Below, piece after piece: positions 1-43,321 of a stretch of DNA of 43,321 bases; positions within the stretch are counted from its first letter, which is position 1; the number at the start of each line of letters is the position of its first letter. The notes under the pieces are model-generated. The model did no database searches, was not told where the DNA came from, and saw only the letters and a program-made list of their open reading frames with translations. Source of the stretch: a virus; IMG/VR virus record IMGVR_UViG_3300009177_000016, positions 1 to 43,321 of that record; one strand, written 5' to 3'. The position numbers and the translations under genes were made by a program.

Positions 1-123
1 ACGCCGATCGTACTGTCTGACGGCAATCTGCGCGGCGAACGCGTGCCGGCCGGCTTCCTCAAGGTCACTGCCGAGGCGGTGGACCGCTTCATGAAGGCCT
101 ATCCCGAGTTGGTCTACGGCGTC
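1..123. repeat. Terminal direct repeat, left copy
   Basis: These 123 bases are identical to 43199-43321. The open reading frame ending at 43321 continues in frame from position 1, so this is one place on a circular map, read twice. It may be an assembly overlap of a circular or circularly permuted genome rather than a physical terminal repeat. Confidence 0.95.
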
Positions 124-345
124 TCCTACAATCCGAGCGTCGACCTGTTCAACCATGGCGCGCACAAGGGCGTCTGGTACGGCGAGGACTATGCCTTCTC
201 GCGTCGCTGGCGTGAATGCGGCGGTGAAATCGTCCTCGTTCCCGACCTCGACCTCACGCATCACGGCGATAAGCCCTATCCAGGCAATTTCCACCGCTTC
301 CTCTTGGCCCAGCCAGGCGGCAGCGAATTCAAGGAAGCAGCATGA
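1..345 (+). CDS. Glycosyltransferase, C-terminal part (split by window ends)
   Basis: This is the 3' part of the gene that begins at 42860; joined across the circle it encodes 227 residues. The C-terminal part contains YGEDYAFSRRW and an HHG motif, the arrangement seen in the acceptor and metal-binding end of GT-A fold (family 2-like) glycosyltransferases. The stop overlaps the next start as ATGA. A glycosyltransferase lying directly after the coat genes could modify virion proteins or host surface sugar, but the substrate cannot be read from sequence. Confidence 0.8.
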   Translation, partial: TPIVLSDGNLRGERVPAGFLKVTAEAVDRFMKAYPELVYGVSYNPSVDLFNHGAHKGVWYGEDYAFSRRWRECGGEIVLVPDLDLTHHGDKPYPGNFHRFLLAQPGGSEFKEAA

Positions 346-605
346 GCATTCAGGAACAGCCCCGCAAGCCGTGGCCGCGTTGGGCCGTCCACTCGACCGA
401 GGGCCGCCGCGCCCGCTTCGATTGCTGGGGCGACGTGCCGAAGGGTTGGGAACTCGAGGAAGCCCTGCCCGGCGAGAAGGATGTCCGCCGTAAGCCGGCC
501 GATGAAGATATCGCAGACATGCGCGCGAAGTATGTCGAGAAGTTCGGCAAGAAGCCCGGCCCGACATGGGACGCGGACATGCTGCGCGACAAGCTGGCGG
601 AATAG
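342..605 (+). CDS. Hypothetical 87-aa protein
   Basis: A small hydrophilic, charged protein with no recognised domain. Its start overlaps the glycosyltransferase stop (ATGA), so it is translationally coupled inside the late operon, between coat and head-completion genes. The tail is rich in Lys, Asp and Glu. No signal peptide or membrane segment is visible. It is probably a structural or virion-accessory gene by position only. Confidence 0.7.
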   Translation: MSIQEQPRKPWPRWAVHSTEGRRARFDCWGDVPKGWELEEALPGEKDVRRKPADEDIADMRAKYVEKFGKKPGPTWDADMLRDKLAE

Positions 606-608
606 CTC

Positions 609-938
609 GTGGCGAATCGTCAGCGCTTCGAAGTTTGGGCCGGCGAAGATCGGTTGCTGGTCATGCAAGCGCGCGATTCGTCCAACGCCGTGCGCGACCT
701 GACTGGCCTTGCGCTCTCGTGTCGCGTCGGCATGCCGCCGAACCGCCCATGGCAGCTGTCCGCCGTCTTCAACCCTGTGGCCAGCGTGATCAGCGCGGCT
801 GCCGGCACCTTCACCGCAGCGATCGACGGCGGGGACACCGAGTGCCTGCACGGCGAATACATGCACCAGACGACGGACCAGAACGGCGTAGTGCTCACGG
901 AAGGGCCGCTGATGATCAAGCGAGCGGTGAGTAACTGA
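609..938 (+). CDS. Hypothetical virion protein, 109 aa
   Basis: It starts at a GTG just after the preceding stop, and its own stop overlaps the next start by one base. The predicted protein is beta-rich, with a run of Ala, Thr and Gly in the middle, like small phage head or adhesin-type proteins. Its position immediately upstream of the gp4-like gene suggests a head or head-tail component. No enzymatic motif is seen. Confidence 0.7.
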   Translation: MANRQRFEVWAGEDRLLVMQARDSSNAVRDLTGLALSCRVGMPPNRPWQLSAVFNPVASVISAAAGTFTAAIDGGDTECLHGEYMHQTTDQNGVVLTEGPLMIKRAVSN

Positions 939-1345
939 TGGCCACTCAGACCGCCCGCCAAGTCCTCACGCGCGCGATGCGGCGCATCCGGCAGATCGCT
1001 GGCGAGGAGCCGATGTCCGCCGCCGAGCTGGCCGATGGCTTGGTGACGATGAACGGCGCCATGCACGGCTTCGGGCCGAAGGGCATCCACTATTCGCACG
1101 TCGACTTGGCGGCCAACGACACCGTCAACATGCCGGACGAGCAGATCGACAACCTCATCTGGATGATCGCTCAGGCGCTGGCACCGGAATACGGCTATGT
1201 CTTTGCGACAGCGGATGAGAAGGCGGCTCTGCTCGGTGCTCTCCAGGAGCTGCAGGCGGCCTACCACATCACGCCGCCGGCACCATCGCCCCGTGGCCTG
1301 CTGCGCAATCGGCTGGGCCTCTTCTCGATGCAGCGGGGTGAATGA
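938..1345 (+). CDS. P22 gp4-like head-to-tail connector (tail accessory factor)
   Basis: The 135-residue, largely helical protein begins with the T-A-R-x-V-L-x-R-A-M-R pattern and has a central LVTMNGAMHGF helix, resembling the P22 gp4 family that binds under the portal and closes the head. It is followed immediately (ATGA overlap) by a gp10-like gene, the same order as in P22-type phages (4 then 10). The assignment rests on pattern and gene order; profile searching would be needed to settle it. Confidence 0.65.
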   Translation: MATQTARQVLTRAMRRIRQIAGEEPMSAAELADGLVTMNGAMHGFGPKGIHYSHVDLAANDTVNMPDEQIDNLIWMIAQALAPEYGYVFATADEKAALLGALQELQAAYHITPPAPSPRGLLRNRLGLFSMQRGE

Positions 1346-3126
1346 TGCCCCGCGCCGCCCTCGCATTCAGCAGCAACTCCCAACGTTCCAGGCCGCTTGA
1401 CGCTGCGCGCCTGATCAACCTATTCCCAGAGACGCCCCCCTTCGGCTCTCGTGCTCCGGGCCTGCAGACAGGCGCGCTAGCCTCGCCGATGAAAGCCGTC
1501 CTGTATGGCACGCCTGGCCTCAAGACGAGCCTCGCGATCCCGCCTACAGCCGAGTCGTGTCGCGCCGCGCGCCAGGCGCTGGGGTACCTATGGGCGCTGT
1601 TCGGCTCCTACCTCTATCGCATCGACTCGTCCGGCGCTGTGCTGGGCTGCTCCGGCGACCTGATTTCCGCCGAAGGTTCGGCGATGATGAGCGACAACGG
1701 CATCCAGCTCGCCGTGCTGGCCAATGGCGAGACGTTCGTGGTCGGCGCCGCGACCGCCAAGTTCACGTTCCAGGTGACCGGCGGTAGCTACACCACCGGC
1801 ACGAACACGATCAGCGCGCTCACGGTCGACGGCGTGGCCATCATCGGTGGCGCGGTCGACTGGACGGACAGCAACGCGGGCACCGCGCGTGCTATCGCCA
1901 AGGCGGTCAACGACCTGACTTCGAGCCCCGATTACACGGCGACCGTGACCGACGACAAGGTGACCATTGCGGCCGCAACGGCGGGCACGGCATCGAACGG
2001 CCTGGCCGTGGCAATTACTGTGGCTGGCGATGTCACAGTCTCGGCAGCGATCGGCACGCTCACCGGTGGCGCTGCGGTATCAACCAATGTGCAGAAGGTC
2101 GTTGCAACCGGTTATCCCGTCGAGGGCGCCGACAGCCTCGACTACATGGACGGCTACACGATCTGGAATCGCACCGGGACGAAGCAGTTCTTCCTCTCCG
2201 GGCTATACGACACGACGGCGATCGATGCGCTCGATTTCGCCTCCGCCGAGAGCACCCCAGCCACGCTGCTCCGGGTGCTGGTGGCCCAGCGCGAGCTGTG
2301 GCTGTTCAAAGCTCAAGGCATCGAAATCTGGACGGACACCGGCGCCTCGCCGTTCCCCTTCGCGCGCATTCCGGGGGCCGTGATCGAACGCGGATGCGCA
2401 GCTGGTCTGACGTGTGCAAAGACCGACCTGTCGGTGTTTTGGCTCGGGGACGACCTGATCGTGTACCGCGCGACCGGCTATCAGCCCACCCGCATCAGCA
2501 CGCACGGCATGGAGGACGAGATTCGGGCCTTCTCGACGGTCACCGACGCCTTCGCCTTTACCTACACGCAGGGCGGCCACGCCTTCTACGTCCTCACGTT
2601 CCCGACCGCCGGCCGGACCTATTGTTTCGACGCCGCCACGAACGGCTGGCACGACCGGCAGAGCGGCACGTCTCAGGTCCCGGCGGTATGGAAGGTGGCG
2701 AACGTCACCGCCGCCTTCGGCAAGCTCTATGCGGGCTTCACGCTCGGGCGGCTGTGCGAACTCGACATGGACACCTTCGATGAAGCGGGCGAGCCGATCC
2801 GGCGCGTCGTGCGCACCGCACCGTTCTACGCAGACGGCAAGCGGGCGATCATGAACGTCGTCGAACTCGAGTGCGAGCTGGGCGTGGGCACGATCAGCGG
2901 GCAGGGCGGCGACCCGCAAGTGATGTTGCGCTGGTCAGATGACGGCGGTGCGACGTGGAGCAACGAGCGGTCCGCCAGCATGGGAGAGCGCGGCGTGCGC
3001 GGCCGGCGCGTGCTGTTCCGCCGGTTGGGCGCCTTCCGGCAACGCATGCTCGAATTCTCGATCAGCGATCCGGTGAAGCCCGCGCTCTACGGCATTCGCC
3101 ACGAAACCCAAGCATTGGCGGCATAA
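1342..3126 (+). CDS. Packaged-DNA stabilization protein, P22 gp10-like
   Basis: The protein is 594 residues. Its N-terminal block, with RLINLFPETPP and YGTPGLK, is typical of the P22 gp10 stabilisation/tail hub family, which plugs the connector after packaging and links tailspikes. Two Met codons lie at the start (ATGATG at 1342 and 1345); the first overlaps the upstream stop. Residues about 137-250 form an unusual Gly/Ala/Thr-rich, beta-type block with the look of an inserted domain. The region after it returns to gp10-like character, with YMDGYTIW and LWLFKAQGIEIW. Confidence 0.8.
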   Translation: MMPRAALAFSSNSQRSRPLDAARLINLFPETPPFGSRAPGLQTGALASPMKAVLYGTPGLKTSLAIPPTAESCRAARQALGYLWALFGSYLYRIDSSGAVLGCSGDLISAEGSAMMSDNGIQLAVLANGETFVVGAATAKFTFQVTGGSYTTGTNTISALTVDGVAIIGGAVDWTDSNAGTARAIAKAVNDLTSSPDYTATVTDDKVTIAAATAGTASNGLAVAITVAGDVTVSAAIGTLTGGAAVSTNVQKVVATGYPVEGADSLDYMDGYTIWNRTGTKQFFLSGLYDTTAIDALDFASAESTPATLLRVLVAQRELWLFKAQGIEIWTDTGASPFPFARIPGAVIERGCAAGLTCAKTDLSVFWLGDDLIVYRATGYQPTRISTHGMEDEIRAFSTVTDAFAFTYTQGGHAFYVLTFPTAGRTYCFDAATNGWHDRQSGTSQVPAVWKVANVTAAFGKLYAGFTLGRLCELDMDTFDEAGEPIRRVVRTAPFYADGKRAIMNVVELECELGVGTISGQGGDPQVMLRWSDDGGATWSNERSASMGERGVRGRRVLFRRLGAFRQRMLEFSISDPVKPALYGIRHETQALAA

Positions 3127-3127
3127 G

Positions 3128-3487
3128 ATGTCTGAAGCAGCCTCGATCAACGTCCATGCTTTCCAGCCCTACAACGGTGGGCAAGGCAAGACTGCACCCT
3201 CGACAGATAGCAGCGGCGCAACGGCGTGGAAAATCCCTGGCCTCGGCGGTGGCAACGACGACAGCGACCGCAAGCGCGTAATGGTGACGAATGACGGGGA
3301 TGTCACTGCCTACTTCCGCATGGGGCCGGCGGGTGTGGCGGCCGACACCGATTCGCTGAAGATCCTTCCAGACTGCGCCTATTTGCTCAGGCCGCCGGAC
3401 ACCAATCCGTCTGGTGTCTGGTTTGCGACATGCACGAAGGCCGGCGAAACCACTGAGATCAACGTCGTCTTCGGCTACGGCACATGA
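3128..3487 (+). CDS. Hypothetical virion protein, 119 aa
   Basis: It begins one base after the gp10-like gene and ends in an ATGA overlap with the next gene. It is a soluble, beta-rich protein without signal peptide or membrane segment, and it contains a Gly-Gly-Gly-Asn loop. The position after gp10 is where P22 carries its tail needle gene, but no long coiled coil is present here, so a needle role is not supported. It is probably a minor virion or decoration protein. Confidence 0.7.
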   Translation: MSEAASINVHAFQPYNGGQGKTAPSTDSSGATAWKIPGLGGGNDDSDRKRVMVTNDGDVTAYFRMGPAGVAADTDSLKILPDCAYLLRPPDTNPSGVWFATCTKAGETTEINVVFGYGT

Positions 3488-3738
3488 AGCTGATGCCCAA
3501 CCCTTCGGTGCAGCTGGTGGGAGACGACGGCCGACCGTCGTCCTCCTTGCTGGAGATGATCCCGCAGCTCTCGGCAATCGACGTGGTGGCCGATCGGCAG
3601 GGGCTGCCGACGCCGCTGTTCCTGACCAAGATGCAGGCCGTCGCAACCAAGCCGCTTCCGAACTCGCGGGCGCCGATCGTCAACGCCGATGGCACGCCGA
3701 CTCGAATAATGACGGCGCTTTTGATGGGCTTGCCATGA
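3484..3738 (+). CDS. Hypothetical 84-aa protein
   Basis: A short protein with overlapping start and stop (ATGA at both ends), so part of a coupled late operon. It has a Pro-rich C-terminal half (LPNSRAPIVNADGTP) and no membrane segment. No family is recognised. Similar short proteins are common between head-completion and ejection genes in P22-like phages of alphaproteobacteria, but this is positional inference. Confidence 0.65.
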   Translation: MKLMPNPSVQLVGDDGRPSSSLLEMIPQLSAIDVVADRQGLPTPLFLTKMQAVATKPLPNSRAPIVNADGTPTRIMTALLMGLP

Positions 3739-4166
3739 AACTACGCTATCTCTCGGATTCGGCGTCGCATGTCGCGAAGCAATCGAGCGACTTCCCTGCG
3801 TGCACTGGAGCCGCGTTCCCTCAAAGCTTTACCGTCAAGCCAGAGCTGGATCGGGTGTGTCTCGCCGGCAATGTGGATGCCGCTGCGCGTCTTGTGCCGG
3901 ATGACGTACTGGAGATGACCCGGATGGGTCCAAGGCTCGTGCTTGATAAGTCTCATTCTAGCACCCTCAAACTGCTGCGGCTCCCGGCCCCTTCGTCAAC
4001 CGTCAGGGCGCTTACTGGTGTCCCAGACGGGAAGAGGCTTTCGCCTCCCCGCGGGCTACTCCGAATAGGACTCCCGCTTAGCATGTGCCGCCTGGCAGCA
4101 TGGGACGCATCATCTTGCGGGGGCGTTGCGCACCATCCCCGCCGCAGCCCGGTGAATGTAGCATGA
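3735..4166 (+). CDS. Hypothetical 143-aa protein, uncertain 3' half
   Basis: The start overlaps the previous stop and the stop overlaps the start of the acetyltransferase gene, both as ATGA. This supports the frame even though the protein is not recognised. The first 85 residues look like an ordinary soluble protein; the rest is rich in Ser, Pro, Arg and Cys and looks less protein-like. A mutation or fusion in the 3' half is possible. Confidence 0.5.
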   Translation: MKLRYLSDSASHVAKQSSDFPACTGAAFPQSFTVKPELDRVCLAGNVDAAARLVPDDVLEMTRMGPRLVLDKSHSSTLKLLRLPAPSSTVRALTGVPDGKRLSPPRGLLRIGLPLSMCRLAAWDASSCGGVAHHPRRSPVNVA

Positions 4167-4639
4167 TCCGGCTCGCCGTCCCAGACGATGGACCGGCGAT
4201 CATGCGCATGGGCGAGGCGTTCTTTCGCGAGTCGGGGCATGCCGAGCGTTTCGCCTTCGACCGTGCTTCCTTCGCGCATACCTGCACCGTCCTCGGCAGG
4301 GCTGGTCTGCTCTACGTCGGCGAGAAGGACGGTCAGGTTGTCGGCATGGCCGCATTCGACGTGTCGCCCAGCATTTGCAACCACTCAGTTCTGGTTGCAC
4401 GTGAAACATTTTGGTATGTTGATCCAGACTACAGGAAGGGTCTCGGCCTCAAACTCCTAGGGGCAATCGAGACCGCGGCCGGTGATTACGGCGCCACGCT
4501 CTTTGATGTGGTTGCTGAGCCCGGCCCGCGAAGCAGGCCTCTCGAACATCTGTACGAGAGACGCGGCTTCAATCCTGCGGAGAAGACTTTCCGCAAGGTA
4601 TTGAAGCCATGCCAATCGGCTCGATTGTCGGCGGCCTGA
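4163..4639 (+). CDS. GNAT-family N-acetyltransferase
   Basis: The 158-residue protein carries the acetyl-CoA-binding motif A as VDPDYRKGLGLKLL, which fits the R/Q-x-x-G-x-G/A rule, followed by a C-terminal LYERRGF motif typical of the GNAT fold. It probably transfers an acetyl group to a small molecule or protein; the acceptor is unknown. ATG 4163 was chosen because it overlaps the upstream stop and gives a normal-length family member. The gene overlaps the following ejection-type gene by 31 bases. Such acetyltransferases occur among the virion genes of several podovirus groups. Confidence 0.85.
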   Translation: MIRLAVPDDGPAIMRMGEAFFRESGHAERFAFDRASFAHTCTVLGRAGLLYVGEKDGQVVGMAAFDVSPSICNHSVLVARETFWYVDPDYRKGLGLKLLGAIETAAGDYGATLFDVVAEPGPRSRPLEHLYERRGFNPAEKTFRKVLKPCQSARLSAA

Positions 4640-5325
4640 TCGGCCAAGGCGGCGCACAAGCCGCCGGAGCCGCCTACGGTCAAGGCGTCCAGAACGCTGA
4701 CTTCATCCGTCGCCAGAACGAGGCGAAGCTCTCGCCGTGGTGGCAGGCCGGCTATTCGGCGAACAACCTCATGTCCGAACTCAACGGGCTTGGGCGTTAC
4801 GTCGACGACGGTCAGGGCTATGGCGGCGTCCGGCTCGACGACAGCAATTGGCAGGGCGACCAGAAGAACGCCTTTGCGCGGTTCCAGACCTCGCCGGACT
4901 ATCAGTTCCGCTTGAGCCAGGGGCAGACGGCTCTCGACCGCTCGGCCGCCTCCAAGGGCATGCTGCTCAGCGGCGCGCAGACCAAGGCCTCGCAGCAGTT
5001 CGGCGGCGACCTTGCCAGCGGCGAGTACAACAACTGGTACAACAAGCTCGCCGGGCAGAGCGGGCAGGGGCTGACGGCGGCCGGTCAGACGGTCGCCAGC
5101 AACAGCAACGCGCTGGGGCAGCAGAACGCCGCGCTGGCCGGTCAGGCGTCGAGTTATCAGAACAGCGCCAATGCCTTGGCCAACGGTATCGGCAACGCCA
5201 GCAAGAGTCTTGCTAGCATCTATGGTCTGAGTGGCGGCGGAAATCCGTTCAGCTCCGGCGGTGGCATGGGCGCAGCTGGCACCCCCGGATCGCCGTACTA
5301 CGGCCCCGTGTACTCGGGGTTCTGA
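4609..5325 (+). CDS. DNA ejection (transfer) protein, P22 gp7-type
   Basis: The 238-residue protein has a Gly-rich N-terminal amphipathic stretch (MPIGSIVGGLIGQGGAQAAG) and a long middle rich in Ala, Gln, Asn, Ser and Gly, ending in a Gly/Ser/Pro tail. That is the composition of small internal head proteins ejected with the DNA. It stands before two much larger proteins of the same type, matching the P22 order of three ejection proteins. The match is by composition and position. Confidence 0.65.
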   Translation: MPIGSIVGGLIGQGGAQAAGAAYGQGVQNADFIRRQNEAKLSPWWQAGYSANNLMSELNGLGRYVDDGQGYGGVRLDDSNWQGDQKNAFARFQTSPDYQFRLSQGQTALDRSAASKGMLLSGAQTKASQQFGGDLASGEYNNWYNKLAGQSGQGLTAAGQTVASNSNALGQQNAALAGQASSYQNSANALANGIGNASKSLASIYGLSGGGNPFSSGGGMGAAGTPGSPYYGPVYSGF

Positions 5326-5333
5326 TGCGCACC

Positions 5334-5636
5334 CTAGTAGCAGTTCGTCGTATTCCCGAAGGTCGTGCAGCTGATCGGCTGCCGCGGCGGCGTGATCGTC
5401 GTCGGCAGGGGCGCGGACTGTTGGAATACTACGGGCGGCCTGGAAGCCATGCGCCGCGAGACGGTGTCCGCGTATCCGCGATTGGCTTCGAACGCAGCTC
5501 GTTGGCTCTCGCATTCCTCGGGAGGATGTCCCCTAAGGCAGCCGATGTACATTTCTCGGCTGTAGGTGAGTTCGTCCATCTGCTGAGGCGCGCACGCCCC
5601 CGCAAGCAATCCCAGTGCAATGACGGCGAATTTCAT
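5334..5636 (-). CDS. Small lipoprotein, moron-type insert
   Basis: This is the only well-supported gene on the minus strand inside the virion operon. The 100-residue product starts with a signal sequence ending LLAGAC (lipoprotein-like, although the -3 residue is Ala rather than Leu), followed by a mature part with three further Cys and a C-terminal TTFGNTTNCY. A GGAGACC Shine-Dalgarno site stands directly before ATG 5636. Reverse orientation and separate expression are what is expected of a lysogenic-conversion or superinfection-exclusion gene. The target is unknown. Confidence 0.75.
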   Translation of the reverse strand: MKFAVIALGLLAGACAPQQMDELTYSREMYIGCLRGHPPEECESQRAAFEANRGYADTVSRRMASRPPVVFQQSAPLPTTITPPRQPISCTTFGNTTNCY

Positions 5637-5680
5637 ATCGGTCTCCTGCCCACGCGGTTGTATCTTAGCAGGGGGGCAGC
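5637..5680 (-). promoter_or_regulatory. Divergent intergenic region with possible moron promoter
   Basis: The 44-base gap holds the Shine-Dalgarno sites of the two diverging genes. Reading leftward there is an extended -10-like TGCTAAGAT (5662-5670), about 25 bases before the lipoprotein start; no good -35 is seen. It could drive the lipoprotein gene independently of the late promoter. Confidence 0.35.
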
Positions 5681-7798
5681 GTGGTAGATATCCCCCTCCA
5701 GTTCCCAGACATCGGCAACGCCCTCGCGACGGGCATGCAGCTGCGCAACGCCAATATCCAGGGCGAGCGCGAGCAAGAGCAGCTGAACATGCTCCGCCGC
5801 CGCAGCGCGCTGGGGCCTGACGTGCAGGCCGCCATCACGGGCGATTCGAAGGCGCTCGGCCGCGTGGCTGCCGTCGACCCGGACTACGCCCTGAAGCTCG
5901 GGCCGATCATGGAGACGATGGGGGCCAAGGAGCGGACGAAGCTGCAGGCGGGCGCCGACTTCACCTACAAGGCGGCAAACGCCGTCCTGCAGGCCGATCC
6001 TGCCGATCGTCCCGCCGTCTACAGACAGATGATTGCGCAAGGCGCGGCCCTTGGGCACGACCTGTCCAAGTTGCCGCAGGAGTATACGCCGCAGCTCGAC
6101 GGCCAGCTTCGCTCGTGGCGCCAGATGGCGATCCCCGTGCTGGACCAGTGGAAAGTGGAGCAGGACCGGCCACAGCCGATGGTTGGGGGCGGTGGGGCGC
6201 CGACTGGCGCTCCCGCACCCGGTGGCGGTGGCGGCCCGTACGGCGGCGCAATCGCCAACATCGAAAGCTCCGGCGCGCCCAACGGCGGCTATGGGGCTGT
6301 AGGACCTGCTGCCAATGAGAAGGGCAACCGCGCCTACGGCAAGTATCAGGTGATGGATTTCAACGTCGGCCCGTGGACGCAGGAGATCCTCGGGAAGGCG
6401 ATGACGCCGCAGGAATTTGCTGCCAGCCCACAAGCGCAAGATGCGGTGTTCGCGGGCAAGTTCGGCCAGTACGTGCGGAAGTATGGCAGCCCTCAGGCTG
6501 CAGCTCGAGCGTGGTTCGCGGGCGAAGGCGGGATGAGCAATCCCAATGCCACCGACGTGAACGGAATGTCGGTGGCGAACTACGAGCGCAAGTTCAGCGC
6601 TGCCCTGCCGCCTGGTGGCGGCCAAGCCGCGCCCGGTGTGCCGGGTCCTGTCGCCTCACCCGTGCCGTCTCCTCCAGGCTTCACGCCCCCGCCGACTGCG
6701 CAAATGCCGGGACCGCCCACGGGCCTCATTCCGCCCGGTCCGCCGCCAGCGCAGATGCCAAACGGCATGCCCCCGCAGATCGCACAGGGCAGCGGCGGCG
6801 ATGGCAGCGGCAATCCGGTGCCTCCGGTCGACCAGGGCCTGACGCGCGGGCTCAAGCTGCCTCCAGGCGCCCGCATGATGGGCATCAAGGGCGTTCCGGT
6901 GGTGAAGGACGGCAACGTGCTGATCGTGCACCCGGACGGCACGCAGGACTGGCTGCCGCTGCCGCCTCGCAAGGAACCGGGACCCCAGCCGCCAGCCGGG
7001 CCGTTCGCGGGCAATGCTATGGAGGCGCAATACGCCAACGTCCTCGCGGCTGGCGCGAGCGATCCGGCGGTGCGGTCGACATTCGCTTACGCCCAAGCCT
7101 ACGCCCATGCGTCGGCGCCACGCACAACCATAGATGAGCAGGGCCGGCCGGTAACGATCCAGCCGAACGTCAGCCATCTGGCACCTCCGACATTCCAGCA
7201 GGGCGCGGCACCTCCAGGTGCTGCCGCCGGCCCCGCGCCGCAAGCCGCCGCTGGCGGACCATCGGTGGCCCAGAGCGGACCGCCGAGCGCACCCGTGCCG
7301 CCGGCCATCCCGCCGCGCACTCTGCCGGGCGGCCAGACCATCACCGTGGGCGAGGGTGCTCCCAAGGGACCGAGCGCGACAGAAATGGCGAAGCTCCGCG
7401 ATATGGAAGCTGAAGGCGGTTCGATCATTGAAGCGCTCAATGATTTCAAGAAGGAATACAAGGCGGCTGGCTTGGGCGATCGCGTCAAGTCGGCGTTCGG
7501 CGTCACGACATCGCTGAACACGTCCTACAACGTCGCCGCTCTGCTCGCGAAGGGCGAAGCGCTGTTCAACCTCGGTGTCTTGAACGGTCCCGATCTGGAC
7601 CTCATCCGCCGCACTATCCCGGACCCTTCCACGGTGAAGGCCGGCACCGTGTCGGCTGAGGACATGGAAAAGTCGGTCGACAAGGTTGCAAGCCTGATCA
7701 AGACGCGCCTCGACCAGAAGAAGAAGTCGCTCGGCATCGCGTCCACGCCAGCCGCTCCCGGCGGCGACGATCTGCGCAAGAAATACGGGCTTGAGTGA
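5681..7798 (+). CDS. Ejection protein with lysozyme-like (transglycosylase) domain
   Basis: The 705-residue protein starts at GTG 5681, preceded by a G-rich Shine-Dalgarno site. Residues about 1-165 are helical. A Gly linker leads into a lysozyme-fold module (about 185-310) with ANIESSG, whose Glu is the likely catalytic acid, and AYGKYQVM, the companion motif of SLT/lysozyme-like domains. A long Pro/Gly-rich stretch follows, then a helical C-terminus. It is probably carried in the head and cuts a local hole in peptidoglycan during DNA entry. Confidence 0.8.
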   Translation: MVDIPLQFPDIGNALATGMQLRNANIQGEREQEQLNMLRRRSALGPDVQAAITGDSKALGRVAAVDPDYALKLGPIMETMGAKERTKLQAGADFTYKAANAVLQADPADRPAVYRQMIAQGAALGHDLSKLPQEYTPQLDGQLRSWRQMAIPVLDQWKVEQDRPQPMVGGGGAPTGAPAPGGGGGPYGGAIANIESSGAPNGGYGAVGPAANEKGNRAYGKYQVMDFNVGPWTQEILGKAMTPQEFAASPQAQDAVFAGKFGQYVRKYGSPQAAARAWFAGEGGMSNPNATDVNGMSVANYERKFSAALPPGGGQAAPGVPGPVASPVPSPPGFTPPPTAQMPGPPTGLIPPGPPPAQMPNGMPPQIAQGSGGDGSGNPVPPVDQGLTRGLKLPPGARMMGIKGVPVVKDGNVLIVHPDGTQDWLPLPPRKEPGPQPPAGPFAGNAMEAQYANVLAAGASDPAVRSTFAYAQAYAHASAPRTTIDEQGRPVTIQPNVSHLAPPTFQQGAAPPGAAAGPAPQAAAGGPSVAQSGPPSAPVPPAIPPRTLPGGQTITVGEGAPKGPSATEMAKLRDMEAEGGSIIEALNDFKKEYKAAGLGDRVKSAFGVTTSLNTSYNVAALLAKGEALFNLGVLNGPDLDLIRRTIPDPSTVKAGTVSAEDMEKSVDKVASLIKTRLDQKKKSLGIASTPAAPGGDDLRKKYGLE

Positions 7799-9576
7799 TG
7801 GCCGATACCGACCGCATCAAGCGCAACCTCTCCAAGATGATCGGCCAAGGCGCGCCTGAGGCCGATCTGAATTCGTACCTGAAGACGGAGGGCTTCAACT
7901 CGCCCGACGAATGGCGTTCGGCTGTCACGGCCCCAACGGAAACTGAGGGCCAGCAAGACTACGTGCCGCAGGGCTACACAGGGGGCGAGAAGGCGGCTCG
8001 CGTCGTCGGACAGGCCGCGACCGGCTTTAACGATGCCGTCGCCAATACCGTGGGTGCACCGGTGGATGCCGCTGCATGGGCGCTCCGGCAGGCTGGCGTC
8101 TCGGCAAACAATCCCGTTGGCGGATCTGCCAGCATCAAGCGCGGCATAGACTATGTCGCTACTCTCCCGGGCCGCGTCGGCGATGCCGTATCGCAAGGTT
8201 CATTCGCGCCACTGACCGATGATCGCATGTCGCGCTTCAATGCCATCGGCACAACCGAGAAATTCGCCCATGGCGCGGGTGAAGGTGTTGGCAACGCTCT
8301 GTCGATCGCTGTCCCGGCCGCTGCCATTGCCAACACGGCGCGCGCCGGCACTGTGACGCAAGGGGTCGCCAATGCGCTCGCAACACAGCCGGTAACGCAG
8401 GCCGTTTCCGGGGCTGTTGGCGGCGGAGTGGGCGAGGCGACCGATAATCCGTGGCTCGGGCTCGCTGCCGGCGCGGCGGTCCCGGTTGCCGCTGCCGCTG
8501 CCCGTGGCGTCATCTCGCCCCTGACCCAGCGCCTGACGCCGCAAGAACAACGTCTCGTACAGGTGGCGGACGCAGAGGGAATTCCGCTCACGCCGGGACA
8601 GCGCACTGGAAGTAAAGGCGCGCAGGTTGTCGAGAGTGTTTTCGCGAACACGCTCGGCGCTTCTGGCCCGATGCAAAACACCTTGCGCAACCAGCGTGAG
8701 CAGTTCAATCGCGCCGCGCTCGAGCGAGCCGGTGTCACGGCGACCGATGCGTCGCCCGACACGATAAACCGAGCGTTCCGCACGGCCGGCCAGACATTCG
8801 ATGATCTTGCGAATCGCACCACACTGAGCGTCGATCGGCAGTTCGTGAATGACGTGCGGCAGGTTGAAAGCGAATACGGACGCCGGCTGCCGACCGATGT
8901 TGCGCCAGTCTTCCAGTCGTACATGAACGACCTTGAGCCGGCGTTGTCGGCCGCAACTACCGGCCAAAACCCACAGATCGCGGGCGATATCTACGCTCGT
9001 ATCCGGTCCGGTATTGGCCGACGTATCCGGACGGCATCTGGGCGCCCAGACCTGCAGGAAGCCTTGGGCGGCCTACAGACGGCGCTCGACGATGCTGTGG
9101 AGCGCAGCACCTCCGGCCCCTTGCGGCAGGAGTGGCAGGACGCGCGCCGCCAGTACCAGGCTCTGATGACGATCGACAAGGCGATGCGGGGCGGCACGCA
9201 GGGCGATCGCGCGGCAGCGAACATTCCATTCAACGCGCTCCGGCAGGCCACGGTGCAAGGTGATCGCGCCGGTTTCTCTCGCGGTCGCGGGCAGATGAAC
9301 GAGCTTGCCCGCGTGGGCGACTTCATCGCCGATCGCATTCCGAATTCCGGCACGGCGTCGCGGCAGATGGTGCTCAACCCGCTGGAGTGGCCCGGTCTGA
9401 TCGGCGGTGGAATCGCTTCGCGCGCCTACAATACCGGTGTTGGGCAGCGCTACCTCACAAATCAGCTCGCCGGCCAAACCGACTTCCGAGGCCTATATAC
9501 CGGCCAACTCGCTCGGCAGGGCCGCGAAGAAATCGAAGGCGGCCAAAATGCACTGAGTCGACGAGGCGGACGGTGA
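7798..9576 (+). CDS. Large ejection (internal virion) protein, P22 gp16-like position
   Basis: It encodes 592 residues from ATG 7798, which overlaps the preceding stop as TGATG; a GTG three bases earlier is an alternative. The N-terminus is charged and helical; residues about 60-240 are Ala/Gly-rich and amphipathic, as in proteins that insert in membranes during ejection; the rest is helical and Arg/Gln-rich. Length and place after two other ejection-type genes fit P22 gp16 or gp20. No enzymatic motif is seen. Confidence 0.65.
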   Translation: MADTDRIKRNLSKMIGQGAPEADLNSYLKTEGFNSPDEWRSAVTAPTETEGQQDYVPQGYTGGEKAARVVGQAATGFNDAVANTVGAPVDAAAWALRQAGVSANNPVGGSASIKRGIDYVATLPGRVGDAVSQGSFAPLTDDRMSRFNAIGTTEKFAHGAGEGVGNALSIAVPAAAIANTARAGTVTQGVANALATQPVTQAVSGAVGGGVGEATDNPWLGLAAGAAVPVAAAAARGVISPLTQRLTPQEQRLVQVADAEGIPLTPGQRTGSKGAQVVESVFANTLGASGPMQNTLRNQREQFNRAALERAGVTATDASPDTINRAFRTAGQTFDDLANRTTLSVDRQFVNDVRQVESEYGRRLPTDVAPVFQSYMNDLEPALSAATTGQNPQIAGDIYARIRSGIGRRIRTASGRPDLQEALGGLQTALDDAVERSTSGPLRQEWQDARRQYQALMTIDKAMRGGTQGDRAAANIPFNALRQATVQGDRAGFSRGRGQMNELARVGDFIADRIPNSGTASRQMVLNPLEWPGLIGGGIASRAYNTGVGQRYLTNQLAGQTDFRGLYTGQLARQGREEIEGGQNALSRRGGR

Positions 9577-9721
9577 TGACCGTGAACATCCACGCCGCCC
9601 CAAATCCGACGATCAGGATGCATAGCAACCACGATTGCCCCGTGGGGAGGGGATCTTTCGCCTGCCATCGGTCGAAGGCGAACGCCGCGGCGATCGACAC
9701 CGCGCACTGCAAATACCGCAT
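9455..9721 (-). CDS. Possible small membrane protein, minus strand
   Basis: An 88-residue reading frame largely fills the unusual 159-base gap between two late genes and runs back over the 3' end of the ejection gene. The N-terminal part has two hydrophobic segments, including WLLCILIVGFGAAWMFTVI; the C-terminal third is Arg-rich and reads antisense to the ejection gene. No good Shine-Dalgarno site precedes ATG 9721. It may be a second moron-type gene, or chance. Confidence 0.35.
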   Translation of the reverse strand: MRYLQCAVSIAAAFAFDRWQAKDPLPTGQSWLLCILIVGFGAAWMFTVITVRLVDSVHFGRLRFLRGPAERVGRYIGLGSRFGRRADL

Positions 9722-9735
9722 GGGGACAGCATAGC

Positions 9736-10569
9736 ATGGCCACGCTCTACAAGCCCATGGACGTGCAGGTAGACGGTGACGGCATCTCTATGGCCGGCGC
9801 CAAGCTCTATTTCTACCAGACTGGCACAAGCACGCCGCAGGACACCTATTCGCAATCGGACCTCGACCCGAGCCACGTCAATCCGAACCCCGTGCTGGCC
9901 GATGGCGATGGCCTATGGCCGCCGATCTACATGGGATCGACCGACTACAAGGCGATCCTGAAAACGGCTGATGACGTGACGGTGCAGACGATTGATCCAG
10001 TGTTGGTCAATCCGCAAGCCACGTCTCTTTCCCTCCAACTCGACGCCGCGTTCGGTTCGACGCAGTTCAGTCTCCTGCAGCGCGGCGCCTCAGTATGGCA
10101 GGCCGTGACGCTCAAGGCAGTCCTCGACAACAAGTTCGGCACGACACAGGGCCAAATACTCTACCGCGGGGCGGCGGACTGGGCAGTCCTGGCACCTCCT
10201 GCGGCCTCTGCATTGAGCGACCTTCGGATTGCAGGCGCGGCCGCAAATCCGACGTGGACGCGACGCGCGTACCTCTACGCGACCATCGCGGCCGGCGTCG
10301 TGACGATCCTCAAGAGCGCGGGCTTGAGCATAGCCAGGACCGGCAATGGCAAGTTCACCGGCACCATCAACCCAGTGATGCCGGACGCCTTCTACCGCAT
10401 CGCAGCCACGTCATCGGCCACATTGAGCGGTGGTGCGGGGCAGGGCGAGTGGGTGTCGGAAGACACGGCAGCGGGCGCGCGCACGACCTCGACATTCTTC
10501 CTCGAGGTTCGCGGCGACAACATCGGCGTGCAGGACCCGGACGCCATCAGCATCGAAGTGTTCGGCTAG
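9736..10569 (+). CDS. Tail fibre/tailspike N-terminal-type protein
   Basis: The 277-residue protein opens with the widespread phage tail-fibre block recognisable by AGAKLYFYQTGTSTPQDTY, a Asn-Pro-Val-Leu-Ala-Asp-Gly-Asp-Gly stretch and YKAILKTADDVTVQ. This block attaches the fibre to the virion. The remainder is beta-rich and ends like a receptor-binding or trimerisation region. It opens a group of four adhesin-type genes. Confidence 0.8.
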   Translation: MATLYKPMDVQVDGDGISMAGAKLYFYQTGTSTPQDTYSQSDLDPSHVNPNPVLADGDGLWPPIYMGSTDYKAILKTADDVTVQTIDPVLVNPQATSLSLQLDAAFGSTQFSLLQRGASVWQAVTLKAVLDNKFGTTQGQILYRGAADWAVLAPPAASALSDLRIAGAAANPTWTRRAYLYATIAAGVVTILKSAGLSIARTGNGKFTGTINPVMPDAFYRIAATSSATLSGGAGQGEWVSEDTAAGARTTSTFFLEVRGDNIGVQDPDAISIEVFG

Positions 10570-10578
10570 GAGAAGACC

Positions 10579-10962
10579 ATGGCACAGCCGGTTGAAATCG
10601 CTCTCGGCACCAACGCTGCGGACCCAAATACGGTTGGGGCCGGCGCGGCAATCCCAGTCACGCAGAGGGCATCGGTCGGCGGCGGCATCACATGGGGCGC
10701 ACCTCAGCCTATCGCCATGACGGGAGTGTCCAAGCCGTTTATTCCCGCCAACGCGGCGCGCAAGGCGGTCATGTACTGGAATCCCGCCGCCAACGCCCCA
10801 GCGTCCTACGATCTGTCCGGTGGCGTGGTCACGCTGGCTGGAGGCATCCCTCTGATCCCCGGCGCGGCTCCTACCGTTCTGACCGGCGCCGATTGCCCCG
10901 TGACGGCCATTACGGCCATCGGGACCAACACACAGAATCTCTACTACGTCGAGGGGACCTGA
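10579..10962 (+). CDS. Hypothetical tail/adhesin-associated protein, 127 aa
   Basis: The gene has an AGGAG Shine-Dalgarno site directly before its start and lies between two fibre genes. The protein is rich in Ala, Gly, Pro and Thr and predicted beta-type, with no signal or membrane segment. It is probably a fibre subunit or fibre chaperone by position. No family is recognised. Confidence 0.65.
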   Translation: MAQPVEIALGTNAADPNTVGAGAAIPVTQRASVGGGITWGAPQPIAMTGVSKPFIPANAARKAVMYWNPAANAPASYDLSGGVVTLAGGIPLIPGAAPTVLTGADCPVTAITAIGTNTQNLYYVEGT

Positions 10963-10964
10963 AC

Positions 10965-11744
10965 ATGGGTATCCAGTTTGGCGCTCCTCCCGTCCTTCGG
11001 CGCGCAACGGTATTCACGGCGAGTGGGACCTATACCCCCGTCAGCTCGCTCATCTGGGTAACCGCAGTTGAGGGTGGCTGCGGTGGCGGCGGGGGCGGTG
11101 CAACCACCGGTGCCGGCGGCGGCGGTGGCGCGGGCGGCATCGGCATCAAGCAGCAGCCCATGTACGTGACGCCCGGTGTGGCCCTGACGGTCACGGTGGG
11201 CGCTGGCGGCGCAGCCGGCGCGATTGCTGGCTTGGGCGGCAATGGCGGCGTCAGCAGCGTCACGGGCGGCGTTGCCGGCGATGTCGTTACCCCTGCGAGC
11301 GGTTCGTCCGCCCGAGGCAACAACGGTGGCGCAGCCAACGGCGGCAATGGCGGCACTAGTCAATCCAGCATCGGCCCTGTGGTTGCCGCATCAACCGGAG
11401 CAACCGGCGGCGCGGCCGCGGGATCAGCCGGCGGATACATCCAGGCAACTGGCAATTTCTACAGCGGTGGCGCGGGCGGCGCTGGTGCTGGGACTGGCTC
11501 AGGCGGTGGCGGCGGTAGCCGTCCCTTCATGAGCGCTAGCGGCGCGGCGCTTTCCGGTGGCGCCAATATCGGCGGCGGCGCCGGCGGTTGTTCGATCATG
11601 GGCCTCGGCGGCGTGGGCGGTGCGACGGGCGCCACCGGGATTGCCGCCGCGGCAAACTCGGGCGGCGGCGGCGGCGGCGGGGGCCAGAACAATACCGGCG
11701 GCGCGGGCGGTTCCGGCATCGTCATTATCGAAGAGGGCATGTAA
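10965..11744 (+). CDS. Glycine-rich tail fibre protein
   Basis: The 259-residue protein begins with the TVFTASGTYTPVSSLIWVTA pattern found at the start of many phage glycine-rich fibre domains, followed by about 200 residues with dense Gly runs. Such domains fold as polyglycine II-type bundles in phage adhesins such as S16 gp38, the likely structural parallel. ATG 10965 gives the complete domain. The stop overlaps the next start (TAATG). Confidence 0.75.
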   Translation: MGIQFGAPPVLRRATVFTASGTYTPVSSLIWVTAVEGGCGGGGGGATTGAGGGGGAGGIGIKQQPMYVTPGVALTVTVGAGGAAGAIAGLGGNGGVSSVTGGVAGDVVTPASGSSARGNNGGAANGGNGGTSQSSIGPVVAASTGATGGAAAGSAGGYIQATGNFYSGGAGGAGAGTGSGGGGGSRPFMSASGAALSGGANIGGGAGGCSIMGLGGVGGATGATGIAAAANSGGGGGGGGQNNTGGAGGSGIVIIEEGM

Positions 11745-13330
11745 TGCTCCGCTACCAGTCCCGTCGCGCCAATACTGCCGCGCGTAACCGACTGACCGAC
11801 AACCGGCAATACTACGTCGACACGGTCAACGGGCAGAACGGCAACAACGGCCGGAGCTGGGCGACCGCGAAAAAGGATCTGCAGGTCGCGATCGACTACG
11901 TGAAGGACAACGTCGACCTGGCCGGCTTCCGCCCGACATTCAACTTCAAGGGCGTGCAGACGAGCATCGTAAGCGTTTCTGGTAGCTGGGTGGGGGAAGG
12001 CGAAGCACCGTCGATCGAGATCATAGGCGATGTTGCCACTCCGGCAAATGCCATCATCCGCACGACCAGCACCGACGCCTTCAGGCTGTACCAGAGCACC
12101 GCCCGGCTGTGGGGCGTGCAGGTCGAGACGCTGGTCAGCAACGGCTCTTCGCTCCGGATCTACGATCACTCGAGCCTATACATCGGCTGGATCAACCTCG
12201 GTGTCTGCGCCAAGGAGCAGTTCGAGGTCCATGGCTTCTCGTGGGTTGTCACCGAGGGACCCGTCACCATTTCCGGCGACGCGACGGCCTCATGCCTGCA
12301 CGTGACCGAGATGTCGCGAGTGACGTTCGAAGACAACAACTTCAACCTGGTCAATAATCCGAAGTTCGGCACCTACATGATCGGCATCAACAGCGCCATG
12401 GTGTCGTTCGGCCGGTCGACGATCACGGGTGATGTCGGTGGCGATATCGGCCATCCCTCTCGCATCTTCGCCCACATCTCCGGCACGCTGAACCTATCGT
12501 CCGCAACGGGGGCCGAAGGGTTGTTCGCTGGCGTCTTGCCCATCGTGATCGAGACGGGCGGCAGAATCGTCTACGAGCCGCCGCAAAACACCTTCTGGTA
12601 TCGCAACGACGCCGAGAGCGACAACACGGACGGCTACGCGAACGGCGTGACGCGCGCATTCCTGACGCCTGGTGCTGCCCTGGCGGCACTCGCCAAGCGT
12701 CCGCCCGATCAGGCCAATTCGCTCATCCCGACGATTCAGTTTGCGACCGGCTACACCGGCGGCATCAACCTGATCAACATTCCGGGAGTGGCCGAGGTCA
12801 TCCTTCTGGGTGACGAGGTCACACCCAGCAACATCCATATCAACTGCAACCCGGACTGCTTCCAGAGCGACGGCGTGCAGACGATCTACCACGTGCGCGG
12901 CTTCAAGATGACATCCGCAGCTGGCGCGTGCCTGAGCGCCATCAACGGCGGCAAGATCAAGTTCCAGAATTGCGAATTCGCCGGCGCGGCCACAGCGCAT
13001 ATCAATGTGGGCCGCACTTCCTCGATCTTCAGCACCGGTGTTTTCACCGTCACCGGCCCCTCGGCAAACTTCATTACTTGCATCGCCGGACAGACCTCGA
13101 TTACGCACACCTCGCAGTGGCTCAACAACTGGGCCTTCAGCGGTCAGGGCGTGAACACCGACGAGGTCGCTGGCGTGCGCTGGACCGCCACGAGAACCAT
13201 CACCGGCACCATCACGGGCAACCGCACGCTGATCAGGCGCAACAGCGTCCTCAACCTGAATGGGGCTCTCCAGAACACATTGCCGGGCAGCGTCGACGTA
13301 GCGGCGGCCAGCGGCGGCCTCATCATCTAG
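11744..13330 (+). CDS. Tailspike-like protein, probable beta-helix
   Basis: The 528-residue protein starts at ATG 11744, coupled to the previous gene. After a basic N-terminus it has repeated short beta strands with Asn, Gly, Val and Ile turns (for example GGKIKFQNCEFAG), as in right-handed beta-helix pectate-lyase-like tailspikes. It would bind and perhaps cut a surface polysaccharide. No catalytic residues can be assigned, so the enzymatic role is inference. Confidence 0.7.
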   Translation: MLRYQSRRANTAARNRLTDNRQYYVDTVNGQNGNNGRSWATAKKDLQVAIDYVKDNVDLAGFRPTFNFKGVQTSIVSVSGSWVGEGEAPSIEIIGDVATPANAIIRTTSTDAFRLYQSTARLWGVQVETLVSNGSSLRIYDHSSLYIGWINLGVCAKEQFEVHGFSWVVTEGPVTISGDATASCLHVTEMSRVTFEDNNFNLVNNPKFGTYMIGINSAMVSFGRSTITGDVGGDIGHPSRIFAHISGTLNLSSATGAEGLFAGVLPIVIETGGRIVYEPPQNTFWYRNDAESDNTDGYANGVTRAFLTPGAALAALAKRPPDQANSLIPTIQFATGYTGGINLINIPGVAEVILLGDEVTPSNIHINCNPDCFQSDGVQTIYHVRGFKMTSAAGACLSAINGGKIKFQNCEFAGAATAHINVGRTSSIFSTGVFTVTGPSANFITCIAGQTSITHTSQWLNNWAFSGQGVNTDEVAGVRWTATRTITGTITGNRTLIRRNSVLNLNGALQNTLPGSVDVAAASGGLII

Positions 13331-13338
13331 GAGCTGAT

Positions 13339-13680
13339 ATGGCCAAGATCACCCGTATTCACCGAACCAAGACCGACGACCGCTTCATCGAGACGGACGA
13401 CGGCGTGTCGCACCATCTGCCGGATGACGTGTGCCGCGTCACAGGGTGGTGGCCCGGCAACGGCCATATCGGCACGGAGTATCCGTTCATCGACGGCGAT
13501 GGGGACGTGGCGGCGAAGCTGCAGCCGATCGAGGCATTCAAGCTCGTGCCGTTCGGCGCCAACCGTCGCGCGGTATGGGAAGCCCTGTCAGCCGAAGAGA
13601 AAGGCCTGATGGCGCCCTACCTGTCGACCGACGAACTCGCCGAGTTCGCGGCATCTCCCGCGGCTCTTGTAGCGCCATGA
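13339..13680 (+). CDS. Hypothetical 113-aa protein downstream of tailspike
   Basis: An AGGAG site lies just before ATG 13339. The product is soluble, with RRAVWEALSAEEKGLMAPYLS near the C-terminus. It begins the stretch between adhesins and lysis genes, and its stop overlaps the next start (ATGA). It might be a tail fibre assembly factor; no family is recognised. Confidence 0.65.
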   Translation: MAKITRIHRTKTDDRFIETDDGVSHHLPDDVCRVTGWWPGNGHIGTEYPFIDGDGDVAAKLQPIEAFKLVPFGANRRAVWEALSAEEKGLMAPYLSTDELAEFAASPAALVAP

Positions 13681-14183
13681 ACCACGGGCATCACAACGAC
13701 GGAGAGCCATCACGGTTCGCCAAGGCAGTGACCAACGAGGGGTTCCTGTTCACGTCGCGCATCTGGATCATGCTGTTCAGCGCCGCCGCCGCCGTTCTCG
13801 GCTTCTTTGCTGTCACCATGCTCAACGACATTCGCGGCAGCATCGCCGACGTGCGCCGGGACGTGTCGTCTCTTGACCGTCGCTACAACGAAGACCGGGT
13901 GACGATGGCCGATCGCGTCGGCCGCGTCGAAGGCCAGGTGGGCGAGCTAAAGGGCAGCGTCGAGACCCATCGCGGTCGCCTGAACGACATCGACACGGAC
14001 CGCCGCGCGATGTGGCAGCGCCTGTTCGAGATGGGGCGTAGTCGGCCCAACCCTATTCTTTATTCAAAGATAGCGCGACCACCGAGAGCTTCTACAGCCG
14101 CATCGTCGCCCCGACGCTCGATTACATGGCCGCGAGCCCGACCATCGCAATCCCCGTCACGGCCAGCGCCCGCGTATTGGTGA
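13677..14183 (+). CDS. Membrane-anchored coiled-coil protein, frame break at 3' end
   Basis: The first 120 residues look genuine: a polar N-terminus, one membrane segment (IWIMLFSAAAAVLGFFAV) and a long heptad-rich coiled coil (about 60-118). From about position 14040 the frame gives Arg/Ser/Pro-rich sequence that looks out of frame, while the -1 frame continues with good lysozyme sequence. The true product may be a membrane-tethered coiled coil fused to the endolysin by a frameshift, or a holin-like protein ending near 14040 in the ancestral form. Confidence 0.6.
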   Translation: MNHGHHNDGEPSRFAKAVTNEGFLFTSRIWIMLFSAAAAVLGFFAVTMLNDIRGSIADVRRDVSSLDRRYNEDRVTMADRVGRVEGQVGELKGSVETHRGRLNDIDTDRRAMWQRLFEMGRSRPNPILYSKIARPPRASTAASSPRRSITWPRARPSQSPSRPAPAYW

Positions 14184-14605
14184 CGACAATCGCTGGGCAG
14201 GAAGGCCTGTGGAAGCATCGCCGGCAGATCGGCATCAGCGAGTATTACCCGCAGAAGGTCGGCGCACGCAGCTACTGGCAGTTCGAGAGCACATGGGGCG
14301 GCCCGGTGGCGCTTAACGACATTCTGCAGAAGACTCCCCATCAAATTGCGGCGGTATGTTCCTACCTCGACATCCAGTGCGACGCGCATTCGCTGTACGA
14401 AGCCTGCGCGTGGAATGACATGCTCGCGTGCGCGATGGCGCGTCTGGCGTTGTGGAGTGATCCAGCGCCGCTCCCAGACTACTGGGACAAGGGCGCGGGC
14501 TGGCAATATTACGTGCGCAATTGGAAACCAGGCGCACCCCATCCCGAGAGCTGGTCCGGTCTCCACGATCAGGCCATGGCCGCAGCCGGCCTTCCCCCGA
14601 AATAG
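14126..14605 (+). CDS. Endolysin, lysozyme/transglycosylase-fold
   Basis: The protein has TIAGQEGLWKHRRQIG, whose Glu is placed as the catalytic acid of SLT/lysozyme-like enzymes, then SYWQFESTWGG, as in this fold. The first ATG (14126) gives 159 residues, but in-frame codons upstream to 14042 (just after a TAG) read as credible protein (YSLFKDSATTESFYSRIV) and contain no ATG, GTG or TTG. The gene is therefore either shortened, started unusually, or read through a -1 shift from the coiled-coil gene. It lies in the lysis region. Confidence 0.7.
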   Translation: MAASPTIAIPVTASARVLVTTIAGQEGLWKHRRQIGISEYYPQKVGARSYWQFESTWGGPVALNDILQKTPHQIAAVCSYLDIQCDAHSLYEACAWNDMLACAMARLALWSDPAPLPDYWDKGAGWQYYVRNWKPGAPHPESWSGLHDQAMAAAGLPPK

Positions 14606-14614
14606 GAGCACAGC

Positions 14615-14818
14615 ATGACAGAGAAGCAGATCAAACACATGGTAGACGCCTTTCTTTCATGGCGCCTTCCCGCGTCATTCAACCCAGACGGCGGCATAAG
14701 CGTAAAGCGCCCCAATTACTCGCCCAACGTCGAGTGGACGCCCACTGGCACGAATCTTTTCGACGCGACACAAGCCGAAGAGATGGTGCGCCACATGTTG
14801 AATGGCCTGCCGCAATGA
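14615..14818 (+). CDS. Hypothetical 67-aa lysis-region protein
   Basis: The gene has a clear AGGAG site before its ATG. It resembles a short conserved phage protein recognised by the pattern IKHMVDAFLSWRLPASFNPD and TNLFDATQAEEMVRHML. Its function is not established. It is coupled (ATGA) to the holin-like gene and so probably belongs to the lysis cassette. Confidence 0.75.
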   Translation: MTEKQIKHMVDAFLSWRLPASFNPDGGISVKRPNYSPNVEWTPTGTNLFDATQAEEMVRHMLNGLPQ

Positions 14819-15057
14819 ACACCGAGAACATCGGCCGCGTCGCGATCAGCGTCCTCGTGGTCATGGCATTCATGGCGTACGTGGGCGCCATCCTGAAAGT
14901 GCCGATTCCTGGCGACATGCGCGACGTGGTGAACACCGCCGGCGGCATCCTTGGAGGCGCCTTCGTCGGCGTCGTCAACTACTGGATCGGCAGCTCGAGC
15001 GGCTCGAGTGCCAAAGACAAGACGATCACCACCCTCTCCAACAACAAGGTGCCCTGA
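14815..15057 (+). CDS. Holin-like small membrane protein
   Basis: The 80-residue protein has a strongly hydrophobic segment at about 8-28 (VAISVLVVMAFMAYVGAIL) and a second at about 42-60, followed by a Ser/Lys/Asp-rich polar tail. Two membrane segments and a charged C-terminus next to an endolysin gene are typical of class II-like holins. The start overlaps the preceding stop. The function is inferred from topology and context. Confidence 0.6.
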   Translation: MNTENIGRVAISVLVVMAFMAYVGAILKVPIPGDMRDVVNTAGGILGGAFVGVVNYWIGSSSGSSAKDKTITTLSNNKVP

Positions 15058-15058
15058 C

Positions 15059-15445
15059 ATGCGTGAATATCTAGCCATCATCGGAATGCTCGCCCTAGGG
15101 GCCTGCAGTGCCGCTCAGACCACGACGGCGACGCTCGACACGGACAAGGCCGCCGCGACGGTCTACGCCACCAAGACGGGCTATGCGGCTGTCTTGACGG
15201 TCGCCGTGGCCTACAACGAACTCCCGCGCTGCGGTCAGCCCACGTCGCCGAAGCTATGTTCGGATGTCGCCGTGGTCACCCAGTTGCGCCGCGCCGATGC
15301 CGCAGCAAGCGCCACGATCAACGCGGCCGAAAGTGCCGTTCGCACCATGGGCTCGCAGCCCACTGTCATCAATGCCGCCGTCATTTCCGCCGCCGATGCG
15401 CTGAAGGCGTACCAGGCAATCGTCAACACCTATGGGATCAAGTAA
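15059..15445 (+). CDS. Lipoprotein of the lysis cassette
   Basis: The 128-residue product has a signal sequence with lipobox-like LGACSA (acylated Cys near residue 16) and a helical, Ala-rich mature domain. A small outer-membrane lipoprotein right after holin and endolysin genes could be a spanin (u-spanin or o-spanin), but no C-terminal membrane segment or Pro-rich region settles the type. It is followed closely by another small helical protein. Confidence 0.6.
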   Translation: MREYLAIIGMLALGACSAAQTTTATLDTDKAAATVYATKTGYAAVLTVAVAYNELPRCGQPTSPKLCSDVAVVTQLRRADAAASATINAAESAVRTMGSQPTVINAAVISAADALKAYQAIVNTYGIK

Positions 15446-15446
15446 C

Positions 15447-15647
15447 ATGGCCGCCATTGTCCCCCTGATCGCCGAGATCCTTGCCAATATCCCGGCCATG
15501 ATCGCCGCCGGCATCTCGGTTGCCGACCTGCTGTCCAAGGCTAGAATTGCGGTCGATTCGAACCGTGCTCCCGGCGATGCCGAATGGGATGTGCTCGATG
15601 CTGAGGTATCCGCCCTGCAGGCGAGGCTTAACGCCGATCCGGCCTGA
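15447..15647 (+). CDS. Hypothetical 66-aa amphipathic protein
   Basis: The N-terminal half (IVPLIAEILANIPAMIAAGI) is hydrophobic or amphipathic; the C-terminal half is an acidic helix with a heptad pattern. ATG 15447 is chosen because it follows the previous stop; an upstream in-frame ATG at 15432 lies inside the lipoprotein gene. It is probably lysis-related by position, perhaps a holin or antiholin partner. Confidence 0.55.
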   Translation: MAAIVPLIAEILANIPAMIAAGISVADLLSKARIAVDSNRAPGDAEWDVLDAEVSALQARLNADPA

Positions 15648-15653
15648 CGCCAA

Positions 15654-15681
15654 ATCAGGCGCGCATGGTCCTGAAGTAACG
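15654..15681. repeat. Repeat R1 (ATCAGGCGCGC element)
   Basis: Directly after a late gene, the sequence ATCAGGCGCGC then GAAGTAACG recurs in near-identical form at 16433-16460 (R2), also just after a stop codon; a diverged copy lies at 16583 (R3). A short stem GCAAC/GTTGC follows R1 but has no T-tract. Confidence 0.5.
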
Positions 15682-15730
15682 CAACGGCGGGTTGCCAGAG
15701 TGCCAAAATTGGGACACAATTGCGTCCCGT

Positions 15731-16432
15731 ATGAAGACGCTCATCATCGGCAACAGTCACACGCACGCTCTTGAGCTGGCCGCATCCGGCATCAAGGATG
15801 CGCGGTTCAAGGTGTTTCGTCTGGGCAACAAGGCGGCTGTCGACGTAGCCAGCGCTGCCATTGCGATGTTGGGTGAGGACGACACCCTGGTCATGTCCTT
15901 CGGCGGCGTAATGCACAACCACGTCAGCTTGCTCCGGCATCGCGAGCCGTTCGACGTTCTGGCAGGAGACGAAGAAGCGAACGACCTGCCGATCGTCACG
16001 CAGTCAATGCTGCGGCACGCCTTCGCTCACCCCACATGGTGTCAGCGCGGTAAGATAGAGGGTTTCAAGGCCAAGACTGGGGCGCGCGTGGTTCACCTTG
16101 CGACCCCGCCGCCGATGGCAGATCACGAATTCATCATGCAACAGAGGATTTACTACAGGGGCGTCTCGTTCGCCGAGCATGGCCTGAACCCGGCATCTTT
16201 CCGGCTGAAGATATGGGAAATCGAGATGCAGACGCTTGCCAAGGTCTGCGAGGAGTGCGGCGTGGGCTTCCTGTACCCACCGGAACAGGCTCGGACTGCT
16301 GAAGGCTATCTGGCGAGGGATTGCTACGCCGATGACGCGGCCCATGCGAATGCGCGATATGGGCGCCTCGTCCTCGAGCAACTGGACGCTGATGTCCGCT
16401 CTGCTGTTCCGCGGGAAATGGCACTGGCCTAG
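15731..16432 (+). CDS. SGNH/GDSL-type hydrolase (probable esterase)
   Basis: The 233-residue protein starts MKTLIIGNSHTHALE, where GNSH takes the place of the block I nucleophile motif of SGNH hydrolases, and ends with DDAAHAN, matching the D-x-x-H block V. Central block II and III residues are less clear. ATG 15731 was preferred to the upstream TTG at 15692. Such enzymes remove acetyl or acyl groups from carbohydrates, so it could modify host surface sugar together with the tailspike. It is the last late gene, convergent with the leftward operon. Confidence 0.65.
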   Translation: MKTLIIGNSHTHALELAASGIKDARFKVFRLGNKAAVDVASAAIAMLGEDDTLVMSFGGVMHNHVSLLRHREPFDVLAGDEEANDLPIVTQSMLRHAFAHPTWCQRGKIEGFKAKTGARVVHLATPPPMADHEFIMQQRIYYRGVSFAEHGLNPASFRLKIWEIEMQTLAKVCEECGVGFLYPPEQARTAEGYLARDCYADDAAHANARYGRLVLEQLDADVRSAVPREMALA

Positions 16433-16460
16433 ATCAGGCGCGCGCTGCGTTGAAGTAGGG
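16433..16460. repeat. Repeat R2 (ATCAGGCGCGC element)
   Basis: Second copy of the element seen at 15654. It starts one base after the SGNH gene stop and lies beside the tRNA-like element. R2 and R3 sit on either side of that element, about 150 bases apart, as integrase arm-type sites would around an attachment core; this is only one reading. Confidence 0.5.
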
Positions 16461-16543
16461 TGGCGGCGCTCTATCTGAGCTACGGCCGCACGGGCAACCG
16501 GTTGGTTTCGAACCAACGACCTCCGCCGAGCGGCAATCCTACC
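16455..16543 (-). ncRNA. Circularly permuted tRNA-like element
   Basis: Reading leftward, a tRNA 3' half comes first: GGCGG (16527-16523, as anticodon-stem 3' strand), variable AGGTC, T-arm GTTGG-TTCGAAA-CCAAC (16517-16501), acceptor CGGTTGC (16500-16494) and C. After three more bases comes a 5' half: acceptor GCGGCCG (16489-16483), TA, D-stem GCTC/GAGC, G, then CCGCC (16466-16462). The acceptor halves form 7 bp (two G-U) and GGCGG/CCGCC form 5 bp. GTAGG/CCTAC extends the open end. The D-loop (AGATA) lacks G18-G19 and no anticodon is defined. An attachment core derived from a host tRNA 3' end is the main alternative. Confidence 0.5.
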
Positions 16544-16582
16544 AGAACTTGAGTTGGCTTCAAGACGCGACCCGATAAGTAG

Positions 16583-16606
16583 ATCAGTCGCGCATTGCGT
16601 TGAGGG
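16583..16606. repeat. Repeat R3 (diverged ATCAGTCGCGC copy)
   Basis: A third, diverged copy of R1 and R2 covers the stop codon of the small membrane-protein gene. The match to R2 extends over about 25 bases (ATCAG-x-CGCGC then TGCGTTGA). Confidence 0.4.
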
Positions 16607-16781
16607 AGAGACACGCGATTATCCCGGCAACCGTGAACACTCCGGTGCACATGACCATAGCACAAAAGATCCATTCAGCGCGGGCATCGAATGCCAACGC
16701 ATAGAATACCAGCAACAGGCAAAGGACGCCGGCCGCGAGACATACGTGGAAAGATATGGCTTCAATTCTGCTGGCGTTCAT
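16584..16781 (-). CDS. Small two-segment membrane protein
   Basis: The 65-residue product consists mainly of two hydrophobic helices (VCLAAGVLCLLLVFYALAF and IFCAMVMCTGVFTVAGIIAC) joined by a short polar loop. No Shine-Dalgarno site is clear before ATG 16781. It is the last gene of the leftward cluster, separated by 193 bases with no convincing gene (16782-16974). A role in the lysogen envelope or exclusion is possible but unsupported. Confidence 0.5.
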   Translation of the reverse strand: MNASRIEAISFHVCLAAGVLCLLLVFYALAFDARAEWIFCAMVMCTGVFTVAGIIACLSLNAMRD

Positions 16782-16969
16782 GGGCGGAAACTTGCGTTGA
16801 AAGAGAAGCTTCAGCGGCGAAGGAGGCCTTCAGCTCACACGAGGCAGCCTCATCCCCTACACCGGTCTTAGCGCCATCGCCTGATCAGGAACCGCCCACA
16901 CCGGAGGAGCATGACGGGTCGATGCGTATGATTGGGAGCCGCCGCAGCCCGACCTCCATACCACAAATC

Positions 16970-16988
16970 CCCCGCTATGACAGCGGGG
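16970..16988 (-). terminator. Stem-loop at the end of a leftward gene
   Basis: A perfect 7-bp stem CCCCGCT/AGCGGGG with a 5-base loop covers the stop codon of the next gene. Reading leftward it is followed by GATTTGTGG, a weak T-rich tail. It may act as an intrinsic terminator or processing site for the leftward cluster. Confidence 0.45.
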
Positions 16989-17370
16989 AGGTCGCGGTCT
17001 GCTTGCCGTCTATCTCTTCGACAGCTGTTCCTACTTCAATGGCGTCGAGACCGTGACGCTCGATAATGTAGGTGTCATAATTGCATATGATCGCGGGGCG
17101 TGGGCCGCAGGCTGCCTCAGCTTCTGCGTATTGCTCGTTCCTATAGAAGGGAATGCCGTTTCCCATGTGGTGGGGTTCAAAGCGCGAGAGGTAATCTTTC
17201 ACCGCCTGATCGCGTTTCTGATATTGTGCCCATTGAACGTCGCCATATGCGCGAAGCTTGGGAATCGCCTCCCTGGCCGCCTCGTGCGACGAGTAGACGC
17301 CCAAAACGTCGCGGTAGAAGTCTTCGTATTCTCCGCGCTCGCCGATTAGAACGTAGACATATCTGCTCAT
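16975..17370 (-). CDS. Hypothetical 131-aa protein
   Basis: The likely start is ATG 17370 (MSRYVYVLIGERG), preceded by AGGAAGCACGGAG; an upstream in-frame ATG lacks a good site. The protein is soluble and Tyr-rich, with an N-terminal beta strand followed by helices (SSHEAAREAIPKL). It resembles small phage or host accessory proteins that begin with a V-x-V-L-x-G strand, but no family is assigned. Confidence 0.65.
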   Translation of the reverse strand: MSRYVYVLIGERGEYEDFYRDVLGVYSSHEAAREAIPKLRAYGDVQWAQYQKRDQAVKDYLSRFEPHHMGNGIPFYRNEQYAEAEAACGPRPAIICNYDTYIIERHGLDAIEVGTAVEEIDGKQTATSPLS

Positions 17371-17398
17371 GCTCCGTGCTTCCTCATGTGCGCTGCGC

Positions 17399-17656
17399 TT
17401 AAGTAGATTTAGACTCTCCAACCTGCTGCGCGAAGAAAGCGCGGCCGTCGCTCGTCATGCCAAGGATATCATAGTTGGAGATGATGGTCGTAGCGCGGTG
17501 AACCCGGCGCCCCGAGGCCACTTTGTCGCCTTCAAGAAGTAGCCGCTGCTCTCGCGTCAAACCTTTGTTGCTCAGGCTCTTCTCGACCTCGGCTAATTCA
17601 TCGCGCCAATCAGCCAAAGCCACAATCAGCGCACGAATGCGTTCATCATCGCTCAT
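17399..17656 (-). CDS. Hypothetical 85-aa helical protein
   Basis: A strong GGAGGAATC site precedes the ATG. Residues 5-55 form a charged amphipathic helix with possible coiled-coil heptads (ALIVALADWRDELAEVEKSL), and the C-terminal half contains TIISNYDILGMTSDG. The stop of the upstream gene overlaps the start (ATGA), so it is coupled in a leftward operon of small unknown genes. Confidence 0.65.
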   Translation of the reverse strand: MSDDERIRALIVALADWRDELAEVEKSLSNKGLTREQRLLLEGDKVASGRRVHRATTIISNYDILGMTSDGRAFFAQQVGESKST

Positions 17657-18021
17657 GATTCCTCCTTCCTCGGTTCTGGAGTAAATGGCTCTTGTGGGTG
17701 GGAGATGCCGTGGTGCGTTGCCATCTCGGTGAAGAAGCGACTCTGTTGGGGCGCAGGAGCACCAGGGGCAAGAGGGTTGGGGGCGCCGCGCAATGCATCG
17801 GGGATGCCCGTAATGCTCGATATGTCGGCATCAGACAGGGGCTCGCGTAGCTTCGTCACCACATGCCCTTCCTCCTCCAGCGCGGCGAGGGCGGCTTGTG
17901 CATGGGGCTCGAATAGACGCCACTGTTCGCCGCCAGCAATGAATGCCCATTGCATGCTGCTGCCGTGAGCTTCGAGCATCGCCTGCGCCATCACCTCAAT
18001 CAGATCCAGGTGCTTGGGCAT
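17653..18021 (-). CDS. Hypothetical 122-aa protein
   Basis: The start at 18021 (MPKHLDLIEVMAQAML) follows an AAGGAC site; the longer upstream extension overlaps the neighbour and is unlikely. The N-terminal half is helical (QAALAALEEEGHVVTKL), the C-terminal half Pro-rich. It is part of the same leftward cluster and its stop overlaps the next start. No domain is recognised. Confidence 0.65.
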   Translation of the reverse strand: MPKHLDLIEVMAQAMLEAHGSSMQWAFIAGGEQWRLFEPHAQAALAALEEEGHVVTKLREPLSDADISSITGIPDALRGAPNPLAPGAPAPQQSRFFTEMATHHGISHPQEPFTPEPRKEES

Positions 18022-18023
18022 GG

Positions 18024-18374
18024 TCAGTAGTCCTTCGGCGAAGAGGGACACGACTGCCAAAGAACGGGATAGCCGTAAAGACGGTCTTCCACGCCATTAA
18101 CGCGCCACGGATTTTGCCCGCGAGCCTCGGCATCGACATCAAACGAAATGATGCAGATCTCGCCAGAGAACCGCCATGTATCGTCCTTATGGTTCACGAC
18201 CCACGCGACAAACGCGGTCCCATCCCTTGGGGCGCTCTTCATAGTTTTCCAAGGGGCAGGCGGCCGAGACTTCCGCGGAAGGGGGCTGACGCCGTCCTTA
18301 AAGGCACCGCCGATGGTGATATCCATCGTGTATATTCCTTCTTGAATATAGCTCACGGGCACGGGCTTGGACAT
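18024..18374 (-). CDS. DUF551-like protein, 116 aa
   Basis: The middle carries the WKTMKSAPRDGTAFVAWV pattern and a later Trp-rich stretch, close to the DUF551 family common in phages, whose function is unknown. ATG 18374 has a GGGAG site at proper distance; a GTG two codons upstream is possible. The same cluster holds a second such protein (18605-18943), so the pair may be paralogous. Confidence 0.65.
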   Translation of the reverse strand: MSKPVPVSYIQEGIYTMDITIGGAFKDGVSPLPRKSRPPAPWKTMKSAPRDGTAFVAWVVNHKDDTWRFSGEICIISFDVDAEARGQNPWRVNGVEDRLYGYPVLWQSCPSSPKDY

Positions 18375-18376
18375 GG

Positions 18377-18601
18377 TCACTCCCAGATTTTCATTGAGTC
18401 GAAGCTTCCATCATCCGGGCTGAAATCGAGGGACATTGTGAAGCCCGGATAGCCTTGAACCTGGACCTGAGTGGCGCGTTCCGGCACGGTGATATCGATC
18501 CGGGTGTCGGCGCGATTGTAGTGTTCCAAGCTCAGAACCCGTTCCTCGAACGGTATCTTGAACTTCGTCAAGATCGCTTTCCACTCTTCTAGGTCGGTCA
18601 T
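18377..18601 (-). CDS. Hypothetical 74-aa protein
   Basis: A GGTGGAATAGAGC leader precedes the start. The protein is acidic and beta-rich, ending DDGSFDSMKIWE, and resembles short phage proteins built of one sheet, but no name can be given. It is tightly spaced between the two DUF551-like genes. Confidence 0.6.
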   Translation of the reverse strand: MTDLEEWKAILTKFKIPFEERVLSLEHYNRADTRIDITVPERATQVQVQGYPGFTMSLDFSPDDGSFDSMKIWE

Positions 18602-18604
18602 GCT

Positions 18605-18943
18605 CTATTCCACCTTCGGGGGAGAGGGGAGGGGCTGCCAGTGGGTCGGCCAGTCCTGATATCGACCGTCCGCAATCCACCAGCATCCTTTGTCTCCGCT
18701 CTCAGCTGGCGGCAGGAAGCAACCAACCTGCTGCGCGCCGTCGTGTGGTCGCGTTGGCGCATACAGCAACACGCGTGTCCCATCCTTCGGTGCCGTATCG
18801 ATCGGCTGCCAGGCAGCTACCTGCTTCCGCCTAAGCTCGGCAATGAACTTTCCGAGCGGCCGGCGCGGTGCGTCCCGGTCGATCTCCTTCGCCATTTCAA
18901 CAGCTCTCGCTATGTCTTCCGGGGTTGGTTTCCAGTCGATCAT
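18605..18943 (-). CDS. DUF551-like protein, 112 aa
   Basis: The core reads WQPIDTAPKDGTRVLLYAPT, then a WW pair and PTHWQPLPSPP at the end, which are the landmarks of DUF551. The first 40 residues are a separate charged helix. The function of the family is not known; it is often found in early or lysogenic phage clusters. The upstream gene overlaps its start by 47 bases. Confidence 0.75.
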   Translation of the reverse strand: MIDWKPTPEDIARAVEMAKEIDRDAPRRPLGKFIAELRRKQVAAWQPIDTAPKDGTRVLLYAPTRPHDGAQQVGCFLPPAESGDKGCWWIADGRYQDWPTHWQPLPSPPKVE

Positions 18944-19136
18944 GAGGGAGTCCTTGGGGAGCGGGGAGGGAGACGATCAGGGCGCCATCGGCGGGGTAAA
19001 CCAGGTTGAGCGCCGCCGCCATCGCCTTGAACCAGACAAGCCGCTCCGGCATTGGCCACTCACTATCGGGCGGCGGAATGCGACGGAATAGCTCTCTCAA
19101 CAAAGGATCAATGCCGTCGCGAGGGTCAGGGGTCAT
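18897..19136 (-). CDS. Hypothetical 79-aa protein, first gene of the leftward cluster
   Basis: ATG 19136 (MTPDPRDGIDPLLREL) is used because a promoter-like site covers the longer upstream reading frame. The product is soluble and helical in the middle (WFKAMAAALNLVYP). The 3' part overlaps the DUF551-like gene by 47 bases, so the frame of the last 15 residues is less certain. No family is recognised. Confidence 0.6.
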   Translation of the reverse strand: MTPDPRDGIDPLLRELFRRIPPPDSEWPMPERLVWFKAMAAALNLVYPADGALIVSLPAPQGLPHDRLETNPGRHSESC

Positions 19137-19168
19137 GGGGTGAGCCTCAATGGTTGAGTCCGGTTCGC

Positions 19169-19196
19169 AATATATGGCGGAACATATGGCGGACAA
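19169..19196 (-). promoter_or_regulatory. Promoter of the leftward accessory cluster, with repeats
   Basis: Reading leftward there is TTGTCC (19196-19191), a 16-base spacer and TATATT (19174-19169), about 33 bases before the first gene. The spacer and -10 carry two direct copies of ATATGGCGGA, 12 bases apart, which may be an operator. The rest of the gap to the integrase gene (to 19270) shows no gene. Confidence 0.5.
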
Positions 19197-19270
19197 TCAT
19201 CGGTTAACCTTTCACTAAGTCTATGTTTTTGGCGACGAGTGGGGCAACAAGTGGATGTTCCCTGTTTCAA

Positions 19271-20395
19271 TTACTTCAATAGCTTAGCTTTAGGTGAGCC
19301 TGAAGGTTCGCCATCCGGTTCGCCGCCCACAACTTTGAGGCGAGGGCGGAGACGATTGCTGGCTTTGCCAAGCGCTGATTTGGCCATGCGCATCTGTTCG
19401 GCCCCGCGGGAATAGAGTTCGGCGTGGGCGATAGAGGAGTGACCAAGCGTGTCCATCAGCTCGCGCGTCGTCGCGCCCTCTTCGGCCAGGATCTTGCCCA
19501 GCGTCTTCCGCAGCCCGTGCAGCGTGCAACCCTTGAGCCCGGCCGCCTTCGTCCACGCCATGAAGTTGTTGGTGAGCGTGCCGACCGCTCGAGGCGTACC
19601 CCGGGTCGTACCCAATACGTAATCGCCTTGACGAGGCATCGCGTCGAGGGCGTCACGCAGGGGCGGAAGAATGGTTAGCACAAGATGCTTGCCGGTCTTC
19701 TGCTGCGTGTGAGGGAACGTTTCTCCTTCAAAGTCAGCCCATTTGAACGTCACCAGATCGCCACGACGGGGGCCGCTGTACAAGGCGCAAGCGTAGGCCG
19801 TGCGAGCGATCGTCCCAAGTGGCCAGCGGGATTCGTACTTCTCGCGCTCTTCGTCGGTCCATGCCCTGTGTCCGTCCGACTCTGGCCGATATTTCAGACG
19901 GTGTGTCGGGTCGACTTCAATCCATTCCTCGTCCAGAGCCACCAGGATCATCTTGCGCAGCACCACGAGCGCGTCATAGGCGGCGTGCGGAGTTTCGGAC
20001 ATGCCGCCCAGCAACGCCTTGACGTGGCGGCGCCTGATGTCAGTGACAAGCACATCGCCATAGGGCATCCCGTTCGCCAATTCCTTGGCCAAGAGGCGCT
20101 CTGCGCGCTCAATGTACATAGTTTTTGATGACTGCCCGAGCTTCTGCCAATCGAGGTTGTCGCGAGCCGTGGCAAGCCGCCATGCTGCCTTGAGCGTACG
20201 CGGGAGAGCCTGGTTGGGGTGGCGGATTACCTTGCCCGCAGCCGGCCTGCCATTCAGGGCGTTGTTATAGGCGGCTTCGAATGCAGGATCTCCGGGCCGG
20301 CCGGGAAGTGCCCGCGTGATCTTGCCGCGTCGATATCGCCAGCGCTCCTTGCCATGCCGATCATTGTAGGGCGAAGCGAAGGGCGGGCGTTCCAT
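19271..20395 (-). CDS. int: Tyrosine integrase
   Basis: The 374-residue protein is a phage-type tyrosine recombinase that would integrate the genome into, and excise it from, the host chromosome. The catalytic set is visible: Arg in GPRRGDL (about 205), Lys in QKTGKH, H-x-x-R in LHGLRKT, LGHSS and the nucleophile Tyr in AELYSR (about 328). The N-terminal half contains an SAM-like core-binding domain. The gene follows an excisionase-like gene by 9 bases. The attachment site is not proven; the tRNA-like element at 16.5 kb is one candidate. Confidence 0.93.
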   Translation of the reverse strand: MERPPFASPYNDRHGKERWRYRRGKITRALPGRPGDPAFEAAYNNALNGRPAAGKVIRHPNQALPRTLKAAWRLATARDNLDWQKLGQSSKTMYIERAERLLAKELANGMPYGDVLVTDIRRRHVKALLGGMSETPHAAYDALVVLRKMILVALDEEWIEVDPTHRLKYRPESDGHRAWTDEEREKYESRWPLGTIARTAYACALYSGPRRGDLVTFKWADFEGETFPHTQQKTGKHLVLTILPPLRDALDAMPRQGDYVLGTTRGTPRAVGTLTNNFMAWTKAAGLKGCTLHGLRKTLGKILAEEGATTRELMDTLGHSSIAHAELYSRGAEQMRMAKSALGKASNRLRPRLKVVGGEPDGEPSGSPKAKLLK

Positions 20396-20404
20396 GGCGC
20401 GAGA

Positions 20405-20656
20405 TTACCGCTGGCCTCGAACGATCTTCAACCCGGCGTCGAGCGGGTTCTCACGCGCTGGTTCGCTCAGATCGGCAAAGGCGGCATCGATCTTAATCCG
20501 GTCCCAGAGGACGCGTTTCCCAACCCGGATAGGCTTCGGCATCCGGCCCGCTTCCACCAGGTTGTCGAATGTCGTGGTGCCGACCCCAATGTAGAGCGCG
20601 GCCATTTCGCGACACATGCCACGGGGTGGGAAAGGCAGGCCAGTCCTTTCGCTCAT
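20405..20656 (-). CDS. Excisionase/AlpA-like DNA-binding protein
   Basis: The 83-residue protein has a winged helix-turn-helix of the AlpA/MerR type, recognisable by REMAALYIGVGTTTFDNLVE then GRMPKPIRVGKRVLWD. Its place directly upstream of the integrase gene suggests an excisionase that directs recombination. ATG 20656 has a GGAGG site 7 bases upstream and overlaps the stop of a 14-codon frame. The longer upstream frame overlaps the preceding gene and is not used. Confidence 0.8.
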   Translation of the reverse strand: MSERTGLPFPPRGMCREMAALYIGVGTTTFDNLVEAGRMPKPIRVGKRVLWDRIKIDAAFADLSEPARENPLDAGLKIVRGQR

Positions 20657-20697
20657 GTGCCGTCCTCCAGTGCTGCGCGGGCGATTATCTCGGTCAT
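20653..20697 (-). CDS. Possible 14-aa coupling peptide
   Basis: The frame encodes MTEIIARAALEDGT. Its start overlaps the stop of the upstream gene, and its stop overlaps the start of the excisionase gene, both as ATGA. It may be a remnant of a larger gene or may act only to pass ribosomes along; its last codons contain the Shine-Dalgarno site of the excisionase gene. Confidence 0.4.
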   Translation of the reverse strand: MTEIIARAALEDGT

Positions 20698-21107
20698 GTG
20701 TCTTGCTCCGGGGAGGGGGTAGGATTAGGCGCGTGCTCCGCTTCGCTGCGCCCCTGTTCCTCGGCGGCAACGAGATCTTCCGCCTTTCCTCGGTAGTCAT
20801 GCAGAAGAGCCGACGCGACGCTATCGCCGCACCATTCGCAAAGACCGTCTTCGTCTGTGTACTTTGCGTGCACGGCGTCCAGCTTCCCGCTCAGATGCTT
20901 GCACACAACAATAGGAGTTCCGCCCAAACCAGATGGCGAATAGATGCTGCCGCCAGTGAAGCCGATGATCTCCCATTCGGTTCCATCCCACCAGCCGAAG
21001 CGATCACCGGTTTTGGGCGTGATGCTGCCCTTCGATCCATGAAGGGTGATTCGCCCCGCCTCGATAGGCGCCGCTCTGCGGCGACGCTCCAAATCCTTAT
21101 CTTCCAT
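20694..21107 (-). CDS. Hypothetical 137-aa protein
   Basis: The protein has a basic N-terminus (LERRRRAAPIEAG), a beta-rich middle and one CEWCG Cys pair; the C-terminus is acidic and Pro-rich. No family is recognised. It is the gene upstream of the mini-frame and excisionase in the PL operon. Confidence 0.65.
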   Translation of the reverse strand: MEDKDLERRRRAAPIEAGRITLHGSKGSITPKTGDRFGWWDGTEWEIIGFTGGSIYSPSGLGGTPIVVCKHLSGKLDAVHAKYTDEDGLCEWCGDSVASALLHDYRGKAEDLVAAEEQGRSEAEHAPNPTPSPEQDT

Positions 21108-21110
21108 GGC

Positions 21111-21305
21111 CTACTTCTCTCTTGTATAATCGACCGGTTCGCCGTCGATAAAGAGCGTCACAGTGTAGCCGTGAAGCCCGTCTGCCATGTTACGCGCCCA
21201 CTCGATTGCGTATTCCCGCGTCGGATTTCGAGGATATGGCTCGTGGTTCATCGAGAAGGGCCGTTCATTGGATTTGAACGTGATCCGCAGATAGGGGCCG
21301 TCCAT
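21111..21305 (-). CDS. Hypothetical 64-aa protein
   Basis: The start at 21305 (MDGPYLRITFKSNERPF) follows GGAAGTAGG, close to the stop of its upstream neighbour. It is a small soluble protein with an Arg-rich helix (REYAIEWARNMADGL) and a beta hairpin ending VDYTREK. The upstream in-frame extension overlaps the neighbour and is left out. Function unknown. Confidence 0.6.
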   Translation of the reverse strand: MDGPYLRITFKSNERPFSMNHEPYPRNPTREYAIEWARNMADGLHGYTVTLFIDGEPVDYTREK

Positions 21306-21306
21306 C

Positions 21307-21588
21307 CTACTTCCCCCTCGTGGTGTCGGAGAGGGCGGCCTCAATCTCGAGAATGACGCTGAGGGCCTTTGCTTGGTGTTGCCTGTCGGCATAATTGAGG
21401 ATGAATACTCGCGCATTGATTAGGGCGGCTTTCTTCCGCCCTATTTCTTCCCGCTGGCGGTCGTGTTCGGAAAGGAGGAGGGTATAGGCACGAGCCATCT
21501 TGGCGACCTTGGAATCAGGATTAGCTTCGGTTGTTGAGATAATCCAGGCAGCGATGGCCGCCGCATCTTCCTTGTCTGCATCAGCCAT
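21307..21588 (-). CDS. Hypothetical 93-aa helical protein
   Basis: ATG 21588 is preceded by a strong GGAGGAAAGA; an ATG four codons earlier places this site inside the gene and is rejected. The protein is mostly helical and charged (LLLSEHDRQREEIGRKKAAL), with a likely coiled coil. Function unknown; part of the PL operon. Confidence 0.65.
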   Translation of the reverse strand: MADADKEDAAAIAAWIISTTEANPDSKVAKMARAYTLLLSEHDRQREEIGRKKAALINARVFILNYADRQHQAKALSVILEIEAALSDTTRGK

Positions 21589-22027
21589 TCTTTCCTCCAT
21601 CCGGGGTGGTGTCGGAGTGTTTGAGAGAGCGGATGGCCGTGGTCACCATGTCCACACACCCGTCGACAGCTTGTGAACGTTCACCGAAATCATGAGCAAA
21701 ATGCTTTGCGGCTTCCTTTCTGATCGGCCTCGTCATAAATTGTCCGGTCGTCTGAGCCGTGATATAGTCGTCGCGAGTGTCCGCCAGATCGTGTGCCCAA
21801 CGCTCCAGCACTTCCGCGGCTCGCTTCACCGTCTCTTCGATGATCGCTTCCCTGTCGGGCTGCGTAGAGCGGCGGGACTGGAGTTCGCGGAGGCACTTGG
21901 CGACATCGATCCATAGAATCTTGGGATCGCACTTGCCTTCGTTTAGCTGCTCATATCCAGAAGCCATTTGCTGCAATCGCTCGTCGCTGACTTTCTCGTC
22001 TTCTGGAGGGATGGTCTTGGAGGTCAT
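21581..22027 (-). CDS. Hypothetical 148-aa protein
   Basis: It is a helical, acidic protein with an N-terminal DERLQQMASGYEQLNEG segment and a middle rich in Glu, Arg and Ala. No enzymatic motif, signal or membrane segment is visible. It overlaps the next gene by 8 bases. A nucleic-acid or host-interaction role is possible but nothing in sequence shows it. Confidence 0.65.
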   Translation of the reverse strand: MTSKTIPPEDEKVSDERLQQMASGYEQLNEGKCDPKILWIDVAKCLRELQSRRSTQPDREAIIEETVKRAAEVLERWAHDLADTRDDYITAQTTGQFMTRPIRKEAAKHFAHDFGERSQAVDGCVDMVTTAIRSLKHSDTTPDGGKNG

Positions 22028-22029
22028 GC

Positions 22030-22248
22030 TCAGCCCCTTCGGAAGGCTTGGTCGCGTGTGATTTTTCCGGCCTTCTTGGCGCCGCGCTTGATGCGCTCAA
22101 TCTCCGCTTTGGCGGCGTCGAGGGTGATCTCGCCAGCATGGAACCGGGCCATGATGGCCATGCGGACTTCCATGCTGTCCGCGACTTGACCGGCAGTCTC
22201 GGCTTGGCGCTGTGCCTCGAATTTCCTCTTTGAGATAAGCCAGTCCAT
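22030..22248 (-). CDS. Hypothetical 72-aa basic protein
   Basis: ATG 22248 has an AAGGCG site. The small, highly charged protein (MDWLISKRKFEAQRQAETAG and a C-terminal RGAKKAGKITRDQAFRRG) may bind nucleic acid. Its stop lies two bases before the next gene start. No family is recognised. Confidence 0.6.
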   Translation of the reverse strand: MDWLISKRKFEAQRQAETAGQVADSMEVRMAIMARFHAGEITLDAAKAEIERIKRGAKKAGKITRDQAFRRG

Positions 22249-22288
22249 GCTATTTCGCCTTGGGCTTGGTGTGGTGATTATATGCAGG

Positions 22289-22513
22289 CTACGCGCCCTG
22301 CTCAGAAGCAGGGCTACCGCGCCGCTCTCGTTCGTCGGCTGGGCTTTCCGGTTTCCCAGCACGAACGCTGGCCCGGTTCTGGATGCGATGATAGCGAGCC
22401 TGCAGGATAAGCAGGCGTTCACGAAGAGTGGCAATCTCGCGCTCGATCGGCTCCAATGCTGATTCTTCACCAGGCGTCAGTGCGTGGCGCCATTCTCTTG
22501 TGCGCGGTCTCAT
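22289..22513 (-). CDS. Hypothetical 74-aa coiled-coil protein
   Basis: The centre is a single long helix (LEPIEREIATLRERLLILQA) with heptad repeats, between basic ends. Such short coiled coils are common in phage early operons. No good Shine-Dalgarno site is seen before the start, which weakens the start choice. Confidence 0.55.
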   Translation of the reverse strand: MRPRTREWRHALTPGEESALEPIEREIATLRERLLILQARYHRIQNRASVRAGKPESPADERERRGSPASEQGA

Positions 22514-22531
22514 GCTGCTGCTCGCTCTCTG

Positions 22532-22900
22532 TTAGGAACGCACATATCGGCCGGCGCTCCAGTCGAAGCGGAAGCCGGGCGGACGCTGGAAACCGGACGG
22601 CCGCTTGATCCGAAGATGCCCGCGTTCTTGCCGTTTGGCCTTGGCGATGATGCCGACATCCTTGGCCGTCTTGCCGTTCTCGCCGCGATGGCAGCAGGGG
22701 CCGAGGAGCTGGCCGTCAGCCGCCGTCAGTTCCTTGCTCTTGTCGACAACAAGGGCTTCTGCGATCCGGTGATCAAATTCGTAATTTTTCGCCTTCAGGA
22801 CGCCGCCGCAGCCCTCGCACCGGACGCGGCCGTTCTCGTCCATGGCGCGCTTCAGGATCAGCACTTTGATCCGGTCGGGGAATTCGCGGCGGTTGCTCAT
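22532..22900 (-). CDS. HNH endonuclease
   Basis: The 122-residue protein has a CEGCGG Cys pair, the YEFDH motif (the first His of the HNH fold), a DGQLLGPCCHRGENGKTAKD segment with Cys and His ligands, and a basic C-terminus. It would cut DNA with a metal ion. In early phage operons such enzymes act in recombination or packaging, or are selfish; here the place is among ERF and NinB-like genes. Confidence 0.8.
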   Translation of the reverse strand: MSNRREFPDRIKVLILKRAMDENGRVRCEGCGGVLKAKNYEFDHRIAEALVVDKSKELTAADGQLLGPCCHRGENGKTAKDVGIIAKAKRQERGHLRIKRPSGFQRPPGFRFDWSAGRYVRS

Positions 22901-23235
22901 TCCATGCCCCGCTCAGCGAAGTTCGCTACGTTCTCTTCCTGAATAGGGCAGTCTCCGCGAGCGAACATCGGGCAGTGTGGCTTGCAACCATCCATGATTC
23001 CAAAGTTGGCGCACTCGTCGCCGCCACCCATCATGTCGAACACACGATCTGCGCGGCGTTTGCGTTCCTTTTCTTCCTTGGCCTCGCGGGCTTTACGTTC
23101 TTCCGACTCCAGTCGCTTTCGTTCGGCGTTATCTCGGGCAACAAGAGAATGGATATATGCCTTGTAGATTGGATCCTCTCGAAGCTCTTTGGCGGCGGCA
23201 ATCGCCGCGTCCCACATTTTTTGGGCTTCGCTCAT
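22897..23235 (-). CDS. Charged helix plus Cys-rich domain protein, 112 aa
   Basis: Residues about 35-70 form a very charged single helix (Arg, Lys, Glu), and the C-terminal third has four Cys (CANFGIMDGCKPHCPMFARG then DCPI), a likely zinc site. The start has a GGGAGATC site. The pattern suggests a nucleic-acid or protein adaptor. It overlaps the HNH gene start. Confidence 0.65.
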   Translation of the reverse strand: MSEAQKMWDAAIAAAKELREDPIYKAYIHSLVARDNAERKRLESEERKAREAKEEKERKRRADRVFDMMGGGDECANFGIMDGCKPHCPMFARGDCPIQEENVANFAERGME

Positions 23236-23269
23236 CTCTCGATCTCCCTCAGCGGGATGGCGGGGATGG

Positions 23270-23677
23270 TCATGCCGGCCACTTCGGATTGCTGAAGCGG
23301 ACGCCCTGCTTGATGCCGAAGGCGATGATCCATTCGGCGAGGTCGGCGCACTGGTCTGTCTTCAGGTCGCTGGTGTGAGGCAAGAGGATGCCGAACTCCT
23401 CATCGCCGTGGTCGTAGAGCGGCGTGATGATTTCGTACGGGATCTTGTTTTCGATGATCCATTCCAAGGTACAGCGGCGCTTCCACCATAGCGGGCTGCG
23501 AACCTCGCCAGTGTCGCGTGGCCAGCCGATCTGGTTGGCGATGTCCCTCAGGAGCGCGTGGAGGAAGCGGTTCTGGAGTTCGGTACGATCGGCTTTAGTC
23601 CGGCGCGGTGTGCTTGGCCGGCCTTGACCAGCCGGTCGTACTCGCTCGGCGCCGCCGCCCTGATAGTGCGTATCCAT
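23270..23677 (-). CDS. NinB-like recombination protein
   Basis: The 135-residue protein contains RTELQNRFLHALLRDIANQI then a Trp/Arg-rich segment, resembling the NinB family of phage recombination proteins that bind single-stranded DNA and work with annealing proteins. ATG 23677 has an AAGGAT site; the gene overlaps the previous one by 130 bases in another frame, so the first 25 residues are less certain. Context with ERF supports the function. Confidence 0.6.
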   Translation of the reverse strand: MDTHYQGGGAERVRPAGQGRPSTPRRTKADRTELQNRFLHALLRDIANQIGWPRDTGEVRSPLWWKRRCTLEWIIENKIPYEIITPLYDHGDEEFGILLPHTSDLKTDQCADLAEWIIAFGIKQGVRFSNPKWPA

Positions 23678-23772
23678 GGCATGTTATCCTTGAGCCATCG
23701 GTCCAGTTCTTCGTTCGTCTCCGCGAAGGTGAGAGCGGCGATGCCGACGCTCACCAGGGCGGCGTGGTTCAT
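23548..23772 (-). CDS. Hypothetical 74-aa protein coupled to ERF gene
   Basis: ATG 23772 overlaps the stop of the ERF gene. The protein is helical, with ETNEELDRWLKDNMPWIRTI. Its last third overlaps the NinB-like gene in another frame and may be read less strictly. It is probably an ERF-associated accessory protein by position only. Confidence 0.5.
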   Translation of the reverse strand: MNHAALVSVGIAALTFAETNEELDRWLKDNMPWIRTIRAAAPSEYDRLVKAGQAHRAGLKPIVPNSRTASSTRS

Positions 23773-24698
23773 TCGAAGCCGATAACGTTCTCGTAGGCCG
23801 TCTGCAGGCGATTGAACTGTCCGGGAGACGCATCCTTCAACCAGTCGATCCACGACTTGCGCTTGCCAGGCGCCGGCGTGGACGCTGCCCGCCACCACTC
23901 GCGAGCCGCTTCCTTGTTCGGCGCGAGGTTCAGCGACTGGATGGCGTCGTCGGTCTCGTCCTTGGCCTTCTGCGCCTTGCCTGCGTCATAGGTCGACCGC
24001 AACTTCCCGGTCACGGGATCGCGCGCGGCGTTCGCGCCTGCAAGGCTCTCAATGTCACTGTCCACGCCATCGCCCGCGCCGTTGCCGTCGTCGTCCACGT
24101 CGCCCACGGCAAGGTTGAAGATGAGCTTCAGAAGGTAGCGCTGGCCGTAGCTGGCCGCCGCACCGGTGGCGTGCGTGCGCGTCATCACGTCGCCGCCCTT
24201 GGCTCCCTTACCATCCGCCGGCATGTCGATCTGCCTGCGCTCTCGATGGCCGCCGCGATGGGCGACAGTGCAGACGATGCGCACGCATGACTCGGGCGCC
24301 GGCTCGGTGTCAAAGCTCAGGGAGAAGCCGTGCCGCGCATAGATCGGCCGCGTTGCCTTATCGAGGGCGGCGTAGGAGGCGTAGTCGCTCTGCGTCTGCT
24401 TGTTGAAGAGATCGGCGCGAATCGCCTTCATCTCCTCCTGTGCGTCGGCCATGGCGTTGTCGAACGCGACCCGAGCCCGCGTGGCGTCCATGCGGTCCTG
24501 CATCGCAATCAGCCGCTCCAGCTTGTCGATGTTGACGGCCGGGTCACGCGCCATCCGTTCAATAAGCGAGTGCATCCCGCCATCCGGCACGACAACTGAC
24601 GGCGGCGGTGCAGGCATCAGGTGAGCGCCCGGCAAATCGGTGACCCCAGGCGCAACGCCAAAGTCGATGTCAGCTACAGCAGTGGTTACGGTATCCAT
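23769..24698 (-). CDS. ERF-family single-strand annealing protein
   Basis: The 309-residue protein has the ERF landmarks: helical AFDNAMADAQEEMKAI, then NKQTQSDYASYAALDKATRP with ARHGFSLSF, a GG-containing strand pair, and the ATGAAASYGQRYLLKLIFNL motif. ERF proteins form rings, anneal complementary single strands and promote recombination and genome circularisation. The C-terminal quarter is a variable acidic and helical tail. It lies in the middle of the PL operon, with NinB-like and HNH genes downstream. Confidence 0.9.
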   Translation of the reverse strand: MDTVTTAVADIDFGVAPGVTDLPGAHLMPAPPPSVVVPDGGMHSLIERMARDPAVNIDKLERLIAMQDRMDATRARVAFDNAMADAQEEMKAIRADLFNKQTQSDYASYAALDKATRPIYARHGFSLSFDTEPAPESCVRIVCTVAHRGGHRERRQIDMPADGKGAKGGDVMTRTHATGAAASYGQRYLLKLIFNLAVGDVDDDGNGAGDGVDSDIESLAGANAARDPVTGKLRSTYDAGKAQKAKDETDDAIQSLNLAPNKEAAREWWRAASTPAPGKRKSWIDWLKDASPGQFNRLQTAYENVIGFE

Positions 24699-24703
24699 GG
24701 TAT

Positions 24704-25084
24704 TTACACCTCATTTGGAGGAGAGGGGTTGGGGGTGCCTTTGGGTCGCTCGTTTGACGCCGACGAATCTTGGCTAGGACTATCTGCTGCAATGACGAGC
24801 GGATTGCTGAACATGACCGTGTTCCAATCGCCGGAGACTTCCTTGAAGGAATAACGCGAGTAGTCGCGCCCGACGCGGAGACTTTCCACGGTAAGAAGGT
24901 CGCCAGCTTTGAAATGCACGCGCGCCATCTCGCGCTCCCACTCATGCCCGTTGGTATCAAGATAGCGGACGTGGTCACCCTTCTTCGCCACAACGCTACC
25001 AAAGGCGAGGATCACTCTGCCATCGGTGTTGCGATTCAGCTTCATGCCGAAGTAATCGCTATCGGGATCAAGTTCGATGCTCAT
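24704..25084 (-). CDS. Hypothetical 126-aa protein
   Basis: The start at 25084 (MSIELDPDSDYFGMKL) has an AAAGGAG site; the upstream extension is rejected. The protein is beta-rich with a C-terminal Ser/Pro tail. It lies directly before the ERF gene. No family is recognised. Confidence 0.65.
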   Translation of the reverse strand: MSIELDPDSDYFGMKLNRNTDGRVILAFGSVVAKKGDHVRYLDTNGHEWEREMARVHFKAGDLLTVESLRVGRDYSRYSFKEVSGDWNTVMFSNPLVIAADSPSQDSSASNERPKGTPNPSPPNEV

Positions 25085-25109
25085 TGCAAAAGCTCCTTTA
25101 TGGTGTTCG

Positions 25110-25301
25110 TCAGATCTCGATAGAGCGACCCAAAGGCACCCCTGAATCTTCCAACTCCTCTCCTCTAGTGGTGAGAGCGAGAACGAAGCGAGCGACCTTG
25201 CGTGCGTCGGCGATGAACTGGCTCCCAATGTATCGAGTGCGCTGCATCCGCCTCGCAGCCTCCACAGCTTCCTCCAGTCCCGGAGCAGGGGCGGCGCTCA
25301 T
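25110..25301 (-). CDS. Small protein, paralog of the 26370-26555 product
   Basis: The 63-residue protein contains RRMQRTRYIGSQFIADARKV, nearly the same as RIQATRYIGSEFVADARVL in the first gene of the same operon; both are a single helix-loop-helix with Arg and Glu. Function unknown. It overlaps the next gene start by four bases. Confidence 0.6.
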   Translation of the reverse strand: MSAAPAPGLEEAVEAARRMQRTRYIGSQFIADARKVARFVLALTTRGEELEDSGVPLGRSIEI

Positions 25302-25492
25302 GGCTGGGCCTGCAGTGCGCGGTCGATTTGATCGATCGCCTGTTGCAAGTGCGCTTGCCGCCAATCTCCGGGCACGATGGGGAAAGAGGAAAGCGTGGCG
25401 CGGATGATCTTCAACTCGGCTTCCAGCGTGCCGACGCGCCGAGCCATGGCCAGCGAAGCGTTTTGGGCTACTTCTCGTTCGAGACCTTCCAT
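25298..25492 (-). CDS. Hypothetical 64-aa protein
   Basis: ATG 25492 follows a strong GGAGGAAATC. The product is mainly one helix (RRVGTLEAELKIIRATLSSF) followed by a second helix with Gln and Ile repeats (LQQAIDQIDRAL). No family is recognised; it belongs to the PL operon. Confidence 0.6.
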   Translation of the reverse strand: MEGLEREVAQNASLAMARRVGTLEAELKIIRATLSSFPIVPGDWRQAHLQQAIDQIDRALQAQP

Positions 25493-25493
25493 G

Positions 25494-25787
25494 CTAGATT
25501 TCCTCCAGCTCTGAGATGTCGATCTGGTAGCCTTCGGCCACGAGACCTTCGTTATCGAGCGTGCGGTCAAGGCCGCCCTGGATGTCGCCGAAGGCATCGA
25601 TCAGCGCATCCTTGACGGCACCCACCGACAGGCTGCGGGCTCCCGCATCGCGCAGAGCCCTGATCAGGCCAACAGCCTGCACCAGGGCGGCGTTCGCTTC
25701 CGTCTTCAACCCATCGGCTGCATCGGTTGCAAACCGCTGGGCCATACGCCTGTGCGCTGATCGGCTGGGGGCGATGAAGGTATCCAC
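25494..25787 (-). CDS. Hypothetical 97-aa protein
   Basis: It starts at GTG 25787 behind GAGAGG. The protein is helical and acidic, with the segment ALVQAVGLIRALRDAGARSL and an acidic C-terminus (ISELEEI). It could be a regulatory or structural accessory protein. No family is recognised. Confidence 0.6.
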   Translation of the reverse strand: MDTFIAPSRSAHRRMAQRFATDAADGLKTEANAALVQAVGLIRALRDAGARSLSVGAVKDALIDAFGDIQGGLDRTLDNEGLVAEGYQIDISELEEI

Positions 25788-25805
25788 GGTGGGGTTCCTC
25801 TCTTG

Positions 25806-26054
25806 TTATGCTGCGTTCGTGACCGCGTAGTGGGCGCCACCGCGGTGGTACAAGCTGCCCTCTGCCATCAGCGCCGTGATCGTCGGCCAACCGATGAAGC
25901 CTTCCGTCTTGAGATCGAACGACGGGACCAGAACCTTATGGCCGTGCATGTCGCGCCACGACTTGTCGTCGGCGTAGAATATTGAGCCGCCAAGGTGGCG
26001 GATCTTGTCGAGGGCGTTCCGCTGAAAGGCGGTCCTCGTCGCACTGATCTGCAT
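25806..26054 (-). CDS. Hypothetical 82-aa protein behind a repeated hairpin
   Basis: ATG 26054 is preceded by GGGAGCAGAAC, which lies next to a 21-bp hairpin that also precedes the first gene of the operon. The product has the pattern TRTAFQRNALDKIRHLGGSI and a small beta domain; no family is recognised. Translation may be controlled through the hairpin. Confidence 0.6.
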   Translation of the reverse strand: MQISATRTAFQRNALDKIRHLGGSIFYADDKSWRDMHGHKVLVPSFDLKTEGFIGWPTITALMAEGSLYHRGGAHYAVTNAA

Positions 26055-26063
26055 GTTCTGCTC

Positions 26064-26084
26064 CCAGCCCATTGAGTGGGCTTG
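26064..26084 (-). repeat. Repeated 21-bp hairpin, copy 1
   Basis: The stem AGCCCA/TGGGCT with loop of five bases lies at 26066-26082, immediately before the Shine-Dalgarno site of the gene starting at 26054. The 21 bases are identical to copy 2 at 26563-26583, which holds the same place before the first gene of the PL operon. Confidence 0.75.
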
Positions 26085-26098
26085 GTGTTGGTGGGTGG

Positions 26099-26368
26099 TT
26101 AAGGGGTGGACTTGGCAATAGAGGCGAGCATGTCGGCGAGGCTGTTGAACTCGCGGACGTGGCCGGGCATTTCGAGGTGCTCCATCCACTGGCCGTAGGA
26201 GAGCAACCGTCCGTCGCGGATAGCGTAGAATTGCTCGTGGTTTTCGCCGTCCGGATCGCACTGAGGGCACTTGCTCGTGGCGATGTGGTGGGCGCCGATT
26301 TCATACTCTTGCCGTGGCGTCATGACGACGTTTCCGCAGGTCAGGCAGCGCAAGGGGATGCGGCCCAT
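26099..26368 (-). CDS. Zinc-ribbon protein, 89 aa
   Basis: ATG 26368 has AGGGGCG upstream. The first 40 residues hold CLTCGN and CPQCDPDGE, a four-Cys zinc ribbon, followed by a helical C-terminus. It may bind nucleic acid or a protein partner; function is unknown. It lies second in the PL operon. Confidence 0.65.
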   Translation of the reverse strand: MGRIPLRCLTCGNVVMTPRQEYEIGAHHIATSKCPQCDPDGENHEQFYAIRDGRLLSYGQWMEHLEMPGHVREFNSLADMLASIAKSTP

Positions 26369-26369
26369 G

Positions 26370-26555
26370 TCAGCGCCCCTCGGTCTCGGCGATGATGTAG
26401 CGGGCGAGAACGCGAGCATCCGCCACGAACTCGCTACCGATGTAGCGCGTGGCTTGAATGCGCTGCGCCGCAGCCAGCGCGCGCTCTTTGTCGGTGGCAC
26501 GCTCGCGAAGCATATGGATGATTTCGCGGGCGCTGTTTGGATCTGGGTTGTTCAT
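26370..26555 (-). CDS. First gene of PL operon, 61-aa protein
   Basis: The start follows GGAGGGAAG. The protein contains AAQRIQATRYIGSEFVADAR and is paralogous to the product at 25110-25301. It stands just after a hairpin and the PL promoter, so it is made first on induction. Function unknown. Confidence 0.65.
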   Translation of the reverse strand: MNNPDPNSAREIIHMLRERATDKERALAAAQRIQATRYIGSEFVADARVLARYIIAETEGR

Positions 26556-26562
26556 CTTCCCT

Positions 26563-26583
26563 CCAGCCCATTGAGTGGGCTTG
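26563..26583 (-). repeat. Repeated 21-bp hairpin, copy 2, at the 5' end of PL mRNA
   Basis: Identical to 26064-26084. From the predicted PL -10 box the transcript would begin close to 26583, so the hairpin stands at or very near the 5' end of the mRNA and directly before the Shine-Dalgarno sequence. It could stabilise the mRNA or control translation. Confidence 0.7.
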
Positions 26584-26589
26584 TAGAGG

Positions 26590-26619
26590 AGATTACCGGC
26601 TTTCCGGTATCGGCGTCAA
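26590..26619 (-). promoter_or_regulatory. PL promoter and repressor operator
   Basis: Leftward TTGACG (26619-26614), an 18-base spacer and TAATCT (26595-26590). The spacer contains the 16-bp palindrome TACCGGCTTTCCGGTA (26594-26609), which matches the operator at PR; further half-sites (TACCGG) lie at 26625-26632 and at the end of the repressor gene. Confidence 0.7.
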
Positions 26620-26676
26620 CGGCAATCCGGTAAATTTATTTAGAGGTACCCCAGCCGATGACACAAAGCGGCCGGA

Positions 26677-27414
26677 TTACCGGTTGCGCTTGCCCTCGAC
26701 CCAGTGGGCGATAGGATAGTCTTTGATTGAAATCCGCTCTTCGTGCTGCGTCGGCGACCATGCGGTGCACACCCAATGGGTCTCCGTCATGGACAGAAGA
26801 CGCCGCAGCTTGCACATCTGCGCGACGCCATCGACCTTGGGAACGAAGAGCAGGTAGTCGCGGCCGCCGTACACCGGATGTTCCGGGTAGATCAATAGTT
26901 CGTCACCAGGCCAATAGGCCGGGACCATGTCTGTCGTGCAGATGCTGACGTAATAGGCTAGCTCGACATTCTCTGCATATCCGGGCGCTCGAACTTTGTC
27001 GATGTGCCGATTAGACAGAATCATGTTGCCGTCCTCCCCGAGGGAGGTGCCATAGGTGAACAGGAATCTGCTAATTGTACTCAACTCAGTATTAGTTTCT
27101 TGCGCATCTCCTGTGATGGCGCCTTCTTTTGAGTTAGATAGGACGGCAGGCGGCGGGTCAAGTTGCATCGGGACTGGGCCCCGTTTTTGCACAGGGGCGC
27201 GATCGTCGGACAGGCCGAAGAGATAGTCCTCGGTCGTCTCCAGAGCGCGAGCAACATCACGCACGTCACGCGGTTGCTTATGCTTGTTCAGCTCCATGTC
27301 AGAGATAGTCGTCTGTGCCACGCCGGCCTTTAGAGCGAGCGCGTCCTGATTCCATCCCTTCTCTTTGCGCAGAGCGCGCACGCGTTCGCCGCGAATGACT
27401 GCCATGTCAGGCAT
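26677..27414 (-). CDS. CI-type repressor with S24-like domain
   Basis: From MPDMAVIRGERVRAL it encodes 245 residues (an ATG at 27405 is an alternative; neither has a clear Shine-Dalgarno). The N-terminal XRE helix-turn-helix is LALKAGVAQTTISDMELNKH; the C-terminal half is a LexA/S24-like domain (TTDMVPAYWPGDELLIY, MCKLRRLL). Where the family has Ser-Met-x-Pro, this protein has Asp-Met-Val-Pro, so the usual serine nucleophile for self-cleavage is absent; the Lys may remain. It would bind the TACCGG operators at PL and PR. Confidence 0.85.
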   Translation of the reverse strand: MPDMAVIRGERVRALRKEKGWNQDALALKAGVAQTTISDMELNKHKQPRDVRDVARALETTEDYLFGLSDDRAPVQKRGPVPMQLDPPPAVLSNSKEGAITGDAQETNTELSTISRFLFTYGTSLGEDGNMILSNRHIDKVRAPGYAENVELAYYVSICTTDMVPAYWPGDELLIYPEHPVYGGRDYLLFVPKVDGVAQMCKLRRLLSMTETHWVCTAWSPTQHEERISIKDYPIAHWVEGKRNR

Positions 27415-27441
27415 GTACACGGAACCAATACCGCATTCCCG

Positions 27442-27470
27442 TTGACAGCATACCGGATAGTCGGTAACAA
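27442..27470 (+). promoter_or_regulatory. PR promoter with operator
   Basis: A consensus TTGACA (27442-27447), 17-base spacer and TAACAA (27465-27470). The spacer holds TACCGGATAGTCGGTA (27451-27466), in the same relative position as the PL operator; outer half-sites ATACCGGAT and ATCCGGTAT frame it. The -10 ends six bases before the Cro ATG, so the mRNA should start at or beside it. Confidence 0.75.
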
Positions 27471-27476
27471 TCCGGT

Positions 27477-27695
27477 ATGCAGTCCACAAACCCCCTCGCG
27501 AAGGCCGTCAAAATCGTCGGCAACCCCAACCGCTTGGCGAAGGCAATCGACCGTCGGCAATCGACGGTATGGGGTTGGATACAGCGCGGATGGCCCTCGC
27601 CGGACGCCTGCTTAGAGATCGAGCGCGCCACCGGAGGGCAGGTCAAGGCGGCGGACCTCCTCAAACCAGCCCTCAAGCCGAGGGTGGCAGCGTGA
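27477..27695 (+). CDS. Cro/YdaS-like regulator
   Basis: The 72-residue protein has a helix-turn-helix NRLAKAIDRRQSTVWGWIQR and the PSPDACLEIERATGGQV follow-up typical of YdaS/Cro-like phage regulators, which turn off the repressor promoter and allow lytic growth. There is no Shine-Dalgarno: ATG lies about where PR transcription starts, which suggests leaderless translation. The stop overlaps the next GTG start. Confidence 0.85.
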   Translation: MQSTNPLAKAVKIVGNPNRLAKAIDRRQSTVWGWIQRGWPSPDACLEIERATGGQVKAADLLKPALKPRVAA

Positions 27696-28069
27696 ACGTC
27701 GCCCTGTCGATTAGCGCGACCCGAGCGTGGGAAACCCGCAAGCGCGTGCTGGGGACGCTCTACGCCTTCGCCACCACTGACGGCGAGCATGTGAAGATCG
27801 GCTTCACGACCGATCTGCCCACGCGGCTCGGCGAACTGTCCAGGAACTCTAAATACTACGGCGAGTTCGATCAGGTCGTGGGGACCGCCTTCGGCACGTT
27901 CGCCGACGAGCGCCGCATCCATGCCGCGCTGCATCCGCGTAGCCTCTACTTCACCCAGAACCGACGCGGCCCGCGCGAGATGTATCCGGTTTCGGTCCTC
28001 AATCATCCGGCTTGTCGCGCTGTTTTCGGCACGCCCACCCCCAAAGCGAAGCGGAGGCAGGCAACATGA
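27692..28069 (+). CDS. GIY-YIG-like (T5orf172/Mug113) protein
   Basis: It starts at GTG 27692 overlapping the Cro stop and encodes 125 residues. GTLYAFATTDGEHVKIGFTT, then LPTRLGEL and DERRIHAAL, follow the T5orf172/Mug113 layout of small GIY-YIG nucleases (Tyr, KIG, Arg, Glu, His). It could be a DNA nickase or only a DNA-binding relative; a second copy of the domain is encoded at 30127. Confidence 0.75.
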   Translation: MNVALSISATRAWETRKRVLGTLYAFATTDGEHVKIGFTTDLPTRLGELSRNSKYYGEFDQVVGTAFGTFADERRIHAALHPRSLYFTQNRRGPREMYPVSVLNHPACRAVFGTPTPKAKRRQAT

Positions 28070-28524
28070 GCGCGGCACCGTTGATCGTCAGTGATCATGC
28101 GCTTCTCCGTAGAGCTTGCATGCCTGTCGGCCGCGTGAACCGGAAGTTTCGCACCGTCGCCGCTCGCTTGCAGGAAACAATGATCGCCCATCGCGGCATT
28201 GGCATTGCCGCGCCCCAGATTGGCGAGCCGTGGCGCATCTGCATCGTGCTGCGCGATTGGAAGCCCGGGCTCGTGCCTGTCCCGATGTTCGACCCCGTCA
28301 TTATCGGCTGGTCGGAAAAGCGCTTTGTTGTTGATGAGGGGTGCTTGTCGTTTCCCGGTGAGGCAATCCCCGTCGAGCGTTATGCCGAAGTCACAGTCCA
28401 CCATATGACGGGCGCCGGCACCAAGGTCCAAACCATATTCCGCGGGATCGAGGCGGCCTGCGCTCAGCACGAAATCGACCACCTGAACGGCATCACGTTC
28501 CACATGCGTGGGTTGACCACATGA
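28066..28524 (+). CDS. def: Peptide deformylase
   Basis: All three signature motifs of peptide deformylase are visible: GIGIAAPQIG, EGCLSFPG and QHEIDHLNG, which give the Cys and two His metal ligands and the catalytic Glu. It removes the formyl group from new proteins at the ribosome exit. At 152 residues it is shorter than the usual bacterial enzyme (about 168) and ends soon after the third motif, as in other phage forms. ATG 28066 overlaps the upstream stop and has GGAGGCAGG. It is part of the PR operon. Confidence 0.93.
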   Translation: MSAAPLIVSDHALLRRACMPVGRVNRKFRTVAARLQETMIAHRGIGIAAPQIGEPWRICIVLRDWKPGLVPVPMFDPVIIGWSEKRFVVDEGCLSFPGEAIPVERYAEVTVHHMTGAGTKVQTIFRGIEAACAQHEIDHLNGITFHMRGLTT

Positions 28525-28637
28525 CCACCGCCCAGCTCGTCGCCCTCTATCTCCTGCCTTCGATTCTGTGGCTTGGAAGCGGATTTCATCTGATGCGCCG
28601 TAGGGCGGCTAACCAGAACAAGCAGGTGTCGAGATGA
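28521..28637 (+). CDS. 38-aa single-span membrane peptide
   Basis: A short protein with one membrane helix (LVALYLLPSILWLGSGFHL) and a basic tail (MRRRAANQNKQVSR). Both ends overlap neighbours as ATGA, which supports translation. It is too short for a family assignment. Confidence 0.55.
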   Translation: MTTAQLVALYLLPSILWLGSGFHLMRRRAANQNKQVSR

Positions 28638-28822
28638 GTGCCGCCGTCGAAATCAGCGCCATTGAAGTGCTCGCGCTCAAGAAGCTGGTGCTGATCAATT
28701 ACGCGCTGGCAACCACGTTGAAAGACCAGCAGGCCCGCATGGAGCAGATGGACCTGCTCCGCGTCCTCAACGACATAACGCTCCGGGCCGATATCGCCAA
28801 CCACACCAGCAAGGCTGCCTAA
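28634..28822 (+). CDS. Hypothetical 62-aa helical protein
   Basis: The product is one long helix pair (IEVLALKKLVLINYALATTL and a Gln/Met-rich stretch), with no membrane-level hydrophobicity. The start overlaps the upstream stop and the stop is directly followed by the next ATG. Function unknown. Confidence 0.6.
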   Translation: MSAAVEISAIEVLALKKLVLINYALATTLKDQQARMEQMDLLRVLNDITLRADIANHTSKAA

Positions 28823-28981
28823 ATGCGCACCCTCGCAAAATCCGTTGGGCTCACGCTCTCCTTCGCCATCCTTTTCGTGGTGCTGAAGATCCCGGCTGAT
28901 ACCGATCTTTTGGGAGTTCTGTTCGTCGCCCTGGTGATCCTGTTCTGGCGGCCACGCCGGCTGCGCGGACTGGAGCGCTGA
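28823..28981 (+). CDS. 52-aa two-segment membrane protein
   Basis: The sequence has two hydrophobic helices (VGLTLSFAILFVVLKIP and LLGVLFVALVILFWR) and a basic C-terminus, with no space to the upstream gene. It could be an early membrane protein that affects the host envelope; unsupported by family data. Confidence 0.6.
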   Translation: MRTLAKSVGLTLSFAILFVVLKIPADTDLLGVLFVALVILFWRPRRLRGLER

Positions 28982-28984
28982 GAG

Positions 28985-29440
28985 ATGACCGGCCATTACC
29001 TCTATTTGCAGGAACGCCGGCAACGTGTGATTGCCGCGAACACCGACCGCATGAGCAAGGGCGCTCTCCAGAAGATCGGCGCCGTGTTCCCCGTCACAAA
29101 GCCGGCGCCAGCTTTGGTGATTCGCCCGCTTTTCGAAAAGGGACGGTACATTCCACGTTCCCTGACGGATATCATCGCGACAGTTGCCAAGCTGGCGGAC
29201 ATGTCGCCGGAGGCGATCTGCGGCATGGGACGCCGCCGCCATCTTGTAGACGCTCGCGCCTGCATCGCCAATCTTGCCGAGGAATTCGCGCCGCAACAAT
29301 CCGAACTTGCGATCGACGACGCCATGTTGCGCGGGCACGGGATGGCCAGATGGTATCGCGAGCGCCATCGCGATCGGCTGGAACTCTTCCCCAGCTATGC
29401 GGCGCTCTATCACCGCTGCCATGCGGCGATGTCCAAATGA
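28985..29440 (+). CDS. DnaA domain IV-like DNA-binding protein
   Basis: Residues about 60-110 resemble the C-terminal DNA-binding domain of DnaA: LTDIIATVAKLADMSPEAIC, then GRRRHLVDARACIANLAEE. The AAA+ part of DnaA is absent; the 151-residue protein is a stand-alone binding domain with an Arg-rich C-terminus. It may bind an origin or DnaA boxes to favour phage replication or block the host initiator. The start follows GAGAG with correct spacing. Confidence 0.7.
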   Translation: MTGHYLYLQERRQRVIAANTDRMSKGALQKIGAVFPVTKPAPALVIRPLFEKGRYIPRSLTDIIATVAKLADMSPEAICGMGRRRHLVDARACIANLAEEFAPQQSELAIDDAMLRGHGMARWYRERHRDRLELFPSYAALYHRCHAAMSK

Positions 29441-30108
29441 AAGCCGGCCGGACCGCTTACGAGGCGTGGGACCAATGGCAGTCCGGCCGTGTCGGCACAC
29501 GTGTGCCTGACCTGAATCTGAATGGCGTCTCTTGCGGTTTCCTCTCCCGTGAGATCGATGCCTGCCGCGCCCGCATCTCGTCCCCGTGCGGGCGCGCCGC
29601 TCTTCCCCAGATCCGGCGTTCGGATACCCGCCGGACACCTTGCTGGCTCCCCCGCGCTCTCGGGCAAGCCGGCATTTTTATCTCTCTCCGTCGTCAGGTT
29701 GCCAAACATGCGACGGAGGACTTCGCCAAGTCGTTCGGTCTTTCGGCTCCTCACGGTGGTGGGCTTCGTCATGCCCTCAACATGAAGGAACCCAATGTCC
29801 GAATCTCCGCACCCGAATACGCAAAAGACCGGAGTACGTCGCGTGAACAGTCTAGCGTTGCCAGCCTCTCTCAATCAGTCGTTCATGGAAGCGCTGAGGA
29901 GATTTTCCGCGAAGTTCATCGCAGAGAAGGCAAACGCCAGCACGCGCACGGCGGAGGGCTGGAAGCAGGGCAGGAGCGCACCGCAAGGTCGGCACGTCAT
30001 CGCCATGATGAGCGACGACCAACTGTGCGCCGAGCTTCTCAAGATGGCCGGCAAGGGCGACGCGATACGCCTGCAGGAAACGATCAGCGCCTTGAAGAGC
30101 GCGCTTGA
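29437..30108 (+). CDS. Doubtful reading frame, 223 codons
   Basis: The ATG overlaps the previous stop (ATGA) and the first 30 codons (MKAGRTAYEAWDQWQSGRVG) look protein-like. The remainder is rich in Arg, Ser and Pro, and the last third lies out of frame under the clearly coding 29795-30127 gene. It may be a decayed or frame-broken gene. No better gene was found in 29441-29794 on either strand. Confidence 0.3.
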   Translation: MKAGRTAYEAWDQWQSGRVGTRVPDLNLNGVSCGFLSREIDACRARISSPCGRAALPQIRRSDTRRTPCWLPRALGQAGIFISLRRQVAKHATEDFAKSFGLSAPHGGGLRHALNMKEPNVRISAPEYAKDRSTSREQSSVASLSQSVVHGSAEEIFREVHRREGKRQHAHGGGLEAGQERTARSARHRHDERRPTVRRASQDGRQGRRDTPAGNDQRLEERA

Positions 30109-30127
30109 CGCGGTGGAGGGAAGATAA
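29795..30127 (+). CDS. Helix-turn-helix protein, 110 aa
   Basis: ATG 29795 follows AAGGAACCC. The protein has a helix-turn-helix-like stretch (FIAEKANASTRTAEGWKQGR) and a C-terminal helix (ISALKSALDAVEGR). The same arrangement is seen at the end of the next protein (VKHWRQGKSGPS, ITALRKALTMVDGR), so the two are related. It is likely a transcription regulator. The stop overlaps the next start (TAATG). Confidence 0.7.
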   Translation: MSESPHPNTQKTGVRRVNSLALPASLNQSFMEALRRFSAKFIAEKANASTRTAEGWKQGRSAPQGRHVIAMMSDDQLCAELLKMAGKGDAIRLQETISALKSALDAVEGR

Positions 30128-30651
30128 TGCCCACATATATCATCCGCGCTGGCCTCACGGGACCGGTGAAGATAGGCAGAGCAGATGACGTAGAGGCGCG
30201 CCGCCGCGATCTCCAGACCGCGCACCACGAGACGCTGCACGTTCTCCGCGTCCTCGACACACCATTCGACGCTGAGCCCATCCTACATGCCAAGTTTGCC
30301 GCCCTCCGCATTCGTGGCGAATGGTTCGAGTTCGATCAGGAGATGCTCTCGTTTGTGCCGGAAACCCCTGTCGATCTCGAAACGGTTGAACCGGTCGGAA
30401 CGACGTGGCCTGAACTTCTTGCGCCATGGTCTGACGTGGACATTGCAAGGCGTATCGGGTGCTCGCCGGCCATCGTGAAGCATTGGCGGCAAGGCAAGAG
30501 TGGCCCGTCCTTCCGGTTTGTCGTGGCGATGCTGCATGACAAGGATCTATGGCGTTTGCCGCTCATCGCCGGTGGTCGCTCCGACCTCACGGACCCGGAA
30601 GCAACGATAACAGCGCTCCGCAAGGCGCTGACCATGGTGGATGGAAGATGA
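30127..30651 (+). CDS. GIY-YIG-like domain fused to helix-turn-helix
   Basis: Residues 1-78 follow the T5orf172/Mug113 layout (TYIIRAGLTGPVKIGRADDV, LHAKF, GEWFEF). Residues about 95-174 repeat the helix-turn-helix protein encoded just upstream. The fusion suggests a sequence-guided nuclease or a regulator using the first domain for protein contact. The start overlaps the preceding stop and its own stop overlaps the next start. Confidence 0.75.
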   Translation: MPTYIIRAGLTGPVKIGRADDVEARRRDLQTAHHETLHVLRVLDTPFDAEPILHAKFAALRIRGEWFEFDQEMLSFVPETPVDLETVEPVGTTWPELLAPWSDVDIARRIGCSPAIVKHWRQGKSGPSFRFVVAMLHDKDLWRLPLIAGGRSDLTDPEATITALRKALTMVDGR

Positions 30652-31010
30652 CGCCGGCCGAGCGTTCCATCGCAATTGCCCTCGGGCGTTGTTCATTCCT
30701 GCCGGGATCTTGGGATAAGCGCTTTGCCCGTGATCTTGCCATCGTTGCTGAGCGGTCACCTGAGATTGCCTATACCGAGCGCCAGTCTGCGCATCTGCTA
30801 CGGCTTGCCCACAAATACCGCCGGCAGTTGCCTTCCACGATCATTGAGTACGCGTTGGATGAGATGGAGAGCGCCGCGATCCGTCGTGTCGAGAACGGAC
30901 ATGCCGCCCTGCCGGACTTCACGCCGGCGCGTCAGGCTAGACGAAAGGAAAAGGCGAAGCGCGGATCGGCAGGATTGCCGACGATGCCGCTTTTTGAGGT
31001 TCGCCCATGA
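30648..31010 (+). CDS. Conserved early protein, 120 aa
   Basis: The protein has the pattern LPGSWDKRFARDLAIVAE and RQSAHLLRLAHKYRRQLP, common to unnamed phage proteins near replication genes. It is basic and helical, and the tail is Lys/Arg-rich. It could bind DNA, but the function is not known. ATGA overlaps occur at both ends. Confidence 0.7.
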   Translation: MTPAERSIAIALGRCSFLPGSWDKRFARDLAIVAERSPEIAYTERQSAHLLRLAHKYRRQLPSTIIEYALDEMESAAIRRVENGHAALPDFTPARQARRKEKAKRGSAGLPTMPLFEVRP

Positions 31011-31201
31011 GCCCCGGCATCACCCTCTCTGTCCATTGGTGGCGCGGTTGGGGCCAGGACCAGCAACGCGACCTCTTCTGGTGGCGCTATCGGCTGGGCT
31101 TCCTGACGGTGGCCTTGGAACGCGCCGACACCCTGACCGCCTATCGCAAGCTCCGGGTGGCCATTGAGGCCCGCATCCGTCGAGACGAGGAGGGAAGATG
31201 A
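31007..31201 (+). CDS. Trp-rich 64-aa protein
   Basis: A short protein with six Trp in the first 26 residues (WWRGWGQDQQRDLFWWR) and an Arg-rich helical C-terminus. Overlaps with both neighbours indicate coupling. No family is recognised. Confidence 0.6.
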   Translation: MSPGITLSVHWWRGWGQDQQRDLFWWRYRLGFLTVALERADTLTAYRKLRVAIEARIRRDEEGR

Positions 31202-31311
31202 CCATCCCCATCCCTGCAGAGCGGGGTGATTTGAGTGATTTGGAGCGTAGCCGCAGGTGCCGGCTCCTCTCGCGTCTAAGTGCCAGCGCCGATTGCAACA
31301 GGAGACGATGA
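31198..31311 (+). CDS. Possible 37-aa protein
   Basis: Starts in an ATGA overlap and ends in a TGATG overlap with the next gene. The peptide (MTIPIPAERGDLSDLERSRR) is basic and contains the next Shine-Dalgarno site in its last codons. Its gene status rests only on coupling. Confidence 0.4.
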   Translation: MTIPIPAERGDLSDLERSRRCRLLSRLSASADCNRRR

Positions 31312-31601
31312 TGACAACGAACATTGTAATTACGACGGTCCGCGATGATGGCACCCCCTTTGGCGTCGAGTTGGCCGTAGGCGATGTTGCCCAGAAGCAC
31401 GTCCTTCGATCGTTCAACCCCAGCGGCGACACCAAGGTCGACGCGACCAAAGTTCTCTGCGCTGCGATCATTCAGCAGATGATCGACTTGCGCGATGCGC
31501 CGACCGCCACGGGCGCCCAGAAGCGCGCGGCATCGATCGCCATCACGCAGTGCGAGGCCCTGCAGATGCAGGCCGTCAAAGCCAACTTCGTACAGGCCTG
31601 A
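31311..31601 (+). CDS. Hypothetical 96-aa protein
   Basis: ATG 31311 is chosen over 31308 because of GGAG spacing. The product has an N-terminal beta part (IVITTVRDDGTPFGVELAVG) and a helical C-terminus. It resembles short phage early proteins; function unknown. Confidence 0.65.
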   Translation: MTTNIVITTVRDDGTPFGVELAVGDVAQKHVLRSFNPSGDTKVDATKVLCAAIIQQMIDLRDAPTATGAQKRAASIAITQCEALQMQAVKANFVQA

Positions 31602-31604
31602 TCC

Positions 31605-31727
31605 ATGAGCGAGCACGCGGCCGGCGCGGTAGGCCGTCATCGGCCGCGTAGCACGCACCTGATTATTCTGTGCCTCGCTAAGAAGCGAGGACCGCAGGTG
31701 CTCGATGCCTGGAGAAGACACCAATGA
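31605..31727 (+). CDS. Possible 40-aa basic protein
   Basis: The short frame starts four bases after a stop and overlaps the next start (ATGA). The product is Arg/His-rich with a hydrophobic middle (STHLIILCLAKK). Its status rests on spacing and coupling. Confidence 0.45.
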   Translation: MSEHAAGAVGRHRPRSTHLIILCLAKKRGPQVLDAWRRHQ

Positions 31728-32851
31728 CCATGCAGCTCGCGGATCGCAAGAAGCTGATCGGCTTCATTGCCGAGATCGAGGCTAGTCGAGACCGGGCCAA
31801 AGGCGAGACGCGCTACCAGTCCGAGACCTTCAAAAAGGCCAAGGAAGAAGGCTTCGACAACAAGGCCATGCGGAAGGTGCTCCAACGCCGCGCCATGTCG
31901 CAAGCGGACCGTGAGCAGATGGACGAAGCGGTAGACGCTTACGAACACGCTCTGGGCGCGCTGGCCCTTGCCAGGGAAGCGGTGGCGAACGGCATGTCAG
32001 CTCGGGTGGCGGCAGAGACGTATCACGTTCCACGGGGCGCTCTGGGCGTTTTAACGCGTGGCTCCGAAAACGCGATTTCCGAGCCAGTCCACGATGACAC
32101 CACCGCCGAGATCACCCCTCCCTCCAGTGGGGGAGAAGGCTGCGGGCCGGGCGCTACTCCGACTGAGGTGCCGAACTCACCGCCGCAGTCCGATGGTTGT
32201 AGCACAGAGGAGGATACGTGCCTATCGGGTCGCGACGCACCATCTGACGAACATTCAAAACCACGCTCCCTGGCATCTGACGCTTCCGACTGTACGCAGC
32301 CGGTAGAGCCCACAGGTAACGAGGGCTGGGCTGGGGAGCGTGGCCCTATGTCAGCAACGGGCAATCAAGCCCATGAAGGAGAAGGCGATGGATGCGAGAA
32401 TGATTCAGGGCGAGGCAAGGAGCCACGTGATCGGATCAGCAATTCCGGCCGAGAGGCCGACCGACATGGAAAACCTATCGAACATGACGGGAGAGAATCG
32501 CAGGCGTCTACGCGAGGCGCTTCACCTGATCGAAGCTCGCCTGGACAACTTCACGTCGGCGCCCTCGACCCTGTCATCCAAGGGGGAAACGGCGCCGGAG
32601 CCTCAGCCAGGGACGCTCGGCTCGCTACGTCACATGGCGACAAGCACGGGCGACGAACTGAATCGGCTGGAGGCGATCTGCTCGCGCCTGAGCGAGATTC
32701 TGTAGGCGCTAGCCGGGGTGTCGACGCTCCCTCGACACCCCCGCTCGGTGCGATAGTGGAGGGCGATAGCCCGCAGCGCGTAGCCAGCGCTGAAATCGAC
32801 ATCACCATCCCACCCCATCTCCTCCGCCGCCCAGAAGCGAGGAGGGCCTAA
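31724..32851 (+). CDS. GapR/DUF2312-like N-terminal domain with long variable tail
   Basis: Residues about 1-75 (LIGFIAEIEASRDRAKGE and FKKAKEEGFDNKAMRKVLQR) resemble the DUF2312/GapR fold, an alphaproteobacterial protein that binds overtwisted DNA and supports topoisomerase activity. A further helix-turn-helix-like MSARVAAETYHVPRGALGVL follows. The remaining 250 residues are low-complexity, rich in Gly, Ser, Asp and Pro. A smaller gene in another frame (32388-32705) with its own Shine-Dalgarno site lies inside this tail, and a 10-bp hairpin follows it, so the tail may not be translated as such. The stop overlaps the next start. Confidence 0.6.
   Translation: MTMQLADRKKLIGFIAEIEASRDRAKGETRYQSETFKKAKEEGFDNKAMRKVLQRRAMSQADREQMDEAVDAYEHALGALALAREAVANGMSARVAAETYHVPRGALGVLTRGSENAISEPVHDDTTAEITPPSSGGEGCGPGATPTEVPNSPPQSDGCSTEEDTCLSGRDAPSDEHSKPRSLASDASDCTQPVEPTGNEGWAGERGPMSATGNQAHEGEGDGCENDSGRGKEPRDRISNSGREADRHGKPIEHDGRESQASTRGASPDRSSPGQLHVGALDPVIQGGNGAGASARDARLATSHGDKHGRRTESAGGDLLAPERDSVGASRGVDAPSTPPLGAIVEGDSPQRVASAEIDITIPPHLLRRPEARRA
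32388..32705 (+). CDS. Nested 105-aa coiled-coil protein
   Basis: A GGAGAAGGCG site precedes ATG 32388 at good distance. The protein is convincing: two long helices (ENRRRLREALHLIEARLDNF and DELNRLEAICSRLSEIL) joined by a Ser/Pro linker. It overlaps the tail of the GapR-like gene in a different frame. Such small coiled-coil proteins are common in alphaproteobacterial phages; function unknown. Confidence 0.65.
   Translation: MDARMIQGEARSHVIGSAIPAERPTDMENLSNMTGENRRRLREALHLIEARLDNFTSAPSTLSSKGETAPEPQPGTLGSLRHMATSTGDELNRLEAICSRLSEIL
32715..32741. other. Ten-base-pair perfect hairpin
   Basis: GGGGTGTCGA (32715-32724) pairs perfectly with TCGACACCCC (32732-32741) across a seven-base loop, nine bases after the stop of the nested gene. 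There is no T-tract on either strand, so it is a poor intrinsic terminator; a processing site or protein-binding site is possible. Confidence 0.6.
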
Positions 32852-33246
32852 TGTGCTCAATCGACGATGCTGAGCGATTCGTGAAGTATACGACGAAACG
32901 ACGCAAAGCGATCAAACCCCATCGCTGTCACGAATGCCGCCGCGATATCCAGAAGGGCGAGCGCTACTATTTCGCGAAGGGCCTGATGCCGGGTTATGGC
33001 TGGAGTCAGGTCAAGATGTGCGCGCATTGCGAAGTGGGCGCGGATTGGCTCGTCGCGGAGTGCGGCGGCTATTGCTTCGAACAGGTCCGCGAAGAAATCC
33101 GTGAGCACGCCGATGATTATCGATCGGTAGGCCTTTGGCGCCTGACGGTGGGCATGAACCGCAAATGGCAACGATTTGGCAGCGCTGGCCTGATGCCTAT
33201 TCCCGAGATGCCGCCCGTAAGTGACGCGAGGAGGGCCGGGACGTGA
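32851..33246 (+). CDS. Zinc-binding early protein, 131 aa
   Basis: The protein has HRCHECRRDIQKGERYYFAK, KMCAHCEVGADWL and AECGGYCFEQVREEI, three Cys-rich elements that form a likely double zinc site, as in a conserved phage protein of unknown function. The start overlaps the preceding stop (TAATG), and the stop overlaps the GTG of the next gene. Its place before a nuclease gene suggests DNA processing. Confidence 0.7.
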   Translation: MCSIDDAERFVKYTTKRRKAIKPHRCHECRRDIQKGERYYFAKGLMPGYGWSQVKMCAHCEVGADWLVAECGGYCFEQVREEIREHADDYRSVGLWRLTVGMNRKWQRFGSAGLMPIPEMPPVSDARRAGT

Positions 33247-33584
33247 GCCGCAAGTACCGGAATAAACCGACAGTGGTCGACGGCATCGGCTTTGCTTCAC
33301 AGGCTGAGGCGAGGCGCTGGTGCGATCTGAAGCTGCTGGAGCGGGCTGGGCTGATCACGTCGATCGCGCGGCAGCAGACGCTGGAGTTGGCGCCGTCCGT
33401 CCGCATCCCCGGCGAGAAGCGCGCCCGGCCGCCCCTCCGCTACATCTGCGACTTCGCCTACATGGATCTTCGCACGAAGACCTGGGTCTGGGAGGACGTG
33501 AAGGGCTTCGTTACGCCGCTCTTCAGGGCCAAACAGCACCTGGCGAAGTCCGTCCACGGCATCGACGTGCGGGTGGTTCGATGA
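33243..33584 (+). CDS. DUF1064-type nuclease-like protein
   Basis: The start is GTG 33243. The 113-residue protein has SRKYRNKPTVVDGIGFASQA at the start, LRYICDFAYMD in the middle and VWEDVKGFVTP near the end, the landmarks of DUF1064, a family related to PD-(D/E)XK/VRR-NUC nucleases. Asp, Glu-Asp and Lys are the likely active-site residues. It probably acts on recombination or replication intermediates; the gene is directly upstream of the replication genes. Confidence 0.85.
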   Translation: MSRKYRNKPTVVDGIGFASQAEARRWCDLKLLERAGLITSIARQQTLELAPSVRIPGEKRARPPLRYICDFAYMDLRTKTWVWEDVKGFVTPLFRAKQHLAKSVHGIDVRVVR

Positions 33585-34345
33585 GTGGGCGTTGGTGGAG
33601 AGCCTACAGCCGGGCTCGGCACGATCCGAAGTTGCTCAAGCTTTCGGATAAGAACTTTCGCTGGTGGTTCAACTTCATCTGCGTCGCAGCCGATCATGAC
33701 GGCATATTACCGAGCCATGCCGATCTGGTGGCAGAGTTTCGTACCTCTGACGCGACGATCACCAATGCGATTGACGCGCTCGTTTCCGCCAAGTTGCTCG
33801 TACACGATGAAACTGGTGTTCATCCGCACAACTGGAACGGTCTTCAATACAAGAACGACGTTTCAACGGAACGGGTGAAACGGTTTCGGGAACGTCGTGA
33901 AACGGTTTCAGAAACGTCCTCAGAGTCAGAAGCAGATACAGAAGCAGATACAGAACAGAAAGTAGAGAAGGGGAAGAGCGGCGCTGTCGCGCCTTCGCCA
34001 CCTGTCGCCGACGCGGTCACGCTGTTCAACCAGGCAGCCGCAGACCACGACTGGCCACAGGTCCAGAGCATGAATGCCAGCAGGACAAGAGCGCTGACAG
34101 GCTGCCTGAAATCGGTTGGCGGCATTGAAGGCTGGCGGGCGCTTCTCGCCAAGGTCATGGCCAGCGATTTCCTGATGGGACGGACGGCTCTGGCAGACGA
34201 TCACGCCAACTGGCGGTTCACGTTCGATTTCCTGCTGATGCCAAAGCGTTACACGAAAATCATGGAAGGCGGCTATGACAACCGAAACGGCACTCACCAA
34301 CCGGAGCGTGGGATTAGCGCGGTCCTTGCCGCACTGGCTGATTGA
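33581..34345 (+). CDS. Phage replication initiator-like protein
   Basis: The 254-residue protein starts with a winged-helix region (KLSDKNFRWWFNFICVAADH and DATITNAIDALVSAKLL) like phage O or DnaD-type replication proteins, followed by a Ser/Glu-rich linker (about 105-135) and a C-terminal helical domain. It would bind the phage origin and recruit the replicative helicase. It is followed by a probable helicase loader. Confidence 0.7.
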   Translation: MSGRWWRAYSRARHDPKLLKLSDKNFRWWFNFICVAADHDGILPSHADLVAEFRTSDATITNAIDALVSAKLLVHDETGVHPHNWNGLQYKNDVSTERVKRFRERRETVSETSSESEADTEADTEQKVEKGKSGAVAPSPPVADAVTLFNQAAADHDWPQVQSMNASRTRALTGCLKSVGGIEGWRALLAKVMASDFLMGRTALADDHANWRFTFDFLLMPKRYTKIMEGGYDNRNGTHQPERGISAVLAALAD

Positions 34346-35087
34346 GGTGCTCGACGACGCGCACCCCGACGTGCCGTGGAAGCCGCCGGCCAAGCTTCCA
34401 ACTCCCGGCGACATCCGCGATGCAATCCAGCGCTGCGACCTGACGCTTGAGGGCAAGGTATCGAGTGCAGTGGCTCGCATGTGCTTCGCCAAGCTCGTGA
34501 TGGCATTCGAGTCCGGCTCCAAACTCACGGGCGACGAGACCAAGCTTCGCATGGCCGTCTGGGTCGAGGCATGCGGTGACCTGAACGACGCGCTGTGGCT
34601 GGATGCGACGACCGAGGCAATCCAGACCATGAAGTGGATGCCGAAGCCTGCCGAGTTCCGCGCCCTAGTTGCCCCGCAGATCGACCTCGCGCGCAAGCGG
34701 CGCCGGCGGCTGGAGGCTATGGCCGATGCCGCCCGGCGGCCTGCACAGGCCACCGCCTTCGTTCGTGAACCCTACGAGGTCCGGATCCGCGGTATGCGCG
34801 ATAGCTTCCGCAAGGTCGGGGACCTGTACAAGGCGGCGTCGTACGAACGTCAGCTCGCTGGTATCGAGAAGCGCAAGCCTGAGGCTTGGGCGACCGCAGA
34901 AATCGTCCAGAATCCCCCCTCAGTTGCCGACAAGGGGCCGGCGTACGTGCCGCCTCCCGAGAGCCTGGAGGCCAAGATGGGCCTGTTGAAGGCACGCATC
35001 GTGTTCTTCCGCGACATGGGCATGGTCGACTACGTGGCTCAGATGGAACGCGAACTCGCCCAGCTCGAGCAGGGAGAAGCAGCATGA
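34275..35087 (+). CDS. Probable helicase loader / replication P-like protein
   Basis: It overlaps the initiator gene by 71 bases and has GGAAGGCGG before ATG 34275. The 270-residue protein is helical; no Walker A motif is visible, so it is not a DnaC-type ATPase. It contains WMPKPAEFRALVAP, as in phage P-like loaders and DnaB-contact proteins. The C-terminal part is a charged coiled-coil-like helix. The role is inferred mainly from order. Confidence 0.5.
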   Translation: MTTETALTNRSVGLARSLPHWLIEVLDDAHPDVPWKPPAKLPTPGDIRDAIQRCDLTLEGKVSSAVARMCFAKLVMAFESGSKLTGDETKLRMAVWVEACGDLNDALWLDATTEAIQTMKWMPKPAEFRALVAPQIDLARKRRRRLEAMADAARRPAQATAFVREPYEVRIRGMRDSFRKVGDLYKAASYERQLAGIEKRKPEAWATAEIVQNPPSVADKGPAYVPPPESLEAKMGLLKARIVFFRDMGMVDYVAQMERELAQLEQGEAA

Positions 35088-35335
35088 GCGTATTCGACAA
35101 AATTGAGGCGGACTTCGCGATCATCAACGCAGCGTTGTCGGACCATTCTTTGTTGTGGTTGCCGGCCATCGCCGTGTGGGCTTTTGTGTTCGAGAGATTC
35201 GGGCCGCTGCTCGTCTACCTGATAGCGACCGCCATCAACGCCGCGGTCTTCCTGATCGGGGGCGCTTTCATGATGATCGTCAACTTCAAGGCCAGCCGCA
35301 GCCGGCGGGAGATGGCTCGGAGAGGCTGGGAATGA
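35084..35335 (+). CDS. Small membrane protein, 83 aa
   Basis: It has two hydrophobic segments (LLWLPAIAVWAFVFERFG and LIATAINAAVFLIGGAFMMI), an acidic N-terminus and a basic C-terminus. ATG 35084 overlaps the upstream stop and its stop overlaps a short frame. Function unknown. Confidence 0.6.
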   Translation: MSVFDKIEADFAIINAALSDHSLLWLPAIAVWAFVFERFGPLLVYLIATAINAAVFLIGGAFMMIVNFKASRSRREMARRGWE

Positions 35336-35421
35336 CCGAGGAAGGATTGAGTGAGGTGGGGATGTGGCGCCGCTGCGCGCCGCACCGCGGGTGCAAGACG
35401 GGGAGAGGAATCGACCAATGA
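35332..35421 (+). CDS. Possible 29-aa protein
   Basis: The 29-residue product (MTEEGLSEVGMWRRCAPHRG) is coupled at both ends by ATGA overlaps. It is too short for recognition. It may only connect translation between neighbours. Confidence 0.35.
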   Translation: MTEEGLSEVGMWRRCAPHRGCKTGRGIDQ

Positions 35422-36026
35422 GCGAGAAGAAGAGAGGGCCAGTCGAGATCCTTTGCAAGGAAATTGGGGTCCGGTTTACGCCAGACCTTGAGAAACCAAA
35501 GGTCCTGATAGCCTTCGTCCGCGTCCTCTGTGGGCGACTGGAGTATATGTTTGAGATCAATTCTTTTATCGAAAAGCGCCGACATGCGCCGGTCGACATG
35601 ACCGATGCGCGTCGCTCTATAGATAAACTCAAGCAAGTTCTTGCGGCTGACGATCCCGCAACACTGGTTGCTGGCGCTGGTGCAGTACATGATCTGATCC
35701 ACGCGTTCCAATGGCAGGGGAATTGGGCGTCCCACGTATTCGATATCGTGGGTTCTCTCGCGTCGGCCCTCCGTTTCGGGCTTGATGAGCGAGATGAATT
35801 TGGTTCCCGCCATGCCGCTGAAGCGGCGAACCACCTGTGGCGACATGAATACGGGGTATCGAAGTTCGATGAATTTACGGGCGATTGGCAGAAATCATGG
35901 GCTTGTGCGCAATTCGATGAAGGAATGAAGCGCTTGGCGTTTGGGACGTCCAAACAGGTCGCAGAGGTTGAAGTCGAGGAACAGGTGCGGCCCGAAGGGA
36001 CGCCAGCGACAAATCCCCTCCTCTAA
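35418..36026 (+). CDS. Hypothetical 202-aa protein
   Basis: It is soluble and mixed helical, with DLIHAFQWQGNWASHVFDIV in the middle and an acidic C-terminal tail. No family is recognised. The gene has slightly lower GC and different word use from its neighbours, which may mark a recent arrival. It lies between replication genes and the late leader. Confidence 0.65.
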   Translation: MSEKKRGPVEILCKEIGVRFTPDLEKPKVLIAFVRVLCGRLEYMFEINSFIEKRRHAPVDMTDARRSIDKLKQVLAADDPATLVAGAGAVHDLIHAFQWQGNWASHVFDIVGSLASALRFGLDERDEFGSRHAAEAANHLWRHEYGVSKFDEFTGDWQKSWACAQFDEGMKRLAFGTSKQVAEVEVEEQVRPEGTPATNPLL

Positions 36027-36042
36027 GGAAAGGAAGGCAGCC

Positions 36043-36273
36043 ATGAGCAACGGCCGCCAATGGACCCCAGCCGACACCCTCACCCTAAAGAGGATGGCAG
36101 GGCAGGAGTCTGACGCTGAGATCGGTCGCCGCACGGGCCACTGCGAGCGAACCATTCGCGACCGCCGCAATCTTCTCGGGCTGCCCGCCTATGCCCCGAG
36201 ACCGAAATGGACACGGCGGGATTATCTGCTGGCCGGCGCGGCTGGGCTGATGGAGAATGAGGCATGGGCTTGA
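36043..36273 (+). CDS. GcrA/SANT-like helix-turn-helix protein
   Basis: The 76-residue protein has WTPADTLTLKRMAGQESDAE then IGRRTGHCERTIRDRRNLLG, a helix-turn-helix like those of GcrA and related alphaproteobacterial regulators. A strong AAGGAAAGGAAGG site precedes the start. It stands two genes before the late genes and may regulate late or host transcription, by analogy. Confidence 0.6.
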   Translation: MSNGRQWTPADTLTLKRMAGQESDAEIGRRTGHCERTIRDRRNLLGLPAYAPRPKWTRRDYLLAGAAGLMENEAWA

Positions 36274-36593
36274 TGGCGTTTCTATATCCTGGGGCAGAGC
36301 GACGTAGGGCGATAGCGCTTCTCGACGCGATGCGGGCGGAAATGGACCTCATCCATGAGGCAGAAAAGCCAATTATGGCTCTCGCGCGTGAAGTTGCTGA
36401 CCTGGCCAAGCCGGAAGAGATGAAGGGTAAACGACTGACGAAGGTCTTTGTCCCTCGCGCTCGGCTGGACGAACTCGACCGTGCGCACGAACAGGTCAGC
36501 GCCCTCCGGAAACAGCCTTTGCTTGGCCCATCTGTCGGGGGCCGGCTATTCGGCATGGAGATTGTTGAAGGGCCAGAACTTCGCGTCGAATAG
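36264..36593 (+). CDS. Hypothetical 109-aa protein
   Basis: It overlaps the upstream gene by 10 bases. The protein is helical and charged (ALLDAMRAEMDLIHEAEKPI; ARLDELDRAHEQVSALRKQP) and would form a coiled coil. It is the last gene before the late leader. No family is recognised. Confidence 0.65.
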   Translation: MGLMAFLYPGAERRRAIALLDAMRAEMDLIHEAEKPIMALAREVADLAKPEEMKGKRLTKVFVPRARLDELDRAHEQVSALRKQPLLGPSVGGRLFGMEIVEGPELRVE

Positions 36594-36603
36594 GCGAAAA
36601 CCC

Positions 36604-36634
36604 TTGACTTTCTAATTCCCTCTTACCCGCTATA
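36604..36634 (+). promoter_or_regulatory. Possible late promoter
   Basis: TTGACT (36604-36609), a 19-base spacer and GCTATA (36629-36634) precede the terminase genes. The spacing is longer than normal. The TATAGGGAG at its end resembles T7-type promoters but no phage RNA polymerase gene is present. Confidence 0.4.
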
Positions 36635-36635
36635 G

Positions 36636-36661
36636 GGAGCCGTAGCTCACAACGGTAGAGC
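36636..36661 (+). other. tRNA 5'-half-like sequence in the late leader
   Basis: GGAGCCG-TA-GCTC-ACAACGGTA-GAGC has the acceptor 5' strand, TA(8-9), D-stem and a complete D-loop with G18-G19 of a normal tRNA. No matching anticodon arm or T-arm follows; only TGGCTC (36699-36704) could pair six bases with the acceptor. It overlaps the open frame of the small terminase gene. It may be a decayed tRNA or a tRNA-like leader element. Confidence 0.4.
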
Positions 36662-36669
36662 ATCGGCCG

Positions 36670-36975
36670 ATTACTACTTTAGCTGCAAATAGCAAACGTG
36701 GCTCAAAGCCGGGCGAACGTCGAGGCGGACGGCGGAAAGGCACGCCCAACAAGGCGACCGCCGATGTGATGGCGCTTGCCCAAGTCTACACGAAAGAGGC
36801 TCTCGACACGCTGGCCAAGATCATGCGCAAGAGCGAGTCGGATGCGGCTCGCGTGGCATCGATCAAAGAGTTGCTCGAGCGCGGGCACGGCAAGGCGCCG
36901 CAGCCGCAGACCGGTGAAGACGGCAAGGGACCAATCCAGCACGTCCACCGCATCGAGCTGGTGGATCTCACCTGA
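36670..36975 (+). CDS. Terminase small subunit, start uncertain
   Basis: The frame is open from 36646 and encodes LAANSKRGSKPGERRGGRRK then KATADV, the conserved basic N-terminus of this small-terminase family, which binds the packaging site. There is no ATG, GTG or TTG before this block; the first ordinary start (GTG 36766 or ATG 36769) would lose it. An ATT at 36670, nine bases after GGTAGAG, is the best unusual start. The C-terminal part is helical. The stop overlaps the large subunit start (TGATG). Confidence 0.6.
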   Translation: MTTLAANSKRGSKPGERRGGRRKGTPNKATADVMALAQVYTKEALDTLAKIMRKSESDAARVASIKELLERGHGKAPQPQTGEDGKGPIQHVHRIELVDLT

Positions 36976-38306
36976 TGCCCTTCGACGGCACCGCTCAAGT
37001 TGCGCTCCCCCCGAAGCTGAAGAGCTTGTTCATCGGGCCGGCGGACGTGCGCGGAGCATATGGCGGTCGCGGCTCGGCCAAGACTCGCACATTCGCGAAG
37101 ATGACAGCCGTGCGCGGCTACATGTTCGGGCAGTCGGGACAGAGCGGCATTATCCTCTGTGGCCGCCAGTTCATGAACTCTCTTGCCGATTCGTCCTTGG
37201 AGGAGATTAAGCGCGCGATCGAAGAGGAGCCGTTTTTGGCGGCATACTACGAGGTCGGCGAGAAATTCATCAAGAGCCGAGACGGCCGGATTGAATATGC
37301 ATTCGTCGGCCTGGACCGCAGCATCGAGAGCATCAAATCAAAGGGACGCATTCTCATACTTTGGGTGGATGAAGCCGAGCCGGTGACAGCCAGCGCCTGG
37401 TCTATTGCGATCCCGACGTTGCGCGAGGAAGGGACCGATTGGAACGCCGAGCTGTGGGTGACGTGGAACCGCAAGCGCAAGAATGCCGCCGTTGAGGGTC
37501 GGTTCGCGGCCGTTACTGACGATCCTCTGATCCGCATCGTCGAGATGAACTGGCGGGACAACCCGAAGTTCCCAGCCAAGATGGAGCGCGAACGGCAGCG
37601 CGACCTGAGGGATCGCCCCGATCAGTACGATCACATCTGGGAAGGCGCTTTTGTCTCGGTGATTGAGGGCGCCTACTACGCGGCATCGCTCACGAAGGCC
37701 CGCGCGGAAGGCCGCATCGGCCGGGTAGTGGCCGATCCCAACATGGTTATCCGGCTGTTCTGCGATATTGGTGGGACAGGGCAGCGAGCGGATGCCTTCT
37801 CGATTTGGGCAGCGCAGTTCGTGGGTCGGGAAATCCGTGTGCTGAACAACTATGCGGCTGTCGGTCAGCCGTTGTCAGCTCATCTCGCATGGTGTCGGGA
37901 GCAGGGTTATACGCCCGGCAATTCGCAGTTCTGGCTGCCACACGACGGCGACAGTCACGACAAGGTGTTTGATGTGAGCGTCGCGTCCGGGATGCGCGAT
38001 GCGGGTTACGAAGTGACCGTGGTTCCCAACCAAGGCAAGGGCGCTGCGATGATGCGTGTTGAAGCCGCTCGTCGCCGTTTTCCAATGATCTGGATCAACG
38101 AAGCGACCACGCAAGGCGGCCTGGAGGCGCTCGGCTGGTATCACGAGCGCAAGGACGAGGAACGGGGCATCGGCCTTGGCCCTGAGCACGACTGGGCTAG
38201 CGATGACGCCGACAGTTTCGGCTTGATGTGCGTCGTCTACGAGGAGCCGGAAGTGAAGGCCGAGCCGAAGAAGAAGCGCCGCGCCGGTGGCTGGATGGGA
38301 ACCTAA
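36975..38306 (+). CDS. terL: Terminase large subunit
   Basis: The 443-residue packaging motor has an ATPase Walker A (GAYGGRGSAKT, about 28-38), Walker B (ILILWVDEAE), and the RNase H-like nuclease acids in CDIGGTG, LPHDGDSHD and DDADSFGL. It pumps DNA into the prohead and cuts it; with the P22-type portal, headful packaging is likely. The lysine-rich C-terminus would contact the portal. The stop overlaps the portal start. Confidence 0.95.
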   Translation: MPFDGTAQVALPPKLKSLFIGPADVRGAYGGRGSAKTRTFAKMTAVRGYMFGQSGQSGIILCGRQFMNSLADSSLEEIKRAIEEEPFLAAYYEVGEKFIKSRDGRIEYAFVGLDRSIESIKSKGRILILWVDEAEPVTASAWSIAIPTLREEGTDWNAELWVTWNRKRKNAAVEGRFAAVTDDPLIRIVEMNWRDNPKFPAKMERERQRDLRDRPDQYDHIWEGAFVSVIEGAYYAASLTKARAEGRIGRVVADPNMVIRLFCDIGGTGQRADAFSIWAAQFVGREIRVLNNYAAVGQPLSAHLAWCREQGYTPGNSQFWLPHDGDSHDKVFDVSVASGMRDAGYEVTVVPNQGKGAAMMRVEAARRRFPMIWINEATTQGGLEALGWYHERKDEERGIGLGPEHDWASDDADSFGLMCVVYEEPEVKAEPKKKRRAGGWMGT

Positions 38307-40378
38307 TGGCCGTTCAATCCACAGACGAGCGCAACTCGGGCGGCGATGACAACGACCTGCACGCCAAGGCGCTCCGCCGTGCCGATCAGATCTACCGCGC
38401 CGAATGGGATAACCTCAGCAAGGGCCGCGAAGCCCAGCGCTTCTATGCCGGTGAGCAGTGGCCCGATGCCGACAAGCTGGCCCGCGAGCGCGAGAATCGC
38501 CCCATCATCGTGGTCAATCGGCAGAAGGCGTTCGTCCGGCAGGTCACTGGCGACGTGCGCAAGGATACGCCAGTCCCGAAATTCATGCCGGCCAAGGACG
38601 GCGCGTCGCAGGACGTGGCCGACATCTACAACGGCCTGTATCGCAACATCGATCAGCAGAGCAATGCCAAAGCTGCCTATGTGAAGGCGGTCGAGAACGC
38701 GTGCCAGGCATCGATTGGCTGGATGAGGGTCAAGACCGAGTACAGCAGCGACGACTCGTTCGATCAGGATATCCGCATCCGCCGGATCATCGATCCGTTT
38801 GCCGTGCTGGCCGATGAAGCGGCGCAAGAGCCGGATAAGTCGGACATGCGGGATGCCTTCGTGCTCGATGACATGCCGATCGACGTATTCAAGGCGACCT
38901 ACCCTAAGGCGACGGCGGATGCATTCCCCTCGTCATCGGGCGGCGGCATGACATGGAGCGCCGAGGACACGATCCGCGTAGCCGAATACTGGTACCGCAA
39001 GCCGGTCAAGAAGACGCTCTATATGATGCCGAACGGCTCGGTCGTCGACGAGGTGAAAGGCCCTGAAAAGCCGATCAATACCCGTGAAGTCGAGACCACT
39101 GAAATCTGGCAGTGCATCATGTCGGGCAAGGAGATCATCCGTAAGCCTGAGCTATGGCCCGGCAAGTACATCCCGCTCGTGCCGGTGGTGGGCGAGGAGG
39201 TCCGGCTGGACGGCCGCACGGTGCGCTCCGGCATGGTGCACGACACCATCGGGCCGCAACAGGTGCTCAACTATGCGGTGACGGCGCAGACCGAGGCGGC
39301 GGGCAAGGCGCCAAAGGCGCCAATCGCGGTCACGAAAACGCAGATCAAGGGCTATGAGGATGACTGGGCGGATGCCGGCTCGAGCAACGCCGCGTACCTG
39401 AAGTTCAATTCCGATCCCAACGCGCCCGGCCCGCCACAGCGGATACAGCCGGTCACGACGCAGCCGGGCCTCACCGAGCTGGTGGTCCAGGCCTCGCAGC
39501 ACCTTAAGGACATCACGGGCATTCAGGACGCCTCCTTGGGTGCGCGCAGCAACGAAACCTCAGGCCGGGCGATCATGGCCCGCCAGCGCGAGGGCGATAC
39601 GGGCACGTTCCTCTACATCGACAATCTGGCCACGGCGCTCCGGCAGATTGGCATGATCCTGATCGACCTGTTTCCCAAGATCTACGACGCGCCGCGCATC
39701 GTCCGCATCCTCAAGGAAGACGGCACGCACGAAATGGTGCAGGTAAATCAGGAATTCGACACCGGCAAGAAGGACGAGTTTGGCGAGGCGATCGTCAAGA
39801 TGCATGACCTGAGCGTCGGCGAGTACGACGTGACGGTCGCGACTGGCCCGAGCTTCGCGACCAAGCGGCAGGAAGCGTCGCAGAGCATGACGGAACTCGT
39901 CCGTTCGGCGCCGCAGCTGATGCAGATCGCCGGCGACATCATCGTCAAGAACATGGACTTCCCCGGAGCCGATGAGGTGGCGAAACGCCTGGAGCGCACC
40001 ATCCCGCCGCAGATCAAGGAAGACATACCGCAACAGCCGCCGCAGCCTAGCCCTCAGGAACTCGCCGACGCCCGCGAGAGCATGGCCAGCGCGAACCTCA
40101 AGGACGCACAGGCGGCCAAGACGCTGCTGGAGGCCGACATGGTGGCCGCACAGCTCGGCAGCATGGGTGCGCAGATACAGCAGCTCACGCAGGCCGTGAT
40201 GGCGATCACGCAGGGCGGCGGCGCGCCTCAGCCGGGGCAGGCACCAGGCGCACCCATGGCTGCACCAACGCCGGACAACCAAGCGCCTGGACCCGGGCCA
40301 ATGCCGCCTGTGCCGCCTCCCGCTCCGATGGACGGCGGCGAGATGGCCGAACTCGAACCAATAGGAGCGCCCGCGTGA
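38306..40378 (+). CDS. Portal protein, P22 gp1-like
   Basis: The 690-residue protein is close in length to P22 gp1 (725) and has the family landmarks REAQRFYAGEQWPDADKL, NRPIIVVNRQKAFVRQV and GDVRKDTPVP, followed by IQDASLGARSNETSGRAI. The C-terminus (about 560-690) is a helical, Gln/Pro/Gly-rich barrel-like tail as in P22-type portals. It forms the ring through which DNA enters and leaves. It overlaps a GTG-started gene at the end. Confidence 0.93.
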   Translation: MAVQSTDERNSGGDDNDLHAKALRRADQIYRAEWDNLSKGREAQRFYAGEQWPDADKLARERENRPIIVVNRQKAFVRQVTGDVRKDTPVPKFMPAKDGASQDVADIYNGLYRNIDQQSNAKAAYVKAVENACQASIGWMRVKTEYSSDDSFDQDIRIRRIIDPFAVLADEAAQEPDKSDMRDAFVLDDMPIDVFKATYPKATADAFPSSSGGGMTWSAEDTIRVAEYWYRKPVKKTLYMMPNGSVVDEVKGPEKPINTREVETTEIWQCIMSGKEIIRKPELWPGKYIPLVPVVGEEVRLDGRTVRSGMVHDTIGPQQVLNYAVTAQTEAAGKAPKAPIAVTKTQIKGYEDDWADAGSSNAAYLKFNSDPNAPGPPQRIQPVTTQPGLTELVVQASQHLKDITGIQDASLGARSNETSGRAIMARQREGDTGTFLYIDNLATALRQIGMILIDLFPKIYDAPRIVRILKEDGTHEMVQVNQEFDTGKKDEFGEAIVKMHDLSVGEYDVTVATGPSFATKRQEASQSMTELVRSAPQLMQIAGDIIVKNMDFPGADEVAKRLERTIPPQIKEDIPQQPPQPSPQELADARESMASANLKDAQAAKTLLEADMVAAQLGSMGAQIQQLTQAVMAITQGGGAPQPGQAPGAPMAAPTPDNQAPGPGPMPPVPPPAPMDGGEMAELEPIGAPA

Positions 40379-40605
40379 ACAGCATGGCTAATTACGTGAG
40401 GCAGATGATGGCATGGCCGCGCCCCAGCTTGAGCGAAGAAGAAATCCGAGCCGATGAGCGGCGTAAATGCTGGGAAGAAATCAATGCTTGGATCGTTCAC
40501 GGTCCGCTTCCTGGTGATGGTTGGGATCCATCGGCGCAGCGCAACGGGTTGATCATGGCCACAAATATCTTGCTGCAGTCGCCCTCTAAGCCGGAGTCTG
40601 TATGA
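40375..40605 (+). CDS. Hypothetical 76-aa protein between portal and scaffold
   Basis: The start is GTG 40375, overlapping the portal stop and preceded by AGGAG. The protein has a charged helix (LSEEEIRADERRKCWEEINA) and no membrane segment. It may assist head assembly by position. ATGA overlap with the scaffold gene. Confidence 0.65.
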   Translation: MNSMANYVRQMMAWPRPSLSEEEIRADERRKCWEEINAWIVHGPLPGDGWDPSAQRNGLIMATNILLQSPSKPESV

Positions 40606-41345
40606 GCGAAGTTGACAACGCGGCACAACCTGCCGCATCATCTGAAACAGCCGCGCCGCCATTGGCGAGCGATCCGCAGGGTTCGGCACCTGCCTCGGTG
40701 GACCCCACCGCGACCGGACAGGAAGAGCCCAAGGGCGAACAGCCCGACAAGCAATCCCGCCGCGAGTCGAGAGCGTTCGCAGCCCAACGACGCGAAAACC
40801 GGGAGTTGCACCGGACGCTGGGACGCATGGACGCCGAACTGGCCGCCCTCCGGGCAGCGCAGCAAGGCAACCAGACCGGCGACGATCAGCAGCCCCCACG
40901 GCAGGAAAGGTCTCCCGCGCATACCGCAGCAGCCCAAGCCTTCGTAGAGCACCGCGACACGATCATGGATCGCGTCGAGGAAGCGGGCGAAGGGATCGAA
41001 GGTTTCGACAAGGTCATGGAGACGATCCAGGCCGACAGCTTTCCGGGCACACGCGTGATGCTTGATTTTCTCGGCGATGCCGACAAGCCGGCCGAACTGG
41101 CCAAATGGCTTGCCGACAACAAAGACGAAGCGCGGAAGATCAGCCGTATGAGCGACGCGGTGGCTGTCAGAGCCCTGGAGCGTGCGGAGGCCAAGCTATC
41201 GGCCAGCAAGCCCGCTCCTCGTGTCACGAAGGCGCCCGCTCCCCTCTCCACGGTGGGGGGCAGCTCCCGAGCGTCGATCGATCCACGCACAGGCCCGAAC
41301 AGCGGCAGCATGGACGATTACGCGAAGTGGAGACGCGGCGCCTAG
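40602..41345 (+). CDS. Scaffolding protein
   Basis: The 247-residue protein lies between portal and coat genes, as P22 gp8. It has an Ala/Pro/Ser-rich N-terminus, a charged coiled-coil segment (AAQRRENRELHRTLGRMDAE), a helical middle and a basic C-terminus, the usual layout of scaffolds that guide coat assembly and then leave. Confidence 0.8.
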   Translation: MSEVDNAAQPAASSETAAPPLASDPQGSAPASVDPTATGQEEPKGEQPDKQSRRESRAFAAQRRENRELHRTLGRMDAELAALRAAQQGNQTGDDQQPPRQERSPAHTAAAQAFVEHRDTIMDRVEEAGEGIEGFDKVMETIQADSFPGTRVMLDFLGDADKPAELAKWLADNKDEARKISRMSDAVAVRALERAEAKLSASKPAPRVTKAPAPLSTVGGSSRASIDPRTGPNSGSMDDYAKWRRGA

Positions 41346-41365
41346 CCTCGAAAGGCGACGGCTAA

Positions 41366-42601
41366 ATGAGCAACGCTATTCTTACCAGCGACATCATCCT
41401 CAAGGAGATGTTGTTCCTGCTGGAAAACGAGCTGGTCATGCTGGGGCTGGCCAACCGCGACTATGAGTCTGAGTTCGGCGGCCCGCAGAAGCCCGGAGCA
41501 ACGATCCGCATCGCGCGGCCGATCAAGGGCCAGGTCCGCACCGGCAAGACGCAGCAGGTGCAGGACACCGAAGAGGGCAACACCGCCATGACGGTGGCGA
41601 CCTTGGTTGGTGCCGATCTCGACATGGACAATGTCGACATGACCCTGAGCATCAAGAACTTCGGCGAGCGCTATCTGCACCCGCAGATGATCGTTCTGGC
41701 AAACACCATCGACGTGATGGCGCACACCGAGCTGTATCGCAACTGCCCGAACTGGGTGGGAACGCCGGGGCAGCTGATCAACAGCTACGCCGATTATGCG
41801 CTTGGCCCGCAGCGCCTCGACGAACTGTCCGTGCCGCGGTCGAAGGACTGGGCGGGTGTTCTGTCGCCGGCGGATTACTGGGGCACGGTCGGCAGCATCA
41901 CGGCCTTGTCGGCGGATGCACCGGTGCGCAGCGCCCTGCAGAAGTCGAACCTTGGCCGCTTTGCCAATACCGACACCTACATGACGCAGAACGTGAAGAG
42001 CCACACGGTCGGCAACAAGTCGGGGTCGGAACAGGTCAACGGCGCGAACCAGAATGTGACCTACGCCACGGCGAAGAGCACGACCTACCTATCGCAGACG
42101 TTTCTCGTGAAGGGCATGACCAACACCACCGGTACCATGGTGGCGGGTGACGTGTTCACGATCGACAACGTCTATGCGGTCAACGCGGTGACCGGCGATC
42201 AGCTCGACTTCCTCCGTCAGTTCGTGGTCATCACGGGCGCGACGGCGAGCGGCGGCGGCACTGCCTCAATCACGATCAGCCCGGCGATCATCACGTCCGG
42301 CCCGTACAAGACGTGCTCGGCTGTCCCGGCCGATTCGGCGAACATCACGATCAAGGGCACGGCCAACACCGCGTACCGGCAGAATCTCGTGTTCCACCCG
42401 GACGCGATCACCATCGCAATGCCGCCGCTGGTCAAGCCGCCCGGCGCCGTGAAGGTCTCCAGCCAGACCTACAAGGGCATCTCGGCGCGCCTGATCGAGG
42501 GCTACGACATCGTCAACAACGACTCGCTGTGGCGGTTCGATGTGCTGGTGGGAATGCTCGCGCAACAGCCGCACCTGGCCACGCGCCTTAGCGGCACCTG
42601 A
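41366..42601 (+). CDS. Major capsid (coat) protein, P22 gp5-like
   Basis: The 411-residue protein starts with MSNAILTSDIILKEMLFLLE and has LTL-type strands, the middle FGERYLHPQMIVLANTIDVM and a beta-rich inserted region around 230-320, as in the P22 coat family (HK97 fold with I-domain). Its length is close to P22 gp5 (430). An AAGG site precedes the start. It forms the icosahedral shell. Confidence 0.92.
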   Translation: MSNAILTSDIILKEMLFLLENELVMLGLANRDYESEFGGPQKPGATIRIARPIKGQVRTGKTQQVQDTEEGNTAMTVATLVGADLDMDNVDMTLSIKNFGERYLHPQMIVLANTIDVMAHTELYRNCPNWVGTPGQLINSYADYALGPQRLDELSVPRSKDWAGVLSPADYWGTVGSITALSADAPVRSALQKSNLGRFANTDTYMTQNVKSHTVGNKSGSEQVNGANQNVTYATAKSTTYLSQTFLVKGMTNTTGTMVAGDVFTIDNVYAVNAVTGDQLDFLRQFVVITGATASGGGTASITISPAIITSGPYKTCSAVPADSANITIKGTANTAYRQNLVFHPDAITIAMPPLVKPPGAVKVSSQTYKGISARLIEGYDIVNNDSLWRFDVLVGMLAQQPHLATRLSGT

Positions 42602-42614
42602 GGAGGATTGAACC

Positions 42615-42857
42615 ATGGCAACCATGACCAAGCAGCTCTCGGACGCACGGTCCGATGGCACCACCCTCGGGCAGAGCGCGACCGACAAGATCAGCTTCTA
42701 CGGCGTCACCCCGATCGTTCAGCGGGCCGGCGCCGTCCAGGCTACGTCCCTCTTGTCGGCCTCTTCCTACGTCACGATCGGCTCGAATACGACAGCGATC
42801 ATCATGGAAATCGCCAACACCTTCATCGCCTACGGGCTGTGGAAGGGCGCCGCCTGA
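42615..42857 (+). CDS. Small head protein downstream of coat
   Basis: The 80-residue protein has MTKQLSDARSDGTTLGQSAT followed by KISFYGVTPIVQRAGA, as in a short conserved protein found after coat genes in many phages; a head fibre or decoration role is suspected. A GGAGG site lies just before the start. No membrane segment is present. Confidence 0.7.
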   Translation: MATMTKQLSDARSDGTTLGQSATDKISFYGVTPIVQRAGAVQATSLLSASSYVTIGSNTTAIIMEIANTFIAYGLWKGAA

Positions 42858-42859
42858 CC

Positions 42860-43321
42860 ATGAAGGTCGTTCTGTGCACGCCGACGCTGACCAAGCCGCA
42901 TCCGGCAAACGTGGATGCGGGTTTGGCGTCGGTTGCTGCACTGGACGCAGCCGGTTTCGAGCATTCGACGGTGTTCGAAATCGGCTGTCCCTACATCTCC
43001 GCAGCGCGGGCCAACATGCTGCGCAAGGCGCTCGACGCCAAGGCCGATGTGGTCGTGTTCATCGACCACGATCTGTCATGGCGGCCACAGGATCTCGTCA
43101 CCCTGATCAATACCACGGGCGATGTTGTGGCCGGAACGTATCGGTTCAAGAAGGACGAGGAAGAGTACATGGCGGCGATCGACTGCCGTCCGGATGGCAC
43201 GCCGATCGTACTGTCTGACGGCAATCTGCGCGGCGAACGCGTGCCGGCCGGCTTCCTCAAGGTCACTGCCGAGGCGGTGGACCGCTTCATGAAGGCCTAT
43301 CCCGAGTTGGTCTACGGCGTC
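42860..43321 (+). CDS. Glycosyltransferase, N-terminal part (split by window ends)
   Basis: The gene starts at ATG 42860 and is open to the window end; it continues from position 124 in the left copy. The N-terminus MKVVLCTPTLTKPHPANVD and the DxD-like FIDHDLSWRP motif mark a GT-A fold, family 2-like enzyme. Together with 1-345 it encodes 227 residues. Function and context are described with the 1-345 entry. Confidence 0.85.
   Translation, partial: MKVVLCTPTLTKPHPANVDAGLASVAALDAAGFEHSTVFEIGCPYISAARANMLRKALDAKADVVVFIDHDLSWRPQDLVTLINTTGDVVAGTYRFKKDEEEYMAAIDCRPDGTPIVLSDGNLRGERVPAGFLKVTAEAVDRFMKAYPELVYGV
43199..43321. repeat. Terminal direct repeat, right copy
   Basis: Exact copy of 1-123. It shows that the contig closes on itself; the unique length is 43,198 bases. 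Confidence 0.95.

Follow-up and report, generated by a model that had tools for sequence, protein, structure and literature searches.

What is the element on the minus strand at positions 16543 to 16455 of a 43,321-nucleotide phage record (the whole of which was analysed and is called the window here), in which the two halves of a tRNA seem to have changed places: a tRNA gene, the scar of one, or an RNA of another kind? YrlA-type bacterial Y RNAs mimic tRNA and normally accompany the ring protein Ro60. The element is very probably a phage-borne small non-coding RNA of this type (YrlA, tRNA-like Y RNA), and is thus a variant of a known RNA type, not a new kind of RNA. Ordinary in kind but unusual in detail, it can be described as an orphan tRNA mimic of the YrlA type, whose partner and function we infer.

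On the minus strand, the T arm and the 3' acceptor half come first, followed by the 5' acceptor half and the D arm, and the element reads GGTAGGATTGCCGCTC-GGCGG-AGGTC-GTTGG-TTCGAAA-CCAAC-CGGTTGC-CCGT-GCGGCCG-TA-GCTC-AGATA-GAGC-G-CCGCC-AC-CCTAC. The T arm (GTTGG-TTCGAAA-CCAAC, 16501–16517), whose helix is 99.5% paired in the relatives, is followed by the 3' strand of the acceptor stem (CGGTTGC, 16494–16500), which forms seven of seven pairs, two of them G-U, with the 5' strand placed second (GCGGCCG, 16483–16489), the hairpin being closed by the loop CCGT (16490–16493). Homologous pairs of the acceptor helix are 96.1% paired in the relatives, with double-sided changes at five of six pairs, and the closing loops are short in many of them too (e.g., GAAA, TTCG, and GCAA). 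The D arm (GCTC-AGATA-GAGC, 16468–16480) has a five-nucleotide loop without G18-G19, a size also seen in the phage contigs L248, L253, and L272 and in Tahibacter (locus L312). GGCGG (16523–16527) and CCGCC (16462–16466) pair as an anticodon-like stem, beside which lies an A-G mismatch at a position that is unpaired in 25 of the 38 relatives as well. The outer or foot helix, assigned by complementarity between GTAGG (16538–16542) and CCTAC (16455–16459), is the only candidate for the long stem that joins the 5' and 3' ends in YrlA-type RNAs; it is the weak point of the structure, and its five pairs with an asymmetric interior loop of 10 and 2 nucleotides can have arisen by chance. The first-pass annotation, made from the letters, had described the permuted order of the halves, these stems, the CCGT separator, a D loop devoid of G18-G19 and the lack of a readable anticodon, all of which we find in place. 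Its reading of a C at position 73 as reminiscent of tRNA-His finds no support, this position being part of the closing loop.

The permuted pairing is far beyond chance, because a covariance model trained on 38 YrlA cores from phages and hosts, the window element being left out (model R1), gives the core at 16462–16527 (minus strand) 58 bits (E = 3.2e-15, filters off), the next-best place in the window reaching 11 bits; the search with a permuted model that had been proposed as a check was hence run with independent relatives. Among 300 Markov surrogates of the window, a four-stem arrangement of any kind occurred in four, with no more than 16 Watson-Crick pairs versus 19 in the element, which together with the R1 score bears out the earlier view that chance pairing is unlikely. 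The 38-core alignment itself shows covariation in the permuted helices, with double-sided changes at 12 pairs; 92.8% of its cells are paired, a share that falls to 67.6% in shuffles and to 44% or less when the alignment is slid. Minimum-free-energy folding was also considered as evidence and set aside as uninformative: the permuted fold has −30.7 kcal/mol versus −35.2 for the minimum, so that plain folding energy does not favour it, and a Ro60-linked relative is likewise unremarkable (z = −0.48).

The R1 score alone is not proof, because junctions between tandem tRNAs, the false positives of this model, reach 57 bits; no tRNA flanks the window element. Such junctions, which mimic a permuted tRNA at 44–57 bits with the YrlA model in the loci L353 (1999–2089), L354 (2002–2107), and L355 (2002–2106), form a false-positive class to be screened out. 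Tandem tRNAs also made up most of what an earlier, broad DNA pattern retrieved. When viral contigs were scanned by pattern, dozens of permuted tRNA-like elements emerged, none of them overlapping two tRNA genes; in many, the acceptor loop is short. The likeness to these junctions, and the presence of a tyrosine integrase gene (19271–20395) in the phage, would fit a locus made of the fused remains of two tRNA genes (one contributing its 3' half and the gene after it the 5' half), or an attachment site derived from a host tRNA. We regard this as very improbable, given that no continuation into an anticodon loop or a missing half is present on either side, that the stem halves pair with each other (7/7 and 5/5), and that 2.7 kb separate the element from the integrase gene. 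A perfect match of the 3' half to a host tRNA had been named as the mark of a simple attachment site; the best matches in a plasmid collection, which may not include the actual host, showed 88–93% identity over 28–34 bases, none of them perfect, and those that were opened turned out to be tRNA 3' halves, agreeing at no more than 26 of 28 bases. As for a functional tRNA gene, ARAGORN called neither tRNA nor tmRNA in the window and cmscan returned no tRNA match at E = 1, i.e., there is no full cloverleaf with an anticodon, and this reading was rejected; as had been suggested, a tRNA mimic with a small closing loop is likelier than a decoding tRNA. The halves do stand in the same order as in the permuted tRNA genes of some algae and archaea, whose transcripts are circularised and spliced to a decoding tRNA, but the element has no anticodon loop, no G18-G19 in the D loop, and no CCA, and bacteria are not known to have the tRNA-splicing endonuclease used for permuted tRNAs, which leaves this option a vanishingly small chance. 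A tmRNA was rejected too, no tRNA-like domain with a tag frame being called by ARAGORN: the two-piece (permuted) tmRNA also has its 3' acceptor half before its 5' half, but no tag reading frame was seen in the window element, and its full 4-bp D stem and anticodon-like stem set it apart.

YrlA (RF02553) is the top Rfam match of the element, at 29.7 bits, below the gathering cut-off of 69; this family was matched by all 50 phage records scanned (G011–G060), and none of them attained the cut-off. A match to the snoRNA sR32 (E = 0.19) was taken as chance. Statistical membership of the YrlA core is directly established, as is the permuted architecture, the circularly permuted tRNA-like domain (T arm, acceptor hairpin, and D arm) being recognised by both the R1 score and inspection of the stems. 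The same succession of T arm, closed acceptor hairpin, D arm, and end-joining stem is found in Salmonella YrlA (PDB 6CU1, as cited in PMC8394870; RF02553), from which the window element differs in its low score, in the absence of a Ro60 gene and of the foot signature UUACUUC, and in its five-nucleotide D loop without GG. YrlA carries a tRNA-like domain and binds Rsr and PNPase: Rsr/Ro60 sits on the basal stem and PNPase on the tRNA-like head, which is also a substrate for modification by TruB and DusA (PMC8394870). The first-pass annotation knew of no bacteriophage element of this type, a statement that has to be corrected, as Y RNAs have already been described in phages (PMC12282133, PMC7765460), and YrlA-type RNAs are carried, often beside Ro60, by dozens of phage contigs and by Caulobacter phage CcrColossus.

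Among phage records, matches over at least 80% of the core were found only in CcrColossus (JX100810, locus L351), the best of them with 74.6% identity over 88% of the core. They belong to a tandem set of RNAs that lies upstream of its TROVE-like gene at a distance of about 400 bp, and three RNAs of this set score 29.9–42.3 with the Rfam YrlA model, the lowest being level with the window element. CcrColossus differs by this tandem arrangement upstream of a TROVE gene and by conserved GGUGGCGUAG...CUUC and GUUCCCC flanks. The annotated tRNA-Gln of CcrColossus (L351 2635–2702; JX100810 109217–109284) overlaps a YrlA-like element of the tandem array and is probably a misannotation, since ARAGORN does not call it. 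When the short-D-loop pattern was searched in GTDB genomes, one further case was found, a chromosomal RNA of Tahibacter caeni (L312) with 41.7 bits to Rfam YrlA. It shares with the window element the GCGGAGGTC...CCGC stem, the GCGGAGGTC / GAGCNCCGC junction, and the five-nucleotide D loop, but is chromosomal, has a shorter acceptor hairpin (CGG/CCG), and is located in what looks like an RtcA RNA-repair locus (rtcA was recognised on reading its protein and not through a family search). In the Tahibacter caeni genome, Ro60 is matched as well, though weakly.

The record that carries the element is that of a 43-kb P22-like temperate phage, by its portal, coat, head-closure, and Erf-like families and its integrase gene, and the recurrence of 123 bp at both ends suggests that the genome is complete. 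On one side of the RNA a plus-strand ORF ends at 16432, and on the other a 65-amino-acid ORF on the minus strand ends at 16584. The RNA is flanked by two direct repeats of 29 nucleotides that are 83% identical, one at 16430–16458, overlapping the 3' strand of the foot helix, and the other at 16580–16608, reaching into the end of the minus-strand ORF. The two are spaced 150 nucleotides apart; no such pair was seen in 100 shuffles at up to three mismatches, and the repeats may mark the route by which a cassette was acquired. In the same region, the word YTCAACGCA occurs three times within 360 bases, always on the minus strand (16446–16454, 16596–16604, and 16793–16801), a count equalled across the whole window in 7 of 100 shuffles. 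Phage records held no nucleotide relatives of the first 22 kb of the window, and viral contigs no relatives of two neighbouring proteins. The element was absent from integrase relatives (43–48% identity) and from ten prophage-like stretches of Hyphomicrobiales found by the portal protein; because these relatives are devoid of the RNA in the stretches covered, it looks like an accessory element. In an attempt to assign a host, portal identity to Hyphomicrobiales was only 36–41%, the integrase relatives included Alphaproteobacteria, and two Mesorhizobium genomes and one Sphingobium genome gave no match above the likely tRNA background.

Regarding the usual protein partner, a match to PF05731, the Ro60 (TROVE) family, at E = 0.001 or better occurs in 32 of the 50 phage records that carry such RNAs (31 exceed the PF05731 cut-off), and an iterated phage Ro60 profile retrieved a divergent relative in six more. 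In the window, neither PF05731 nor this profile detects a Ro60 gene (best E = 0.12). The foot signature UUACUUC is present in 19 of 32 Ro60-positive and 2 of 15 Ro60-negative phage records (Fisher p = 0.004, indicative only because the motif was picked with the sequences in view and the negative records may include fragments), and in none of the six divergent-Ro60 records. UUACUUC and UUGUUC-like motifs are absent from the foot of the window element, in a motif test that does not extend to divergent feet. Ro60 likewise went undetected in the short-D-loop contigs L248, L253, L267, L272, and L279, some of which may be fragments or carry an unrecognised Ro60, and in L183/L358 and L365, whose elements share GCGGAGGTC. 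Three phage-like contigs without detected Ro60 have tandem pairs of permuted tRNA-like RNAs (L248 3886–4104, L272 848–1066, and L279 3448–3666), with an ORF that by eye resembles a vWA-domain protein 1.3–1.6 kb away. What is unusual in the window is thus the combination of no detectable Ro60, no UUACUUC, and a five-base D loop without G18-G19; L248, L272, and L253 are other apparently Ro60-less short-D-loop copies.

By analogy with known YrlA, we infer that the minus strand would be transcribed into a small YrlA-type RNA that folds in the cell, benefits the phage, and acts through its head, with host Ro60 or alone. The head would imitate the elbow of a tRNA, the T arm being stacked on the short CCGT-closed acceptor hairpin and joined by the D arm, and the chain ends would exit through the anticodon-like stem; such an RNA could be neither aminoacylated nor used in decoding. 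The RNA would probably serve to capture host proteins with an affinity for tRNA-like RNA, such as PNPase or tRNA-modifying enzymes, either with host Ro60 held on the foot stem or alone as a tRNA decoy.

These two modes appear about equally likely, and each is put forward tentatively. That an orphan RNA could serve during infection as a decoy for host tRNA-binding enzymes or tRNA-targeting nucleases, a role already raised for YrlA by the authors of PMC7790460, is consistent with the lack of a Ro60 gene in a record suggested to be complete, with the other Ro60-less records listed above, and with the skew of UUACUUC toward Ro60-positive records. Yet several of those Ro60-less records are perhaps incomplete or have an unrecognised Ro60, the divergent-Ro60 records do without UUACUUC too, and the loss of G18-G19 weakens the very elbow that a decoy would need. 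Alternatively, the RNA might borrow host Ro60 and redirect the host Ro60-PNPase machine, just as the basal stem of known YrlA tethers Rsr while the head binds PNPase (PMC8394870); the co-occurrence in Tahibacter of a YrlA in an RNA-repair locus and a match to Ro60 is in line with this, but the element has no recognisable Ro60-binding signature, and the Mesorhizobium and Sphingobium genomes speak against it. Possible but rather unlikely is a decaying, non-functional relic, the head of an acquired Y RNA whose foot and Ro60 were since lost: G18-G19, the foot signature, and Ro60 are all missing, none of the relatives examined has the element, and the diverged repeats on both sides look as if it had been inserted. 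Against decay, which should have broken some of them, the four stems are intact, the acceptor stem stays closed through its two G-U pairs, and the invariant T-loop and D-stem residues are kept. More speculative than either functional mode is a whole subclass of phage RNAs that retain the YrlA head only, having shed Ro60 and its binding foot to become free-standing decoys against host enzymes or tRNA-cleaving defences.

The locus, a YrlA-type RNA in a small temperate phage that has no detectable Ro60, is a definite example on which one can test whether a Y RNA's tRNA-like head functions without this protein. More broadly, the 50 phage records, of which none passes the Rfam cut-off and 32 match Ro60, suggest that phages carry YrlA RNAs far more often than this cut-off shows.
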